Below are positions 1-64,000 of a DNA stretch of 64,000 nucleotides, in pieces. Position 1 is the first letter of the stretch; each line of letters begins with the position of its first letter. The DNA comes from Corynebacterium urealyticum DSM 7109 (lineage in GTDB: Bacteria; Actinomycetota; Actinomycetes; Mycobacteriales; Mycobacteriaceae). The stretch is taken from assembly GCF_000069945.1 (NCBI RefSeq), contig NC_010545.1, positions 620,001-684,000 on the forward strand. The letters run 5' to 3'. The translations under genes were made by a program, and so were the position numbers. The notes beneath the pieces are model-generated. The model was not told the origin of the DNA. It made no database searches and was given only the letters and a program-made list of their open reading frames with translations.

Positions 1-17
1 TAGGAAGTAGTGAACCC

Positions 18-3000
18 TTGAGTATGTCGGCACAGCCTCCATCTGGCGCCTCATCTGCAAACTTCACGCCCTCGCGCCGTTCCAAGATTATCGCCGGCCT
101 GGTCATGGCGCTGGGCGTGGCGTTCTTCTTGGTGCCCATCGTGGTTGGCGCGTACACGGACTGGCAGTGGTTCCGTGACCTGGAATATCAGGGCGTATTC
201 TTCGGCGTGATCATCACCCGCGTGATCCTATTCCTGATCTTCGGCCTGGTTGCGGGGGTGATCGTCTGGCTGGCAGCCTTTGCCGCCTACCGCAAGGGGC
301 CGACTAGCCTCGAGTCGCTCGGCTCAGCCTCGCCACTGGCTGCGAACCGCCCGGCAATCCGTCAAACCGTCCGCCCCATGCTGGTGTGGCTGCCGATCCT
401 GGCGGGCATCGTCGTCGGCCTGGTCGCGCAGGGCAACTGGCGCCGCGCGATGCTGTTCTGGAACTCCTCTTCCTTCGGGGTGGAGGATCCGCAGTTCGGC
501 AAGGACCTAAGTTTCTACGCCTTTAACCTGCCGATGCTGAACCTCATCCTGGGGATGCTCAGCTTCATCCTCATCATCGCGTTCTTCGTCAACGGCATCG
601 GTCACTACCTGCTGGGCTCCATCACCACCGGTAACCCGCGGGTGGGGGAGAAGGCGAAGGTTGCTCCGGCGGCCCGCCGTCAGCTGGCGATCATCGCTGG
701 CATTTGGATGATCGTGAAGGCCGTGGGCTACTGGTTCGACCGCTACGACCTGCTCAACCGCCAGCACGACACCTTCACTGGTGGCTCCTACACGGATATC
801 AACGCCGTCCTGCCCGCGAAGATCGTCCTGCTCGTCGTCGCCATCTTCGTCGCTGCCTTGTTCTTCCTCACCATCGTGATGAAGGACCTGCGCATCCCGG
901 CGCTCGCCGTGGCCCTGATGCTGCTGACCTCGCTTGTCGCCGGCGTGGCCTGGCCAGCGATCCTGGAGCAGTTCTCCGTCGCGCCGAACCGCGCGGAGAA
1001 GGAGCGCGAGTACATCGCCCGCAACATCGACGCCACCCGCCACGCCTACGGCCTCGGGGACGATAATGTCACCTACGAGCGCAACTGGGGCACCAAGCAG
1101 GGCGGCAAGAAGGCGGAGCGCTCCATCGCCCAGGACGACGTCACTCTCTCCAACATCCGTCTTCTCGACCCGCAGGTTCTGTCCCCGACGTTCACCCAGC
1201 AACAGCAGCTGCGTAACTTCTACGGCTTCTCCGATGAACTCGCCGTGGACCGCTACGAGGTTGATGGCAAGATGCGTGACTTTGTCGTCGCAGCTCGTGA
1301 GCTGAACCCCAATACCCTGGAAGGCAACCAGCAGGACTGGATCAACCGCCACACCGTCTACACCCACGGCAACGGCTTCATCGCCGCCCCGGCCCGCAAG
1401 GTCGACGAGGTGGCCCGCGACGTCGGTTCCGCCCGCGGTGGCTACCCGGTCTACACCGTCGCCGACCTGCAGTCCCTGGAGCGGGGCCGCCAGGGTGGCG
1501 AGCTGGAGCTGGATCTGAAGCAGCCGCGTATCTACTTCGGCCCGCTGATCGCCTCCAACCCGACGCCGAACTCGGACTACGCCATCGTCGGCCGTTCCGG
1601 CGGCAACCCGCTGGAGTACGACACCGAGGACAGCAACTACACCTACACCGGTAAGGGCGGGGTGGACGTCAATAATCCATTCAACCGCCTGATGTACGCC
1701 GCGCACTTCGAGTCGATGAACCTGCTGCTCACCGACCGCATCGGCGAGAATTCCCGCATCCTGTACAACCGCGACCCCCGCGAGCGTGTGCACAAGGTGG
1801 CGCCGTGGCTGACCACGGATTCGAAGACCTACCCGACCGTCATCGACGGCCGCATCAAGTGGGTCGTGGACGGATACACCACCCTGACGGACCTGCCCTA
1901 CTCCGAGCGCACCAGCCTGACGGAGACCACGACGGACACGACCAACCCCGATGGTGTCCGCCGTGAGCAGCTGGTCACCGACAAGGTCAGCTACATCCGT
2001 AACTCCGTCAAGGCCACCGTCGATGCGTACGACGGCACCGTCGAGCTCTACGAATTCGACGAGAAGGACCCCGTCCTGAAGGCCTGGCGCGGCGCGTTCC
2101 CGGACGTCGTGAAGCCGAAGTCCGAAATCAGCGACGAGCTGATGCAGCACCTGCGCTACCCAGGTGACATGTTCAAGGTGCAGCGCGAGCTCATCGCCCG
2201 CTACCACGTCAGCGACCCGGGCGTGTTCTTCCAGAACGACGCCTTCTGGTCCGTGCCGTCCGACCCGACGGCCAAGGAGAACAAGGGCGAGCTGGCGCAG
2301 CCGCCGTACTACGTGGTCGCCGCCGATCCGGAGACCGGTAAGCCGAGCTTCCAGCTAATCACCCCGTTCCGTGGCCTGCGTCGTGAGTTCCTGGCCGCGC
2401 ACATGACCGTCTCCTCTGATCCGGAGAACTATGGCAAGATCCACGTGCGCGTGCTGCCGACCCAGACGCAGACCCAGGGTCCGAAGCAGGCGCAGGACAC
2501 GATGATGTCCTCCGACGAGGTCGCCCGCGAGCGCACCCTCCTGGAGGGGTCGAATGACGTCATTAACGGCAACCTGTTGACCCTGCCCGTCGGCGACGGT
2601 CAGGTTCTCTACGTGGAGCCGGTGTACTCCAAGCGCAAGGACCAGGAGTCCGCGTTCCCGAAGCTGCTGCGTGTCCTGGTGTCCTATAACGGACAGGTCG
2701 GTTACGCTCCGACGATCGCCGAGGCGCTGCAGCAGGTGGGCATCGACCCGGCAGCGGCCACGGACCTGGAAGAGGTCGACGGCAGCGTCGTGGCCCCAGG
2801 CAAGGGCGATAAGAAGGACGAAGGCGAGTCCGGTAAGGGCGAGGATAAGGACCAGGAGCAGGGCTCCGGGGCGGCCGGTCAGCTGCCACAGGGCGACGCT
2901 GCTGACAAGGTCCGGGATGCGATGGACAAGGTCAACCGCACCCGCCAGTCCGGCTCCTTCGAGGAGTTCGGCAAGGCCCTCGACGAGCTGGACAAGGCAG

Positions 3001-3026
3001 TCCGCGAGCTGCAGTCCCAGCAGTAG
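18..3026 (+). CDS. UPF0182 family large integral membrane protein
   Basis: A 1002-residue protein of the actinobacterial UPF0182 family (Rv3193c-like), whose biochemical function is unknown. About seven hydrophobic segments lie in the first 320 residues (clear ones near 25-45, 65-90, 120-140, 170-195, 225-240, 265-290, 295-315), followed by a roughly 600-residue soluble, probably extracytoplasmic domain. The tail (about 925-965) is a low-complexity Lys/Glu/Asp/Gly stretch, and a short helical segment ends the protein. The reading frame opens with TTG at 18; an in-frame ATG at 24 is an equally possible start, and AGGAAG at 3-8 suits either. Length matches the family. It is monocistronic as seen here, with a terminator after it. 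Confidence 0.93.
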   Translation: MSMSAQPPSGASSANFTPSRRSKIIAGLVMALGVAFFLVPIVVGAYTDWQWFRDLEYQGVFFGVIITRVILFLIFGLVAGVIVWLAAFAAYRKGPTSLESLGSASPLAANRPAIRQTVRPMLVWLPILAGIVVGLVAQGNWRRAMLFWNSSSFGVEDPQFGKDLSFYAFNLPMLNLILGMLSFILIIAFFVNGIGHYLLGSITTGNPRVGEKAKVAPAARRQLAIIAGIWMIVKAVGYWFDRYDLLNRQHDTFTGGSYTDINAVLPAKIVLLVVAIFVAALFFLTIVMKDLRIPALAVALMLLTSLVAGVAWPAILEQFSVAPNRAEKEREYIARNIDATRHAYGLGDDNVTYERNWGTKQGGKKAERSIAQDDVTLSNIRLLDPQVLSPTFTQQQQLRNFYGFSDELAVDRYEVDGKMRDFVVAARELNPNTLEGNQQDWINRHTVYTHGNGFIAAPARKVDEVARDVGSARGGYPVYTVADLQSLERGRQGGELELDLKQPRIYFGPLIASNPTPNSDYAIVGRSGGNPLEYDTEDSNYTYTGKGGVDVNNPFNRLMYAAHFESMNLLLTDRIGENSRILYNRDPRERVHKVAPWLTTDSKTYPTVIDGRIKWVVDGYTTLTDLPYSERTSLTETTTDTTNPDGVRREQLVTDKVSYIRNSVKATVDAYDGTVELYEFDEKDPVLKAWRGAFPDVVKPKSEISDELMQHLRYPGDMFKVQRELIARYHVSDPGVFFQNDAFWSVPSDPTAKENKGELAQPPYYVVAADPETGKPSFQLITPFRGLRREFLAAHMTVSSDPENYGKIHVRVLPTQTQTQGPKQAQDTMMSSDEVARERTLLEGSNDVINGNLLTLPVGDGQVLYVEPVYSKRKDQESAFPKLLRVLVSYNGQVGYAPTIAEALQQVGIDPAAATDLEEVDGSVVAPGKGDKKDEGESGKGEDKDQEQGSGAAGQLPQGDAADKVRDAMDKVNRTRQSGSFEEFGKALDELDKAVRELQSQQ

Positions 3027-3098
3027 GGGCGGGCTGGGAGCCCTAGGATGGGATCCCCAGCTGGGTGACCGCATGGCCGCCCAGTAGCTAGCCCCCTG

Positions 3099-3149
3099 AT
3101 CGCCCGTTGGTCGCGGCGCTCGATGGAAGAGCGCAGGCCAGCGGGCGAT
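3099..3149 (+). terminator. Rho-independent terminator after the UPF0182 gene
   Basis: A 12-bp stem (3099-3110 with 3138-3149, one G-T pair) encloses a loop that contains its own small GCGCT/AGCGC hairpin, and is followed by a T-rich run (TTTTGCTTTT). Confidence 0.75.
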
Positions 3150-3237
3150 TTTGCTTTTCTATGAAGCCTTGTTAGGCTAGTCGATGTTGCAGACAGAGGT
3201 CAGCCAAGGAATTGGTTGAGTCTGTACTCGCAAGCGT

Positions 3238-3314
3238 CGCGGGGTGGAGCAGCTCGGTAGCTCGCTGGGCTCATAACCCAGAGGTCGTAGGTTCGAATCC
3301 TGCCCCCGCTACCA
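3238..3314 (+). tRNA. Initiator tRNA-Met (CAT), host gene of the integrated element
   Basis: A 77-nt cloverleaf with anticodon CAT at 3272-3274. The first base is C facing T at position 72, so the acceptor stem lacks a 1-72 pair, which with the GGG/CCC anticodon-stem pairs is the mark of an initiator tRNA. D-arm (GAGCAGCTCGG), T-arm (GGTTCGAATCC) and an encoded CCA at 3312-3314 are visible. The 3' half from 3275 onward is repeated at 12764, so everything from the anticodon stem to the CCA in this copy was supplied by the inserted element, which restores a complete gene. Confidence 0.96.
3275..3312 (+). repeat. Left attachment repeat (attL core)
   Basis: This 38-bp stretch covers the 3' strand of the anticodon stem, variable loop, T-arm and acceptor 3' strand of the tRNA. 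It is identical to 12764-12801. The next base differs (C here, T at 12802), which sets the outer limit of the crossover region. Confidence 0.9.
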
Positions 3315-3320
3315 ACTTCC

Positions 3321-3354
3321 AAGCCCCTACCAGGAGAAACACTGGTAGGGGCTT
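3321..3354 (+). terminator. Terminator downstream of tRNA-fMet, supplied by the element
   Basis: A perfect 13-bp stem (3321-3333 with 3342-3354) with an 8-nt loop, followed by TTAGTTATTT. It differs from the native terminator, now displaced to 12809-12842. Confidence 0.85.
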
Positions 3355-3428
3355 TAGTTATTTCTCTTAAGGCCGGCGGATTCGGGTTAAACGACAAAAT
3401 GTGTGTCTGACTCCGGCGTGTCGCGGGG

Positions 3429-4607
3429 TTAGATGTGGCCTTTTTGGATGCCGATTGAGTGTGTGTAGTCGGTGTCGATAGCGTTGTCGTAGAGGGCTGG
3501 TCGTCCAGTTTCGTGGTCGGCTTGGTTCTCGTTGTGGGTCAGGGTGGATACTTTGGCGAGTTGGTCCTGGCCCCAGTTGGACTGCCTGGCGATCTCAACG
3601 GGGCCGTCAGGCAGTTCCGTTTGCAGGTACAGCCACCAATCCAGCATCCGGCGTTGGTGTTCACCGGATCTGCCGCGGTGGGTGCGGGCAAGCAGTTTCA
3701 ACTGGGCGTTGATGCCGCCTTCCAGGCTGTTGGTGGTGGATTTGATCCGGCTGACATCGAGGACACCGTCAGGTGGGTCGAGATAGACAAATAACAGCTG
3801 GTTGCGCCATAGGTGGTTGAGGCTGTTGTAGGCCTTGCGGGTGCGTTCATGCGTCCATGACCAGGTGTGTTGCCGTGTCGCTGGGTCGGTTGTGAACGTT
3901 TTCTGGTTCATCCAGTCGCGGTAGATAGTGCCGTATTCGTGCAGTTGTGCACCCCACTCGGCTGCCTCGTCAAGAGCGGTGATCTTCGTGAGGTTGAGCG
4001 CGAGCTGGTAAATCGCTCGTCCTGCATCGGTGCGGGGGCGTGAGGTGGTGTGCCGACGCACCACGCGTTGGGCGTGAACGAGGCAGCGCTGCACTTTCGT
4101 TGCAGGCCAGCATGTCTTGATTGCGCTGGCAGCGCCTTGGCCGCCGTCGATGACAGCGATCAGGGGCGCGGGGATACGTTCGAGGAGCCTTTGGTAGTCG
4201 CGGGTGGTCTCACGTGTGCACCAGTGCCAAGCGATGACGTGATCCAAGGTGGCGGCAACAATCAAGCATCCGCCGGCGGTGTAGGTGCCGTCAAGAAAGA
4301 CCTGGTCGTAGACCCGGCCTTCGTGCCCGATCGTGGGATCGGGGACATCAACTAGCCAGAAGTGTTCAAACCGGCGTTGCAGGGTACGCGGATGACACCC
4401 TGCTTCGGCGGCAGCGGTTTCCAAGCTCGCACCGGTTGTGAGGTGGGTGATAAATGCTGCGAAGGCTGCTGAGTTGGTGATATCGGGGCGCTGCTTGGTG
4501 GTGGAAGCGCCGCAGATTTTGCACCGCCACCGGGTGCGGTTGGCGGAGGTCTTACCGTTGCGTTTCATCTCCCCGCCGCAGTGGCAGCGTGGTCTGTTCT
4601 TCGGCAT
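3429..4607 (-). CDS. IS1249 family transposase
   Basis: A 392-residue DDE transposase of the IS256 superfamily, IS1249 type, which cuts and joins the ends of its own insertion sequence. An N-terminal zinc-ribbon-like region has CHC (residues 8-10) and CKIC (30-33), followed by an HTH-like stretch near 55-80. Candidate catalytic residues are the Asp of DGTY (about 107), the Asp of DGGQG (about 154) and the Glu of NSLEGG (about 297). The frame is intact, so the enzyme may still be made, but the right inverted repeat of its element is split by the IS3 insertion upstream of this start. The start ATG at 4607 lies 71 bp from a strong hairpin that may limit read-in expression. Confidence 0.9.
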   Translation of the reverse strand: MPKNRPRCHCGGEMKRNGKTSANRTRWRCKICGASTTKQRPDITNSAAFAAFITHLTTGASLETAAAEAGCHPRTLQRRFEHFWLVDVPDPTIGHEGRVYDQVFLDGTYTAGGCLIVAATLDHVIAWHWCTRETTRDYQRLLERIPAPLIAVIDGGQGAASAIKTCWPATKVQRCLVHAQRVVRRHTTSRPRTDAGRAIYQLALNLTKITALDEAAEWGAQLHEYGTIYRDWMNQKTFTTDPATRQHTWSWTHERTRKAYNSLNHLWRNQLLFVYLDPPDGVLDVSRIKSTTNSLEGGINAQLKLLARTHRGRSGEHQRRMLDWWLYLQTELPDGPVEIARQSNWGQDQLAKVSTLTHNENQADHETGRPALYDNAIDTDYTHSIGIQKGHI

Positions 4608-4677
4608 TGATCAATGCCAACACCAGCTCCTACCACACGCTGCTGTCACACCCGGTATTTCGCCGCCCCGGGGCGGA

Positions 4678-4698
4678 TATATGCTCTAGGAGCATATA
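4678..4698. promoter_or_regulatory. Perfect hairpin upstream of the IS1249-like transposase
   Basis: A 9-bp perfect inverted repeat TATATGCTC with a 3-nt loop, between the right IS end and the transposase start. In many insertion sequences such structures block read-through translation of the transposase; that role is inferred here. Confidence 0.5.
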
Positions 4699-4788
4699 CT
4701 TTCCGGATTACCCCTGATCAACCCAAACAAATCGACGAATCCGGACACACATTTGGGGATGCGGACGGGATCTTGGAGGATTCCACTT

Positions 4789-6168
4789 ATGAACCGTTCG
4801 TACACAGATCAGCAGCGTCGCAGAGCGATTGAGGTTTATAAGCGCACTCAGTCGGTGACGAAGACGACCCGGCAGCTGGGGTATCCGGGGAGATGGACGC
4901 TGTACAAATGGTTGCGTGAACCCACCACTCCAGGTAGACCGCGTAAGCAGGCGAAAACCTTGACGCGTTACCCGTTTGAGGTCAAGCTTCGTGCTGTCGA
5001 ACTTTTCAACGCCGGCTGGAGCCCAGCTGACATCGCTCAAGAATGTGGGCTGAGGTCAAAAATGAGCGTCTATTCTTGGACACAACGCCATCGTGAAGAG
5101 GGACAATGGGGGCTGATGTCGAAAAAGGAACGAGAAGAACGTGCTCGCATCCCCACCCGAGCAGCCCTTGAAAAATCTTTGCCGGATGATCCATCTGAAC
5201 TGAAAGAACAGATGGCCAAGCTGCTGGTCGAGAAAGCTGTATTGGAAAAGGAGCTGGAGCTTGTAAAAAAAGACGTCAGCGTCATCCCAGGTCAGCTCAG
5301 TAATAGACAAAAGACCGCAGTGGTTGACGCGCTACGCCCTGACTTCCCCTTGCCGATGCTGCTCGCCTCTATCGGCCTTGCACAATCGAGTTTTTACTAC
5401 CACCTTCAACAACGCAGCCGGCCCGATAAGCACGAGCATATCCGTGACATACTCCATGCCATCGACGCGCAGTCGGACAACACGTACGGCTATCGACGCA
5501 TGTGGTGGGAGTTGCGTCATCGTGGGATCATCATCAGCGAGAAGGTTGTTCGTCGCCTCATGCGCGAAGAAGGAATCGTGCCCCGCTTTCCGAAACGCAA
5601 GTGGAGGTACTCCAGCTATCAGGGAGAAATTTCACCAGCTCCGGACAACTTGGTGAACCGTAATTTTCACGCTGACAGCCCAAACAAGTTGTGGCTAACT
5701 GACATCAGTGTTTTTGCAGCTCACGATAGTCGCGTGTACCTCTCTGCCATAATCGACTGTTTTGACGGCAAGGTCGTCGCCGCGAAAACAAGCGTGCACC
5801 CCACTATGGAGTTGGCGCAGGAAACCCTGCTTGCTGCCATTGAAGCGGAGCAGCCAGAAGCAGATGGTTCCCTGGTGCTTCATTCTGACCGGGGTGCACA
5901 TTACCGCGGTAGCACCTGGCGCAGTTTGACCGCTAAATACGGGATTGTCAGCTCAATGTCTAAAAAGGGTTGCAGCCCAGATAACGCAGCGTGTGAAGGA
6001 TTTTTCGGCCGTATGAAAAATGAGATGTACTACGGCAAGGTTTGGCAAACCACCAAAGAGCTCGAAGAAGCCATCGCGCGATACATCGAGTTCTATAACA
6101 ACCACCGGATCAAAACCAGTCTAGGCGGTGTGAGTATCACCGCCTACCGAAAACTTCATGTAGCGTGA
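4789..6168 (+). CDS. IS3 family transposase, single uninterrupted frame
   Basis: A 459-residue transposase that carries both OrfA and OrfB parts in one frame. The N-terminal part has two HTH-like regions (about 1-40 and 58-90) and a charged coiled-coil/leucine segment (about 130-165). The C-terminal rve integrase core shows the DDE triad: Asp in WLTDIS (about 305), Asp in HSDRGAHY (about 367), Glu in NAACEGFF (about 403). The start at 4789 is chosen for the preceding TTGGAGGA at 4773-4780; an upstream in-frame ATG at 4753 would lie on the IS end itself. Most IS3 elements split orfA and orfB and fuse them by frameshift; here the fusion is encoded directly. Confidence 0.9.
   Translation: MNRSYTDQQRRRAIEVYKRTQSVTKTTRQLGYPGRWTLYKWLREPTTPGRPRKQAKTLTRYPFEVKLRAVELFNAGWSPADIAQECGLRSKMSVYSWTQRHREEGQWGLMSKKEREERARIPTRAALEKSLPDDPSELKEQMAKLLVEKAVLEKELELVKKDVSVIPGQLSNRQKTAVVDALRPDFPLPMLLASIGLAQSSFYYHLQQRSRPDKHEHIRDILHAIDAQSDNTYGYRRMWWELRHRGIIISEKVVRRLMREEGIVPRFPKRKWRYSSYQGEISPAPDNLVNRNFHADSPNKLWLTDISVFAAHDSRVYLSAIIDCFDGKVVAAKTSVHPTMELAQETLLAAIEAEQPEADGSLVLHSDRGAHYRGSTWRSLTAKYGIVSSMSKKGCSPDNAACEGFFGRMKNEMYYGKVWQTTKELEEAIARYIEFYNNHRIKTSLGGVSITAYRKLHVA
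5265..5271 (+). other. A7 slippery heptamer in the IS3 transposase gene
   Basis: Seven A residues are phased as A AAA AAA in the reading frame, at the junction between the OrfA-like and OrfB-like parts. A -1 shift would leave the long frame and stop at TAA 5301-5303, giving an OrfA-only product of about 171 residues. Use of the site is inferred. Confidence 0.45.
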
Positions 6169-6217
6169 CCCGAAACTGTCCAACAAAATGTCCGCGTCCC
6201 CTTTTGTCCTTTAACCC

Positions 6218-6486
6218 TCCTGGGACTCAAATCGGGACTTTAGCGATGGCATTTTGTCACTTAAGCCGGTTTGGAAGTGATGGGGTTAAGTGACAATTTT
6301 CGATTTTGTGACCTTGGATGACTGTGTCGTTTTGAGGAGTCGTCTGCACGGATTTCAGAAGTCCTCTGCACTATCGCCATCCACTCCGGAGAGGCCGCGG
6401 GCGTTCGTCCACTTCATCTGGAACGCGACTCGACAGAGCACATCCAATAGGATGGTCTTTTTCTCCCTGCGAAGGATGGGGGCAGT
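6218..6486. other. Gene-free stretch with integrase-tail and IS-end relics
   Basis: No convincing gene. At 6222-6240 there is an 18/19 match to the last codons of the integrase gene (12637-12655). At 6251-6267 and 6283-6299 a pair of inverted 17-mers resembles the IS1249-like terminal repeat (GGGTTAA..GACAA). The stretch up to 6486 has no recognisable content. Confidence 0.55.
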
Positions 6487-6891
6487 TTAGGATGCCAGGG
6501 TGTTGACCAGATCGAGGAATTCCTCAGCGTAGGCAATTTGCTTGCGTAGCTTTTCGTAGCGGGTGCGCGTCTCCTCACGAATGTCGGCAAGGGTGGCCTT
6601 GGCATTACTCCGTGCCTGCTGTGCGGGATCACTGTCCTGCACGCCATCCGAACTATGAAGAATCTCCGCAGCTTCCAGGAATTCCCGCATCTGATCCAGA
6701 GTAAACCCCAGCGGTTTCATCCGTCGCACCAGCAAAACACGACGTACATCAGCCTCACTATAAAGCCTGAACCCACCAGGGCTACGCCCCGATGGGCTAA
6801 TCAGGCCGACGTTGTCATAATGACGCAAGGTGGGAATCGACAACCCCGTCTGGTCAACGACCTCGCCGATCTTGAAATTACTGTTTTGCAT
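6487..6891 (-). CDS. MerR family transcriptional regulator
   Basis: A 134-residue one-component regulator. The N-terminal winged HTH is typical (residues 5-75: IGEVVDQTGLS, TLRHYDNVGLI, GFRLYSEADV, RRMKPLGFTLDQM), followed by a long coiled-coil dimerisation helix (about 80-125). No Cys-rich metal-binding loop is present, so it is not of the MerR/CueR metal-sensor type. It is transcribed away from sulP, with a perfect dyad between the two genes, which suggests that it controls the transporter. The inducer cannot be deduced. Both genes lie inside the integrated element and are presumably cargo. Confidence 0.9.
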   Translation of the reverse strand: MQNSNFKIGEVVDQTGLSIPTLRHYDNVGLISPSGRSPGGFRLYSEADVRRVLLVRRMKPLGFTLDQMREFLEAAEILHSSDGVQDSDPAQQARSNAKATLADIREETRTRYEKLRKQIAYAEEFLDLVNTLAS

Positions 6892-6981
6892 TGCCTGTTC
6901 TCCTTCACGGTGATGTTGCCCACGGGTTCCTGTGCCTGGGTTGGCGGTTGAGCAAAACTCCCGCTACCATAACCACCATCA

Positions 6982-7008
6982 CCAACCCTAAAGCTACTAG
7001 AGGGTTGG
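6982..7008. promoter_or_regulatory. MerR-type operator between merR and sulP
   Basis: A perfect 8-bp dyad, CCAACCCT and AGGGTTGG, is separated by 11 nt, with CTAAAG/CTAG in the centre, the usual layout of MerR-family operators. It sits 91 bp upstream of the merR start and 53 bp upstream of the sulP start. Confidence 0.7.
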
Positions 7009-7060
7009 ATTCCTTTCGGGCGTTCGCCCAGTTAACTATCCCCTCAAAGATTGGACATCT

Positions 7061-8620
7061 ATGACTGAAACTAGCACGGTGGCTCCGCGCCCCCAATCTG
7101 ATCCGGAGGGCACCGACGCCCCCAACGGAGTCGTCGCATCCTTCCGCTACGCGTTCTCCTCACTCACCCGCCTCCGCAAGGAGGTCCTGGCCGGCCTAGC
7201 CGTCGCACTCGCGCTGATCCCTGAGGCGATCGCCTTTTCCATCCTCGCCGGTGTCGACCCAGCCGTCGGCTTGTTCTCCTCGGTGGTCATGTCGATCGCG
7301 ATCGCCTTCACCGGTGGCCGCCCGGCGATGATCACCGGTGCTACCGGTGCGATCGCCCTAGTCATTGCTCCTGTGGCGCGTGATTACGGGATGGATTATT
7401 TCATCGCCACCGTCCTGCTGGCCGGCGTCATCCAGATCGTGATGGCTTTGCTGGGGGTGGCGAAACTCCAGCGGTTTATCCCTAGGTCGGTGATGCTCGG
7501 CTTCGTCAACGCACTGGGAATCATGATCTTCACCGCCCAGCTCGAGCACCTGATCGACGTGCCCTGGATGGTCTACCCCCTGGTGGGCCTGGGCGTGTTG
7601 ATCATGATCTTCTGGCCGAAGGTCACCGGGGTGATCCCGGCCCCGCTGATCACGATCATCGTGGTGACCGGCCTGGCCATTGTTGCCGGCTTCACCGTCC
7701 CGACGGTCTCGGACATGGGCCAGATGCCTGAGTCCCTGCCGGAACTATTCATCCCGAACGTGCCCCTCACGCTGGAAACCCTCCAGATCATCGCCCCCTA
7801 CGCCCTGGCCATGGCCGTGGTCGGTCTCATGGAATCGTTGATGACCGCCAAGCTCGTCGACGACATCACCGACACCCACTCCGATAAGACCCGCGAAAGC
7901 TGGGGCCAGGGTGTCGCGAACATCACCTCCGGCTTCTTCGGCGGCATGGGTGGCTGCGCGATGATCGGCCAGACCATGATCAACGTCCGCGAATCCGGCG
8001 CACGCACCCGACTATCCACCCTGCTCTCGGGTGTCTTCCTGCTCATCCTCGTCCTGGCACTAGGCGATATCGTCGGAATGATCCCCATGGCCGCCCTGGT
8101 CGCGATCATGATCATGGTCTCGGTCGGCACCGTGAACTGGCATTCCGTGCACCCACGCACACTCAAACTCATGCCGGTGAGCGAAACCATCGTCATGGCC
8201 GTGACGATTATTGCCACCCTAGCCACCCACAACCTGGCGATTGGTGTGGTCCTGGGTGTGGTCACCGCGATGATCATGTTCGCCCGCCGGGTGGCCCACT
8301 TGGTTCGGATCGAGATGGTTCGCGAGCTCGACGTGGACCGCGACGGCACGATCGATATTCGCACCTACCGGGTCTCCGGACAGCTGTTCTGGGCATCAAG
8401 CAATGACCTGGTCTACCAGTTCGACTACACCGATGAAGCCGACCACATCATCATCGACATGATGATGGCCGAGATCTGGGACGCCTCCACGGTGGCCACC
8501 CTCGATTCGATCACCCAGAAATTCCAGGACAAGGGTAAAACCGTGTCCATTATCGGGCTCGACGGTCCCAGTCAGGACCGGCTGAACCGCCTGTCTGGCC
8601 GGCTTGGCACCGGCCACTAA
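7061..8620 (+). CDS. SulP family inorganic anion transporter
   Basis: A 519-residue inner-membrane carrier of the SulP (SLC26-like) family, which move sulfate, bicarbonate or related anions with Na+ or H+. About 11-12 hydrophobic segments cover residues 35-425, starting with the family signature region ([19 protein letters not shown]), and include the [13 protein letters not shown] motif near 288-300. A short STAS domain follows (about 430-515). The start at 7061 lacks a strong Shine-Dalgarno. It lies divergent from merR with the operator in front and a terminator behind, so the pair is a self-contained cargo unit of the element. The substrate is not decidable from sequence; sulfate and bicarbonate are the first guesses. 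Confidence 0.92.
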
Positions 8621-8646
8621 CATCCCCCGACTCGAGCACATCGACT

Positions 8647-8675
8647 TGGCGCCCCAACTTATAACCGGGGCGCCA
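8647..8675 (+). terminator. Rho-independent terminator after sulP
   Basis: A perfect 9-bp stem TGGCGCCCC/GGGGCGCCA with an 11-nt loop, followed by GTTTATT, 27 bp after the sulP stop. Confidence 0.8.
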
Positions 8676-8682
8676 GTTTATT

Positions 8683-8700
8683 GGTGCTGTTGCAAAGTTG
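8683..8700. repeat. IS6-family-like terminal repeat, solitary
   Basis: GGTGCTGTTGCAAAGTTG closely resembles the terminal inverted repeat of IS6-family elements (GGxxCTGTTGCAAA). No transposase or partner end is found nearby, so it looks like a leftover end at the right edge of the merR-sulP cargo. Confidence 0.45.
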
Positions 8701-8723
8701 GGGCATAGGAAGAGCATAAAAGA

Positions 8724-8747
8724 AGCGTAGCGGTTAACCGCTACGCT
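8724..8747. terminator. 24-nt perfect palindrome after the mob operon
   Basis: AGCGTAGCGGTT followed directly by its reverse complement, without a loop. It lies just downstream of the minus-strand mobB-like gene and could end mob transcription or serve as a protein-binding site. Confidence 0.5.
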
Positions 8748-8789
8748 GTGTTGTGGGGATTTTTACTTTTTACGGTGCACGTGTTCTAG

Positions 8790-9824
8790 TTAGTGGTTCG
8801 TTTCTTTCCTCGGGTGATTGCGACGGTATTCCTCGACTAAGTGAGCAATACCCGGCGCAGCCTGGGACAACATCCAGGTCATAAGCGCTATAAGAACCCC
8901 TATGACGATAAGTGTTAACGCCAACCAGCCCAGTGTTGGGCCGATGCCGTTGGCCTCCTGGACGTGACCCCACAAGGCAGACACGCCGTCGGGTATGCCG
9001 AGCATACTTAGCAGCCCGTTCCCCAAGGCTCCGACAGCAACGAGTGCGATAGCAACGAAGAGAACACTGGCTGCAATCCACGAGGCAGACATGCAGGCCT
9101 TAATAAAGTTCGTGTTCGACTTTTCCATGTCGTCGTTGTACTTTTTGCGCTCTGCACGTATCTTCTCCAGCAGCTTTTCGTTGGACTCCTTCTCCTGGAG
9201 CAGGGCGCTGCGAGCCTTCTTAGATGCTTCTGCTGCCTTGTGCAGGCTTTCGGACTCTTTCGACATTGCCTCAGATACAGCTACTTCTACCAGCGGTTCC
9301 AGGCTAGAAGTCAGGCTCGAAGTCATCTGAGCGTTCAGGCTCTGGGCTACTGCTTGGCTGGAATCCTTGTCGAGATGGATGGGGCTTTCGGCTGCTTTGA
9401 GTACCAGCTGTTGCATCCTTGTCAGACGCGACATCTGCTCGCTTATCTCGATTAGGTACCCTTTTACCCCCTCCAGGCCGTTGGGCAGATCCTCGATGTT
9501 CCTTATCAGCCCGGTGATCATCTGCTGCACTTCCATCATCGTTACTTGGAAGTGACTGCTGCTCACGTAGTTCTTGTTTGCGGCGAGATTGCTTTTTACG
9601 TTCCTTAATTCGCTTTCCGCTTGCGTCAACCTCGTCGAGAAGTCGCTGGGCAGAGAACTGAGAATGTCCCCTGTATTCTCCGGCAGACTCTTCAGTTTCT
9701 CCTGCAGCGTCTTGATAGCCTTCTCCGCCTTGTCCAGGCGTGGGCTGAGAACCTTCAAGACGCTGTCCATCTTGCCTTTCGCCGCTGCTTGGGCTAGCTT
9801 CGTCATCTCGGTCACTGACACCAT
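8790..9824 (-). CDS. MobB-like coiled-coil membrane mobilization protein
   Basis: A 344-residue protein whose first 174 codons overlap the 3' end of mobA in another frame. The start ATG at 9824 is preceded by a good AGGAGG with 9-nt spacing, which decides it against longer versions of the frame. The protein is mostly predicted coiled coil (about 10-245, heptad-like, rich in Lys/Glu/Gln/Leu), followed by a hydrophobic segment near 245-285 and another near 300-325, and a short basic tail. It could tether the relaxosome to the membrane or coupling protein, as RSF1010 MobB (also encoded inside mobA) is known to do. That role is inferred from gene layout and topology; there is no sequence motif to prove it. 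Confidence 0.75.
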   Translation of the reverse strand: MVSVTEMTKLAQAAAKGKMDSVLKVLSPRLDKAEKAIKTLQEKLKSLPENTGDILSSLPSDFSTRLTQAESELRNVKSNLAANKNYVSSSHFQVTMMEVQQMITGLIRNIEDLPNGLEGVKGYLIEISEQMSRLTRMQQLVLKAAESPIHLDKDSSQAVAQSLNAQMTSSLTSSLEPLVEVAVSEAMSKESESLHKAAEASKKARSALLQEKESNEKLLEKIRAERKKYNDDMEKSNTNFIKACMSASWIAASVLFVAIALVAVGALGNGLLSMLGIPDGVSALWGHVQEANGIGPTLGWLALTLIVIGVLIALMTWMLSQAAPGIAHLVEEYRRNHPRKETNH

Positions 9825-10914
9825 GATTGAATACCTCCTGGTTGTTATAGTTTTCTTCCTCCTCGTCATCGAGAAGGCTGGAGCCGTATTTCGCCTCCAG
9901 GTCGTCATCGGTTGAATTGGCTTGAAGTGCTGCAAGCTGCCGCGCAAGAAGGGCTGATTGGGCCTCGTTAACGCGTTCGGTCACACCCTCTAGCGAGTAG
10001 CTGCGGCCCAATTTTGAGCCAGCTTTAGCTGCTTTACGCTTTCGAGTACGTCCGGCCTTCGTGGTGTTCGTGAAGTAGGCATCCTCGCCGTCGTCGTCGA
10101 CCAGGGCCACGGTTAGCGACTCACCCTCGGTTTTTGAGTTGGGCTGCACTTTTAGAGACAGGTTGTATTTGCCAGCAATCTCTACTGCCTTCGCCAGTGG
10201 GTCGTCAGCATCTGCCACCTGTTTATCCGCGCACAGCTCATCCATGCGCTTGCGGGCAAAATCAGCCCACGTGGCTGCGGTCAGCTCATCCACGCCCAGG
10301 CCCGTCGAGTCTGTGGACTTGCCCTCCTTGCGTGCCCTGCGCTCAGCAGGAAGCAGCGATATTTCCGGCTCTCGCTCCAGGACACGCATCCCCAAATCGC
10401 GCATCAGCTCGTCGTTGATATTGCGCAGCTTGTACCAGTTGCGCATATCCCGAGGTGCAGCCTTCTTTGTCTGCGTATCGTGGTTGGCAAAGACGGTATG
10501 GTTGTGGACACAGTCGCTTTTACTGTCGGTGTGCGTAGCCACGGTAAACGGAACTCCCGTGCCCTGCGTCAGCCGCATCGCCAGCTCTGAGCCAGCCGCA
10601 TTAGCCCGAGCTACATCGGCCGGGTTATCCTTATCCAGCTCGTCTTTAGCCCACGATTGGATATAAATAATTGCTTCGTCAGTGCGCTGAGCCGGAGCAC
10701 ATCGCTCCATTTCTTCCACACTGGCTTCCATGAAGTCCACACCCGACCAACGGCCAGCCGTAGCCTCCGGAGAAAACGATTCAGCGTTAGGTTGAACCGT
10801 GCATAAAGCATCGGCTCGCACCTCACCCTTGCGGGCATTGTCTGCCGTTCCATAGACGGCGTAGACCGTTGCCGCGCGGATATTCTGGCTGTAGTTAATC
10901 TTGATTGTGGACAA
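9304..10914 (-). CDS. mobA: MobA/VirD2 family relaxase
   Basis: A 536-residue relaxase that would nick oriT and lead the strand in conjugal transfer. The N-terminal domain (1-200) carries the three-His metal motif in HTDSKSDCVHNHTVF (about 128-142), and candidate nicking tyrosines lie in the first 22 residues (Tyr8, Tyr18, Tyr21). Residues from about 370 on are low complexity (Ser, Glu, Asp, Arg, Gln), exactly where the gene overlaps the mobB-like frame. The start overlaps the end of mobC by 20 bp, so mobC-mobA-mobB form one operon reading leftward from the candidate oriT. The motif places it in the HxH relaxase group (MOBP/MOBQ); the subgroup was not determined. Confidence 0.88.
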   Translation of the reverse strand: MSTIKINYSQNIRAATVYAVYGTADNARKGEVRADALCTVQPNAESFSPEATAGRWSGVDFMEASVEEMERCAPAQRTDEAIIYIQSWAKDELDKDNPADVARANAAGSELAMRLTQGTGVPFTVATHTDSKSDCVHNHTVFANHDTQTKKAAPRDMRNWYKLRNINDELMRDLGMRVLEREPEISLLPAERRARKEGKSTDSTGLGVDELTAATWADFARKRMDELCADKQVADADDPLAKAVEIAGKYNLSLKVQPNSKTEGESLTVALVDDDGEDAYFTNTTKAGRTRKRKAAKAGSKLGRSYSLEGVTERVNEAQSALLARQLAALQANSTDDDLEAKYGSSLLDDEEEENYNNQEVFNHGVSDRDDEASPSSGERQDGQRLEGSQPTPGQGGEGYQDAAGETEESAGEYRGHSQFSAQRLLDEVDASGKRIKERKKQSRRKQELREQQSLPSNDDGSAADDHRADKEHRGSAQRPGGGKRVPNRDKRADVASDKDATAGTQSSRKPHPSRQGFQPSSSPEPERSDDFEPDF

Positions 10915-11263
10915 AGTCCTTCACCTCTTTGCGAAGAGAAGAAACCTCGGAGCCAATGCTTTCTACAGCCTCAGACACGGGGGCCACGCCGTCGATATTC
11001 GCGCGGCGAGCCAACTGGTTTAGATTGACGCCAATCCGCCGCAGTTGGTCGTTCATCTCGTCCAGGCGGCGCAGCGTGTCCGGGGCCAAACGCTTTTGCG
11101 TCAGCACGCTCTCCTCCTCCGCGAGGACATAGAGAGCTTCCCGGAACACGACGGCCTTTTGCACCCCTACGACCCGTACGACCTCCTCGACAAATCGGTC
11201 TAAATCCTTATCGAGGCGCACGGTTGTACGCGAATATGTCGAGAACTTGTCTCGCATATCCAC
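10895..11263 (-). CDS. mobC: MobC family mobilization protein
   Basis: A 122-residue relaxosome accessory protein. The region LRRIGVNLNQLARRAN (about 74-89) is the signature of the bacterial MobC family. The N-terminal part (RTTVRLDKDLDRFVEEVV) looks like a ribbon-helix-helix DNA-binding fold. It is the first gene of the mob operon, with a 20-bp overlap with mobA. The start ATG at 11263 is used; a second ATG two codons later is closer to the AGGAGGTGG-type Shine-Dalgarno seen upstream. It probably binds the inverted repeats directly upstream and helps MobA open oriT. Confidence 0.85.
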   Translation of the reverse strand: MDMRDKFSTYSRTTVRLDKDLDRFVEEVVRVVGVQKAVVFREALYVLAEEESVLTQKRLAPDTLRRLDEMNDQLRRIGVNLNQLARRANIDGVAPVSEAVESIGSEVSSLRKEVKDFVHNQD

Positions 11264-11279
11264 CTCCTACTTATCGTGC

Positions 11280-11430
11280 TTACTGTGGCAGGGTGGCCCC
11301 GACTGCTGATGCAGCCAGGGCCACAGTCTGTTTGTAAGGGTCACGCTTCTCCGGTGTCGGCCCCCTGAATCTGCGGGGCAGATTCAGGCGTACTCGCCAC
11401 CGTCAAAGACGGCCCTCACAAACAGGCGGC
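11280..11430. other. Candidate origin of transfer (oriT)
   Basis: A gene-poor stretch directly upstream of mobC with nested inverted repeats: an outer pair at 11328-11340 and 11413-11425 (CTGTTTGTAAGGG, 12/13 complementary), an inner perfect 11-bp hairpin at 11364-11374/11378-11388 with a GGG loop, and CTGTGGC/GCCACAG at its mobC side. Position next to mobC-mobA and repeat density are typical for oriT. The nick site cannot be named. Confidence 0.55.
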
Positions 11431-11805
11431 CAGCAAATACGTGCCGCCAGAACGAAACTAAGCCTTGGGGAAGATTCCATCGACCGCGTCGTTGATGCTT
11501 TACCGCCGCGAGGTCCATACGAAGCGAAAATCACGGTCCGACTATGGGACGGAACGACTTACCGCCCGACAATCCGGGCAAGGACAAAGGGGGAATTCCG
11601 GCGAATTGCCGTCGAGAAGCGGGATAGCAAGCTCAACTCGACGTCGACCAATTGGGATAAGAGCAAGAACTTCTCGGCGTTCATTACCGACGTCTCTAAG
11701 CCGGCCATCCGGGCGGCACGTCTGCGACCGAACACGCGCGCCCGGTATGAGCTCGCATTAAAGCAGGCCGAAGCACAGCTAGGAAAACACGCCATTGGCG
11801 AAGCT
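11338..11805 (+). other. In-frame upstream part of the integrase lacking a start codon
   Basis: The integrase frame is open from a stop at 11335-11337, without a break. From about 11455 the translation reads as integrase-like protein (SLGEDSIDRVVDALPPRG, then a region like an arm-binding domain and a core-binding SAM-like domain up to RYELALKQAEAQLG). No ATG, GTG or TTG occurs in this frame before 11806; the only near-cognate starts are CTG at 11365 and 11371 and ATA/ATC/ATT codons. The gene has either lost its 5' end at a junction with the mob region or uses an unusual start. Confidence 0.6.
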
Positions 11806-12657
11806 GTGAAATTCCGAACTCTCGAACACGCATTGCAGGCCATCGCCACCGCAAACGGGTCGGAATCTGCACGGCAGGCCCGCACCGTCGTGAGCAAGTA
11901 CATTCTGGATCAGCTCATCCGCGAGGGTGTTATCGACCACAACCCGTTACGCGGAATCAGCATCGACCTCGGCGAGGTCAAGAAGGGCAATAAACCACAA
12001 GGTGGTCACGCCCTGACGAACGCCCAATACGACGCCGTTGTAGACCATCTCATTGCACGCGATACCGCCAGACCGTTACCACCGGGCACGGACAGACGAG
12101 CAAGCTCCATCGCAAAACATGACAACGTGGTCGCGCTGGCACTACTGCAAGCGGGGACGGGACTTCGCATCTCCGAGGCACTGGCAGTGACGAGGCATTC
12201 TGTAAAAGTCGCTAATGGGCAGATCGCTATCAGCATTACATCTGAGCAATCCAAAACGCACAGAGGCCGTTCTATCCCGTTCCTGGACAAGCGTGTCGAA
12301 AAGTTTTGGTTAAACCGGCTCGACGGACTAGGAACGGCCGACCCACTGATCCCTTCGCCAGGAGACAAGCAGGCGCACTGGCGCACCGACAACGCCGTGA
12401 AAGCGTCAGCGGCTCTGTTTAAAGATGTCGGCGCGCAGGTCCAGGACGACCACATCGCTTTAATGAGATCCCATGACTGGCGCACGGTGCTCAATAACCG
12501 GGCCATCGCGCGAGGGGTGCCCGCCCAGGTGCGTGCAGCCTACTTCGGGCATGACGTCGACGTGAACGCGCGCAACTACACGGATTGGACTGATGTCGAC
12601 GCTATGCGGGGAGCCTTGAATCTCGGTGAAGAAAGTGGGACTCAAAACGGGACTTAA
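11806..12657 (+). CDS. int: Tyrosine-type integrase of the tRNA-borne element
   Basis: A site-specific recombinase, presumed to integrate and excise this element at the tRNA-fMet site. From the first canonical start (GTG 11806), 283 residues hold part of the core-binding domain and the whole catalytic domain. Visible catalytic residues are Arg in GTGLRISEAL (about 123), Lys in SEQSKTHRGR (about 149), His and Arg in SHDWR (about 226-229), His in YFGHD (about 249) and Tyr in ARNYTDW (about 258). Homologous-looking coding sequence continues upstream in the same frame without a start codon, so the listed start probably gives a truncated protein. The gene ends 107 bp from attR. Confidence 0.85.
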   Translation: MKFRTLEHALQAIATANGSESARQARTVVSKYILDQLIREGVIDHNPLRGISIDLGEVKKGNKPQGGHALTNAQYDAVVDHLIARDTARPLPPGTDRRASSIAKHDNVVALALLQAGTGLRISEALAVTRHSVKVANGQIAISITSEQSKTHRGRSIPFLDKRVEKFWLNRLDGLGTADPLIPSPGDKQAHWRTDNAVKASAALFKDVGAQVQDDHIALMRSHDWRTVLNNRAIARGVPAQVRAAYFGHDVDVNARNYTDWTDVDAMRGALNLGEESGTQNGT

Positions 12658-12670
12658 GAGTCGGTAATCC

Positions 12671-12690
12671 GCGGTAAGGCGCAGTAAGGC
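12671..12690. repeat. Tandem decamers, candidate integrase arm sites
   Basis: GCGGTAAGGC is followed directly by GCAGTAAGGC, then a weaker third copy CCAGTATGCT. They lie between the integrase stop and attR, where arm-type binding sites of tyrosine integrases are expected. Confidence 0.45.
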
Positions 12691-12763
12691 CCAGTATGCT
12701 TATACCTCTCTAATCAGCAGGTAAAAGGGTAATAACTGCAGGTGGCTCGAACTTGAGGGTGAG

Positions 12764-12801
12764 AACCCAGAGGTCGTAGGTTCGAATCCTGCCCCCGCTA
12801 C
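12764..12801 (+). repeat. Right attachment repeat (attR core), tRNA 3' fragment
   Basis: Identical over 38 bp to the 3' half of tRNA-fMet at 3275-3312. It is not a tRNA gene itself, since the D-arm and anticodon are missing. It is followed by CTAA instead of CCA, so the original chromosomal gene probably lacked an encoded CCA. Confidence 0.9.
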
Positions 12802-12808
12802 TAAGAGC

Positions 12809-12842
12809 AAGGCCCCCTCACTGGAAACGGTGAGGGGGCCTT
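12809..12842 (+). terminator. Displaced native terminator of tRNA-fMet
   Basis: A perfect 13-bp stem AAGGCCCCCTCAC (12809-12821) with its complement at 12830-12842 and an 8-nt loop. It lies immediately behind the tRNA fragment, as expected for the original downstream sequence. Confidence 0.8.
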
Positions 12843-12885
12843 CGTCATGTCCGTATGATTCAGTGTCGGCTGTTAACCTTTCACT

Positions 12886-13278
12886 ATGGGCGCTAAAACA
12901 ACTCTTGGAAGGTTGCTCGCAGGTGCTGTGGGCATCCCGGTGCTCACGGTGCTGATCAGTTTCATTATCAATGACCCGAATTCGGCGTGGAGTGTCACAG
13001 ATGCGCTCATTATGGCGGTGGGGGCGTCGCTGACAACAGTGTGGGTTGCTGCTCTGGGTGGGTACCATTTCTTGCGGTCGCGCAGGGCTCCAGTGAGGGG
13101 CACCGTCGTGGCTTGGGCCGGGGTGGGGTGCGTGATGCTGCTCCTTGGTTTTGGTTCGACGGCGCTTTATGCGTGGGAAGAAGTCGCGGCAGGGCAGGCG
13201 CTGCCCATAAATAACCTCTTTATCTTGCTTATCCCGCTCGGCATTATCGCGGTAGCCGTTGCTTTTTCGCGCTCTTGA
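12886..13278 (+). CDS. Small four-helix membrane protein, function unknown
   Basis: A 130-residue protein that I do not recognise. Four hydrophobic segments are visible (about 8-27, 38-60, 73-95, 106-126) with short polar links (a RSRRAPVRG basic loop at 63-71), and no long soluble part. The ATG at 12886 is preceded by weak spacing only. It is flanked on both sides by nearly identical 31-bp terminator-like sequences (12818-12848 and 13384-13414), so the gene may have entered or been duplicated together with them, next to the tRNA integration hot spot. Confidence 0.6.
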   Translation: MGAKTTLGRLLAGAVGIPVLTVLISFIINDPNSAWSVTDALIMAVGASLTTVWVAALGGYHFLRSRRAPVRGTVVAWAGVGCVMLLLGFGSTALYAWEEVAAGQALPINNLFILLIPLGIIAVAVAFSRS

Positions 13279-13383
13279 CTGGGGCTTGTGGGTGCCTGTG
13301 CTACCCGCGAAAATAAGCCAGCGCACGCGTTGGGCGGTGCCGGAGCACTCTGGGAAGAAGTGGCTGCTCGCATCGGGGGGGGT

Positions 13384-13414
13384 TCACTGGAAACAGTGAG
13401 GGGGACTTCGTCAT
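13384..13414 (+). repeat. Second copy of the tRNA terminator segment
   Basis: 29 of 31 bases match 12818-12848 (TCACTGGAAAC...GTGAGGGGG.CTTCGTCAT). It stands just before the cupin gene. The left arm of the stem is lost here, so it is a relic and not a working terminator. Confidence 0.7.
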
Positions 13415-13448
13415 CCCCGGGGTTGGAATTTTGTGGGAGCATGGGGTC

Positions 13449-13838
13449 ATGAGCGCGAATAAAGATACTTCCACGAAGCAGCCGTATAACTCCGCCGGCG
13501 AAGGCTGGACGTACCTCACCCAGCTGGACGCAGAACACAGCCAGGAAGAGGGGGAAGGCCGTGCCGTCCCTGAGGTTCGCATCCAGGAAAAGCTTGGGCA
13601 CGCGTCCGTCGTCCGCATTGCCTTCCGAAAGGGGGACGTCATGGCGGACCACCACGCACCGGCACCGATCATGGTGCTTGGCCAGACCGGTGAGGTCGAG
13701 TTCGACGTTGGCGGAGAGACACTTCTCATCAAGCCAGGCACCGCGGTCTCTGTGGTGGCGAACGTCTCCCACGAGCTGCGCGCGGTCAACGGACCAGCCA
13801 CGGTGACCTTGATGCTGATCACCGGGCCCGAGGGGTAA
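13449..13838 (+). CDS. Cupin domain-containing protein
   Basis: A 129-residue small single-domain cupin. The C-terminal half has the beta-barrel pattern with H-x-H in MADHHAPAP (about 70-74), the Gly-rich turn GQTGEVEFDVGG, and PGTAVSVVANVSHEL (about 98-112), whose His completes the metal site. Such proteins bind metal or small ligands; no reaction can be assigned. The start ATG at 13449 is chosen over an ATG 18 bp earlier because it stands behind a GGGAG-containing stretch. It precedes the flavin-split-barrel gene by 45 bp, so co-transcription is possible. Confidence 0.75.
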   Translation: MSANKDTSTKQPYNSAGEGWTYLTQLDAEHSQEEGEGRAVPEVRIQEKLGHASVVRIAFRKGDVMADHHAPAPIMVLGQTGEVEFDVGGETLLIKPGTAVSVVANVSHELRAVNGPATVTLMLITGPEG

Positions 13839-13883
13839 AACTCCGGCACGACACGAAAAAGCAAACAGTGCCAGAATGGAAGT

Positions 13884-14306
13884 ATGGCTGATTTTGAGAA
13901 CCCCATTGAGATCCTGAAGGAAGACGAGGCCCTGGAGCTGATGGGTGACCAGCAGCTCGGTCGCCTGGTTGTTCGCATCAAGGATGACTTCGACATCTAC
14001 CCGTTGAACTACGTGGTGAACGAGGGGAAGATCTACTTCCGCACCGCGGAGGGCTCCAAGCTGTTTACCGTGTCCATCAACGAGCGGGTGCTCTTCGAAG
14101 CCGATGATCACACCGAGGACAAGGCATGGTCCGTCATCGTCAAGGGACGCGCTCGCATCCTGCAGAGGACGGACGAGATCCAGGAGGCCGACGAGCTGCC
14201 GCTGAAGCCGTGGCTGCCGACCCTGAAGTACAACTACGTGGAGATCACCCCTGAGGAGATCTCCGGCCGGCGCTTCCAGCTCGGCGAGGAGCCGGAGCGC
14301 TACTAG
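13884..14306 (+). CDS. Pyridoxamine 5'-phosphate oxidase-like split-barrel protein
   Basis: A 140-residue protein of the flavin/F420-binding split-barrel superfamily. The pattern LGRLVVRIKDDFDIYPLNYVV (about 25-45) followed by IYFRTAEGSKLFTV (about 50-63) is the usual cofactor-binding core, and WSVIVKGRARIL (about 81-92) is the next strand pair. It is probably a cytoplasmic reductase or flavin/heme-binding protein; the substrate is unknown. It is followed by a strong terminator, which ends the cupin/split-barrel unit. Confidence 0.85.
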   Translation: MADFENPIEILKEDEALELMGDQQLGRLVVRIKDDFDIYPLNYVVNEGKIYFRTAEGSKLFTVSINERVLFEADDHTEDKAWSVIVKGRARILQRTDEIQEADELPLKPWLPTLKYNYVEITPEEISGRRFQLGEEPERY

Positions 14307-14317
14307 CTCCAGCAATA

Positions 14318-14357
14318 ATCCCCCATCCGGTGAGCACGTACTGACCGGATGGGGGAT
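14318..14357 (+). terminator. Rho-independent terminator
   Basis: A perfect 14-bp stem ATCCCCCATCCGGT (14318-14331) with 14344-14357, followed by TTTTTTG. It serves the split-barrel gene and may also be read from the minus strand behind the AI-2E gene. Confidence 0.88.
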
Positions 14358-14410
14358 TTTTTGTGCCCAGCTGGGCTGGGGAGGGACGCGCTAGTGGGGA
14401 GGAGAAGGCG

Positions 14411-15676
14411 CTACTCGCGGGGGTCGGTGCTGTTGGTTGAAACAGCGGACTCGGCATCTTTCGCGGCCTCGGCATCTTTCGTGGCATCGCCAGCCACAGG
14501 CTCGTCGGCGGCAGCCTCGCCCTTCGGGTCGGTCAGCCCCCTCGTGGTTCCAGGTTTCCGAAGCTCATAGGCCTCGCCGAGTGCCGGGAACATGTCATTG
14601 CCGCGCAGATAGCGCACCACCGAGTTCACCAGTGCGGCCACCGGCACCGCGAACACCGCGCCCGCCAGGCCGAAGAGGTACGTGCCCGCGGCCACCACCA
14701 CGATTACCGCGAGCGGGTGCAGCGCCACAGCGTGCCCCATCAGGAAGGGCTGCAGCACGTGGGTCTCAATCTGGTGCACCGCCGTCACGATGATCACCAT
14801 GACGATCGCGGTGAACACGCCCTGGTCCACCAGGCCGATCAGAGCAGGCACCGCACCGGAAATCAGCGCGCCCACGATCGGGACGAAGGAGGCGATGAAG
14901 ACCAGCACCGAAATCGGAATCGCGAACGGCACCTTCATCACCCAGCAGCCAATACCCACCGAGACCGCGTTCAACGCGGCGACCAGCACCTGGACGTGGG
15001 CGAACGTCCCGAGCGAGACCCAACCGCGGCGGAAAGCCTCATCCATTGGCACCTGCGATGCCTGGGGCGCCAGGGATACCAGCCACAGCCAGATGCGCCG
15101 GCCCTCGTAGAGGAAGAAGAACAGGGTGATCAGGAAGATCAGCAGGGCAGCCCCCGAGTTCACCGCCGTTGTGCCGGTGCGCACCGCGCCGTCCGCGATG
15201 GTTTTGGAGTTCTCGGACAGCGCGCCCTGCACGTGGCTAACCATCTCGGAGAGCTTCGCCTGCGTGAGCTTAAACGGGCCGTTCTCCAGCCAATCAACGA
15301 TCTGATTCACGCCCTGACGGGCGGAATCCCGCATCGCCGGCACCCCAGAGATCAGCTGGGTCGTGAACAGCGTTATGCCCGCCGAGATGAGCCCGATCAG
15401 CCCCAGAACCGTCAGCAAAGATGCCAGGGAGCGGGGGAGGCGCAGCTTGACGTCGAGAAAATTGACGACCGGGGTGAGCATCGCGGAAAACAGCACCGCG
15501 ATGGCCAGCGGCGCCACAACCACCGCGAGCTTTTCCACCAACCGGGCGCCGACGATCGCCCCGCCCGCGATCAGCAGCAGGCATGCGCTCCACCAGGCGG
15601 CGAGCACCAGCCCGTACGGCAGGTGAGCGCGAGAGGGCAGAATCCGCTGCCTCTGCTCGGGGATAGTTTCAGCCAT
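14411..15676 (-). CDS. AI-2E family transporter (PerM-type permease)
   Basis: A 421-residue integral membrane protein of the AI-2E/PerM family of putative exporters. About eight hydrophobic segments occur: a pair near 25-75, one near 88-110, one near 180-200, and a cluster at 235-345 with the characteristic SVLVFIASFVPIVGALISG (about 250-268) and VHQIETHVLQPFLMGHAVALHPL (about 292-314) regions. A hydrophilic segment around 115-170 matches the periplasmic-like domain of the family. The C-terminal 50 residues are Ala/Asp/Glu-rich and disordered. The gene is monocistronic here. The transported compound is unknown. Confidence 0.9.
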   Translation of the reverse strand: MAETIPEQRQRILPSRAHLPYGLVLAAWWSACLLLIAGGAIVGARLVEKLAVVVAPLAIAVLFSAMLTPVVNFLDVKLRLPRSLASLLTVLGLIGLISAGITLFTTQLISGVPAMRDSARQGVNQIVDWLENGPFKLTQAKLSEMVSHVQGALSENSKTIADGAVRTGTTAVNSGAALLIFLITLFFFLYEGRRIWLWLVSLAPQASQVPMDEAFRRGWVSLGTFAHVQVLVAALNAVSVGIGCWVMKVPFAIPISVLVFIASFVPIVGALISGAVPALIGLVDQGVFTAIVMVIIVTAVHQIETHVLQPFLMGHAVALHPLAVIVVVAAGTYLFGLAGAVFAVPVAALVNSVVRYLRGNDMFPALGEAYELRKPGTTRGLTDPKGEAAADEPVAGDATKDAEAAKDAESAVSTNSTDPRE

Positions 15677-15786
15677 GCATCAAATAATAAGCCCGCGGGC
15701 GGCCCGCCACCCACCCTGCTGCAAGAAAATCAGGGGGGAATGCGACCGGGGAAGCCCAACGCATGTGGGCCTCGCGCATTCGCGTT

Positions 15787-17487
15787 TTAGCGCTTCAGCC
15801 CCGCGATCATGGTTTTCAAGTTGCTGCGCAGGAAATCCTCGTAAGTCCCGGCGACCGTGCCTGGCTTGCCGAGCTCATCGGAGTGCAGCGGCTCGGCGAA
15901 GATCGGAATCCCGGCTTCCTTCGAGACGGTCTTCATGGGGCGCGTATCCACGTTCGACTCCACGAACAGGTGCTTCGGGCGCTTGTCCTTCAGCTGGCGC
16001 ACGAGGTGTCCGATCTGCGCGGGGGAGCCGTTTTCATCCGTGTCGATCTGCCAGATATACAGCTGCTCCATGTCATAGGTGTCGACCATGTATTGGAAGG
16101 CGTGTTCGCTGGCCACGAGCACACGATCCTCCTTCGGCAGCGCACCGATCTGCTCGCGGTAGTCGGCGTCGATGCTCTCCAGCATGGCCTTGTACTCCGC
16201 GCCCTTCTCCTCGATCTGATCGGCGCGCTCGGGCAGAGCCTCCGCCAGCGCCGCGGTCACGTTCTCGGCCATCGCGATGCCGACGGTCGGGTCCAGGAAG
16301 GCGTGCGGGTTGATCTCCTGATTGCCCTTTTCGTCCTTGAGGTACTTCGGTTCCACGCCCTTGGTGGTCTCGACCATCTGGGAATCGTCCAGGCCCGCGG
16401 TGTTCTTCAGTTTCGCGAGCCAGCCGTGCTCGCCGCCCTCGAGGTTGAGCCCGTTGTAGAACAGCAGGTCGGCCTCGCTCGTCGCATCCAGGTCCGCGGG
16501 CAGGGGGTCGTAGTCGTGCGGGTCCGTGCCGGTCGGCACGAGGTTATGGACGTTCACCGCCTCGCCGCCGATCTCCTCCACCAGGTCCGCCAGCAGCGTG
16601 AAGGTGGTGACGACGTTCAGCTGCTCACCGTCTGCCTTCTCCTCCGTCGAGAAGGTCACGGCCCCGAACACGAGGGCACCGCCCACCAGGAGGGCCAACA
16701 GCGCGGCCAGTGGCTTATTGCCCAGCGAGCGAGCGACCAGGCCCTTGCCTGGCGCGAAGAGGAAAGCCAGCAGGAACAGCGCGCTGGCGGTCAGCACGAT
16801 CGTGACACCGGAGGACACGTTGTAGCTATAGCTCAGGAACAGCCCCACTACGGAGCTGAGCGCCGAGATCGCCACCGAAAGCCCGATCATCACTCCCAGC
16901 CGGTTCGTCAGCAGGTACGCCGCCGACGCCGGAGTGATCAGCAGGGAGACCACCAGGATCACGCCCACCGTCTGCAGGGAAATGACCGTCACCAGCGTGA
17001 GCACCACCATCAGCCCGTAGTGGATTGCCCGCACGGGCACGCCAGCCGACTGGGCCATCATGGGGTCGAAGGTGCTGAGCTTGAGCTCCTTGTAAAAGAC
17101 CAGCGTGAGAATCAGCACGGCAGCGGCGATGCCGATCGAGAGGTTGCGGTCGGCGTCCTGAACGGTCAGGACGTTGCCGAAGAGGATCTCCGTCAGATCC
17201 GTCGCCGTCTGCGCTTTCGCCATGAGCAGCACGCCGATCGCGAAGAAGGTGGAAAAGACGATGCCGATCGCCGAATCATTCTTCACCGTGGAGCGTTCGC
17301 TGATCAGCCCGATCGCCAGTGTGGCGAGTAGGCCCGCGACCACCGCCCCGAGGAAGAGGTTCGTGCCGAGCAGGTAGGAGGCCGCGACCCCCGGTAATAC
17401 GGCGTGCGAGATGGCATCACCGATCAGGGCCATGCCGCGCAGCACGATGAAGCTGCCGACGATGCCGCAGGCCACGCCCACGATCAC
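15787..17487 (-). CDS. Zn/Mn ABC permease fused to a substrate-binding protein, 5' frameshift
   Basis: A fusion of an ABC-3 type metal permease (residues 1-260, about eight hydrophobic segments) to a cluster A-I (ZnuA/MntA type) metal-binding protein (about 290-566). The binding part shows His in TGTDPHDYDP, His in NPHAFLDP, His in ASEHAFQYM, and acidic ligands near VESNVDTR. The last membrane segment anchors the binding domain outside the cell. The gene should begin at ATG 17554, which overlaps the ATPase stop (ATGA) and encodes MIAEFLDSLLSHGYLQ, but a run of six A (17503-17508 on the plus strand as T) puts that start out of frame. Removing one A restores a continuous protein. As written, only a GTG at 17487 opens the long frame and the first helix is lost. 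Confidence 0.85.
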   Translation of the reverse strand: MIVGVACGIVGSFIVLRGMALIGDAISHAVLPGVAASYLLGTNLFLGAVVAGLLATLAIGLISERSTVKNDSAIGIVFSTFFAIGVLLMAKAQTATDLTEILFGNVLTVQDADRNLSIGIAAAVLILTLVFYKELKLSTFDPMMAQSAGVPVRAIHYGLMVVLTLVTVISLQTVGVILVVSLLITPASAAYLLTNRLGVMIGLSVAISALSSVVGLFLSYSYNVSSGVTIVLTASALFLLAFLFAPGKGLVARSLGNKPLAALLALLVGGALVFGAVTFSTEEKADGEQLNVVTTFTLLADLVEEIGGEAVNVHNLVPTGTDPHDYDPLPADLDATSEADLLFYNGLNLEGGEHGWLAKLKNTAGLDDSQMVETTKGVEPKYLKDEKGNQEINPHAFLDPTVGIAMAENVTAALAEALPERADQIEEKGAEYKAMLESIDADYREQIGALPKEDRVLVASEHAFQYMVDTYDMEQLYIWQIDTDENGSPAQIGHLVRQLKDKRPKHLFVESNVDTRPMKTVSKEAGIPIFAEPLHSDELGKPGTVAGTYEDFLRSNLKTMIAGLKR

Positions 17488-17550
17488 CGAGGTGATCAGC
17501 GCTTTTTTGCAGGTAGCCGTGGCTGAGTAGTGAGTCGAGGAACTCCGCGA

Positions 17551-18360
17551 TCATGCTGTCTCCTCCTGAAGAGCTGCCTGCCGTGGCGTGGGGTGGGCTG
17601 GTGCTGACGGCTCGCGGATGACGAGCGCGCCGAAGGCCTTCTGCAGCACGTCGGGGACGAAGACCTCCTCGGTGGGACCCGCCGCGACGAGCTCGCCGTT
17701 GAGGACGATGAGGTCGTCGTAGTAGTCGCGCACCGTGTTCATGTCGTGGTGCACGACGACGACGTGCTTGCCCGCGTCCGCCATCTGCCGCAGCAGGGTC
17801 ACGATCGTCTTCTCGCTGGGGACGTCGATGCCGACGAAGGGCTCGTCCAGGAAGATGTACTCCGCGTCCTGGACGATGGCGCGGGCAAAGAGGACGCGCT
17901 GGAACTGTCCGCCCGAGAGTTCGCTGATGTGGCGGTGGCGGAAGTCCCACATGTCGACGTCCTTGAGAGCCTGGGTGGCTGCTTCGCGTTCGGTCTTGCC
18001 GGGGCGGTGGAAGAGCCCCAGTCGCGGGTAAGTGCCCATCAGGACGGTGTCGAAGACGCTGGTGGGGAAGTTGCGGTCGAGGTCAGAGCGCTGCTCGATA
18101 TACGCGATTGCGCGGCGCTGCTCGGCGGGGGCCTTGCCGTCGAGGGTGACGGGGTAGTCGGCAGGGGTGCCGGTGGTGCTTGTGCCGTGGACGTTGTGTT
18201 TGTCCAGGATCTGAAGCATCGCCTTCATGAGGGTGGATTTGCCCGAGCCATTGGGGCCGATGATGCCGTGCATGCCGGGGGAGTCGAGGGTGAAGCTGAT
18301 GTTCCGAATCGCGGTGTTCGCGCCGTAGCTCACGCTCAAGTTCTGGACGCTAATACTCAT
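17551..18360 (-). CDS. Metal ABC transporter ATP-binding protein
   Basis: A 269-residue ATPase of the zinc/manganese importer family, which powers uptake together with the permease fusion downstream. Walker A GPNGSGKST (about 35-43), Q-loop YIEQRSD, signature LSGGQ (about 141-145), Walker B EYIFLDEP (about 160-167) and the switch His in VVVHHD are all present. The ATG at 18360 is preferred to an in-frame TTG three codons earlier. Its stop overlaps the true permease start in ATGA, so the two are translationally coupled. The MntR-like palindrome 37 bp upstream indicates repression by manganese; Mn2+ is therefore the likely substrate. Confidence 0.93.
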   Translation of the reverse strand: MSISVQNLSVSYGANTAIRNISFTLDSPGMHGIIGPNGSGKSTLMKAMLQILDKHNVHGTSTTGTPADYPVTLDGKAPAEQRRAIAYIEQRSDLDRNFPTSVFDTVLMGTYPRLGLFHRPGKTEREAATQALKDVDMWDFRHRHISELSGGQFQRVLFARAIVQDAEYIFLDEPFVGIDVPSEKTIVTLLRQMADAGKHVVVVHHDMNTVRDYYDDLIVLNGELVAAGPTEEVFVPDVLQKAFGALVIREPSAPAHPTPRQAALQEETA

Positions 18361-18396
18361 GACAGCCAAGAATAGTGTTCAGTTCAATGAATCACC

Positions 18397-18416
18397 AAGT
18401 TCAATGTATTGAACTT
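18397..18416. promoter_or_regulatory. MntR-like operator of the metal ABC operon
   Basis: A 20-nt inverted repeat with perfect AAGTTCAA/TTGAACTT arms around TGTA. It resembles the corynebacterial MntR motif as I recall it (TGTTCAATGCGTTGAACA). A further half site AGTTCAATG is at 18380-18388. Both lie directly upstream of the ATPase start. Confidence 0.7.
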
Positions 18417-18539
18417 TGGGGTGGGGTGGTGTTGGGGGGGTAGCGCCAGGACTGCCATGCGCGTTGGCGTAGGCGGTGTCTGGTGCGGGCGCTATGGTTA
18501 GAGGGAATCGAGCCCCACCTGTCACATAAGGAACACGCC

Positions 18540-19385
18540 ATGCAGCGCACCACCCGGACCCATGCCCGCCACCACCGCACCCTGCGCGGGCGCATCCTGC
18601 GAGGTGCTGCGGGTCTGCTCGCCAGCCTCGGCATCGCTGCCGGGCTGGGCGTCGGCACGGCCGGGCAGGCGGCGGCCAACCCGATGGGCTCCCTCGACGC
18701 AGCGCTCACGGCCACCGGCCAGCCAGGCCCACACCGTGTGCCGGGGCACTACTTCACCTCGCCCACCGCGCCGGCTGCCCAGCAGCGCATCAAGCCCCGC
18801 GCTCTGCTGGGGCCATCCACCCCGATCATGGTGGGCGACAGCATCTGCACCCTCTCTGTGACGGGTATTGATGCCGCGGGCAACAAGGTGGGAATCACCG
18901 CCGCTCACTGTGGCGTGCCGGGGAGCCCGGTGCGCTCCCTCGACGCCCCCGAGGCCGGTGTGATCGGCAAGGTCGTGAAGTTCGGCAACCTGGACTACTC
19001 CGTCATCCGCCTGCGCCCCGACGTGCAGCTGACCCGGAACTACGGTCGCGTGGCGCTGAACCGTAGCGGTGGCCCGGCGCCTGCTGTGCCGAATGCAGCC
19101 TGCAAGACCGGTGTGGCCACCGGCACCAAGTGTGGGCCGGTGCTGGGGCATCTTGGCCAGACCTTCGTGAGCCACATCTGCGCCTCCCTCGGGGACTCCG
19201 GCGCACCCGTCTACGCGGGTGGTCGCCTGGTCGGCATCCTCAACGGTGGCTTCCAGCCGCTGCCGAGCTGCACCACCCCGCTGCAGGGCCCGCTGCACTC
19301 CCCGGCAGTGTCCACCACCTGGGATGCCATCGCAGCGGACATGAACGCGCTCGGCGGTTCCGGCGCGGGCTTCCGCCTGCCCTAA
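18540..19385 (+). CDS. Secreted trypsin-like (S1) serine protease
   Basis: A 281-residue extracellular protease. A basic N-terminus (TRTHARHHRTLRGR) and a hydrophobic stretch ending AGQAAANP (about 20-45) form a signal peptide with a likely cut after AAA or ANP. The chymotrypsin fold shows His in GITAAHCG (about 123), a candidate Asp in NLDYSVIRL (about 152) and the nucleophile in LGDSGAPVY (about 220). Six Cys outside the signal could form disulfides. The start at 18540 is chosen for AAGGA nine bases upstream and for the signal peptide; an earlier in-frame GTG at 18483 would bury it. It lies divergent from the metal ABC operon. Confidence 0.85.
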   Translation: MQRTTRTHARHHRTLRGRILRGAAGLLASLGIAAGLGVGTAGQAAANPMGSLDAALTATGQPGPHRVPGHYFTSPTAPAAQQRIKPRALLGPSTPIMVGDSICTLSVTGIDAAGNKVGITAAHCGVPGSPVRSLDAPEAGVIGKVVKFGNLDYSVIRLRPDVQLTRNYGRVALNRSGGPAPAVPNAACKTGVATGTKCGPVLGHLGQTFVSHICASLGDSGAPVYAGGRLVGILNGGFQPLPSCTTPLQGPLHSPAVSTTWDAIAADMNALGGSGAGFRLP

Positions 19386-19485
19386 CGGATAGCGTGAGCG
19401 GAAAACGCTAGTGCGCAGCACTGGCGTGCCGGCGCACAGCAACGCCCCTGACGCCCAAGCGCGAGCGCAGAACCCTCGGTCATAA

Positions 19486-19519
19486 AGCTGCCCCCGACGA
19501 CACATCGTCGGGGGCAGCT
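19486..19519. terminator. Bidirectional terminator between protease and chorismate mutase
   Basis: A perfect 15-bp stem AGCTGCCCCCGACGA (19486-19500) with 19505-19519 and a 4-nt loop, between two convergent genes. Confidence 0.8.
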
Positions 19520-19561
19520 GCGCGTTGGGGTAGGGTGCGCAGGGTCTAAAGATTGAGGGGG

Positions 19562-19915
19562 TTAGCCCAGCCGACCACGGCCGAGCTGCAGCAGCGCCTT
19601 GGCGATCTCCACGCCCTCGGAGCCGAACTCCTCACGGAACTGGTTAATGATCGCCACCTCGCGGGTATAGACCAGGCGAGTACCGCCGGAGCCCAGGCGA
19701 GTCTTGCCGATGGCCTTCGAGACGGCGGAACGGCGGTGGATCGCATCAATGATCGTCCGATCCATCCGGTTGATCTCCTGGCGATACTTCTGAATCTCCT
19801 CATCGGAGAGCGGATCATCGGTACCGGAGGGCATGCGCACCTCGAAGCCCTTAGCCGGAACCTCCGGCCCCTCCCCGATGCCAGGGTTCATCGTTGCGCC
19901 ATCTTCGCTAGTCAT
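19562..19915 (-). CDS. Chorismate mutase, AroQ type
   Basis: A 117-residue enzyme that converts chorismate to prephenate in Phe/Tyr synthesis. The all-helical AroQ core is complete: EEIQKYRQEINRMD (about 39-52) with the conserved Arg, AIHRRSAVSKAIGKTR (about 58-73) and VYTREVAIINQF (about 82-93). A 35-residue N-terminal extension without homology features precedes the core. Start ATG at 19915 is used; longer frames upstream run into the pcrA promoter region. No signal peptide is present, so it is the cytoplasmic form, which in actinobacteria usually pairs with DAHP synthase. It is divergent from pcrA with a 56-bp gap. Confidence 0.88.
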   Translation of the reverse strand: MTSEDGATMNPGIGEGPEVPAKGFEVRMPSGTDDPLSDEEIQKYRQEINRMDRTIIDAIHRRSAVSKAIGKTRLGSGGTRLVYTREVAIINQFREEFGSEGVEIAKALLQLGRGRLG

Positions 19916-19971
19916 AGCTTTGATTGTACGTCGCGCAGCCGTGTCTGGGGTATCTACTAGCCTGGTAGGCG

Positions 19972-22900
19972 ATGAACACTCCTGATGAGCAAGATGGTCT
20001 CTTTCCCATGAGCCCTGGTGCCGCACGTCCGGCGGACCAGACGGCCAGCCCTGCCGGCGAGCAGCCAGCAACCGGTGCGAGCGGACCGGAGGCAGAACAG
20101 GCAGAGGAAGTGCCGCTGCCGGAACCGCAATTCGACGCTGAGTTCGACTCTGGGTTCGACCCAGGGTTCGACCCAGCCCCGCCCCCGGAGGACGCCCCAC
20201 CCGCGGGTTACGAAGAGCTGGTCGCGCTCATGAACGAGGCTGCGGCCCAGCCGAGTACGCAGGACGAACATGCCCCTGCGCAATCGATGGGCCAGCAGGT
20301 GCCGAACCAGTCACAGCCGGGGCAGGCACAATTTTCGCAGGCACAGCACACCGGGGGCGTCGACGACTTCCTGGGAACCGCAAGCGGCGGGAACCGACGT
20401 GGTGAAATGGCAGCGGGAAGTCCCTTCGACCGCCGCCACGCGCCGGACAACCGTGAGCAACTGCTGGCCGGGTTAAACCCGCAGCAGAAGGAAGCCGTGC
20501 AGCACACCGGCAGCCCGCTGCTCATCGTCGCGGGCGCGGGATCCGGGAAAACCAGCGTGCTGACCCGCCGCATCGCCTGGCTGCTGTCCACCGGTGTTGC
20601 GCCCTGGCAGATCCTCGCTATCACCTTCACCAATAAGGCTGCGGCGGAGATGCGCGAGCGCGTTGCGGACCTCGTTGGTCCCGCCGCTGAGCGGATGTGG
20701 GTATCCACCTTCCACTCCATGTGCGTGCGCATCCTGCGCAGCAACGCCCACCTCGTGGCGGGGCTGAACACCAACTTCACGATCTATGACTCGGATGACT
20801 CCAAGCGCCTGATCACCATGGTCATCAAGGACCACAACCTGGACGTCAAGGAGTTCGCGCCCCGCGGCGTGCTCTCCACGATCAGCAACTGGAAGAACGA
20901 GCTCGTCGGGCCTACTGCTGCGAAGGCCGAGGCGGACGCGGACAGCAACTTCCACAAGCAGACCGTTGCTTCGCTGTACGCGGATTACCAAAAGCGCCTG
21001 CGGGCGGCGAACGCCGTGGACTTCGACGACCTGATCGGCGAGGTCGTCGGCATCCTGCGCAATAACCCGCAGGTCGCCGAACACTACCGCCGCCGCTTCC
21101 GCCACGTGCTCGTCGACGAGTACCAGGACACCAACCACGCGCAATATGTGCTGGTCTCCACCCTCGTCGGCGAGGAGGGAAGCGGTGGTGGCGAACTCGC
21201 CGTAGTGGGTGATGCAGACCAGTCCATCTACGCCTTCCGTGGCGCGACGATCCGCAATATCGAGGAATTCGAGCGCGACTACCCGAACGCCCACACCATC
21301 CTTCTGGAGCAGAACTACCGCTCCACGCAGACCATTCTCTCCGCGGCGAACGCCGTGATCGACCGCAATACCGAGCGGCGACCCAAGAAGCTGTGGACCG
21401 ACCTCGGTCAGGGCGAGAAGATCGCCGGTTACGTGGCGGATAACGAGCACGACGAGGCCCGCTTCATCGCAGGCGAGATCGACCGGCTCGTCGACGAAGG
21501 GGTGGCCTACGGGGACATCTCCATCATGTACCGCACCAACAACGCCTCCCGCGCGTTGGAGGACGTGCTCATGCGCTCCGGGCTGCCGTACAAGGTGGTG
21601 GGCGGCACCCGCTTTTACGAGCGCAAGGAGATCCGCGACATCGTTTCCTACCTCAAGGTGCTCGATAACCCGGAGGACACGGTCGCGCTGCGCCGCATCA
21701 TCAACACCCCGCGGCGAGGCATCGGCGACCGGGCGCTCGCGCAGGTCACCGTCCACGCCGAAGCGCAGGGCGTGAGCTTCGCGCAGGGGCTGCGCGACGC
21801 CGCTGAGGACAAGGTCGCCCGGCTCGGCGGGCGTGGTCGCAACGCCATCGCGGGCTTCCTCAGCATGATGGACGGCTTGCGAAAGACGGTCGAGGACGCG
21901 GAACTGCGCGCCTCCGACGGCAGTCCGCTGGGCCTGCCGGACCTGGGCGCGATCATCGCCGCCATCGTGGAGCAGAGCGGCTACCGGGCCGAGCTGGAGA
22001 AGTCTAATGATCCGCAGGATCAGACCAGGCTGGATAACGTCAACGAGTTGATCAGCGTGGGCCACGAGTTCAGCCAGGAGGCGGCCCACCAGAAGGCCTA
22101 CGAGGAGATGCCCGCCGGGAAGGCGGTGCAGCCCGAGGTGCAGCTCACACAGGACGTCGCCGACGCGATGCTGGACGAGGGCGAGGCCCCGCTGGGCAGC
22201 GTGCAGGCCTTCCTGGAACGGGTCAGCCTGGTCGCTGATGCCGACCAGATCCCTGAGGAGGGCGCAGGCCAGATCACGCTGATGACCTTGCACACCGCCA
22301 AGGGGCTGGAGTTTCCGGTCGTCTTCCTCACCGGCTGGGAGGACGGCCAGTTCCCGCACATGCGTGCGCTGAGCGACCCGACGGAGCTCGCCGAGGAACG
22401 CCGCCTGGCCTACGTGGGCATTACCCGCGCGAAGGAAAAGCTCTACATCTGCCGCGCGATCACCCGTTCCGGCTGGGGTGCGCCCGTGAACAACCCTCCC
22501 TCGCGCTTCCTCTCCGAGGTGCCGGAGGAACTGGTGGAGTGGCTCCGCGAGGAGCCGGATTGGTCCGGCTCGTGGGGCAGTGGCGGCTATGCCGATGGCT
22601 CAAGCTTCGGCGGCGGCTCTGGCTACTCGGGAGGCTGGGGTCGCTCCGGGGGATGGGGCTCCGGTGGTTCTGGCAGCTACGGCAGCCGGAGTGGCGGTTT
22701 CGATGGCGGGCGGACCTACGGTGCAGGCCGTGCGGGATCAGGCTTTAGCTCCGCGGGCAGCGGCTCTGGTGGCGCGTCCGGCGGCAACTCCACCGGTTTC
22801 CGTCCGGGCAAAGCTGCGGGTAAGGGCGCGGCAGCGAAGGCTAAGAAGAAGCCCACCGACCGCAGCGGCAAGCCCCTGGAGCTGGCCGTGGGTGACCGGG

Positions 22901-23040
22901 TTAACCACGACAAGTACGGCCTTGGCACCGTCAAGAGCGTCGATGGGGTGGGCAGCCACACCACCGTCATGATTGACTTCGGCAGCCGTGGCACCGTGCG
23001 GCTCATGCTCTTCGGCGGCGTGCCGATGGAGAAGCTCTAG
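19972..23040 (+). CDS. pcrA: ATP-dependent DNA helicase PcrA/UvrD
   Basis: A 1022-residue superfamily 1A 3'-5' helicase for nucleotide excision repair and removal of protein-DNA blocks. The helicase core spans about residues 155-850: Q-motif LNPQQKEAV (about 167), Walker A AGAGSGKTS (about 186), motif II VDEYQDTN (about 382), motif III VVGDADQSIYAFRGA (about 412), motif IV EQNYRST and motif VI AYVGITRAKEKLY (about 812). A 155-residue Pro/Gln/Glu-rich disordered N-terminal extension is unusually long. After residue 850 a Gly/Ser-rich linker of about 100 residues leads to a C-terminal Tudor-like, RNA polymerase-binding domain (VGDRVNHDKYGLGTV). Confidence 0.96.
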   Translation: MNTPDEQDGLFPMSPGAARPADQTASPAGEQPATGASGPEAEQAEEVPLPEPQFDAEFDSGFDPGFDPAPPPEDAPPAGYEELVALMNEAAAQPSTQDEHAPAQSMGQQVPNQSQPGQAQFSQAQHTGGVDDFLGTASGGNRRGEMAAGSPFDRRHAPDNREQLLAGLNPQQKEAVQHTGSPLLIVAGAGSGKTSVLTRRIAWLLSTGVAPWQILAITFTNKAAAEMRERVADLVGPAAERMWVSTFHSMCVRILRSNAHLVAGLNTNFTIYDSDDSKRLITMVIKDHNLDVKEFAPRGVLSTISNWKNELVGPTAAKAEADADSNFHKQTVASLYADYQKRLRAANAVDFDDLIGEVVGILRNNPQVAEHYRRRFRHVLVDEYQDTNHAQYVLVSTLVGEEGSGGGELAVVGDADQSIYAFRGATIRNIEEFERDYPNAHTILLEQNYRSTQTILSAANAVIDRNTERRPKKLWTDLGQGEKIAGYVADNEHDEARFIAGEIDRLVDEGVAYGDISIMYRTNNASRALEDVLMRSGLPYKVVGGTRFYERKEIRDIVSYLKVLDNPEDTVALRRIINTPRRGIGDRALAQVTVHAEAQGVSFAQGLRDAAEDKVARLGGRGRNAIAGFLSMMDGLRKTVEDAELRASDGSPLGLPDLGAIIAAIVEQSGYRAELEKSNDPQDQTRLDNVNELISVGHEFSQEAAHQKAYEEMPAGKAVQPEVQLTQDVADAMLDEGEAPLGSVQAFLERVSLVADADQIPEEGAGQITLMTLHTAKGLEFPVVFLTGWEDGQFPHMRALSDPTELAEERRLAYVGITRAKEKLYICRAITRSGWGAPVNNPPSRFLSEVPEELVEWLREEPDWSGSWGSGGYADGSSFGGGSGYSGGWGRSGGWGSGGSGSYGSRSGGFDGGRTYGAGRAGSGFSSAGSGSGGASGGNSTGFRPGKAAGKGAAAKAKKKPTDRSGKPLELAVGDRVNHDKYGLGTVKSVDGVGSHTTVMIDFGSRGTVRLMLFGGVPMEKL

Positions 23041-23102
23041 GGCAGGGGCGGTACCGCCCCTAGATCGTGCGCTTTAACAAACCCAGTGCGGTCGTTATAA
23101 GA

Positions 23103-23139
23103 ACAACAGCTCCCACCCGTGCAGGGTGGGAGCTGTTGT
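23103..23139. terminator. Bidirectional terminator after pcrA
   Basis: A perfect 16-bp stem ACAACAGCTCCCACCC (23103-23118) with 23124-23139 and a 5-nt loop, followed by CGTTTT on the plus strand. It separates pcrA from the convergent M23 peptidase gene. Confidence 0.9.
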
Positions 23140-23154
23140 CGTTTTAGCGACGGC

Positions 23155-23898
23155 CTAGAGCTCGATGCCGAGGTTCCGCAGCCACGGCACCGGGTCGATC
23201 GGGCCGGAGCCGTTCGGGTGGATCTCGAAGTGCAGGTGCGAGCCGGTGGAGAAGCCCTCGTTGCCCATGCCGGCGATCTTCTGGCCGGCGGTCACGCGGT
23301 CACCGACGGAGACGTCGATGGTGGCGATGTGGCCGTAGACGGTGATGTCACCATTGTCGTGCTTGATGCGCACCCAGTTGCCGAAACCGGAAGCCGGGCC
23401 TGCGTCGATGACGGTGCCGTCCTTGACTGCGAGGATCGCGGTGCCGATGGCGTTAGCGATGTCCACGCCGTTGTGGTTGGTGCCCCAGCGAGCACCGAAA
23501 CCGGAGGTGAAGGACCCCTCGGCAGGCTTAGCAGCCTGTGGGGCGCGGGATGCGGCGTCAGCGGCAGCGCGCTGCTTCGCGAACTCCAGAGCGGAGGAGA
23601 GCTGTGCGGACAGGTCGGCGGTGGTCTCCTGCAGCTGCGGGACCTCCAGGATGCGCGGCGCATCAGCTGCGGAGCTGCCCTCGGCCTCCTGGGCCAGGAA
23701 GGAGGAGTCAGCCGCCAGCTCGATGGAGCCATCAGCTGGGGTAGCGGAGTTTGCCTGCTGAGCGCCAGCGGTTGCGCCTGCAGCGCCAGCCGTGGATACG
23801 GCACCCGTTGCAACGGCGACCAATGCGAGACGGCGCTTGGCGCTGTTATCTACCTTGCGGTGCTGCCCAACGCGCCGGGTGCTGGAGGTCTTCTGCAC
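23155..23898 (-). CDS. Secreted M23 family peptidoglycan endopeptidase
   Basis: A 247-residue cell-wall hydrolase candidate. The N-terminus is basic (residues 1-22) followed by an Ala-rich hydrophobic segment (about 23-47) that acts as export signal. A helical region (75-115) precedes the M23 (lysostaphin-type) domain from about 130: metal ligands His and Asp in NHNGVDIA (about 141-148), and HLHFEIHPNG (about 221-230), complete the zinc site. The fold contains YGHIATIDVSVGDRVTAGQKIAGMG as usual. It probably cuts peptide cross-links during growth or division. It is monocistronic with its own upstream region of over 400 bp shared with perM. Confidence 0.9.
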   Translation of the reverse strand: MQKTSSTRRVGQHRKVDNSAKRRLALVAVATGAVSTAGAAGATAGAQQANSATPADGSIELAADSSFLAQEAEGSSAADAPRILEVPQLQETTADLSAQLSSALEFAKQRAAADAASRAPQAAKPAEGSFTSGFGARWGTNHNGVDIANAIGTAILAVKDGTVIDAGPASGFGNWVRIKHDNGDITVYGHIATIDVSVGDRVTAGQKIAGMGNEGFSTGSHLHFEIHPNGSGPIDPVPWLRNLGIEL

Positions 23899-24324
23899 GT
23901 TCCTTGCCCTTTCAAGCTCTGGAGACTGTGATCTACTCGCTGGTTTTTCGTAACCAGATCGTTATGAACGAGAGTTACTCTATTGTTTCCTTCCGTATCT
24001 TTCAACCAATATTGCGGGAATATAACAATGAGTGAACGCTGTGGCTGGTGTGGTTAACGGGGGAATGGTGGGGAGGTGGATTGAAAGTGCAGATCAGGGT
24101 GCATTTTTGCGGGATGATGTGGCGCATTTTGGTCGTCGTTTTCGCGGAATACACCCAAAAGGGTGGGGAAAGTCACATTTTTTCCGCCGATATTCCTGGC
24201 TCATGCCCCTTCTCTGGATTCGACCAGGGCAACAGTCACGCGAGGTTCACCCTGTCTTCGCCCGGAAACGCCGGAAAGTGCCGTGAATGTCACAGCGCGG
24301 GCAGCGGCAGGCACAATAGACACT
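23899..24324. other. Divergent intergenic region between the M23 peptidase and perM
   Basis: 426 bp without a convincing gene. The part at 23940-24030 is notably AT-rich (TTACTCTATTGTTTCC, ATATTGCGGGAATATAACAATG) and probably holds the promoters of both neighbours. No clear operator dyad or structured RNA was seen. Confidence 0.5.
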
Positions 24325-26076
24325 GTGAGTAGACAAGCCGACAACCCCCGTTCCAGACCGCGCCGCAGTGCTGCCCGCCAGGCAGGACGCCGCCCGGCCG
24401 GCCCCCACCGGCGCCCGCCGGCACGTCCGTCGTCTATTCAGGCCGCTCCGGCCGGGCGCTCCGCGGCAGGTCAAAGCTCTCAGGACCGTTTCCACCGTTC
24501 GGAACGCGGCGAGCGTACCGTCCCACGCACGGGCCAGCGACAGCAGCCGGGAAGGGGGGCGGGGCTGAAGCACCGTTGGGCGTTGTGGCGCCCCCATATC
24601 AAGCGTTTCCTTCCCTCCCTGCTGGCCAACCACGGGGTCACGATCGCGATCGCCCTGACCTTCGCAGTGATCGTGGGAATTGGTGCGAAATTCTCGATGG
24701 TGCCCAGCGTCCTCGCCAGCGTCTGGATGGTGGCGAACGCCGCCCCGCTGAAAATGCAGGGTGTGGAGCTGGGATTCGTCCCACTGCTCCCCGCGATTGC
24801 CGTGATCCTCGGCCACTCCCGCCGCATCACGAAGGCGCTGGGGGATAAGGTCAGCGTCCGGGGCTTAAGGGTCTTCGCCGCTCTCGGTATTGGTCTGCCG
24901 ATGGTGCTGACCTTTATCGCTTGGCTCATGCTCCTGGATGCAGGTCGTGTCTTCGACGTCCAGGCGCCCCACCTGGGGCGGGCGCTGTTGAACACCTTCC
25001 TCGTTAACGGGCTGGCCGTGGCTATCGGGATGCGGGGGCGCATCTGGCGGGCCCTGCTGATGCGCCGCCACTGGCCGACCTGGCCCGTGGAGTCCGTCCG
25101 CCTGGGTCGGAACTTCCTGGGCTGGATGTGTGTCGCCGGCCTCCTGGGCGTCGTGATCGCCCTGATCGGCAACTGGTCCGCCGCCAGGGCGGCTTATGAG
25201 ATCGCGCCGGGCTTCTGGCCAGGCGTGGGGATGACCCTCCTGGCACTGCTCTACCTGCCGAACATCGTCATCGGGGCGGCAGCCGTCTTACTGGGCGGGG
25301 AGTACAACCTCGGCTTTGGTCTATTTAGCCTGTTCAATATCACCAACGTGGAGCTGCCCCCGCTGCCGATCCTGGCCGCCGCCCCAAATGCCCCCATCCC
25401 GGGTGGGCCGTTCCTGCTGGCGATCCCGGCGATCGTCGCCGTGGCCACCGTCTACCGCTTCGTGCGTCAGCGCAGCTACGTGGAGTCCCCGGTCTTCACG
25501 GGCCTGGGAGCTGGCGTCGCTGCCTTGGTGTTTGCCTTCATTGGTGCGTGGTTGGCACGCGGAGTGCTGGGCACCGTCGGCATCACCGGGCCGCTGCCGT
25601 GGCTCGCCGCCGTGGAGGCGGGTGGCTGGTTGCTGCTGCCCGCTACGGTGCTGATGTGGTTCCTTGCCCGCGCCGGTGCCACGGTGACCGAGGCCGTCCC
25701 GGCCGACGAGGTCGCTTCTGCCGAGGACGCCGAGCGCGAAGACGCCGAGTACGAGGACGATGACGCTGACTACGACGGCGAGGACGCCTCCGATGACGGA
25801 GATGTTGCCGCAACCGACATCGCCGATGATCAGGACGTCGAAAACGAAGATGCCGACGACGGGGACGTCGCCGCGGATGACGCTGAGGACGAAGACGCCG
25901 CCTCCAACAACGTGGACGCTGCCGCGGATGACGTCGCTGAGAACGCTGAGGGCGAGGCCGAGACCGTCGCCGCCGAAGAAGACGAAGAAAACGATGAGAC
26001 CGACAACGCGGACCTCGAAGACCAGACCGACGCCGACGGCGAGAACAGCGAGATCGAGGAGAACGAGGAGAACTAA
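24325..26076 (+). CDS. PerM-like (DUF6350) membrane protein
   Basis: A 583-residue membrane protein of the DUF6350/PerM family, known in mycobacteria (Rv0955) to support cell division under stress. A basic, Arg/Pro-rich N-terminus (1-95) is followed by about ten hydrophobic segments between 95 and 450, and an extreme acidic tail (about 455-583, nearly all Asp, Glu, Ala, Asn). Start GTG at 24325 (VSRQADNPRSR) is chosen as the first start that avoids an unlikely N-terminal extension; it has only a weak Shine-Dalgarno. Its stop overlaps the purN start (TAATG). The same perM-purN-purH order is found in M. tuberculosis Rv0955-Rv0957. Confidence 0.85.
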   Translation: MSRQADNPRSRPRRSAARQAGRRPAGPHRRPPARPSSIQAAPAGRSAAGQSSQDRFHRSERGERTVPRTGQRQQPGRGAGLKHRWALWRPHIKRFLPSLLANHGVTIAIALTFAVIVGIGAKFSMVPSVLASVWMVANAAPLKMQGVELGFVPLLPAIAVILGHSRRITKALGDKVSVRGLRVFAALGIGLPMVLTFIAWLMLLDAGRVFDVQAPHLGRALLNTFLVNGLAVAIGMRGRIWRALLMRRHWPTWPVESVRLGRNFLGWMCVAGLLGVVIALIGNWSAARAAYEIAPGFWPGVGMTLLALLYLPNIVIGAAAVLLGGEYNLGFGLFSLFNITNVELPPLPILAAAPNAPIPGGPFLLAIPAIVAVATVYRFVRQRSYVESPVFTGLGAGVAALVFAFIGAWLARGVLGTVGITGPLPWLAAVEAGGWLLLPATVLMWFLARAGATVTEAVPADEVASAEDAEREDAEYEDDDADYDGEDASDDGDVAATDIADDQDVENEDADDGDVAADDAEDEDAASNNVDAAADDVAENAEGEAETVAAEEDEENDETDNADLEDQTDADGENSEIEENEEN

Positions 26077-26726
26077 TGAGTCAGAATTTTCACACCACAC
26101 TGCCCGCACCCCAGGGCCGACCGCTGCGCATCGTCGCGCTGGCCTCCGGCTCTGGCACGCTCGTCCAAGCCCTCATCGACAACCTGGACTCGGCGAAGGT
26201 CGAGCTGCTCGCCATCGGGGCGGACCGCGATTGCGCCGCGCTCGAGCGAGCCGAGAAGGCGGGCCTGCCCACCTTCAAGGTGGAATACATCCCCAAGGTC
26301 ACCGACCGTGGGCAGTGGAACCGTGACCTCATTGCGGCGCTGGAAAGCTGGGACGCCGACCTCATCGTTTCCGCCGGGTTTATGCGCATCATCGGCGCGG
26401 ACGTCGTGGAACGCTTCCCGGGCCGCATCATCAACACCCACCCCGCGCTGCTGCCCTCCTTCCCGGGCGCACAGGCGGTCGTGGATGCGATCGAATACGG
26501 CGTGAAAGTCACCGGCTCGACCGTGCACGTGGTGGACGCCGGGGTTGATTCCGGCCCGATCGTGGCACAGGAAGCGGTAAACGTGCACCCAAGCGATAAA
26601 GTGGAATCGTTGCACGAAAAAATTAAGCACGTGGAGCGGCGTTTGATCGTGCAGGTCCTGCACGAGATCGCAGGAAACGGACTCACCATCGAGGGACGAA
26701 AGGCCCAGATCAGCAGCAATGACTGA
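26076..26726 (+). CDS. purN: Phosphoribosylglycinamide formyltransferase
   Basis: A 216-residue enzyme for the third step of de novo purine synthesis, transferring formyl from 10-formyl-THF to GAR. The formyltransferase core shows [12 protein letters not shown] (about 21-32), the catalytic region [19 protein letters not shown] (about 117-135, catalytic Asn and His) and [18 protein letters not shown] (about 147-164) with the catalytic Asp. It overlaps perM by one base and purH by eight bases, so all three are translationally coupled. Confidence 0.96.
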
Positions 26727-28332
26727 ACTTTCGAATTCTAAGAACCCAGCGCAGGCAACCGGCGAGCGCAAGCCCATCCGCCGCGCCCTGGTCAGCGTGT
26801 ACGACAAGACCGGCCTGGAGGAGCTCGCGCAGGGCTTGCACGCCGCAGGGGTGGAGATTGTCTCCACCGGCTCGACCGCCAAGAAGATCGCTGATGCCGG
26901 CGTGCCCGTCATCGAGGTGGAACAGCTCACCGGCTTCCCCGAGGTCCTCGAGGGCCGCGTGAAGACCCTGCACCCGCGCGTGCACTCCGGCATCCTCGCC
27001 GACACCCGCAAGCAGGACCACCTTGACCAGCTCAAGGAGCTGGAGATTGAGCCCTTCGAGCTGGTGGTCGTGAACCTCTACCCGTTCACCCAGACCGTCG
27101 CCTCCAGGGCCTCCTATGACGAGGTCATCGAGCAGATCGACATCGGCGGCCCGTCGATGGTGCGCGCCGCCGCGAAGAACCACGCCTCCGTCGGCGTCGT
27201 CGTGGACCCGACCAGCTACGACGAGGTCGTTGCTGCTGCGAAGGAGGGAGGCTTCACCCTCGCGCAGCGCACCGAGCTGGCCATGAAGGCCTTCCAGCAC
27301 ACCGCCTCCTACGATGTCGCGGTAGCCAGCTGGCTGACCGCCCAGGTTGGCAAGGATGACGAGCAGTTCCCGACCTGGTCCGGCGCCTCCTATGAGAAGG
27401 CCCACGACCTGCGCTACGGCGAGAACCCGCACCAGAAGGCCGCGGTCTACACCGCGCCGGGCGAGGAGCCTGGCCTGGCGCAGGCAGAGCAGTTCCACGG
27501 CAAGGAGATGTCCTACAACAACTACACGGACGCCGACGCCGCGTGGCGCGCCGCCTGGGACCACGAGCGCCCGGCCGTCGCGATCATCAAGCACGCCAAC
27601 CCGTGTGGCATCGCTGTGTCCGAGGAGTCCATCGCTGCCGCTCACCGCGCCGCGCACGCCTGTGACCCGATGTCCGCCTTCGGCGGCGTCATCGCCGTCA
27701 ACCGCCCGGTCAGCGTGGAGATGGCCAAGCAGGTTGCGGAGATCTTCACCGAGGTCATCGTCGCCCCGGATTACGAGGATGGCGCGGTTGAGATCCTGAG
27801 CCAGAAGAAGAACATCCGCATCCTCAAGGCCGCCGCCCCGACCCGGGCTGCCATTGAGTCTCGCGCGATCTCCGGTGGGCTGCTGCTGCAGGAGCGCGAC
27901 GTCATCGACGCCAACGGCGACGCCCCGGCCAATTGGACCCTGGCTGCCGGCGAGCCGGCCGACGAGGCCACCCTCGCCGAGCTGGAGTTCGCGTGGCGTT
28001 CCGTGCGTGCCGTGAAGTCCAACGCCATCCTTCTTGCCGCCGACGGCGCCACCGTGGGCGTGGGCATGGGCCAGGTCAACCGCGTGGACGCCGCGAAGCT
28101 CGCCGTCGAGCGTGCCAACACCCTGTCCGACGGTGCGGAGCGCGCCAAGGGTGCGGTCGCCGCGTCCGATGCATTCTTCCCATTCGCTGATGGCTTCGAG
28201 GTGCTCGCCAACGCCGGCGTGCGCGCTGTGGTCCAGCCGGGTGGTTCCGTCCGCGACGCCGAGGTCATCGAAGCCGCCACGAAGGCCGGCGTGACGATGT
28301 ACCTCACCGGGGAGCGTCACTTCTCGCACTAA
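26719..28332 (+). CDS. purH: Bifunctional AICAR transformylase/IMP cyclohydrolase
   Basis: A 537-residue enzyme for the last two steps of IMP synthesis. The N-terminal MGS-like IMP cyclohydrolase domain (about 18-160) shows [23 protein letters not shown] and [15 protein letters not shown]. The C-terminal transformylase domain (about 160-537) shows [23 protein letters not shown] (catalytic Lys-His) and the end [10 protein letters not shown]...[10 protein letters not shown]. Length is normal. It is the last gene of perM-purN-purH and is followed by a hairpin terminator. Confidence 0.97.
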
Positions 28333-28356
28333 CCCCGAGCGCATGAGCGCACAGTG

Positions 28357-28390
28357 AGAGGCCGAGCAGCAGAAACGCTGCCCGGCCTCT
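28357..28390 (+). terminator. Terminator after purH
   Basis: Stem AGAGGCCGAGCAGC (28357-28370) with 28377-28390, one mismatch, 6-nt loop, followed by TTCTATCTTTTT. Confidence 0.85.
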
Positions 28391-28487
28391 TTCTATCTTT
28401 TTGGAACCAGACGCGGTGGGGCCGAATATGAGATGATGATCACACCATAAATAGCTCGCCCAGCCGACAACGGGAGGTTTTTAACCC

Positions 28488-29681
28488 ATGCCACTGAACC
28501 CGCAGCCACAGGACGTCGTCATCGTCGGCGCCGCCCGCACCCCGCAAGGCCGCCTGCTTGGCGCGCTGTCCCGCAAGACCGCCGTCGACCTCGGCGCCGC
28601 CACCATCTCCGCAGTGCTCGAGAGGTCCGGCGTGGGCACTGAGCCGGTGGACTACGTCCTCATGGGCCAGGTCGTGCAGGCCGCCGCCGGGCAGAACCCC
28701 GCCAAGCAGGCAGCCGTCGCCGCGGGACTGGGGATGCACGTCCCAGCCATGACCATCAACAAGGTCTGCCTCTCCGGTCTGGACGCCGTCATCAGCGCCG
28801 CACGCATGATCAAGGCCGGGGACGCCACCGTGGTCGTCGCCGGTGGTCAGGAGTCCATGTCCAACGCCCCGCACCTCGCCGCAGGCGTGCGCGCCGGCAA
28901 GGGCTTCGGCGGCCTAAAGCTGGACGACGCCCTCGAGCGCGATGGGCTCACCGACCCGGTCCAGGGCACCGCCATGGGTGTGGAGACCGATGCGAACGCC
29001 GAGGCCGCCGGCCTGAACCGTGAGGAGCAGGACCACATCGCCGCCCTGTCCCACCAGCGTGCCGAGCGCGCGATCGCCGAGGGCACCTTCGAAAACGAGA
29101 TCGTCCCCATCGAGGTCGCCACCCGCAAGGAGACCATTACCGTCTCCCAGGATGAGGGCGTGCGCCCTGGCACCACCGAGGAGGGCCTGGCCAAGCTGCG
29201 CCCGGCATTCCGCAAGGAGGGCACCATCACCGCCGGTTCCTCCTCCCAGATCTCCGACGGCGCGGCAGCTGTGGTGCTCACCACCCGCGAGAACGCCGAA
29301 GCCAATGGCTGGAATATCCTCGCCACCATCGGCGCGGCCGGGCAGACCGCAGGCCCTGATACCTCGCTGTTGTCCCAGCCCTCCCAGGCAGTGGCGGCCG
29401 CCCTGGCCAAGGCCGGTTGGACGACCGGGGACCTGGACTTCCTGGAGATCAACGAGGCCTTCGGCGCGGTTGTCGCCCAGTCCCTGAAGGACCTGGACTA
29501 CCCGCTGGAGAAGACCAACATCCACGGTGGCGGCATCTCCCTGGGCCACCCGATCGGTTGCTCCGGGGCCCGTGTCCTCGTCACCGCGGCCCACGAGCTC
29601 AACCGCCGCGGCAGCGGTAAGGCAGCCGTCTCCCTGTGCGGTGGCGGCGGCCAGGGCGATGCGCTGCTGATCTGGAAGTAA
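28488..29681 (+). CDS. Acetyl-CoA C-acetyltransferase (thiolase)
   Basis: A 397-residue thiolase that condenses two acetyl-CoA or cleaves 3-ketoacyl-CoA. The acyl-accepting Cys is in INKVCLSGLDAV (Cys94), the His pair sites are in INEAFGAVVAQS (about 323-334) and GHPIGCSGARVL (about 353-364), and CGGGGQGDALLI closes the second active-site Cys loop. Length and domain order are complete. The gene stands alone with a GGGAGG Shine-Dalgarno 10 bp upstream of ATG 28488. Whether it serves fatty-acid breakdown or ketone-body type condensation cannot be told. Confidence 0.95.
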   Translation: MPLNPQPQDVVIVGAARTPQGRLLGALSRKTAVDLGAATISAVLERSGVGTEPVDYVLMGQVVQAAAGQNPAKQAAVAAGLGMHVPAMTINKVCLSGLDAVISAARMIKAGDATVVVAGGQESMSNAPHLAAGVRAGKGFGGLKLDDALERDGLTDPVQGTAMGVETDANAEAAGLNREEQDHIAALSHQRAERAIAEGTFENEIVPIEVATRKETITVSQDEGVRPGTTEEGLAKLRPAFRKEGTITAGSSSQISDGAAAVVLTTRENAEANGWNILATIGAAGQTAGPDTSLLSQPSQAVAAALAKAGWTTGDLDFLEINEAFGAVVAQSLKDLDYPLEKTNIHGGGISLGHPIGCSGARVLVTAAHELNRRGSGKAAVSLCGGGGQGDALLIWK

Positions 29682-29693
29682 CGCCTTAGGGAG

Positions 29694-29717
29694 CTGGGCT
29701 GGCTTCGGCGAGCCCAG
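29694..29717. terminator. Possible terminator hairpin between thiolase and AEC gene
   Basis: CTGGGCT (29694-29700) pairs with AGCCCAG (29711-29717) around a GGCTTCGGCG loop. No T-run follows, so it is weak, but it lies between two convergent genes. Confidence 0.4.
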
Positions 29718-29737
29718 GGGAGGGGAACCCGACCCAG

Positions 29738-30712
29738 CTAACCCAGGAAGAGCACGATCCCTGCCATGATCGGCAGGGAAATCGCCGTGGACACCACGCC
29801 GGTGTCCCGGGCCAACACCTGCTGGGTCTGGAAGCGCTGCGCATAGGTGAACACGTTCTGCCCCGTCGGCAGTGCCCCCATCAGCACCATCGCCAGCAAC
29901 AGCTCCCCGCTCGCGCCGAAGATCAACGTGCCGACCAGGAACGCGAGCGTGGGGTGCAGCACCGTCTTCAGAAGGGATGCCACCAGCACCGACTTACGCG
30001 GGCTAATCCCCGGCTGCAGGACCTTCACCTCGGCCATGGACATGCCGAAGACCACCAGCGCCACGGCCACCATGGACTGCGCGATCAGGTCGATTGGGTC
30101 CGCGATCAGCGCCGGCAGTTCGAAGCCGAAGCGGGTGTTCATCCAGGCCAGGATCATGCCGGCAAAAGCCGAGATCAGCAGGGGAGACTTAAACAGCGCC
30201 GAGGCCACCGCCGGTGCGAGCCGGGTACGCGAAGCACCGGACTGCGCGCCCGAGCCACGTTCCTCGGCGATATCCAGCAGCAGCACCGCGGTGGGGGCGT
30301 AGAGACCTACCTGGAAAAGGATCACCGGCAGCGTCAGCGTCGGGTCGTCCAGCAGGTAGGTAGCCAACGGGATACCCAGGTTCGAGCCGTTACAGTAGCT
30401 GGCCGCCAGCATCCCGATGAGGGACTCCTTGGCGGTTCGCCGGGCAATCCAATAGAAGAGTGCGAAGCTGGTGAACCCGGTCAGCAAGCTACTGATCGCC
30501 ACGACCGCGAGGTTCGGGCCGAAGATCTGCCCCAGGTCCGCATGGCTCATGAAACGCAGCAACGTGGCGGGCAGGGCGATCCAGAACACGTACATGTTCA
30601 GCGGATAGAGCGCCTTGGGCCCCAGTAGCTGCTTGTGGCCAATGACGTAGCCGAGTCCGATGATGAGGACGACGACGCCGAAGCCGGTGAGCACATTGAG
30701 CATGGCTCCCAT
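29738..30712 (-). CDS. AEC family transporter
   Basis: A 324-residue carrier of the auxin efflux carrier (AEC) family. Ten hydrophobic segments are arranged in two groups of five, divided by a polar loop (about 150-165, with ERGSGAQSGASRTR). Bacterial members export or exchange malonate, malate or other organic acids; the substrate here is unknown. The start ATG at 30712 (MGAMLNVLTG) is chosen because the longer frame adds 57 Pro/Gly-rich residues that read through a terminator. It lies downstream of the RDD gene on the same strand, separated by that terminator. Confidence 0.88.
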   Translation of the reverse strand: MGAMLNVLTGFGVVVLIIGLGYVIGHKQLLGPKALYPLNMYVFWIALPATLLRFMSHADLGQIFGPNLAVVAISSLLTGFTSFALFYWIARRTAKESLIGMLAASYCNGSNLGIPLATYLLDDPTLTLPVILFQVGLYAPTAVLLLDIAEERGSGAQSGASRTRLAPAVASALFKSPLLISAFAGMILAWMNTRFGFELPALIADPIDLIAQSMVAVALVVFGMSMAEVKVLQPGISPRKSVLVASLLKTVLHPTLAFLVGTLIFGASGELLLAMVLMGALPTGQNVFTYAQRFQTQQVLARDTGVVSTAISLPIMAGIVLFLG

Positions 30713-30801
30713 TGAACCACCCGCCCGACTCGGCTCAACCGCCAGGGGTGCGGCCAACCCAGTGGGAGCCGGGTCAGCAGATGGTGAGTGGACACAAGAA
30801 A

Positions 30802-30828
30802 CCCCGCCGGGCTGCTGCCACGGCGGGG
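30802..30828 (-). terminator. Terminator after the RDD gene, reading leftward
   Basis: An 8-bp stem CCCCGCCG/CGGCGGGG with an 11-nt loop, followed on the minus strand by TTTCTTG. Confidence 0.75.
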
Positions 30829-30849
30829 AGTCCGGAGGGGGAGTGGTGC

Positions 30850-31617
30850 CTAGAGGGCCTTCACCACGTAGGCCTTGGCCCACTTATCGGTGTGGGACTG
30901 GTTGTACGGATCGCGGGAGATCCCCACGCCGTAGACGATCATGTAGATGAATCCGAGGAAGGGCAGGATGCTCAGCAGGCCTTGGATGAGGTAGAAGCTA
31001 TTGCGCTTCAGGGACTGGCCAAAACTAAGCTGCCCGCCTTCGAAGTTCACCACGCGCTGGCCCGTGGCCAGCTTGCCCAGTGAGCCCTTCATGCCGCTGG
31101 ACTCCATCGCCGCTCGGTAGACGAACCACAGGACGAAGGAGAGCAGCGAGGCGATCCCAATACCCATCGGCATCTCGGCATCGATGCCTTCGGAGACATT
31201 AAACAACCAATCAATAACCTCCTGCGGGGAGGAGAGCAGCAGAAACGCTGGTGCGCTGGCAACGTTGACCACGATTCCGTCGATGATGAGGCTCAGCAGC
31301 CGAATCCACGGCCCAGGACGCGATGGCGCCAAGGGCGCGGCACCCGCCGAGGACTCGTAGTCCGGCATGCTGGGGAAACCGCCCGCGGCCGCGGAGCGCT
31401 CATCGCCCATGGGCACGCCGAGGCTAGCCGTCCCGTAACCCTGGCTGCTCGGGGAATCGTTGAATGCGTCCCCAACGGTCGGCTGGTTGTACCCGCTAGC
31501 GTGCGCCTCGCCGCCAGGAGTAGCTCCGCTGTATCCGTTATTCGGAGTCGAGCCGCCGTAGCCACCGTCGTCTGGGGTCCCCGAATCGTTGTGATTGTTG
31601 TTATAGGGGTTCGTCAT
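30850..31617 (-). CDS. RDD family membrane protein with disordered N-terminus
   Basis: A 255-residue protein. Residues 1-105 are low complexity (Asn, Gly, Tyr, Pro, Ser; NNNHNDSG and NNGYSGATPGG) and presumably cytoplasmic. The RDD domain follows (about 110-250) with three or four hydrophobic segments, the family Arg in GPWIRLLSLIIDGIVV (about 117-132) and RNSFYLIQGLLSIL (about 217-230). RDD proteins may carry ions or small solutes; no substrate is known. ATG 31617 is chosen because the longer frame adds a basic stretch upstream of the Shine-Dalgarno-like GAGGCC. Confidence 0.85.
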   Translation of the reverse strand: MTNPYNNNHNDSGTPDDGGYGGSTPNNGYSGATPGGEAHASGYNQPTVGDAFNDSPSSQGYGTASLGVPMGDERSAAAGGFPSMPDYESSAGAAPLAPSRPGPWIRLLSLIIDGIVVNVASAPAFLLLSSPQEVIDWLFNVSEGIDAEMPMGIGIASLLSFVLWFVYRAAMESSGMKGSLGKLATGQRVVNFEGGQLSFGQSLKRNSFYLIQGLLSILPFLGFIYMIVYGVGISRDPYNQSHTDKWAKAYVVKAL

Positions 31618-31873
31618 CACAGGGCCTCTCGTTTTTCGCGCAGCCCCTGCCTTGGTGCGTGCACGAGGGGCATTTCCCACGAATATAGTTACGCGCTATC
31701 CGAAGTGCACGATTGCGCCTGCCGGAAGTGCACGAAGACTCGGGGAGACCCAGGGAGTTTACGCTCGGGTTCCCACGGGTCTAGAGTGAAAAGGCGTAAA
31801 AAGTAGCGCACGATGACGCCCCGAGCGGGAGCGACCAGCGCTGCTGATGCTTTGAAAGGAATAAGCTACGCCC
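31618..31873. promoter_or_regulatory. Divergent promoter region with a 13-nt direct repeat
   Basis: 256 bp between RDD and DUF1846 genes. CCGAAGTGCACGA at 31700-31712 recurs at 31723-31735 with one mismatch, start-to-start distance 23 bp, which fits two regulator half sites on similar helix faces. A GAAAGGAAT Shine-Dalgarno precedes the DUF1846 start. Confidence 0.4.
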
Positions 31874-33367
31874 ATGACCCACGGCATCGGTTTCGACCGC
31901 GATAAGTACATCCAGCTCCAGTCTGAGCACATCAACGAGCGGCGCGAGCAGATCGGTGGGAAGCTCTACCTCGAAATGGGCGGCAAGCTTTTTGACGACT
32001 ACCACGCCTCCCGCGTCTTGCCCGGCTTTACGCCAGATAACAAGATCGCGATGCTGGAGAACATCAAGGAAGACGTCGAGATCGTCGTTTGCCTCAACGC
32101 CCGCGACCTGGAGCGGGGCAAGGTCCGCGCCGACCTTTCCATCCCCTACGAGGAGGACGCACTCCGCCTTGTCGATGTCTTCCGTGACCGCGGTTTCCGG
32201 GTGAATAACGTGGTGCTGACCCAGCTGGAGGACAGCAACCACATGGCTGTCGCCTTCGCCGAGCGCCTGGAGCGCCTCGGCCTTAACGTCGCCCGCCACC
32301 GGGTGATCCCCGGTTACCCGACGAACACCGAGCTCGTGGTCTCCGACGGTGGCTTCGGGCTGAACGACTACGTGGAAACCTCCCGCGACCTCGTCGTCGT
32401 TACCGCGCCGGGACCGGGTTCCGGCAAGCTTGCCACCTGCCTCTCGCAGGTCTATCACGAGTTCCGCCGCGGGGTCCCCGCCGGCTACGCGAAGTTCGAG
32501 ACCTTCCCGATCTGGAACCTCCCGCTGGAGCACCCGGTCAACCTCGCCTACGAGGCCGCGACCGCGGACCTGGACGACATCAACGTCATCGACCCCTTCC
32601 ACCTGCAGGCCTATGGCAAGCAGGTGACCAGCTACAACCGCGACGTCGAGGTCTTCCCGCTCCTGAAGACCCTGCTGGAGAAGCTCTACGGGCACTCGCC
32701 GTACCAGTCGCCGACGGACATGGGCGTGAACATGGTCGGCCACTGCATCTCAGACGACGAGCTGTGCCGCGAGGCCGCGAAGCAGGAGATCGTGCGCCGC
32801 TACTACAAGGCGCTCGTCGACGAACGCCGCGAAGACACGGACGATACCGTGTCCTCCCGTGTGGCGATCGTGATGAGCAAGGTGGGCGCGAGCACCAAGG
32901 ACCGCCGGGTCGTTGCTGCGGCCAACGAGGTGGAGGAGCGCACCGGGGAGCCAGGCAGCGCCTTGGAGCTAGCGGATGGCACCATTATCACCGGCAAGAC
33001 CAGCGAGCTGCTGGGCTGCTCCGCGGCGATGTTGCTCAATGCGTTGAAGCACCTCGCGGGCCTGGATGACGACATCCACCTGCTCTCGCCGAAGTCCATT
33101 GAGCCCATCCAGACGCTCAAGGTCGATCACCTGGGCTCCCAGAACCCGCGCCTGCACACCGACGAAGTTCTCATCGCGCTCTCGGTCTCCGCCGCCGAGT
33201 CTGAGGACGCGCGGGCCGCGCTGAAGCAGCTGAAGAACCTTGCGGGCTGCGACGTCCACACCACCACGATCTTGGGCTCGGTGGACGAGGGCATCTTCCG
33301 CAACCTCGGAGTGCTGGTGACCTCCGAGCCGAAGTACTGGCGCAAGGCCCTCTACCGCAAGCGCTAG
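31874..33367 (+). CDS. DUF1846 (UPF0371) family protein
   Basis: A 497-residue cytoplasmic protein matching the full length of the DUF1846 family; no reaction is established for it. Conserved-looking regions are [23 protein letters not shown] (split here at residue 31-53), [13 protein letters not shown] (about 73-85), the P-loop-like [15 protein letters not shown] (about 176-190), and [14 protein letters not shown] (about 280-293). The GPGSGK stretch resembles a nucleotide-binding loop. The gene is alone between divergent RDD and a terminator facing the ribosomal cluster. Confidence 0.93.
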
Positions 33368-33457
33368 GCCCGCCCGCACCGGCTGTCATCCGGGGGATTG
33401 CTTGTCTGCAGGCGGTCTTCCCCCGCGGGGTGGTGGCACGCGGAGCGTAAAAAATAG

Positions 33458-33498
33458 AAGAAGACCCGCCCCGGCATAAAGCCTGGGCGGGTCTTCTT
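33458..33498. terminator. Bidirectional terminator between DUF1846 and rpsR
   Basis: A 14-bp stem AAGAAGACCCGCCC (33458-33471) with 33485-33498, followed by TTTG on the plus strand; on the minus strand CTTCTATTTTTTAC follows. It serves both convergent units. Confidence 0.88.
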
Positions 33499-33526
33499 TG
33501 TCTACGTAACGTCTACCTGCCGGTTC

Positions 33527-33775
33527 TTAACGGCTGTTGAAAGGCAGGAGAGCCATCTCGCGGGCGTTCTTGATCGCGGTAGCAACCTCACGCTGCTGCT
33601 GCGGGGTCAGGCCCGTGACGCGGCGAGAGCGGATCTTGCCACGGTCGGAGATGAACTTACGCAGGAGAGCGTAGTTCTTGTAGTCAACCTGCTCGATGCC
33701 TTCGGCCTTGAGCGGGTTCTTCTTGGGGCGGCGGGACTGCTCCATCCGCGCCCGCTTCATGTTGTTGCGCTTCAT
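33527..33775 (-). CDS. rpsR: 30S ribosomal protein S18, cysteine-free form
   Basis: An 82-residue S18. Core motif [18 protein letters not shown] (about 31-48) and [30 protein letters not shown] (split, about 50-79) are normal. No Cys is present, so this is the zinc-independent paralogue type. It is the last gene of the minus-strand rpmB-rpmG-rpsN-rpsR cluster, 17 bp after rpsN. In other actinobacteria this four-gene set is derepressed by Zur in zinc shortage; that regulation is inferred here. Confidence 0.95.
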
Positions 33776-33792
33776 TTAAAGAGCCTCCCTAA

Positions 33793-34098
33793 TTACCAGC
33801 TGGACTTACGAACGCCCGGCAGCTCACCGCGGTGAGCCATCTCGCGGACGCGGACACGGGACAGGCCGAACTTGCGGAGGTAGCCACGTGGGCGACCGTC
33901 GGCGGCGTCACGGTTGCGGACGCGAACAGGGGAGGCGTCGCGCGGCTGACGGTTCAGCTCGAACTGCGCCTCGATGCGATCCTCGTCGCTGGTGTTCGGG
34001 TTCTTGATGATCTTCTTGAGCTCAGCGCGACGCTCCGCATAGCGGGCGACGATTTCCTTGCGCTGCTCGTTCTTCGCGATCATGGACTTCTTAGCCAT
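33793..34098 (-). CDS. rpsN: 30S ribosomal protein S14, zinc-independent long form
   Basis: A 101-residue S14. The long form, with an insert (about 36-50) and without the CxxC pairs of the zinc-binding short form, is seen; [18 protein letters not shown] (about 69-86) is the signature. The GTG/ATG choice is clear: ATG 34098 ([13 protein letters not shown]). It lies three bases after rpmG in the operon, and belongs to the same cysteine-free set as its neighbours. Confidence 0.96.
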
Positions 34099-34101
34099 AG
34101 A

Positions 34102-34266
34102 TTATCGCTCCTCGCGGAATTCGACGTGCTTGCGGGCAACCGGGTCGTACTTCTTCAGAGTGATGCGATCCGGGTTGTTGCGCTTGTTCTTACGGGTGAC
34201 ATAGGTGTAACCGGTGCCAGCCGTGGACTTGAGCTTGATGATTGGACGAATATCGTTACGAGCCAT
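34102..34266 (-). CDS. rpmG: 50S ribosomal protein L33, cysteine-free form
   Basis: A 54-residue L33. [20 protein letters not shown] (about 12-31) and [17 protein letters not shown] (about 32-48) are typical, and the two CxxC zinc motifs of the other L33 type are absent. The start ATG at 34266 follows the rpmB stop by one base, so translation is coupled; a longer frame to 34329 would overlap rpmB and is rejected. Confidence 0.95.
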
Positions 34267-34267
34267 T

Positions 34268-34504
34268 TTAGATCTTCTCCCCACGAGCGCGAATCTTGGC
34301 AACGACAGACTCGATGCCATCACGGTCAATGGTCTTCAGGCCCTTCGGAGAGACCGTCAACGTGATCGTGCGGCCCTCAGAAGGCAGGTAGAACTTGCGA
34401 CGCTGAACATTCGGGTTCCAGCGGCGGCTCGTGTGTCGGTGAGAGTGGGAAACCTGCTTGCCGAAACCCGGCTTGCGGCCCGTCACCTGGCAATATGCCG
34501 ACAT
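34268..34504 (-). CDS. rpmB: 50S ribosomal protein L28, single-cysteine form
   Basis: A 78-residue L28, first gene of the minus-strand cluster. [21 protein letters not shown] (from residue 5, split) and [15 protein letters not shown] (about 56-70) identify it. It has one Cys only, so no zinc ribbon can form. Start ATG 34504 is preceded by GGAAGGAGAAAACC, a strong Shine-Dalgarno; longer versions of the frame upstream are rejected. Confidence 0.95.
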
Positions 34505-34863
34505 GGGTTTTCTCCTTCCACCATGCATTACACAACGAAAAATGCAGGCTCCCCGGTGGGTAGACAGTCCGCTGGGAAGCACGAAATGCGCTGCATGCAC
34601 GGTGATGACGTTTACATAGACAACAGCAGAGGACGATTATACAGCTCAGGTGGCGAAGCTCCTAATCTTGCCCAGTTGGGGCCGGCCCTTGAGGAGTGGT
34701 TGGTCAATTATGTCCATCGGTCGACATGCGATAGACTTTTGCGGTCGTACGTGCTGCCATCGTGGCATCTCGAACGTGAAGACAATGTTTCGCCCCGACT
34801 CGGGCACGACCCGCGCTCATGCGCTCGGGACCGACCCGATGTGATCAACCTAAGGGAAGAAGT
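34505..34863. promoter_or_regulatory. Divergent promoter region of the two ribosomal protein clusters
   Basis: 359 bp with no gene. Two dyads are visible: TGCATT (34524-34529) with AATGCA (34541-34546) just upstream of rpmB, and ATGTC (34710-34714) with GACAT (34723-34727) toward rpmE. Either could be a Zur site, but neither is close enough to a consensus to call. The region is clearly more AT-rich than the genes on either side. Confidence 0.45.
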
Positions 34864-35133
34864 ATGAAGAAGGATATCCACCCGGATTACCACCCAGTGG
34901 TATTCAAGGATTCTGCTACCGGTAAGCAGTTCCTGACCCGCTCCACCGCCACCTCCGACCGTACGGTCGAGTGGGAGGATGGCAACGAGTACCCGCTGAT
35001 CGTCGTCGACATCACCAGCGAGTCCCACCCGTTCTGGACCGGCGCACAGCGCGTCATGGACACCGCAGGTCGCGTCGAGAAGTTCCAGCGCCGCTACGGT
35101 GGCATGGCTCGCCGCAAGAAGAAGACCCAGTAA
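34864..35133 (+). CDS. rpmE2: 50S ribosomal protein L31 type B
   Basis: An 89-residue L31 of type B (zinc-independent, no CxxC). [20 protein letters not shown] (1-20) and [21 protein letters not shown] (about 54-74, split) are the family marks; the basic tail MARRKKKTQ ends it. Start ATG 34864 follows AAGGGAAGAAGT. It forms a two-gene unit with rpmF, which begins 22 bp later, divergent from the rpmB cluster; all members of both units are cysteine-poor forms. Confidence 0.95.
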
Positions 35134-35155
35134 GGCTCGAGGAGGGTAGAAGAAA

Positions 35156-35323
35156 ATGGCAGTACCAAAGTTTAAGAAGTCCCGCGCCAACACCCGCGCC
35201 CGCCGCTCCCAGTGGAAGGCGGATAACGTCGAACTTCAGACTCAGAAGATCAACGGCCAGGAGGTGCAGATCCCTCGCCGTCTGGTGAAGGCTGCTCAGC
35301 TCGGCCTGATCGACCTGGATTAA
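35156..35323 (+). CDS. rpmF: 50S ribosomal protein L32
   Basis: A 55-residue L32: [20 protein letters not shown] opens it, followed by [21 protein letters not shown] and [13 protein letters not shown]. No Cys, so again a form without a zinc ribbon. A very good Shine-Dalgarno GGAGGG lies at 35141-35146. It ends 27 bp before a terminator stem. Confidence 0.95.
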
Positions 35324-35349
35324 TTCCGGTCAGCCGGCTAGCCGGTTCA

Positions 35350-35380
35350 ACGCCCGTACCTGCGCTCCAGGTGCGGGCGT
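35350..35380 (+). terminator. Terminator after rpmF
   Basis: ACGCCCGTACCTG (35350-35362) pairs with CAGGTGCGGGCGT (35368-35380) apart from one G-T pair, with a 5-nt loop, followed by TTTTGC. Confidence 0.85.
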
Positions 35381-35519
35381 TTTTGCTATCACCGTCACAT
35401 CCGAGAGGCACGCGCAACTTGCAGCCGAGGTGTAGAAAATACCTGACCTATGGGTGCGAGTAACCTAAATAGGTGCTGAGCTTTAACACAAAGTCACGCC
35501 GGGAAGGCACAATAGCTAT

Positions 35520-36215
35520 ATGAAGATTCTCGTTGTGGACGACGACCCCGCTGTTCGCGAATCGCTCCGGCGTTCCCTGATTTTCAACGGTTACTCCATC
35601 GTGCTCGCCGCAGACGGGGAGGAAGCGCTGGCTAAGGTCCAGTCTGAGCGTCCCGACATGGTGATTCTCGACGTCATGATGCCGAAGCTCGACGGGCTTG
35701 AGGTGTGCCGCGAGCTGCGTTCCCAGGGTGAGGACACCCCCATTCTGCTGCTCACTGCCCGCGACTCCGTCTCGGAGCGCGTGGCCGGGCTGGATGCGGG
35801 CGCGGACGATTACCTCACCAAGCCCTTTGCGCTCGAGGAGCTCCTGGCTCGCACCCGCTCCCTTGTCCGGCGTGCCGCGCGACCGGCGGCGGTGGACACC
35901 CAGCAGATTGAGATCCTGAAGTTCGAGGACCTTGAACTGGACCCTGCGACCCGCGACGTTACTCGTGGGGGCCGCCAGATTAGCCTGACCCGCACCGAGT
36001 TCGCCTTGCTGGAGCTCCTGCTGCGCAATCCACGCAAGGTGCTCTCTCGCACGACGATCCTCGAGGACGTGTGGGGCTATGACTTCCCGACTTCGGGCAA
36101 TGCTTTGGAGGTTTACATCGGCTACCTGCGTCGAAAGACCGAGGCCGACGGCGAGCCGCGTCTGATCCAGACGGTGCGCGGCGTGGGTTACGTTCTGCGC
36201 GAGACCGCACCATGA
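35520..36215 (+). CDS. mprA: Response regulator MprA
   Basis: A 231-residue OmpR-family regulator. Receiver domain 1-115 with acidic pocket DDD (7-9), phosphorylated Asp51 in VILDVMMP and Lys in YLTKPFA (about 101); winged HTH about 130-228 with the recognition region [18 protein letters not shown] (about 174-191) and YIGYLRRK. It overlaps the kinase gene by four bases (ATGA). The order mprA-mprB-protease-moaB is the same as in mycobacteria, where the system answers to envelope stress; the name rests on that synteny and similarity. Confidence 0.95.
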
Positions 36216-37801
36216 GTTTGCGGAGGCTCTCCTCGGACCCCCGGGGCCGTGCCTCCCACCCGGCGACGGGGGAGCGAACTGCGGGTGAGGTCGGCGACCA
36301 CGGCATTATCCTCAACCACGAGCACGTCGCCGAGCTGACCAACCTTCCCCGGTGGCGTCGCTTTCTGGACGGCACCTTGGGCAGCATCAAACAACGGCTG
36401 ACCGTCCTGACCTCCTTGGTCATTATTTTTTCGATCGCCACCGTGACCTTCGCTGCCTACGCGACGGTGTCCCAGATCCTGTGGCGAACCAGCGATAGCC
36501 TTTTGCGATCCCAGGCTCAAAGCATCATCGAGATGCCCCCCGAGAAGGTTCCAGGTGGTGTTCCGGGGGAGAACTATCAGCCGGCCTTCGAGCGGATCTC
36601 CAACACGCTCAGTTTGATGGTCGTGCCGGAGATCTATACCGGTGTTGCCGCTCCCGTTACGAAGTTTGAGCCCGTCCTGGAGGATGCCGAGATCGCGGTG
36701 ATCCGGGGCGCGCGCCCACATTCTTACCGCTCCGATGATGACGAGCGTTATTTCGCGGTCGCGGCACCTGACGGCCGCGTCGTCGTCCTCGTTTCTGATA
36801 CCTCGGCGACGAAAAAGGCGTTGGAATCGCTTGCCCTCATTTTGACGATGATCGGGATCTGCGGGGCGCTCGGCGCGATCGTGCTGGTCGCCGCTGTGGT
36901 TAGCGCCGGGCTGCGGCCCATCGACCGACTACGGCGAGCCACGGACCGAGTGACGGAGACGGGCGAGCTCCGCCAGCTCGTCGTTTTCTCTCATGACGAG
37001 GTCGGCACCCTCACCACGTCCTTCAACAACATGATGCTGGCCCTCCAGACCTCCCGGGAAAAGCAGAAGGAGCTCGTTGCAGACGCTTCACACGAGCTCA
37101 AGACACCGCTGACATCCCTGCGGACCAATATCGAACTATTGCTGCTCGCGACGCGCGAGAATTCCCCAGGCATCACGGAGGCTGACCGCCAAGACCTCGA
37201 ACGTGATGTGCTGAGCCAGTTGGACGAGATGAGCGCCCTGATTAAGGACCTGGTGGACCTCGCCCGTGAGGATGGTCCCGTTCTCAGCGACGAGGAGGTT
37301 GATCTCAATGAATGCCTGCGCGTCGGTGTGGCGAAGGTTCAGCGGCGTCGCCCGGACGTTACCTTCGAAATTCACGCCGAACCCTGGGTCACCCAGGGGG
37401 ATCCGCTCAGCCTGAAACGGGCGCTGTTGAACCTGCTGGACAACGCAGCCAAGTGGTCACCGCAAGGGGCCAGCGTGCGCGTCTGGATGCAACCCATCCC
37501 GCCGGCAGCGTCGGGGCTTACTGCTGGGACACCGGCAAGCGATGGGGAAGAGGAGGCCGTGGAGATCCGAGTCGCGGACTCCGGGCCGGGTATCCCCGCC
37601 GCGGATCGGAAGAAGGTCTTTGACCGCTTCTACCGTTCGATCAATTCTCGCTCGATGCAGGGCTCTGGCCTGGGACTCTCCATCGTTAAGCAGGCCGTGG
37701 TAAATCACGGCGGGGCGATCATCGTCGATGAGTCCGACGACGGTGGCGCGCTGATGCGGGTGGTATTGCCGGCCCGCCGTGGAACTCCCAGCGAAAAATA
37801 G
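36212..37801 (+). CDS. mprB: Sensor histidine kinase MprB
   Basis: A 529-residue membrane kinase. First membrane helix about 67-88 ([19 protein letters not shown]), an extracytoplasmic sensor of about 115 residues, second helix near 208-232, HAMP about 233-285, HisKA with the phospho-acceptor in [14 protein letters not shown] (His about 294), and HATPase_c with [13 protein letters not shown] (N-box, about 407), [18 protein letters not shown] (about 457) and [10 protein letters not shown]. It is coupled to mprA by an ATGA overlap, and the HtrA-type protease follows 46 bp later, probably both partner and target as in M. tuberculosis. Confidence 0.95.
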
Positions 37802-37847
37802 GGCTGCGTCCCAGGATTTTTTATAAGGGAAGTGGAGGATGGTTCCT

Positions 37848-39317
37848 ATGGAAAAAAATGGTGAAAATCTGAATAGCGGTAACGGTATCGGCGGCAACGG
37901 CGCCAGCGGTAGCGGGGGAGAGCGCTACCCGAAGGCGTCGGATTTTGGGCCATTCGGACACAATGGCCACACCGGCCGTGGTGAGGCTGGAGCGCAGTAC
38001 GACCACGGGGGATGGGCGGGCGATACTCAAGACAACCAGCCTGCCCAGTGGGATCAGTCGAATACCAGCCATACCCAGCCGCACCAGTTTCAGAGTCACC
38101 AGGGCATGCAGGCGCCGCATCACCAGCAGGCGCTACCGCACGAGCCGGGCTACCCGCCCCAGGCAGGGCCGGGCGAGTCTGGGGAGGGCACCCTCACCGC
38201 CCCTCCGAAGGAGAAGAAGCGCTGGTCCACCGGAGCAGTGGCCGCCCTCATGGTGGGGGCAGTAGTTCTCGCATCCGGCACGACCTTCGCCCTGACCTCC
38301 ATGCAGGGCAATTCGAGCACCCGCTCTGTCAACACTCTCGACTCCGCGCCCACCGGCAATGAGGACACCAGCACGAGCAGGCTCGAGGAATCAGGATCCA
38401 TCGCCCAGGTCGCGAACAAGGTCACCCGCTCGGTGGTGCAGATCCAGGTGCAAAGCGCCCGTGGCGGGGAGGAGGGCTCCGGATCCATCTTCACCAACGA
38501 CGGCATGATTCTCACGAATAATCACGTCGTTGGTGCTGCCGCCCAGGGTGGCGCGAAGATGCAGGTCATCACCGCTGACGGCCGCGTGCTCCCAGCCAAG
38601 TTCATCGCCGCTGACCCGCAGACCGATATCGCCGTCATCAAGGCGGAGGGCGCCGATAACCTGCAGCCCATGGCGATGGGGGACTCCAACGCCATCAATG
38701 TCGGCGAGACGGTCGCCGCCATCGGCTCTCCGCTGGGCCTGAACTCCACCGTGACCTCCGGCATTGTGTCTGCCAAGGACCGCCCTGTGCAGGCAGCCGG
38801 CGAGGATGGTGGCGAGGGTTCCCTCATCGACGCCATCCAGACCGATGCAGCTATCAACCCCGGCAACTCCGGTGGTGCGCTCGTGAATCTTAAGGGCGAA
38901 CTCGTGGGCATCCCGACGGTCATCGCCACCCTGGGCGGAGGGGGCACCTCCGGTTCTATCGGACTGGGCTTCGCTATCCCTTCCAACCAGGCGGTGCGTA
39001 TCGCCAAGCAGCTGATTGATAACGGCAAGGCCGTCCATCCGATGATCGGCGCGCAGATCAACACCGCCAGCAACTTCATCGGCGCCGAGGTCATGGAGGT
39101 CAACTCCGGAAGCCCGGCTGACAAGGCCGGCTTGAAGAAGGGGGACGTGGTACGCAAGGTCGACGATCGACTCATCGACACTGGTGTGGGGCTCATCGCC
39201 GCCATCCGTTCTCACGAGGTTGGGGACACCGTGAAACTCACCGTCTTGCCTGGGGGACGCGGACCGGAAAAGCAACTCGACGTCACTCTCGGCACCGAGG
39301 CTGAAACCCAGGAGTAA
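37848..39317 (+). CDS. pepD: HtrA/PepD-type membrane-anchored serine protease
   Basis: A 489-residue quality-control protease acting outside the membrane. A 125-residue cytoplasmic region is rich in His, Gln, Gly and Asn, then one membrane helix (about 127-150). Trypsin-like domain: His in LTNNHVV (about 224), Asp in PQTDIAVIK (about 259), nucleophile in NPGNSGGAL (about 344). A PDZ domain fills about 390-485. ATG 37848 is preferred to ATG 37839, as GTGGAGG at 37832-37838 has proper spacing only to the former. It follows mprB in the stress operon. Confidence 0.93.
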   Translation: MEKNGENLNSGNGIGGNGASGSGGERYPKASDFGPFGHNGHTGRGEAGAQYDHGGWAGDTQDNQPAQWDQSNTSHTQPHQFQSHQGMQAPHHQQALPHEPGYPPQAGPGESGEGTLTAPPKEKKRWSTGAVAALMVGAVVLASGTTFALTSMQGNSSTRSVNTLDSAPTGNEDTSTSRLEESGSIAQVANKVTRSVVQIQVQSARGGEEGSGSIFTNDGMILTNNHVVGAAAQGGAKMQVITADGRVLPAKFIAADPQTDIAVIKAEGADNLQPMAMGDSNAINVGETVAAIGSPLGLNSTVTSGIVSAKDRPVQAAGEDGGEGSLIDAIQTDAAINPGNSGGALVNLKGELVGIPTVIATLGGGGTSGSIGLGFAIPSNQAVRIAKQLIDNGKAVHPMIGAQINTASNFIGAEVMEVNSGSPADKAGLKKGDVVRKVDDRLIDTGVGLIAAIRSHEVGDTVKLTVLPGGRGPEKQLDVTLGTEAETQE

Positions 39318-39342
39318 ACACACACGGGGGAGGGATGAAAAT

Positions 39343-39362
39343 AAAACCCCATTAGGGGTTTT
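39343..39362 (+). terminator. Terminator after pepD
   Basis: A perfect 8-bp stem AAAACCCC/GGGGTTTT with an ATTA loop, followed by AAAATTTCTC; it may be only partly effective, since moaB2 follows. Confidence 0.65.
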
Positions 39363-39421
39363 AAAATTTCTCTCCCGCGTTAAAGTTAAAGCGACCTACC
39401 CGCCGTGAAGGAGCAAACGCG

Positions 39422-40069
39422 TTGACGCTAAACCGGAATGAAGCCCACGAGATTGGTGTCCGAAACCCCATCGTGGACGACATCGACCACAGTCAGCTAG
39501 ACCGGCTGGACGCCACCATTCCGGAGCCAGACGATAGCTTCCTCCACAGCCTTGACCAGAGCCTCGATGCGCAGGCCGCCGCCAAGCGCGCAGCCGCCGA
39601 GGCCGTGCCCACCCGCCACGCGCTTGTCGTGCTGATCGGGGAGGACCGCGCTGGCCAGGGCGGCAGTGGCGAGCTCGTTGCCGAACTGCTCGCAGAAGAC
39701 CGCTTCATCGTCGATGCGGTGGTCGATGTCGCTGAGCGTAAGAGCGAGATCCGGCACGCCATCGAAACTGGGGTGGTCGGGGGCGCGGACCTCGTCATTA
39801 CCATCGGCGGCACCGGCTTCGGCCCACGTGACCGCGCCCCCGAGGCCACCCGCAAGTTGCTGGATCGCCGCATCCCGGGCATCGCGGAGGCGATCCGCAG
39901 CTCCGGGCTGGCCGCCAATAATAAGGATGCTGCCCTCTCCCGCGGCCTCGCCGGGATCTCCGGGTCCACCGTGGTCGTCAACATCGCTGGCAGCCGGGGC
40001 GCAATCCGCGACGGCATGGCCACGCTCGGCCCGCTGGTCAACCACGTGCTCGACGAGCTCGGCGTCTAA
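39422..40069 (+). CDS. moaB2: MogA/MoaB family molybdenum cofactor protein
   Basis: A 215-residue MoCF-biosynthesis-domain protein that would adenylate or bind molybdopterin. An N-terminal extension (1-60) precedes the domain: ALVVLIGEDRAGQGGSGELV (about 62-81), DLVITIGGTGFGPRDRAPEAT (about 122-142, split), with GGTGFGPRD the typical ligand loop. TTG at 39422 is the start, as GAAGGAG lies nine bases upstream and no ATG occurs in frame near it. It continues the M. tuberculosis Rv0981-Rv0984 order. Its stop touches the ATG of a small downstream frame. Confidence 0.9.
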   Translation: MTLNRNEAHEIGVRNPIVDDIDHSQLDRLDATIPEPDDSFLHSLDQSLDAQAAAKRAAAEAVPTRHALVVLIGEDRAGQGGSGELVAELLAEDRFIVDAVVDVAERKSEIRHAIETGVVGGADLVITIGGTGFGPRDRAPEATRKLLDRRIPGIAEAIRSSGLAANNKDAALSRGLAGISGSTVVVNIAGSRGAIRDGMATLGPLVNHVLDELGV

Positions 40070-40267
40070 ATGGCCTGCCGCGCACCACGCGGGCTTGCCA
40101 GCCTCGCTAAAGCCCGCAGTGCCCGGAACGCCGCCGGGAGGGTCAAAGACCCCAAAGCCACGGGCCGGGGCGTCGATAAAGAAAAGAACTCGGCCGACGA
40201 TGGCGGGTTCGATAAAAACTTCTGGATAGAACAACGCCCGCCCCACTGGGGGCGGGCGGAGAACTAG
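40070..40267 (+). CDS. Small basic hypothetical protein coupled to moaB2
   Basis: A 65-residue frame beginning directly at the moaB2 stop (TAAATG), so translation would be coupled. The first 35 residues are Ala/Arg/Lys-rich, and the last third (DDGGFDKNFWIEQRPPHWG) looks like a short conserved tail, a type I associate with small actinobacterial proteins but cannot confirm. The final codons coincide with a GC-rich terminator hairpin at 40235-40258. No function can be given. It may be spurious. Confidence 0.45.
   Translation: MACRAPRGLASLAKARSARNAAGRVKDPKATGRGVDKEKNSADDGGFDKNFWIEQRPPHWGRAEN
40235..40258. terminator. GC-rich terminator hairpin between moaB2 unit and mscL
   Basis: A perfect 10-bp stem CGCCCGCCCC/GGGGCGGGCG with a 4-nt loop between convergent genes. 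Confidence 0.7.
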
Positions 40268-40317
40268 TTCGACGGGCGTCGAGCTGGCATTCGTCTGAGC
40301 GAATTTCTTAGCGGGAA

Positions 40318-40782
40318 TTACTCAGCGTGACGACCGGTCGGGTCATCGTCGTTGACGACAGAAGGGTCGACCTTCTTGGTGGAAACGCCGTTCTGCTGCT
40401 GCAGCAGGTCGCGGATCTCGGCCAGCAGCTCGGTCTCGGTTGCAGCTGCCTCCTCGGTGGAGATTCCCTTGCGGCGAGCGTTCATCTCAGCCAGCTTGTT
40501 CATCGGCATGATGAGGATGAAGTAAACGACGGCTGCGACAATCAGGAAGTTGATCGCGGCGGTGATCACGGCACCGAAGTCGACGAAGGTGGCCGGGTTG
40601 CCCTCACGGATGTGGAAGCCCAGGCCGAACTCCGGGGAGCCTCCCAGTGCGGCGATCAGCGGGTTGACGATCTTGTCAGTGAAAGCGGTGACGATTGCGG
40701 TGAACGCGGAACCGACAACGACGGCCACTGCGAGCTCAACCACGTTGCCGCGCATCAGGAATTCCTTGAATCCAGATAGCAT
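40318..40782 (-). CDS. mscL: Large-conductance mechanosensitive channel
   Basis: A 154-residue channel that opens under membrane tension to release solutes in osmotic downshock. FKEFLMRGNVVELAVAVVVGSAF (split, about 5-27) is the pore-lining first helix with the conserved RGN; the second helix is about 73-97 (ITAAINFLIVAAVVYFILIM). The C-terminal cytoplasmic helix bundle (about 100-130) and a polar tail complete it. Length is normal. Same place and orientation as M. tuberculosis mscL (Rv0985c). Confidence 0.96.
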   Translation of the reverse strand: MLSGFKEFLMRGNVVELAVAVVVGSAFTAIVTAFTDKIVNPLIAALGGSPEFGLGFHIREGNPATFVDFGAVITAAINFLIVAAVVYFILIMPMNKLAEMNARRKGISTEEAAATETELLAEIRDLLQQQNGVSTKKVDPSVVNDDDPTGRHAE

Positions 40783-40821
40783 TAAAAATCCCCTTCTTAA
40801 AGGTATAAAAGACTGGGTTTA

Positions 40822-41553
40822 TTATACTGATGAGCTGGAGAAATGATAGACCCCGTTTTGTGTGATGCCCGCCGATACGGCGAGGTCATGTGGGGCGGCG
40901 GGAACGCGGACTCGCAGTTCGGCGTGGTCGACGACAGCCCAGATTGCCTGCAGCCGAGGTCCAGGGAAACGTTGGTCGACGTGCGGTTTTGTGAAGGGGT
41001 TCACATCATGCGTTGGGGTGGCGTTGGCGCTCGAGGGCTCCTCGCTTTCTGACGGGAGGGCGGAATCGCCCGGTACGAAGGCTGCGAGCGTGCGGTCGTA
41101 GAACCCGCCGCCCTGGCCCAGCCGGGTGCCTTTGGGACCCAGGGAGAGGGCAGGAAGGATGGCGACGTCCGCCGCATCGACCAGTTCGCCGAGGTTCTCG
41201 CCCGTGGGTTCCAGGATCCCCATCGAGTTTGCCACCAGGTCAGCTTGGCCCGTGAAGGTGCGCCATTCCAGCCGGCGTGGGTTGTACTGAACCACCGGCA
41301 GAATCACCTCATAGCCCGCCTCCTGCAGAGCTTCCGGCAGGTCCGCCCCTCCTGGCTCACCCGGCAGCGCGCAGAAAGCGGCCACTACCGGCCGGGAGTT
41401 GGGGAACTGTTGTCCCAGGGCTGCCACCAGATGGCGTTGGATGGCCCGGTCGCGGCGGGCGCGCTCGGTTGCTGGGACCTGCTTGCGGGTGCCGCGAACC
41501 TCAGCGCGCAGTGCAGCCTTCGCGGCGCGGGTTTCTTCGGGGTTATGGGGCAT
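40822..41553 (-). CDS. 5-formyltetrahydrofolate cyclo-ligase
   Basis: A 243-residue enzyme that converts 5-formyl-THF to 5,10-methenyl-THF with ATP. Family marks: KAALRAEVRGTRK (about 12-24), CALPGEPG (about 61-68), RLGQGGGFYDRTLA (about 144-157, phosphate-binding loop) and WAVVDHAEL (about 215-223). Between the loop and WAVVD, an insert of about 25 residues (PSESEEPSSANATPTHDVNP) is unusual for the family. Start ATG 41553 is chosen: longer frames upstream overlap galU antisense. It lies divergent from galU, 129 bp apart, as in Rv0992c-Rv0993. Confidence 0.9.
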   Translation of the reverse strand: MPHNPEETRAAKAALRAEVRGTRKQVPATERARRDRAIQRHLVAALGQQFPNSRPVVAAFCALPGEPGGADLPEALQEAGYEVILPVVQYNPRRLEWRTFTGQADLVANSMGILEPTGENLGELVDAADVAILPALSLGPKGTRLGQGGGFYDRTLAAFVPGDSALPSESEEPSSANATPTHDVNPFTKPHVDQRFPGPRLQAIWAVVDHAELRVRVPAAPHDLAVSAGITQNGVYHFSSSSV

Positions 41554-41682
41554 GGTCTCCTTCGCTGCTCGTGCTCTCTGTACGGGTGGGTTGGCGGCGC
41601 CGGAATTCTCAACGGATCTTTTCCGGCCCGCACCGGGTGTAAGTCCAGCATTGTGGCCCAGCTGGGCGGTACGATGCACCTC

Positions 41683-42570
41683 ATGACATCCAATGAGCTT
41701 CGCACAGTTGTAGTCCCCGCCGCAGGACTGGGGACGCGCTTCCTGCCTGCAACGAAGACGGTGCCCAAGGAACTGCTCCCCGTGGTCGACACTCCCGGTA
41801 TCGAGCTTATCGCCAAGGAGGCCGCCCAGGCTGGTGCGGAACGGCTGGCGATCATCACCGCCCCGAAGAAGCAGGGCATCATGGCCCACTTCCGCACCGA
41901 TGCTGAGCTCGAGGCCACCCTCGAAGCCCGCGGTAAGGAGGACCAGCTCGCGAAGGTTCGCGCCACCGACGGCCTGATCGACGTGGCAGCCATCGAGCAG
42001 CCGGAGCCACTCGGCCTCGGCCACGCCATCGGCCTGGCCGAAACCCACCTCGCCGAGGATGAGGAATGCTTCGCCGTCATGCTGCCAGACGACCTCGTCC
42101 TGCCCTACGGGGTCATGGAGACCATGCTGGAGGTGCGCCAGCGCTATGGTGGCTCCGTCCTGTGCGCAGTCGAGGTGCCGGAGGAGGACGTCTCCAAGTA
42201 CGGTGTCTTCGATATCGCCGCCGACTCCGATGACCCGCAGGTCAAGAAGGTCAACGGCATGGTCGAGAAGCCGGACCTCGAAGACGCCCCGTCGAACTTC
42301 GCGGCCACCGGCCGCTACCTGCTGGACCGGCAGGTCTTCGAGGCCCTGTCCCGCACCAAGCCGGGCAAGGGTGGGGAAATCCAGATCACCGATGCCATCG
42401 AGCTGATGATCTCCGAGGGGCACCCGGTGCACATCGTCGTCCACCAGGGCAAGCGCCACGACCTCGGCAACCCAGGCGGCTACATCCGCGCGTGCGTGGA
42501 CATGGCTCTCGAGGATGAGACCTACGGGGAGTCCCTGAAGCAGTGGCTCGAGCAGCGACTCGGGGAGTAG
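41683..42570 (+). CDS. galU: UTP-glucose-1-phosphate uridylyltransferase
   Basis: A 295-residue enzyme producing UDP-glucose for trehalose, glycolipid and wall polysaccharide synthesis. VPAAGLGTRFLPATKTVPKE (11-30) is the nucleotide-binding signature with KELLPVVDTPGIE following; LPDDLV (about 134) and GKGGEIQITDAI (about 228-239) mark metal and sugar sites. ATG 41683 is taken; ATG 41674, three codons earlier, is possible. The glp gene starts four bases after its stop, so they form an operon. Confidence 0.95.
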   Translation: MTSNELRTVVVPAAGLGTRFLPATKTVPKELLPVVDTPGIELIAKEAAQAGAERLAIITAPKKQGIMAHFRTDAELEATLEARGKEDQLAKVRATDGLIDVAAIEQPEPLGLGHAIGLAETHLAEDEECFAVMLPDDLVLPYGVMETMLEVRQRYGGSVLCAVEVPEEDVSKYGVFDIAADSDDPQVKKVNGMVEKPDLEDAPSNFAATGRYLLDRQVFEALSRTKPGKGGEIQITDAIELMISEGHPVHIVVHQGKRHDLGNPGGYIRACVDMALEDETYGESLKQWLEQRLGE

Positions 42571-42574
42571 CCCC

Positions 42575-43813
42575 ATGCGCAGCGTTGAGGAACAGCTAGC
42601 GATCATCTCCGCGGCGGCGGTCACGCCGGAACCGGTGCGCATCTCCATTTCTGAGGCGCTCGGTCTGCGCTGCGCGGAGCAGATCGAGGGGGACCGGGCG
42701 GTACCCGGCTTCAACCAGGCCGCCATCGACGGCTACGCGGTGCGCGCCGTGGACGTCCGCGAGCCCGCCGACGGCGAGCTGCCCACCCTCCCGGTCGTCG
42801 GTGAGGTCACCGCAGGTTCGAGCCGTCCCGTTCGGCTGCAGCCGCGCCAGACCGTGCGCGTCCACGCCGGGGCGCCGATCCCGACGCTCGCCGATGCTGT
42901 TCTTCCGCTTGACTGGGTGGAGGTCGACGGCCGCCACGTGGAACCGCTACGCACCGTGAACTCGGGGGAGTTCGTCCACCGCCTCGGTTCCGACGTCCAG
43001 CCGGGCGACGTCGTCGTCGAGCAGGGCGCAGTGCTCGGCGCGGCCCAGGTGGGCTTGCTCGCAGCCATCGGCCGCTCCAAGGTGCTGGTCTACCCACGCC
43101 CGCGACTGAGCGTGCTCGCCTTCGGCCCCGAGCTCGTCGACATCGACCGCGACCCGGGTCTGGGGCAGGTCCACGACGCCAATTCCTATGCGCTCGCCGC
43201 CGCCGCTAAGGAGGCGGGTGCCGAGGCCCACCGCATGGGCATCCTCGCGGGTGAACCGCGCCGGATTAAGGAGGTCGTGGAAGCCCAGCTGATGCGCAGC
43301 GAGGTGCTCGTCATCACCGGGGCGATCGGTGGGGAAGGCAGCGACCAGCTGCGCCAGATTTTGGGCGAGCTCGGCCCAATGGAAACCACCCGCATCGCGA
43401 TGCACCCGGGCTCCATCGTGGGCTTCGGCACCCTCGGTGCCGACCAGGTGCCGACCTTCTTGCTGCCTGCCAATCCCTCCGCCGCGCTCGTGGCCTTCGA
43501 AGTGCTGGTCCGACCGCTGATCCAGATTATCCGCGGCCAGCGCCAGGCCACCCGCCGGGTGGTGCGGGCCCGCACCATTGCCGCGATCGACTCGGCGCCG
43601 CGCCGCCGAGGCTTCATCCGTGGCCAGCTGATGCGCGACCGGGAGACCCGCGAGTTTCTCGTGGACCCGCTCGGCGCGGTCGGCGGCGGGGAACCGACCC
43701 ACCTGCTGGGCAGCTACGGCCAGGCAAACTGCCTGATTACCGTGCCTGCGGAGGAGACGCACGTCGCGCCTGGTCAGTTCGTCGACGTCCTCTTCCTGAC
43801 GAACCGCTCCTAG
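42575..43813 (+). CDS. glp: Gephyrin-like molybdotransferase Glp (MoeA family)
   Basis: A 412-residue MoeA-type protein. Domain III carries VLVITGAIGGEGSDQLRQIL (about 247-266, MoCF ligand loop), domain I/II show PGFNQAAIDGYAVRA (about 45-59) and VRVHAGAPIPTLADAVLP (about 90-107), and a C-terminal beta domain ends it. Known MoeA enzymes insert molybdate; in Corynebacterium glutamicum a MoeA-like protein, Glp, instead binds FtsZ and a membrane receptor (GlpR) at the division site. The receptor gene lies 1 kb downstream, separated by rimJ, so this copy probably has the division role. The usual MoeA loop reads GAIGGEGSD here (commonly GGVSxGxYD), in line with altered activity. Confidence 0.85.
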   Translation: MRSVEEQLAIISAAAVTPEPVRISISEALGLRCAEQIEGDRAVPGFNQAAIDGYAVRAVDVREPADGELPTLPVVGEVTAGSSRPVRLQPRQTVRVHAGAPIPTLADAVLPLDWVEVDGRHVEPLRTVNSGEFVHRLGSDVQPGDVVVEQGAVLGAAQVGLLAAIGRSKVLVYPRPRLSVLAFGPELVDIDRDPGLGQVHDANSYALAAAAKEAGAEAHRMGILAGEPRRIKEVVEAQLMRSEVLVITGAIGGEGSDQLRQILGELGPMETTRIAMHPGSIVGFGTLGADQVPTFLLPANPSAALVAFEVLVRPLIQIIRGQRQATRRVVRARTIAAIDSAPRRRGFIRGQLMRDRETREFLVDPLGAVGGGEPTHLLGSYGQANCLITVPAEETHVAPGQFVDVLFLTNRS

Positions 43814-43837
43814 CCGCGGGAACCTCACAGGGGAGCG

Positions 43838-44614
43838 GTGGACGTGGAGCTGGATAGGCGCCTGGCCAGGGGTAATGGGGCGCGGTGGCGCGTACCTACC
43901 GTGTGGTTGCCTCCAGCACTCCAGCGGCCAGGCGCCGTGCCCGACGCAACCGTAAGGGCTACCACGAGCGCAGCCCCCGCACGTGGCGTTCATCGGACCA
44001 GCGAGCACCTACACGCCCAGCCCTCCGCGGAATTGCCGGTGCGGCTGCGGGAGCTGCGCCGCTCCGACGGGGCATCGTGGCGCGCGTTCCGCATCGCCGA
44101 TGAACACCTCTTGCGCCCCGTCGAGCCGACCGTGGCGACCTCGTGGGAGGAGGCGCACTCGCCGAAAATGTGGCGCCAGACTTACCGCGGGCTCAAGTTC
44201 GCGGAGCGCCAAGGGATAGCGATGTCCTTGGCGATCGAGGTGGCCGGCGAGTTCGCGGGCCAGCTCACGCTAGGCAATATGCAATACGGCACGATTGGTA
44301 ACTGCTGGATCGGCTACTGGGTGCATTCCCGCTGGCAGGGGCGCGGGGTCGCCACCGCGGCCGTCGCTTTGGGCACCGACCTGGCGATGCTAGGGCTCGG
44401 CCTGCACCGGGTGGAGGCTACCGTCATGGAGGACAACCCCGCGTCCCGCCGCGTGCTGGACAACACCGGTTACCGGGTGGAGGGGCGGCTGGAGCGCAAC
44501 CTGCACATCGATGGGCAGTGGACGGACCACCTGCTGGTCGCCCAGACGGTCGAAGAGCTCGGCCCCGGCATTACCCAGCGGCTCGCGTCCCAGGGGCGTT
44601 TTCGGGTCGATTAG
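43838..44614 (+). CDS. GNAT family N-acetyltransferase, RimJ-like
   Basis: A 258-residue acetyltransferase. The GNAT fold (about 68-235) shows the Arg/Gln-rich acetyl-CoA loop WQGRGVATAAVALGTDLA (about 165-182), EATVMEDNPASRRVLDNTGY (split, about 192-211) and GRLERNLHIDGQW typical for RimJ/RimL (ribosomal protein or other N-terminal acetylation). The first 65 residues are variable and basic. GTG 43838 is taken as start; a GGGGAG stretch precedes it. Same place as Rv0995 in M. tuberculosis, between moeA and the GlpR-like gene. Confidence 0.88.
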   Translation: MDVELDRRLARGNGARWRVPTVWLPPALQRPGAVPDATVRATTSAAPARGVHRTSEHLHAQPSAELPVRLRELRRSDGASWRAFRIADEHLLRPVEPTVATSWEEAHSPKMWRQTYRGLKFAERQGIAMSLAIEVAGEFAGQLTLGNMQYGTIGNCWIGYWVHSRWQGRGVATAAVALGTDLAMLGLGLHRVEATVMEDNPASRRVLDNTGYRVEGRLERNLHIDGQWTDHLLVAQTVEELGPGITQRLASQGRFRVD

Positions 44615-44684
44615 GGCGGCGGCAAAACTTCCGCGTTTTGGCCCGCCGCGCGGCGTGGCAGAAAGCGAAGCGCCCAGGTTGTCT

Positions 44685-44700
44685 ATACCTTGGAAGGTAT
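44685..44700. promoter_or_regulatory. Inverted repeat upstream of glpR
   Basis: ATACCTT and AAGGTAT are separated by GG, 96 bp before the glpR start. It has the look of an operator or small hairpin; no regulator can be named. Confidence 0.35.
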
Positions 44701-44795
44701 TGTTGCTGGCCCTGCCGCCATCCTCCGGCGGGGCTGGTTCATCCGCTGGGCAAGTCCCAGGGGTTCAAACCGCTGTCTAGCTTTTAGGAGCATTA

Positions 44796-46127
44796 GTGTC
44801 CGGCTCCCTTCTGTTGATCCTCGCAGTATGGCTGCTGCTGATGGCGCCGCTGTTGCTGCGCAAGCAGTCCCCGGTGCGCCGCACGTCGCGGGGCATGTCC
44901 GAGACCCGAATCCTGCACGAAGGCGGTGCCAAGCGTTCCCGCCGTCCGCGCCGTCTGCTGCCCGCTGAGGGGCACTACATGTCCTCAGATGAGGACGTGG
45001 ACGCGGACATCGATTTCGTCGAGGCGGAACCGGAGTACGTCCTTTTTGACGAGGACGTCGACGCCCGCGACGAGGAGCGTGCCAGCGAGCATGCCGACAT
45101 CGCTGACGGCGTGGAAACGGTGGACGCAGAGGTCGACGAGGACCACGCCGACGTCGTCGAGCACACCGCAGACGAGACCACCAACCTGGAGACCCTGGAG
45201 GGAGAGCTCGTCGACGCTGATGCTGAGGAGCTGGACGGCGAGGAGCACGTGGCGGACGCCCAGCACCGCACTGTCCCGGCCGAGGCACCGGCCATGAGCG
45301 CTGAATCCGTCACGGTCGACGCGGAGCTGGCCGACGACGCAGCAGACACGATGGCGCACGAGGATGACAAGCACGAGGACGCCGGTGCGGACACGCCGAC
45401 GACCCTGCGCGTGGCTGAGGCCGAGGCGGACACTGCCGACGCGGACACCGAGAATGAGCCGGAAGAGCAGCCCGCGCTGCGCACCATCTCGACTGCCTAC
45501 TTCCGCGGCGGGGATCTGCACGTGGATGCAGGGGTCCGCGAGGAAGGCGAGGCTGCGGAGGCCGAGTCGCCACTGACTGAGGCGGAGGAGGAGAGCTTCG
45601 AACTGTCCGAGGAGGACATGGAATTCATCGCTTCCCGTCGAGGTCGTGGCGTCTACGACCCGGTCGCATCCCAGCAGCTGTACAACCGCCGCCTGCAGCG
45701 CCGCAAGCAGGTGCTCGGGGTGCTGGCTGGCCTGACCGCGATTGCGCTGATCGTTAGCCTCCTCGTCGGCGGTGGCCTGTGGATTGCCTTCCTCGTCACT
45801 GCCGCACTGACCGGCGTGTACCTGTTCAACCTGCGCCGCCAGGCGATCGAGGAGGCTAAGCTGCGCCGCCGTCGTCTCGCACGGATGCGCCGGGCCCGCC
45901 TGGGCGTGCGCAACCTGGAGGATGCAGAGCTCGGTGTACCGGACCGGCTGCTGCGGCCAGGCGCGATCGTCGTCGAAACGGACGAAGCGGACCCGGAGCT
46001 GGAGAACCTGGCCTACGCCAATGGTGGAGACTTCTTCGACGACGGCTTCGACGACTACCCGGGCGAGGACGCGAACCTGGACAACTGGGATGGCCCGCAC
46101 GGTCGCGCCCACATCCGCGCGGTCTAA
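44796..46127 (+). CDS. glpR: Glp receptor GlpR, membrane protein with acidic region
   Basis: A 443-residue protein. A first hydrophobic helix (about 3-20, LLLILAVWLLLMAPLLL) is followed by a long Asp/Glu/Ala-rich region (65-280), then two helices near 307-327 and 328-345 and a C-terminal cytoplasmic part with a strongly basic stretch (RRQAIEEAKLRRRRLARMR) and an acidic end (DDYPGEDANLDNWDGP). Topology and position behind glp and rimJ match Rv0996 and the C. glutamicum Glp receptor, which links Glp-FtsZ to the membrane. GTG 44796 follows TAGGAG. Confidence 0.85.
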   Translation: MSGSLLLILAVWLLLMAPLLLRKQSPVRRTSRGMSETRILHEGGAKRSRRPRRLLPAEGHYMSSDEDVDADIDFVEAEPEYVLFDEDVDARDEERASEHADIADGVETVDAEVDEDHADVVEHTADETTNLETLEGELVDADAEELDGEEHVADAQHRTVPAEAPAMSAESVTVDAELADDAADTMAHEDDKHEDAGADTPTTLRVAEAEADTADADTENEPEEQPALRTISTAYFRGGDLHVDAGVREEGEAAEAESPLTEAEEESFELSEEDMEFIASRRGRGVYDPVASQQLYNRRLQRRKQVLGVLAGLTAIALIVSLLVGGGLWIAFLVTAALTGVYLFNLRRQAIEEAKLRRRRLARMRRARLGVRNLEDAELGVPDRLLRPGAIVVETDEADPELENLAYANGGDFFDDGFDDYPGEDANLDNWDGPHGRAHIRAV

Positions 46128-46160
46128 GCCGTACGAACACACCACGGCGGATCATTAACG

Positions 46161-46583
46161 ATGCTGGAACACCCGGTCGCCCGCGACGGCGCATTGCTGC
46201 TCATCCGCGCCGTGCTGGGCACCATCTTTATCGCCCACGGCTGGCAGAAACTCTTCATGCAGAAGCTCGGGGGCGACTCCGGGGTGATCGCGGACTTCGC
46301 CCACCAGGGGATCCCGCAGCCTGAACTCTCTGCCTGGTTAGCTACCGGGCTGGAACTCATCGGGGGAGCCCTCCTGATCGTGGGGCTGCTGGCGCCACTG
46401 ATGGCCGGCCTGCTGATCCTGCATATGATCGCCGCGATGTACCTGATCCACTGGTCCCAGGGCCTCTTTGCCGCCGATAACGGCATCGAACTACCGCTGG
46501 TGCTGTGCGCGGGGCTGCTGTCGATCGTGGTCTTCGGCTCCGGTCGCGCCAGTCTGGACCGGGCGTTTTCCCGCTTCGGGTGA
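46161..46583 (+). CDS. DoxX family membrane protein
   Basis: A 140-residue protein with four hydrophobic segments (about 10-27, 57-78, 81-100, 113-130) and the DoxX pattern LLLIRAVLGTIFIAHGWQKL (12-31) with GLELIGGALLIVGL. DoxX proteins are associated with quinone- or redox-related membrane functions; no activity is assigned. It is 33 bp after glpR on the same strand. Confidence 0.88.
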   Translation: MLEHPVARDGALLLIRAVLGTIFIAHGWQKLFMQKLGGDSGVIADFAHQGIPQPELSAWLATGLELIGGALLIVGLLAPLMAGLLILHMIAAMYLIHWSQGLFAADNGIELPLVLCAGLLSIVVFGSGRASLDRAFSRFG

Positions 46584-46649
46584 TCCTGTGCAGAGGACTG
46601 CGACTCTCGCTGCTTGGCAGCGGGCGGATTTTGGGGGAGCATAAGTCCT

Positions 46650-47465
46650 GTGGAATGCGCAGAAGTTCGGGCAGCGCTCTCGGCGAGGCTAGACGGCGAG
46701 GAGGTCGCCCTGCCGGGAGACATCGTGGACGCCCACGTGGCCCAGTGTGAGGAGTGCCAGGCGTGGTACGCACAGGCGACTGCGATTGGCCGCGATCTGC
46801 GGTTGCGGGCTAACCCGCCCGCGCCGACCCAAGGGGCAGGCGCGGATCTCGCTGCCAAGGTGCTTCAGGTGGCTGAGGATATCCCAGAAGTTGGCGGTGA
46901 CATGCGCCGCCGGCAGCTTCCGCTGCTGGGAGCCCGCATTGCGCTAGCGGTGCTTGCGGTCGTCTACTTCCTCTGGGCGATCCTGCTATTTGCTGGCTCG
47001 ACCGCAGGCACCGCGGACCCCGCGCAGCTCTACGAGGCTATCCGACCGGGGGAGGGGCCGCAGGCGGGGGCCGCGGACCCGAAGCTCGCGAAATACATGA
47101 TCGATGCGGCCATCAGCCGCTTCGCCTTGGGCGCGGGACTGGCCTGGGCGTCCTGGGCGCCGCGAGCTGCCGGCGGGCTGCTGCCGATCTACCTGGGGAT
47201 GTGGGCCTTCGGCGGAGGCTTCGCCACCCGTGATATCGTCATGGGGCTGACGGGTGGCACTGGGGTGGACCCGGAGCTCATCGGCAGCCTCGCCATTCAC
47301 CTCGCCGCGGTGATCGCGCTGGTCACCTGCTGGCTTTCCCGGCACCACACGATCAGGCCCCTGCGCGATTCCTGGCACGTGCTCTCAGCCAAGCCGATGA
47401 ACTTTTCTGCGGTGGATGCTGAGGCCCACTCCCGCTACTATCCCGGCGATCACCGTCGCGGCTAG
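46650..47465 (+). CDS. Membrane protein with putative anti-sigma zinc finger
   Basis: A 271-residue protein. The N-terminus contains VECAEVRAALSARLDGEE and HVAQCEECQAWY (residues 31-42), i.e. a Cys plus H-x3-C-x2-C zinc-finger of anti-sigma type (zf-HC2). Then five hydrophobic segments follow (about 92-112, 149-165, 170-188, 192-205, 215-235), and a polar tail. Anti-sigma factors of this kind usually stand beside their sigma gene; none is here, so partner and signal are unknown. GTG 46650 is preferred, since GGGGGAG lies 12 bases upstream; an earlier in-frame GTG at 46614 is less likely. Confidence 0.75.
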   Translation: MECAEVRAALSARLDGEEVALPGDIVDAHVAQCEECQAWYAQATAIGRDLRLRANPPAPTQGAGADLAAKVLQVAEDIPEVGGDMRRRQLPLLGARIALAVLAVVYFLWAILLFAGSTAGTADPAQLYEAIRPGEGPQAGAADPKLAKYMIDAAISRFALGAGLAWASWAPRAAGGLLPIYLGMWAFGGGFATRDIVMGLTGGTGVDPELIGSLAIHLAAVIALVTCWLSRHHTIRPLRDSWHVLSAKPMNFSAVDAEAHSRYYPGDHRRG

Positions 47466-47473
47466 CCGACCCC

Positions 47474-49042
47474 CTAGTGCCAGGAGGGTAGCCACATGCG
47501 GGCTGCCCACTCGGCTGGGCTCAGTGGCATTGCTGTGTACAGCGGCAGGAAGAACAGGAAATTCCACACCGCAAAGCCCACATACGCAACGACCAGCACC
47601 AGTCCGGCGTGCGCCTGCAGCCACGCCACCGGGCGGTGCTTGCTGCTGGGCGCCATGCGCCACCCGAGTACGCGGCCGCACACGAGCGCCAGTCCGATGA
47701 CGAGGAAGGGCGCGAGGTTCAGCGCGTAGAAGAGGTACATCTGGCGGTCGGTGTTCAGCAGCCACGGCAGGAAGCCCGCGGCGAAACCGACGACGGGGAT
47801 GACCCACGCTAGGTCCCGGAACCGTGCCAGTCTGTAGCAGCCATAGGCCAGCACCCCCACGGTGGGGAACCAGATCGCCGGCGTGCCGACCAATAGCTCT
47901 ACGGTGCGGGTGCCGTCCTCGTGGCTGGGGTTGTAGTACATCAGCCCGCGGGTGGAGGCCAGCCACGACCACGGCTTCGACTCCCACGGGTGGATGTGAC
48001 CATTCGAATTGGTCAACTCCGAGTGAAAGCGCAGCACGGAGACGTGGTAGTAGAGGAAGTTCAGGAAAGAATCCGGAAGGAAGCCCAGCGGTGACTCGGC
48101 CAACGCGGTGGCGTCCTCGACGAGGCCGGATTCCACCGCGTGCCGGTAGACGGAGGTCTCGCTACCGAACCATGCCCGCCAGGACAGCAGGTAGCAGCAC
48201 AACGGGATGATGACGACCGCGAAGAAATGCGGCGGGGCGTCCCGAAGCAGCGCACCCAGCAGTGGACGGCGCACGCCAAAACGCCAGCGCCGGTGCGCAT
48301 CCAAGGCGACGAGGACCACGCCGAAGAAGGCCATGTAGTACAGCCCAGACCACTTGATCGCCAGCGTGCCGCCGAGCGCGATACCGGCGGCGAAGCGCCA
48401 CCAGCGGAAGCCCAGCCGCGGGCCAGCAGGAAAGTCCCCGATTCGCCCCTCGCGGAACACCACCCGGTAGCGGCGTTCCATCTCCTCGTGGTCCCGGACC
48501 AGGAAGTACACGGCGGCCACCAGGAAGAGCGTTTGGAAGTGATCCAGCATCCCGGAACGGCTGGTCAGCAGCAGAATGCCATCGGAGAGGGCAAGGACGC
48601 CGGCCAGTAGACCGACCAAATCCGAGCGGGATATCCGCCGGGCGATGCCCGCGATCAGGCAGACCACCGCCACGCCGGCAAGCGCGGCGCACACCCGCCA
48701 GCCGAAGGGGGTGTAGCCGAAGAGCCCCATCCCGGCGGCCATGATTTCCTTGGCCAGCGGCGGGTGCACGACCAACCCATAGCCGGGGTTATCCTCGATG
48801 CCGCCCAGCACCAGGTGGTCCCAGCCTCGCAGGATCTGCCAGGCCTGGGGGACGTAGTGCTTTTCGTCGAAGACCGGGGTGCCGCCGTCGGTGGGGGAGC
48901 CCAGATTAACCAGCCGAAGGAGGGCAGCGAATGCAGCCAGGAGGGCCTGGATGATCGCCCAGCGGCGTTGGTTTTGCCGCTGATTCGGCTGGGCCACGCG
49001 GGGTTCGGCTGAACCGGCTGCTGGCGCCGGGGAGGTCTTCAT
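47474..49042 (-). CDS. pmt: Polyprenyl-phosphate-mannose protein mannosyltransferase
   Basis: A 522-residue GT39-family enzyme that attaches mannose to secreted proteins (Rv1002c type). About eleven hydrophobic segments occur. The N-terminal loop has FDEKHYVPQAW (about 58-68), with the acidic pair expected of the catalytic site, and VVHPPLAKEIMAAGM (about 89-103), the second conserved family loop. ATG 49042 is chosen; GTG 49048 is two codons earlier. The gene is convergent with the zinc-finger gene, eight bases apart, and divergent from rsmI, as in M. tuberculosis. Confidence 0.92.
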   Translation of the reverse strand: MKTSPAPAAGSAEPRVAQPNQRQNQRRWAIIQALLAAFAALLRLVNLGSPTDGGTPVFDEKHYVPQAWQILRGWDHLVLGGIEDNPGYGLVVHPPLAKEIMAAGMGLFGYTPFGWRVCAALAGVAVVCLIAGIARRISRSDLVGLLAGVLALSDGILLLTSRSGMLDHFQTLFLVAAVYFLVRDHEEMERRYRVVFREGRIGDFPAGPRLGFRWWRFAAGIALGGTLAIKWSGLYYMAFFGVVLVALDAHRRWRFGVRRPLLGALLRDAPPHFFAVVIIPLCCYLLSWRAWFGSETSVYRHAVESGLVEDATALAESPLGFLPDSFLNFLYYHVSVLRFHSELTNSNGHIHPWESKPWSWLASTRGLMYYNPSHEDGTRTVELLVGTPAIWFPTVGVLAYGCYRLARFRDLAWVIPVVGFAAGFLPWLLNTDRQMYLFYALNLAPFLVIGLALVCGRVLGWRMAPSSKHRPVAWLQAHAGLVLVVAYVGFAVWNFLFFLPLYTAMPLSPAEWAARMWLPSWH

Positions 49043-49101
49043 TGTCACAGGGAAAGCTTATCCGATGTGGATTTTGGTTTAAGCGGTGCCATGCTGGTGG
49101 C

Positions 49102-50034
49102 ATGAGCTCCGCACCTACGCATTCCCACACCATTGACGCCCCAGCACCGGACTTCGGCCGCCTATGGGAACAGGCCTGCGCCAATCCGCCGCTACCGGGC
49201 GGCGGCATCATCCTCGCGGCCACGCCCCTGGGTAACCCGCAGGATGCGTCGATCCGGCTGCTCCACGCCCTGGCCACCGCAGACGTCATCGCGGCGGAGG
49301 ACACCCGCCGCAGCCGGGCGCTCGCCGACGCGCTGGGGCTCAGCATCCGCGGCAAGGTGCTCTCAAATTTCGATCACAACGAGGAACACCGCGCCGAGGA
49401 GCTCGTCGATGCCGCAGCCACCGGCCAGCGGGTGCTCGTGATCACGGACGCGGGCATGCCCTCCGTGTCGGACCCGGGCTTTCCCGCGGTCGTCGCAGCC
49501 CACCGGCGTGGCGTCCCGGTGACCTGCCTTCCGGGCCCGTCCGCGGTTCCGACGGCACTGGCGCTCTCGGGGATCGGCGTTGGTCACTTCCGCTTCCTGG
49601 GTTTTGCGCCGAGAAAGGACGGCCAGCGCCGCCAATTCTTCGACGCGGCCCGCAGCGGAGACGAGGCCGTCTGTTTCTTCGAATCACCCCATCGGTTGGC
49701 CTCCACGCTGGGGATTGCCGCCGAGGTACTGGGTGCGGAGCGTGCGGCGGCGGTGTGCCGGGAGCTCACCAAGACCTTCGAGGAGGTCAAGGCGGGCACG
49801 CTTGCGGAGCTCGCCGAGTGGGCAGCGGCTGGGGTGAAGGGGGAGATCACCGTCGTGATTGAGGCGACCGCGGCCGTGGCGGAGGTGGCGCCCGAAGACG
49901 TTGTGGGCGAGGTCGAGGAATTGGTCTCACAGGGGCAGCGGCTGAAGGCCGCCGCCGGGGAGGTTGCCGCCTCCCATGGTCTCGGAAAGCGGGACGTTTA
50001 CGAGGCTGTATTAGCGGCACGGGCGGAAAAATAG
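49102..50034 (+). CDS. rsmI: 16S rRNA (cytidine(1402)-2'-O)-methyltransferase
   Basis: A 310-residue tetrapyrrole-methylase-fold enzyme that 2'-O-methylates C1402 of 16S rRNA. GGIILAATPLGNPQDASIRLL (about 33-53, split), VIAAEDTRRSRALADALG (about 62-79), VITDAGMPSVSDPGF (about 113-127), VTCLPGPSAVPTALALSG (about 139-156) and FFESPHRL are all family motifs. An N-terminal extension of about 30 residues is seen. ATG 49102 is used; a longer TTG-start version would overlap the pmt promoter. Confidence 0.95.
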   Translation: MSSAPTHSHTIDAPAPDFGRLWEQACANPPLPGGGIILAATPLGNPQDASIRLLHALATADVIAAEDTRRSRALADALGLSIRGKVLSNFDHNEEHRAEELVDAAATGQRVLVITDAGMPSVSDPGFPAVVAAHRRGVPVTCLPGPSAVPTALALSGIGVGHFRFLGFAPRKDGQRRQFFDAARSGDEAVCFFESPHRLASTLGIAAEVLGAERAAAVCRELTKTFEEVKAGTLAELAEWAAAGVKGEITVVIEATAAVAEVAPEDVVGEVEELVSQGQRLKAAAGEVAASHGLGKRDVYEAVLAARAEK

Positions 50035-50216
50035 GCCACAACCTGCGCGTCGAAGCGAAGTTGTTATCAAATTGTTATCCATCGGCGGGGAGGGGTGCCC
50101 TGAACAGCGCTATAGCGATTCTGGCAGCCACCTAGAAAACCGCTGTGAGCCCGTTGCGAACCCCATTGCGGCACCGAAAACTAGCGAAACGCAAAAATCC
50201 CACGCACAGTGGGACA

Positions 50217-52160
50217 ATGAGCAAATCTGAAAACACCCTTGATCAGTTGAAGGAAGGAAGCATCTCGCCGCAAGAGGCCCAAGACGCCGCGCGGCTGAGT
50301 GAGCCCGCGGATAGCGCCGCGGCCAAGGACGAGCACGCAGGCATCGACTGGGTCGTCACCGGCCCCGCCGCCGCGCTCGTCCTCGCCGTGGTGGCCTGGG
50401 GGCTCGTGGGCTCCGAATCCTTCGCCAACTTCGCCAGCCAGGCGCTGGACTACGTCGTGGTTGACTGGGGCTGGCTGTTCGTTCTGGCCTCGACCGTGTT
50501 CGTCTTCTTCGTGCTTTTCGTGGCTTTCTCGAAGTTCGGCCACATCAAGCTCGGCAAGGACGGTGAGCAGCCGGAGTTCTCAACATTCTCCTGGGTCGCG
50601 ATGATGTTCGCCGCCGGTATGGGTATTGGCCTGATGTTCTACGGAACCACTGAGCCGCTGACCTTCTTCCGCGACGGCGTGCCGGGGCGCGCGGAGGGCA
50701 ACGTGGGCGAAGCCTTCGCGTCCACGCTCTTCCACTGGGGCCTCCACCCGTGGTCGTTGTACGCCATCGTCGGCCTGGCTATCGCCTACGGCACCTTCCG
50801 ACTGGGCCGTAAGCAGCTGCTGAGCTCCGCGTTCATCCCGCTGATCGGCCACCGCCTGGCCGAGGGCTGGCTCGGTAAGCTCATCGACATCCTGGCCATC
50901 TTCGCTACTGTCTTCGGTACCGCCGCCTCCCTGGGTATCGGTGCCCGCCAGATTTCCTCCGGCATGGAGATTGTCAACTGGGTCGATAGCCCCGGCAACG
51001 CCCTGATCGTCGGCATCATCATCGTGCTCGGCATCGCCTTCCTGATCTCCGCCGCTTCCGGCGTGGGCAAGGGGATTCAGTGGATCTCGAATACGAACAT
51101 GGTGCTGGCCTCGATCATTGCCCTGTTTGTTCTCATCGTCGGCCCGACCGTCGTCATCATGAACATGGTCCCGACGACCCTGGGTAGCTACCTGCAGGAC
51201 TTCTTCGCCATGGCCTCTCGCACCGCCCAGTCCTCCGAGGACGCCGGTGACTGGCTGTCTGCCTGGACCATCTTCTACTGGGCATGGTGGGTCTCTTGGT
51301 CCCCGTTCGTGGGTATGTTCCTGGCCCGTATTTCTCGCGGCCGCACCGTTCGCGAGTTCATCATGGTGATCCTGCTCGTCCCGACCTCCGTGACGATCCT
51401 GTGGTTCTCCATCTTCGGCGGTACCGCCATCCACCTCGAGGAGACCGGCAAGTCCATTTGGGGCGACGGTGATGCCACCAAGATGCTGTTCAACCTGCTG
51501 CACGAGTACCCATTCGGTGCGGGCGTGTCCATCATCGCGATGCTGCTGCTGGCTACCTTCTTCATCACCTCGGCGGACTCCGCCTCCACGGTGATGGGCA
51601 GCATGTCCCAGCGTGGCCGCCTCGTTGCATCCCCGATCGTCACCGTCCTGTGGGGTGTTCTCACCTGCGCCATCGCGGTGATCATGCTGACCACCGGCGA
51701 TGCGGACTCGCTCGATAACCTGCAGAGCATCACGATTATCGCGGCCTCCCCATTCGTGCTCATCATCATCGCCCTGATGTTCGCCGTGGTGAAGGCCCTG
51801 GGAGACGACCCGCTCTACCTGGACCAGAAGAACCAGCGGAAGATGGTGCTGCGCGTGGCCCGCGAATACCGGGAACGCGAAAACCGCGAGCTCGTGAAGC
51901 GAGCCCTCCGCATGAAGAACCGCCGCGAAGAGGGCGCCGCCGCGACGGCAGCCGCAGTACCGGACGCTCCGGCCACGGCAGAGGCCGAGGCCGCGGTCGA
52001 GGACTCCTCCGATGCACACAGCTACGTCGCCGAGGACCTCGACGGTCTGGAGACGATGAGTGTCTACGACGGCGACAAGGTCGTTGAGGTCGTCGACGCC
52101 GAGGACGTTGCTGACTACATCAATAACCGCAATGACGAGAACGGCGACGGGCGCAGCTAA
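50217..52160 (+). CDS. BCCT family osmolyte transporter
   Basis: A 647-residue sodium- or proton-coupled carrier for betaine, ectoine, carnitine or choline-like compounds. Twelve hydrophobic segments span about 45-560. Family marks: [18 protein letters not shown] (about 135-152) and [29 protein letters not shown] (about 346-374, split). A long C-terminal cytoplasmic domain is strongly charged ([23 protein letters not shown]) and then acidic, as in osmosensing corynebacterial carriers (BetP, EctP, LcoP). The start ATG 50217 is preferred to GTG 50145, which adds a basic 24-residue leader. Substrate not determined. Confidence 0.92.
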
Positions 52161-52187
52161 GCGCCCCCGCGGTCCCTCGTAGAACCC

Positions 52188-52230
52188 AGCCCCACCTACC
52201 CGGTCGGAACTAGCCCCGGGAGGTGGGGCT
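52188..52230 (+). terminator. Terminator after the BCCT gene
   Basis: A perfect 10-bp stem AGCCCCACCT (52188-52197) with 52221-52230, followed by TTGTT. Confidence 0.75.
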
Positions 52231-52270
52231 TTGTTCGCGCAGCAGGCACGGATCTAATAGGGTTTAAGGC

Positions 52271-54106
52271 ATGTCAAAGCGCGTACTCACCTCTGTTGCC
52301 TGGCCCTATGCCAACGGCCCCCGCCACATCGGCCACGTCGCCGGCTTCGGCGTCCCGTCCGACGTTTTTGCCCGTTATCAGCGAATGATCGGCAACGACG
52401 TGCTGATGGTCTCCGGCACGGATGAGCACGGCACCCCGCTGCTGGTGCAGGCGGATAAGGAAAACACCACGGTCCGCGAGCTCGCCGACCGCTACAACCG
52501 CATCATCGTCGAGGACCTCGTGGGCCTGGGCTTGTCCTACGATCTGTTCACCCGCACCACCACCCGCAACCACTACGCGATTGTGCAGGAGCTGTTCCGC
52601 GGGCTCAATGAGAACGGATACATGCTGAAGCAGACCACCCGTGGCGCCGTGAGCCCGTCGACCGGTCGCACTCTGCCGGACCGATACATCGAGGGCACCT
52701 GCCCGCTGTGTGGCGCTACCGACGCCCGCGGCGACCAGTGCGATAACTGCGGCAACCAGCTGGACCCGGCCGATCTGATCGACCCGCGCTCCAAGATCAA
52801 CGGCGAGACCCCAGAATTCGTGGACACCGAGCACTTCATGCTCGACCTGCCCGCTTTGGCCGAGGCACTGGAGGAGTGGCTGAAGGGGCGCAACGACTGG
52901 CGTCCGAACGTCCTGAAGTTCTCCCTGAACCTGCTGAAGGACATCCGTCCACGCGCGATGAGCCGCGATATCGACTGGGGTGTGCCCGTCCCCATCGAGG
53001 GCTGGCAGGACAATAACGCCAAGAAGCTCTACGTCTGGTTCGACGCGGTCGTCGGCTACCTCTCCGCATCCATTGAGTGGGCCTGGCGTACCGGCGACCC
53101 GGAGGCCTGGCGCAAGTGGTGGAACGACCCAGAGGCAGTGTCCTACTACTTCATGGGCAAGGACAACATCACCTTCCACTCCCAGATCTGGCCAGGTGAA
53201 ATGCTTGGCTACGCCGGCAAGGGAAGCAAGGGCGGCGAGCAGGGCGAACTGGGCGAGCTGAACCTGCCCACCGAGGTCGTCTCCTCCGAATTCCTGACCA
53301 TGTCCGGCTCCAAGTTCTCCTCCTCCAAGGGGGTCGTGATTTACGTCCGCGACTTCCTCAAGGAATTCGGCCCCGACGCGCTTCGCTACTTCATCGCCGT
53401 CGCTGGCCCCGAGAACACGGACACGGACTTCACCTGGGACGAGTTCGTCCGCCGCATCAACTCCGAGCTGGCCAACGAGTGGGGCAACCTCGTCAACCGC
53501 ACGGCCTCCATGGCGCACAAGAACTTCGGTGAGATCCCGCAGCCTGGCGAATTCACCGCCGAAGACCAGGCGCTGCTCGACGAGGCGAAGCAGGCCTACA
53601 CCGTGGTCGGCGACGCACTGCAGCTCTCCAAGTTCAAGGCCGGCATGACCGAGGCCATGCGCATCGCAGCGCGGGCCAACCAGTACATCGCAGCCCAGGA
53701 GCCGTGGAAACTGGCGAAGGACGAAACCCAGCGCGAGCGCCTGGCCACCGTCTTGTACGTCGCCCTGCAGGTTGTCTCTGACGTCAACACACTGATGACC
53801 CCATACCTGCCCTTCTCCGCGCAGAAGGTCTTCGAGACTCTCGGTGGCGAGGGCATCTGGGCGGCCCAGCCGGAGATCGTCGAAGTCAAGGATGAGTCCC
53901 CCTACACCCCGGTCGGAGTTGGCCTGCCGGAGGAGGGGAGTAGCTACCCGGTCATCATGGGTAACTACACCGAGCAGAAGGCTATCTGGCAGCGCACCGA
54001 GCTTGCCCCGGGCACCGCGCTGAGCAAGCCGAAGCCGCTGTTCCAGAAGCTGGACCCGGAGCTGGCGGAGACCGGCCCGGAGTGGGCACCGGTCGTCAAG
54101 GACTAG
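52271..54106 (+). CDS. metG: Methionine-tRNA ligase
   Basis: A 611-residue class I synthetase. HIGH motif in [12 protein letters not shown] (about 16-27), zinc knuckle [18 protein letters not shown] (about 144-161) of the four-Cys MetG1 type, KMSKS-equivalent in [10 protein letters not shown] (about 347-356), and the anticodon-binding helical domain (about 400-560) with [10 protein letters not shown]. No C-terminal tRNA-binding EMAP domain. ATG 52271. tatD follows 21 bp later on the same strand, as in many actinobacteria. Confidence 0.97.
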
Positions 54107-54127
54107 TCACCCGGTAGCGTGGGGACC

Positions 54128-54985
54128 ATGTCTAAGAAGAAACGCCCCACGCCTGTCCTGCCGGAGAGCATCGGAGCTCTCTTCGATTCCCACACCCACC
54201 TGGCCTCCACCATTGCCAAGGGGGCGCAGGAAGGGCAGGATCGCCGTGCTGCCACCGCAGAGCTGGTCGCCCGCGCCGGGCAGGCCGGGGTTGAGCGGAT
54301 CTGCACCGTCGGTGATGGGCTGGCCGAGACCGAGCTGGCGCTGGAAGCAGCGCAGCAGTTCGACAACGTCTGGGCCGCCTGCGCGATCCATCCCACCCGC
54401 GCCGACGAGCTGGATGAGGCGGCCAAGGCTCGGCTCACCGACATGGCGGCCAATGACCGTTGTGTGGCGATCGGGGAGACCGGCCTGGACGCGTACTGGA
54501 TCAAGCACGACGAGTCCACGCCTTCCCTCGAGGTGCAGGAAGCCGCGCTGCGCTGGCACATCGACCTCGCGGTCAACTCTGGCAAGCCACTAATGATCCA
54601 CAACCGCGAAGCCGACGAGGACCTGATGCGCATTCTCGCGGACGCCCCGCAGCCCAACGACGTCATCCTGCACTGCTTTTCCTCCCCGCTGGAGGTGGCA
54701 CGCGAGGCCATCGACCGTGGCTATGTGCTCTCTTTCGCGGGCAACGCGACTTTCAAGCGCAATGATGAACTGCGGGAGGCTGCGCGCCTGGCCCCGGCCG
54801 ACCAGATCCTTGTGGAAACGGATGCTCCCTATATGACCCCCGAGCCCTTCCGAGGGGCGTGCAACGAGCCGGGGTTCGTGGGATACACGGCCCGAGTGCT
54901 CGCTGAAGCGCGCGGCCAGTCGCCGGCGGAGTTCGTGGAACTCGCATGGGCGAATGCCAACCGGGTCTTTGGGCTCCAGGGTTAA
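54128..54985 (+). CDS. tatD: TatD family hydrolase
   Basis: A 285-residue metal-dependent amidohydrolase-fold nuclease. The metal ligands appear in FDSHTHL (about 20-26), AIGETGLDAYW (about 118-128), MIHNREADEDL (about 157-167), LHCFSSPLE (about 180-188) and VETDAPYMTPEPFRG (about 233-247). ATG 54128 is preferred over the GTG three codons earlier. It lies just downstream of metG. Confidence 0.95.
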   Translation: MSKKKRPTPVLPESIGALFDSHTHLASTIAKGAQEGQDRRAATAELVARAGQAGVERICTVGDGLAETELALEAAQQFDNVWAACAIHPTRADELDEAAKARLTDMAANDRCVAIGETGLDAYWIKHDESTPSLEVQEAALRWHIDLAVNSGKPLMIHNREADEDLMRILADAPQPNDVILHCFSSPLEVAREAIDRGYVLSFAGNATFKRNDELREAARLAPADQILVETDAPYMTPEPFRGACNEPGFVGYTARVLAEARGQSPAEFVELAWANANRVFGLQG

Positions 54986-56409
<1,424 letters not shown>

Positions 56410-56501
56410 AGCCCACCGGCGGCAAAACACAAAACTCACCGGCAGTCGTAGCGGGGAAGCATTTTCGCTCGCTACGCTGCCGGTCGTTTATATTCGAAGG
56501 C

Positions 56502-57473
56502 GTGAATGATGACGTGCGTGCCCAGGATGCCCCGGAGTTAGACGGGGGAGTATCGCTGCTCGGGCCGGTGGAGATCCGCCAGCTCGCCGAGGAGCTGGGG
56601 GTCAACCCCACTAAGAAGCTCGGCCAGAACTTCGTGCACGACCCCAACACGGTCCGCAAGATCCTGCACGCCGCAGATGTCGGCCCGCAGGACCACGTGA
56701 TCGAAGTTGGCCCCGGGCTGGGCTCCCTGACGCTAGCGTTGCTCGGCGCGGTGGGGGAGGTTACCGCGATCGAGATCGACCCGCTGTTGGCAGGACGTCT
56801 GCCGCGCACCGTCGCCGAGCACGCCGCCCCCGTCGCCGACAAACTCCACCTCATCCTCCGCGACGCCCTGAAAGTCACCGCTGCGGACTGGGCTGAACAG
56901 GGGCTGGCCGCACCCACCGCGCTGGTGGCGAACCTGCCCTATAACGTCTCCGTCCCGGTGCTGCTACACCTGCTGGAGCAGTTTCCCACGATCAGTCGGG
57001 TGCTCGTGATGGTGCAGCTGGAGGTCGCGGACCGGCTGGCGGCCAAGCCGGGCAGCAAGATTTACGGGGTGCCCAGCGTGAAGGCTCGCTACTTCGGCGA
57101 TACCTTCCGTGCCGCGACGATCGGCAAGAACGTCTTCTGGCCCGCGCCAAAGGTGGACTCCGGGCTGGTGCGCATCGACCGCTGGGGCGTGGGCGACAAG
57201 CCGGCTGCCCCGTGGGCCGAGGCGGTCGCTTCCTCCGGATTCGCTGAGGAGGTCGTGCGCGGGGAGACCTTCGCTCTGGCCGACGCAGCCTTTCTGCAGC
57301 GTCGTAAGACCCTGCGTGCCGCCCTCTCCGGCCACTTCGGTGGCGGCCAGCAGGCCGAGGACGTACTGCGAGCGGCAGGTATCGACCCGAAGCAGCGGGG
57401 GGAGAAGCTCGGTGCTGAGGAATTTTTGGCGCTTGCCCTGGCTAGCCTCGCGAGGAAGGAGGGCGAGCAGTGA
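56502..57473 (+). CDS. rsmA: 16S rRNA (adenine(1518)-N6/adenine(1519)-N6)-dimethyltransferase
   Basis: A 323-residue KsgA-type enzyme that dimethylates two adenines near the 3' end of 16S r[21 protein letters not shown] (about 38-55), SAM motif [13 protein letters not shown] (about 69-81), [14 protein letters not shown] (about 145-158, motif IV) and [14 protein letters not shown] (about 210-223). GTG 56502 is chosen for length and family fit; the longer frame reads back into the rpfB stop region. The ispE start overlaps its stop (GTGA). Confidence 0.94.
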
Positions 57474-58522
57474 GCACGCAGCACCCCGGTGACGAGCGCG
57501 GGGACACCCCGCGCATCAGCGTGGCCGCCACCGCGCACGGCAAGATCAACCTCCACCTAGGGGTCGGCGACGTCCGGCCGGACGGGTACCACGAACTGGA
57601 AACCATCTTCCAAGCCGTAAGTCTCACGGAGACCGTGACCCTCACCGCGGTTCCGCGCGGAGCAGAACCTGAGCTCACCGTCGCGGGACCGGATGCCCAC
57701 CTCGTGCCGCGCGACCCCAGCAACCTCGCCTGGCGGGCCGTCGAGCTCGTCCGTGACCTGTGGTGCGAGCGCGCAGGGCTCTTGGAGGACCCCGCGGCCG
57801 ACCCGGCGACCCGCGCGCCGTTGGTGAGCATCCACATCGATAAGAACGTGCCCGTGGCCGGCGGGATGGCCGGTGGTTCCGCGGACGCTGCCGCAGCCCT
57901 CGTCGCCGCCGTGGAGTTCTACTTCGGCCGCCAGCCCCTGCCATATCCCACCCCGCGCAAGGCTGTGGCGCCCAGCCAGGCGGAGTTACTGCAGATCGCC
58001 GCCACCCTGGGCGCCGACGTGCCCTTCTGCGTGCTCGGCGGCACCGCGCTCGGGACCGCCCGCGGGGACGAGCTGATCAGCATCATGTCCCAGGGGCCGT
58101 ATCACTGGGCGATTGCCACCGACAAGCGCGGGCTGTCCACCCCGCAGGTCTTCGCGCAACTGGACCGCCAGCGGGAGGCCGCCCGCACCGGCAACCGGCC
58201 AGATATCCGCGCCCAAGGCATCGAGGAGTTGATGCGCGCGCTGGTGACCGGCGACCCCCATCAGCTCGCCCCGCTGCTGGTCAATGACCTGCAGGCCCCG
58301 GCGATCAGCCTGCTGCCCAGCCTGCGGCAAACGCTGGCGGTGGCCAAGGAGGCCGGCGCGCTCGCGGCCATCGTCTCCGGTTCCGGGCCATCCATCGCCA
58401 TGCTGTGCGAGGACGAGGCCAGCGCCGTGGAGGTCGCCACCGCCGTGTCCGTGGCGGGCAAGGCCAGCGCAACGGTCGTGACTAGTTCGCCCGCGCCGGG
58501 GGCGCGCGTGGTCCGCAGCTAG
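57470..58522 (+). CDS. ispE: 4-diphosphocytidyl-2-C-methyl-D-erythritol kinase
   Basis: A 350-residue GHMP kinase of the MEP isoprenoid pathway. [20 protein letters not shown] (about 24-43) gives substrate contacts; the ATP loop [17 protein letters not shown] (about 127-143) and [16 protein letters not shown] (about 302-317) are complete. Inserts near 105-118 and 163-175 make it about 40 residues longer than the usual length. GTG 57470, coupled to rsmA by four bases. Confidence 0.94.
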
Positions 58523-58604
58523 CCTGGAAGAAGCACAAGAAAACACAGCGCTGCGGCAACCCCGTCGTGAATGTGAAGAAATTAAAGGAGAGCGAAAACC
58601 CACC

Positions 58605-60449
58605 GTGGTGAACCTCATCAACCTGGAAAACGTCGAGAAGTCCTATGGCCTGAAAACCCTGCTGGACAAGGTCAGCCTCGGGATCAACGAGGGCGACCGC
58701 ATCGGCGTCGTGGGCCTCAACGGTGGCGGTAAGTCCACCCTCCTGAAGGTGATCTCCAAGCAGGTCCCCGCCGACGCGGGGCGGGTGTCCCACAACAACG
58801 ACCTGCGCCTGGCCATGGTCACCCAGGATGTTCTTCGAGAGTGCCTCACCGACCCGGAGAAGAAGGACCTGACAGTCGGGCAGGCTGTCCTCGACCCGCT
58901 GGGCATGGAGACCTACGAGTGGGCCTCCCAGCCCAAGGTGCGCCGCGTGCTGCACGGCCTGGGCATCGTGGAGCTCGGCCTGGATACCCCGGTCTCGCAG
59001 CTTTCCGGTGGTGAACGCCGCCGCACCGGCCTGGCCGCCGCCCTGGTTCAGGACCTCGACCTGCTCATCCTTGATGAGCCCACCAACCACCTCGACGTCG
59101 AGGGAGTCCAGTGGCTAGCCGAGCACATCCTGTCCCGCAATACCGCGCTGCTCGTCGTCACCCACGACCGTTGGTTCCTCGACACCGTCGCCACCTACAC
59201 CTGGGAGGTCCACGACGGGAAGGTGGACGTTTACGAGGGCGGCTACAACGACTGGACCTTCGCCCGAGCCGAGCGCACCCGCCAGGCCAACGCAGCCGAG
59301 CAGCGCCGCCAGAACCTCGCCCGCCGGGAGCTCGCCTGGCTGCGACGCGGGGCACCGGCCCGTACATCCAAGCCGCGCTACCGCATCGAGGCCGCCGAGG
59401 CCATCATCGCGGACGTCCCGCCGCTGCGCGACAGCGTGGAGCTGATGAGCTTCGCCGTCCGCCGGCAGGGTAAGAAGGTCATCGACCTGGAGGATGCCAG
59501 CATCAGCACGCCGGACGGTCGGCGCCTCATCGAGCACCTCACGTGGCGTCTGGGGCCCGGTGAGCGCATCGGCCTGGTGGGGGTCAACGGCTCTGGCAAG
59601 ACCACTCTGCTGCGCACGCTGGCGGGCGACTACCCGCTGGACTCAGGCAAGCGCATCGAGGGCAAGACCGTGCGCATCGGTTGGCTCCGGCAGGAGCTCG
59701 ACGATCTGGACCCGGAGCGCCGTCTGCTGGACACCGTCACGGACGTGGCGAGCTACGTGACGATCGGGGAGAAGGAGATCTCGGCCTCCCAGCTGGCCGA
59801 GCGGCTGGGCTTCAGCCCGAAGCGGCAGCGCACGCCGGTGAAGGACCTCTCCGGTGGTGAGCGCCGCCGTCTGCAGCTGACCCGAGTGCTCATGAGCGAA
59901 CCCAACGTACTGCTGCTCGACGAGCCCACCAACGACCTGGACATCGACACCCTCCAGGAACTGGAGACGCTGCTGGACAACTGGGCTGGCACCCTCGTGG
60001 TCATCTCCCACGACCGCTACCTCATTGAACGGCTCTGCGACTCCACCTGGGCGCTCTTCGGCGATGGGGAGCTGACAAACCTCCCCGGCGGCATCGAGCA
60101 GTACCTCACGCTGCGCGCCGAGCAAGCCAAGGCCGACGGCACGGATGAAAACTCCATGAACCTGGGTGGCCAGGGCGGCGACGTCGAGAAAGCAGAAAAG
60201 AAGGAATCTAGCGGCCTGAGTGCCCAGGAAGACCGCGAGCTGCGGAAGCAGATGAACGCCGCGGAGCGGAAGATGGCGAAGCTGGCCGAAAAGATCACGG
60301 GGCTTGAAGAGGAGATGGCCGCGGCAGCCGAGGCCATGGACCACGAAAAGCTCGCCGAGCTCAACGAGGCGCTGCAGGCCGCCAACGATGAGCACGAGGA
60401 GCTGGAAATGGAGTGGCTGGAGGCCGCCGAGCGCCGCGAAAACGCCTAG
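58605..60449 (+). CDS. ABC-F family ATP-binding cassette protein
   Basis: A 614-residue soluble protein with two ABC domains and no membrane segments, expected to act on the ribosome. First cassette: GLNGGGKST (about 37-45), QLSGGERRR, LLILDEPTNHLD; second: GVNGSGKTT (about 326-334), DLSGGERRRLQL, VLLLDEPTNDLD. The interdomain linker (about 220-260) is basic and Arg-rich, and the C-terminal 80 residues are a coiled coil (MNAAERKMAKLAEKITGLEE). This Uup/EttA-type layout does not prove antibiotic resistance. GTG 58605 follows AAAGGAGAGC. Confidence 0.94.
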   Translation: MVNLINLENVEKSYGLKTLLDKVSLGINEGDRIGVVGLNGGGKSTLLKVISKQVPADAGRVSHNNDLRLAMVTQDVLRECLTDPEKKDLTVGQAVLDPLGMETYEWASQPKVRRVLHGLGIVELGLDTPVSQLSGGERRRTGLAAALVQDLDLLILDEPTNHLDVEGVQWLAEHILSRNTALLVVTHDRWFLDTVATYTWEVHDGKVDVYEGGYNDWTFARAERTRQANAAEQRRQNLARRELAWLRRGAPARTSKPRYRIEAAEAIIADVPPLRDSVELMSFAVRRQGKKVIDLEDASISTPDGRRLIEHLTWRLGPGERIGLVGVNGSGKTTLLRTLAGDYPLDSGKRIEGKTVRIGWLRQELDDLDPERRLLDTVTDVASYVTIGEKEISASQLAERLGFSPKRQRTPVKDLSGGERRRLQLTRVLMSEPNVLLLDEPTNDLDIDTLQELETLLDNWAGTLVVISHDRYLIERLCDSTWALFGDGELTNLPGGIEQYLTLRAEQAKADGTDENSMNLGGQGGDVEKAEKKESSGLSAQEDRELRKQMNAAERKMAKLAEKITGLEEEMAAAAEAMDHEKLAELNEALQAANDEHEELEMEWLEAAERRENA

Positions 60450-60599
60450 CCACCTGCGGGCGCTCGCCCTCTTCCTCGGTCATCAGTACCTTCTCCCCAC
60501 TGGGATTCAATCATCCGTACCAAGCAGAACATCGCGCCAATGGCCTGCTTGATCTTCGGGTTTCCCTAATGGGAGCTTTCGTGGCGAGGAAGCGGAACA

Positions 60600-61313
60600 C
60601 TACTGGAGGCATGATTCTTCAGTGCCACCAGCCTGAATACATTTCCAGAAATTTGCGGTCGCGTCGTGCTCGATGTTGCCGGTGGTGGACATAGGTACTT
60701 CGCCCTTAGGCACGAACTTTTCCGTGTTCAGTGGCCCTACGTCTTCCGGCTGCGGTGCCGGAGCTTCTGGCTGTGGCGCAGGGGTTTCTAGGCCTCTAGG
60801 GGTCGAACTCTTAAGTTCCTCTCCCAGAGGTTTGATGTCTTCGACCTTGATTTTCTGCCCGAGTAGGTAGACATAGTCGGTATTCTCGGCGACTTCCCAG
60901 GAGCCGTATACCTTCATGCTGTGTCCCTCGTCGAGTGTGCTGCTCCAGTCCTCGTAGCCGGAGTCTGCGTCGTCGCAGACGTTGGCCTGTGCTGGAGGCT
61001 CGGTGTCCCTGTCTCTGTTGATGGTGGCGGGGTCGTCCAGCATCGTCCACCCGTTTTCGGCGGTGTCAAGTGTGAAGTGCCCCTTGATCTGAAGCAGGCT
61101 GTTTCCGGGTTTGATGGTGCGAGGGTCGTAGTCCTTCATCCCGTAGTCGCAGGAGCCGCCGAGGGTGATGGTTTCTATCTTGAGTTCGCCCTCGCAGGGG
61201 AGGTGTGAGTAGCAAGTGATGGGGAGGGGGTCGGCGATGTTGTGTTCTTCGGAGCTGCAGCCTGCGATGAGGAGGGGGACGGCGAGGATTGCTGGGATGA
61301 TGCGGGCCTTCAT
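60600..61313 (-). CDS. Putative lipoprotein of the phage-type cassette
   Basis: A 237-residue lipoprotein. Signal MKARIIPAILAVPLLIAGCSS with the lipobox LIAGC puts the lipidated Cys at residue 19. The mature part has several Cys (CYSHLPCEG, GGSCDYG, VCDDADS), no known domain, a Pro/Ala repeat APQPEAPAPQPED near 185-197, and ends with KCIQAGGTEESCLQ. ATG 61313 follows AGGAAG. Lipoproteins at this place in actinophage immunity modules can block superinfection; that role is an inference from the neighbours. Confidence 0.75.
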   Translation of the reverse strand: MKARIIPAILAVPLLIAGCSSEEHNIADPLPITCYSHLPCEGELKIETITLGGSCDYGMKDYDPRTIKPGNSLLQIKGHFTLDTAENGWTMLDDPATINRDRDTEPPAQANVCDDADSGYEDWSSTLDEGHSMKVYGSWEVAENTDYVYLLGQKIKVEDIKPLGEELKSSTPRGLETPAPQPEAPAPQPEDVGPLNTEKFVPKGEVPMSTTGNIEHDATANFWKCIQAGGTEESCLQ

Positions 61314-61324
61314 GGTTTTTCTTC

Positions 61325-61718
61325 CTAGTGGGTTAGTGCTTGGCGCATGTAGACGGCGAGTAGGTGCTGGGTGACTGCGAGTTCGTCGGCGAGTTCTTGC
61401 TGGTCGCCTTAGCACCCCGGTACGCCGTAGCGAAGGTCGCGCGGGGGATCAGCAGGCGGGCGGCGTACTCGTCGGTGCGGGCTTCTTGTCCTTGGTCGTA
61501 GTGTCCGTTGCCAGTCGGCTCGTCGCCGTAGTACGCGTGCCCCAGCTCGTGGGCGAGCGTGGACCGATATTGGGTGATACTCATGCCGCGTCTGGTGCTG
61601 ATCGTGCGGGGCTTGTGGTGGTAGTAGCCCTTCGCCCCGCCCGTGTGGCGTACGAGGCGTAAACCAAGTTCGCGGGCGTGGTCATGGAGGTCAGGGGCAG
61701 GTGGGGGTGTTCATTCAC
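61325..61718 (-). pseudogene. ImmA/IrrE family metallopeptidase, broken by two frameshifts
   Basis: Remains of a phage-type ImmA/IrrE peptidase, the enzyme that cleaves the partner repressor. The middle frame is clear: TLAHELGHAYYGDE (zinc motif HExxH) and EARTDEYAARLLIP. Upstream, the same frame continues without a start to a stop, but GTG 61718 (VNEHPHLPLTS) opens another frame that joins it at about 61680 (DHARELGLRLVRHTG). Downstream, the family-like end QQELADELAVTQHLLAVYMR lies in a third frame after about 61412 and stops at 61325. The gene is thus most likely inactive, with an intact 83-codon middle part (61333-61584). Confidence 0.7.
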
Positions 61719-61756
61719 CGTTCCTTCGCCGTGGCCGTGCCCGGGGGTGGGGCGTG

Positions 61757-62221
61757 TTAGTACTGTTTCCAGACTTGAGCGCTGCTGCTTTCGACCTCTC
61801 CGTCGGAGTAAATGTCAGCGGTGCACGCGTACTCCATCCGCACGGGGGTCCCAAAGCCGTTGGGGAAGTCCACAACGCCTTCTGCGGTGTAGGTTCGGGG
61901 ACTGTCTAGCCAGTCGTTGGCGGTGGCCGGCTTGGGGCCGTCGTCGGGGAAGGTAACGCCACCTGGGTACTTGGCGCGCTTTTCGACATCTTCGATGCAG
62001 GCCGCTTTGGCGCGTTCGAGATCGAGATCGTCTGACTTCGTTTTGACGTAGTAGAGGCTGAGGGCCGTGGCTACAGCGAGGGCGAGGAGTGCGAGCAGGA
62101 CGGCCGTAAGGATTCTCATTGTCGACGAGTTTCCGGTGGCCGGGCTGAGGTGGGCCGATGGTGGGTAGCCCGGGTTGTGGGTCGTTGGTGGGTAGCCCGG
62201 GTTGTGTTTTTGGTTGGTCAT
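61757..62221 (-). CDS. Small membrane protein of the phage-type cassette
   Basis: A 154-residue protein I do not recognise. The N-terminus repeats HNPGYPP twice (residues 6-12 and 15-21), one hydrophobic helix spans about 37-57 (ILTAVLLALLALAVATALSL), and the rest is soluble and outside, with single Cys residues near 75 and 132. A further ATG at residue 35 could also serve as start. It lies 11 bp downstream of the HTH gene, hence in one transcript with it. Confidence 0.65.
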   Translation of the reverse strand: MTNQKHNPGYPPTTHNPGYPPSAHLSPATGNSSTMRILTAVLLALLALAVATALSLYYVKTKSDDLDLERAKAACIEDVEKRAKYPGGVTFPDDGPKPATANDWLDSPRTYTAEGVVDFPNGFGTPVRMEYACTADIYSDGEVESSSAQVWKQY

Positions 62222-62231
62222 GGGTGCTGCC

Positions 62232-62663
62232 TTATGGGGTATCGAAGGGGTCGTCGTGGTGAGGGTTGCGTAGCGCGTCTTCGTCGGGGCTGAAATCCGC
62301 CACGGCGTGGAGGTGCGGGGTGGCGCTGCGCGCTTCTAGCTCGTCGATGAGAGGGGCGTGAGTAGCGGGGTTCAGCTTCCGAGCTAGTTCTAGTGCAAGA
62401 TAACCCGGTTCAGCCGTGGCGACTAGGGCGCCGTCAGAGTCGAGGTAGTTCGTAACTTCTGCGTGGGTGATGTAATCGAGTTCCACCAGAGCGATGACGG
62501 GGTTCACGTCGAGGGCGCGGCAGATTGTGATGAGGTCACCTGCATCGAGTTGAGCGTTCAGCCGCTTGTTGGCCGTTTTGCGCGTTACGCCCAAAACATT
62601 TGCGATGTCTTGGTCGTAGATGGGGCGCTTGGCGGCTTCTGACAGCCACTGCTTGATATCCAC
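62232..62663 (-). CDS. HTH DNA-binding protein, phage repressor-like
   Basis: A 143-residue protein. The N-terminal helix-turn-helix is visible in IYDQDIANVLGVTRKTANKRLN (about 15-36, split), followed by AGDLITICRALDVNPVIALVEL (about 42-63, split), the pattern of Xre-like phage regulators. The C-terminal half is without a known domain. It is the promoter-proximal gene of the leftward cassette HTH - membrane protein - ImmA/IrrE - lipoprotein, i.e. the lysogeny module layout of actinobacterial prophages. A palindrome CCCATATGGG (62714-62723) lies upstream. Confidence 0.75.
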   Translation of the reverse strand: MDIKQWLSEAAKRPIYDQDIANVLGVTRKTANKRLNAQLDAGDLITICRALDVNPVIALVELDYITHAEVTNYLDSDGALVATAEPGYLALELARKLNPATHAPLIDELEARSATPHLHAVADFSPDEDALRNPHHDDPFDTP

Positions 62664-63112
62664 ACCGGAATCGTAATGTGTAGTTTCCTGCCCATCAAAT
62701 ACATCTTTAGGTACCCATATGGGCGATCATGTGTCCGCGTGAGAGTAATTACCGTCGCATGACTAGGGGTTAGGTTACAGGTAATCGAGGAAATAGGAGA
62801 TGAAGATAATGCTTCTACTGTCGATCGATGAGATTGACCGGGGTTAACTGACTTCATTGCATTACCTCGTGCATCGGCCTGGAAGAGAAAACGGGGGCGC
62901 CCAAGACATGGACTAAGGCCGTCTTGAATCAGTAGTTCGCCCAAAAGACCCTTATCGCGCCCAGTGCGGGGAGGATCTTTCGTGCCTAAAATCCCGCAAA
63001 AATCCCGCACGCGGTGCGATAGCGACCATAACCACGGCACCAGTGGCACTAGTGGTACGCCCCTGACCAGCAGAAATAGCGAACCCGCAGGTGGGCAAGT
63101 ACCGTCGAAATT
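62664..63112. other. Gene-free region with operator and possible integrase relic
   Basis: 449 bp. Palindrome CCCATATGGG at 62714-62723 may be the HTH protein's operator. At 62986-63009, read on the minus strand, the bases encode CGIFAGF and a stop, with a duplicated AAAATCCCGC unit; such tails occur in some actinobacterial integrases, so this may be all that remains of one. Nothing else was recognised. Confidence 0.4.
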
Positions 63113-63436
63113 ATGATTCTCATTAATGTTCGATTCAAGCCCCTGGACGAGTACGTGGAGAACTTCCGCGAGCACGTCGCGGAGTTCACCGAGGCTACCC
63201 GCAAGGAGCCGGGCTGCCTCTGGTTCGACTGGTTCCGCAACACGGATGACCCGAGCGAGTACATCCTCATCGAGGCTTTCGAGGACGATGCCGCGGAGGC
63301 ACACGTGAACTCCGAGCACTTCAAAAAGGCCACGGAACTGTTCCCGAAGATCCTCAAGGAGACCCCGCAGATCATCAACACGCTGATCCCGGGCAAGACT
63401 GAGTGGGATCGCATGGCGGAGTTCCAGGTCGACTAA
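63113..63436 (+). CDS. Antibiotic biosynthesis monooxygenase-type (ABM) domain protein
   Basis: A 107-residue protein with a single dimeric alpha-beta barrel (ABM) domain: ILINVRFKPLDEYVENFREHV at the start, CLWFDWFRNTDDPSEYILIEAFED (about 35-58, split), and HVNSEHFKKATELFP (about 64-78). Family members are small quinol or heme-type monooxygenases; no substrate is known. ATG 63113 directly follows an AT-rich stretch. The downstream gene for CoA-ester hydrolysis begins 84 bp later. Confidence 0.85.
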   Translation: MILINVRFKPLDEYVENFREHVAEFTEATRKEPGCLWFDWFRNTDDPSEYILIEAFEDDAAEAHVNSEHFKKATELFPKILKETPQIINTLIPGKTEWDRMAEFQVD

Positions 63437-63520
63437 AATTATCGTGGCGGCGCGCCGGGAAACCCGGCCCGTCGCCACAGCTATATCTAGCGAAAAAACG
63501 ATCAACTAAGGGTGGGTATC

Positions 63521-64000
63521 GTGACGCAGTTTATTTCCACAGTGGTTGAAGGACGGACGGGCATCATCGAGCTCAACCGTCCAAAGGCGCTGAACTCCCT
63601 CAATCCGGAGATGATCACGGGGATCCGTGAGGCCGTGGATGCCTGGTTGGACGACGCGGCCGTCGAGCAGGTCCTCATCCGTTCCAGCAGCGAGCGGGCG
63701 TTCTGCGCCGGGGGCGATGTCCGATCCGTGGCCGAGGAGGACGCCGCCGGCTTCCACCAGTCCGGGGACGAGTTCTTTACGGAGGAGTACGGGCTGAACC
63801 GCCGCCTGGCTACCTACCCAAAGCCTATCGTCGCCGTCTGGCAGGGCGTGGTGATGGGTGGCGGCTTCGGGATCTCCGCCCACGGCTCCCATCGCGTCGT
63901 CGGACCCAAGGTGATGGCTGCGATGCCGGAGGCGGCGATCGCTTTCGTTCCGGACGTCGGCATGACCCACCGCCTGAACAATCTCACGCCCCCGGAGGGG
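63521..64000 (+). CDS. 3-hydroxyisobutyryl-CoA hydrolase-like protein, cut by window end
   Basis: The first 160 residues of a crotonase-fold enzyme; no stop before the window edge. ELNRPKALNSLNPEMI (about 18-33), the oxyanion-hole motif RAFCAGGDVRSVAEED (about 61-76) and GVVMGGGFGISAHGSHRVV (about 109-127) followed by AMPEAAIAFVPDVGMTH are the pattern of valine-pathway 3-hydroxyisobutyryl-CoA hydrolases. Plain enoyl-CoA hydratase is the alternative. GTG 63521 follows AAGGGTGGG. Confidence 0.88.
   Translation, partial: MTQFISTVVEGRTGIIELNRPKALNSLNPEMITGIREAVDAWLDDAAVEQVLIRSSSERAFCAGGDVRSVAEEDAAGFHQSGDEFFTEEYGLNRRLATYPKPIVAVWQGVVMGGGFGISAHGSHRVVGPKVMAAMPEAAIAFVPDVGMTHRLNNLTPPEG

Follow-up and report, generated by a model that had tools for sequence, protein, structure and literature searches.

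The window, a stretch of 64,000 nucleotides from the genome of Corynebacterium urealyticum DSM 7109, very probably holds an integrative mobilizable element of pipolin-type descent that is now grounded and has kept a merR-sulP cargo. Having lost both the gene for its DNA polymerase and the start of the integrase gene, the copy is probably unable to leave the tRNA gene in which it lies. The segment 3313–12801 (9,489 bp) codes for an integrase, a relaxase, and MobC; its features are collected in Table 1.

Table 1. Features of the element and its borders, with window positions and the basis of each assignment
Feature	Position	Strand	Basis
Initiator tRNA (CAT) gene; 5' part native, 3' part from the element	3238..3314	+	sequence; empty sites in G107 and G145
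attL core, 38 bp	3275..3312	+	exact repeat
Terminator-like hairpin from the element	3321..3354	+	sequence; same hairpin at the left end in relatives
Insertion not in relatives, ends approximate	3374..6214		comparison with relatives
IS1249-family transposase	3429..4607	-	family search
IS3-family transposase, start codon uncertain	4753..6168	+	family search
Left putative arm-type site, GGGACT pair 12 bp apart	6222..6243	+	repeats
MerR-family regulator, cargo	6487..6891	-	family search
SulP-family anion transporter with a STAS domain (cargo); allele open and diverged	7061..8620	+	family search, alignment
ORF in a different frame that overlaps the relaxase gene; only its position is MobB-like	8790..9824	-	ORF list, alignment
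Relaxase, PF03432, MobA/VirD2-like	9304..10914	-	family search
MobC, PF05713	10895..11263	-	family search
Candidate oriT region, inverted repeat 11328–11341 / 11412–11425; function inferred	11264..11431		sequence
Deletion junction in 5-bp microhomology; about 5.1 kb of relatives missing	11432..11436		comparison
Tyrosine integrase body, no standard start; first in-frame ATG/GTG/TTG is GTG 11806	11437..12657	+	family search, alignment
Right putative arm-type site, overlapping the integrase 3' end	12637..12658	+	repeats
Direct repeats of 10–11 bp, possible excisionase-binding array (by eye, inferred)	12662..12697	+	sequence; similar runs in sister elements
attR core, native tRNA 3' half, displaced	12764..12801	+	exact repeat
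Native terminator-like hairpin, now behind attR	12809..12842	+	sequence; directly after the tRNA in empty sites

Insertion in the initiator tRNA gene

The tRNA gene at the left border has the anticodon CAT and contains the left 38-bp copy; the three G–C pairs of its anticodon stem and the C–U mismatch at 1–72, both read from the sequence, are what we take to be the marks of an initiator tRNA. With a 93-base query, the one-contig genome of 2.37 Mb yielded one full copy of this gene and, at attR, a further 3' half. The first-pass annotation had proposed a site-specific insertion with restoration of the tRNA 3' half, bounded by a perfect 38-bp repeat, and had suggested an alignment with relatives lacking the segment. 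The two cores are indeed identical, and two close relatives, G107 (98%) and G145 (92%), have a clean empty site, each with a single match, one tRNA, and the native hairpin after it. The joined flanks are contiguous there over query bases 1–261 of 411, past which base both genomes depart from the window because a small ORF (12886–13278) is absent from them.

That same ORF occurs in a third close relative, G017, which has different DNA at the initiator-tRNA site, two of whose ORFs look, by inspection, like a methyltransferase and a DUF262/HNH protein. In the window the ORF is enclosed by two versions of the native terminator-like stretch (12818–12853 and 13384–13419; 566 bp apart, 89% identical). 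In two other loci, L092 (G090) and L093 (G116), two complete tRNA-fMet copies stand 9.4 and 8.1 kb apart, respectively, with no match to the integrase of the window element between them, which pairs represent either a different type of insertion or a duplicated gene.

The attL of the window reads CTACCAAC, whereas the native tRNA end in G107 and G145 reads CTACTAAG; this difference indicates that the element supplied an encoded CCA along with its own terminator-like hairpin.

Gene content and the missing block

Family searches found the integrase and mobilization genes that the first reading had placed inside the repeats. The mobilization proteins are open and 99–100% identical to those of the intact relative G099, and the oriT and its nic site are putative. 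No match to the coupling-protein family PF02534 occurred in the genome, in a search that covered that family and was positive in five of 14 control genomes, and the window ORFs scanned for families included no transfer genes; for that family and those ORFs, this accords with the earlier statement that type IV secretion genes are not visible.

The allele of the merR-sulP stretch is diverged, with 89% DNA identity (sulP dS 0.67 and dN 0.08 against G099); the comparison leaves out the rows of L066, which had faulty coordinates. Among the matches listed, the pair also occurs on Corynebacterium plasmids H1–H5 at 82–88% identity and is therefore mobile cargo in its own right. A tblastn search of plasmids with the integrase found no matches, and a megablast with the whole segment returned solely cargo and IS matches among the best 20 of 25 records.

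The sequences flanking window position 11430/11432 have their counterparts in G099, G207, G093, and G073 about 5.1 kb apart; in G035 the integrase side and the polymerase are seen as far as the contig end. Lying between the mobilization genes and the integrase, this extra block codes for a polymerase, an excisionase-like protein, and small ORFs. In G099 the first is a protein of 1036 residues with what we take to be family-B polymerase motifs; the second, of 75 residues, has matches to an excisionase PHROG (6e-7) and to HTH_17 (3e-5), the latter below the Pfam cut-off; the other small ORFs of the block matched no family. Both the polymerase gene and the excisionase-like gene are absent from the window. 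The observation that replication genes are missing accordingly holds for the window copy, but not for the relatives, which carry the polymerase in precisely the block missing here.

The same block takes the integrase start with it. Residues 2–409 of the intact integrase align to the window body at 98% identity with no stops, and ahead of 11806 the frame contains no ATG, GTG, or TTG, so that the usable integrase start of an active tRNA island is missing from the window copy; CTG, ATA, ATC, and ATT codons are in frame.

Two loci, L064 and L065, have extra tandem CAGGCGG-like units beside mobC, where the deletions of the window and of G054 begin. This spot next to the candidate oriT is possibly a fragile one.

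Polymerase of the intact relatives

By homology, the polymerase of G099, G207, G093, G073, and G035 is of the piPolB type. It has a family-B fold and matched the polymerase of the pipolin plasmid pSE-12228-03 at E 3e-50, against a probability of 5.9% and E 0.0064 for the phi29 polymerase. The intact relatives would thus be pipolin-type elements, with primer-independent synthesis as the predicted activity. The polymerase had no match in a sequence search among solved structures and none in a tblastn search of phages. The VIA-align rows contain no piPolB structure, which has no bearing on pipolin membership. The same query was positive in 23 of 242 Corynebacterium genomes, in several of which the gene is split or has stops, and gave no match in the genome of the window. 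The window copy, without a piPolB gene, is therefore pipolin-derived and not itself a pipolin. Among the papers listed, in a literature whose subscription papers were mostly outside reach, none dealt by title or abstract opening with this Corynebacterium element.

Shortened copies in other species

Among the close copies, the five with a full integrase all have the full polymerase, and the eight with a cut integrase (the window and seven others) have none. Two of those seven, G126 and G004, were considered as simple deletions and rejected as such, since they join the left end of this element to the right end of a sister clade and are fused copies. The deletion junctions of the window, G054, G085, G151, and G202 are all different; the deletions in the four other species differ, and each has taken the polymerase and the integrase front together. 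A rule by which the deletions start at oriT was discarded: that left end is common to only two of the five junctions (window and G054), the other three lying in mobA or mobB. In G108 there is no cargo, and the integrase is reduced to its final 31 residues. In G054 (L076, L091) a single tRNA bears islands in tandem: first a cut copy that has an attL core of its own, then more DNA as far as the full tRNA. The loci were collected via the integrase, so that copies from which it has gone entirely would have escaped notice.

The merR-sulP pair is complete in six of the seven cut loci, the exception being G108; among the five intact loci two have the pair, two are without it, and the G035 contig ends too soon. 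In G207 the first eight SulP residues are unaligned.

Compared with G099, the left 2.6–2.7 kb of the element is 99.7–99.9% identical in G207, G085, G054, G151, G202, G126, and G004, whereas the host gene beside the tRNA in those eight genomes is 57–95% identical (28 pairs, median 63%; some comparisons partial), with the close host pairs G207–G085 and G126–G054 at 94–95%. The contrast between a nearly identical element end and diverged host genes shows recent movement between species. G207 has the intact form, and its near relative G085 a cut one. A broader reading, which we put forward tentatively and consider rather doubtful as a whole, is that pipolin-type elements that recently crossed between species are repeatedly grounded by new deletions that take the self-replicating polymerase and the integrase front and mostly spare the sulP cargo, and that hosts thereby disarm the element, a fixed transporter island staying behind at the initiator tRNA gene. 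Empty site, intact element, and five different grounded copies form a natural series in which to ask how fast, and why, hosts disarm self-replicating elements.

Repeats beside the attachment cores

In eight of 13 loci, paired direct repeats exactly 12 bp apart lie 65–71 bp inside the left core and 120–128 bp inside the right core; their letters vary between integrase clades, and the geometry is constant. Shuffling every one of the 13 loci base by base, 50 times each, produced no such pairs. The shuffles are the sole control used, because an expectation of 0.01 matches refers to a pattern drawn from both sites themselves. The remaining five loci (L071, L078, L079, L080, L095) yielded no pair; several of them show by eye a similar pair on the right only. 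Those repeats would be arm-type sites of the integrase, and the adjacent 10–11-bp repeats possible excisionase sites. In the window the left pair stands 2.9 kb from the core, versus about 70 bp in relatives, because of the insertion with two IS transposases. The 23-bp repeat 6221–6243 / 12636–12658 had also been considered as the remnant of a second integrase, which candidate was dropped given that the pair is found at both ends of the intact relatives; an arm-type site is the better fit.

Target use in the genus

Integrase matches occurred in 43 of 242 Corynebacterium genomes. The tRNA-fMet 3' half lay beside the integrase or its remnant in 25 of the 30 genomes examined and was missing from the other five; two of the 13 positive genomes outside that set, G202 and G108, also have it. 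The initiator tRNA is thus a common target of this integrase family within the genus, for which the earlier remark that it is a less common one is unfit. Sister integrases of about 50–63% identity use this tRNA too and are accompanied by other replication modules, namely a protein with a family-A polymerase domain in L068, a Rep_OBD protein in L070, and a DUF5906 protein in L077. In the first of these sister elements, the domain is in a protein of 1422 residues (9745–14013 of L068). In a family-wide draw, five of 251 genomes had an integrase match at E <= 1e-20, two of them outside the genus, and the short loci of these two contained no tRNA.

Proposed history and alternatives

We propose that an integrative mobilizable element of about 12 kb when intact entered the initiator tRNA gene, its tyrosine integrase recombining the 38-bp core, probably while it occupied a pair of arm-type sites to either side, and that the tRNA 3' half, encoded CCA, and terminator-like hairpin of the element would have kept the tRNA gene whole. 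Since the intact form has a family-B DNA polymerase of the pipolin type as well as an excisionase-like protein, a relaxase, and MobC, it was presumably capable of excision, of being copied, and of helper-driven movement. A microhomology deletion from the putative oriT side to the first integrase codons would then have cost the element its polymerase, its excisionase-like gene, and its integrase start, and the insertion with two IS transposases would have shifted the left arm site away, so that the remainder would be a grounded copy with merR-sulP and mobilization genes. Three points speak against this account: the integrase body is open, and an in-frame CTG or ATA might act as a rare non-standard start and give some protein; the arm-type and excisionase sites are predicted from repeats, with five of 13 loci lacking the pair; and the polymerase, whose primer-independent synthesis is a prediction, as is the transfer of the element, lacks a sequence counterpart among solved structures.

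Of the competing explanations, one grants the loss of self-excision and lets the copy be moved in trans, by a resident or incoming integrase of the family acting on the intact cores, the relaxase and oriT then allowing helper transfer. We judge this improbable without dismissing it: the cores are identical and the mobilization genes open, related integrases occur in 43 of 242 Corynebacterium genomes, and G054 has tandem islands at this very tRNA; yet the window's own genome has no second integrase of the family, and the left arm site is displaced.

Far less likely is the first-pass view of a complete mobilizable element, still excising itself, restoring the tRNA gene, and being moved by a helper. 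To its credit are the identical att cores, a relaxase and MobC that are open and 99% identical to those of G099, and an integrase body open at 98%, but the lack of a standard integrase start before GTG 11806, the missing excisionase-like and polymerase genes, and the left arm site 2.9 kb off count against it. An ancestral short form, with the polymerase block gained later elsewhere, is scarcely credible: the window's merR-sulP is the most diverged allele (89% DNA identity), yet the front-cut copies end at five integrase positions, each truncating the same gene, and it is the missing side that contains the region of the integrase start.

The grounded derivative teaches that a perfect tRNA repeat plus an open integrase frame is insufficient to call an island active.

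Comparison with known systems

The full tRNA gene, the displaced 3' fragment, the tyrosine integrase between them, and the empty site in relatives make the segment a tRNA-integrated genomic island, and the first three of these features are shared with the islands described in the available text of the Islander study (PMC4383910); the start of the core in the anticodon loop corresponds to a crossover class named there. That text regards an island carrying an integrase along with both att sites as putatively active (PMC4383910); the window copy bears this signature, but its integrase has no start.

Like the actinobacterial integrating conjugative elements as covered in the accessible part of PMC3218068, which mentions one Frankia element in a tRNA-Met gene, the element has a tyrosine integrase, the 3' end of a tRNA gene as its site, and, when intact, replication functions of its own. 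Those elements use an intermycelial transfer protein, whereas here we find a MobA-type relaxase with MobC and, when intact, a family-B polymerase.

Closest to the intact relatives are the pipolins, with which they share a tyrosine recombinase and att repeats in a tRNA gene; the plasmid pSE-12228-03 of S. epidermidis has a homologous polymerase and a relaxase, and, from the consulted portion of PMC9710591, that species has plasmid pipolins and plasmid pipolins carry relaxases. The differences are the initiator tRNA as target, against tRNA-Leu in E. coli pipolins according to the sections available of PMC7385651, the merR-sulP cargo, and, in the window copy, the lack of a polymerase. The kind of element was thus already known, and what is new is the variant, its target, its cargo, and its repeated grounding: in Corynebacterium, polymerase-bearing elements are tied to an essential tRNA gene, at which sister integrases carry other replication modules.
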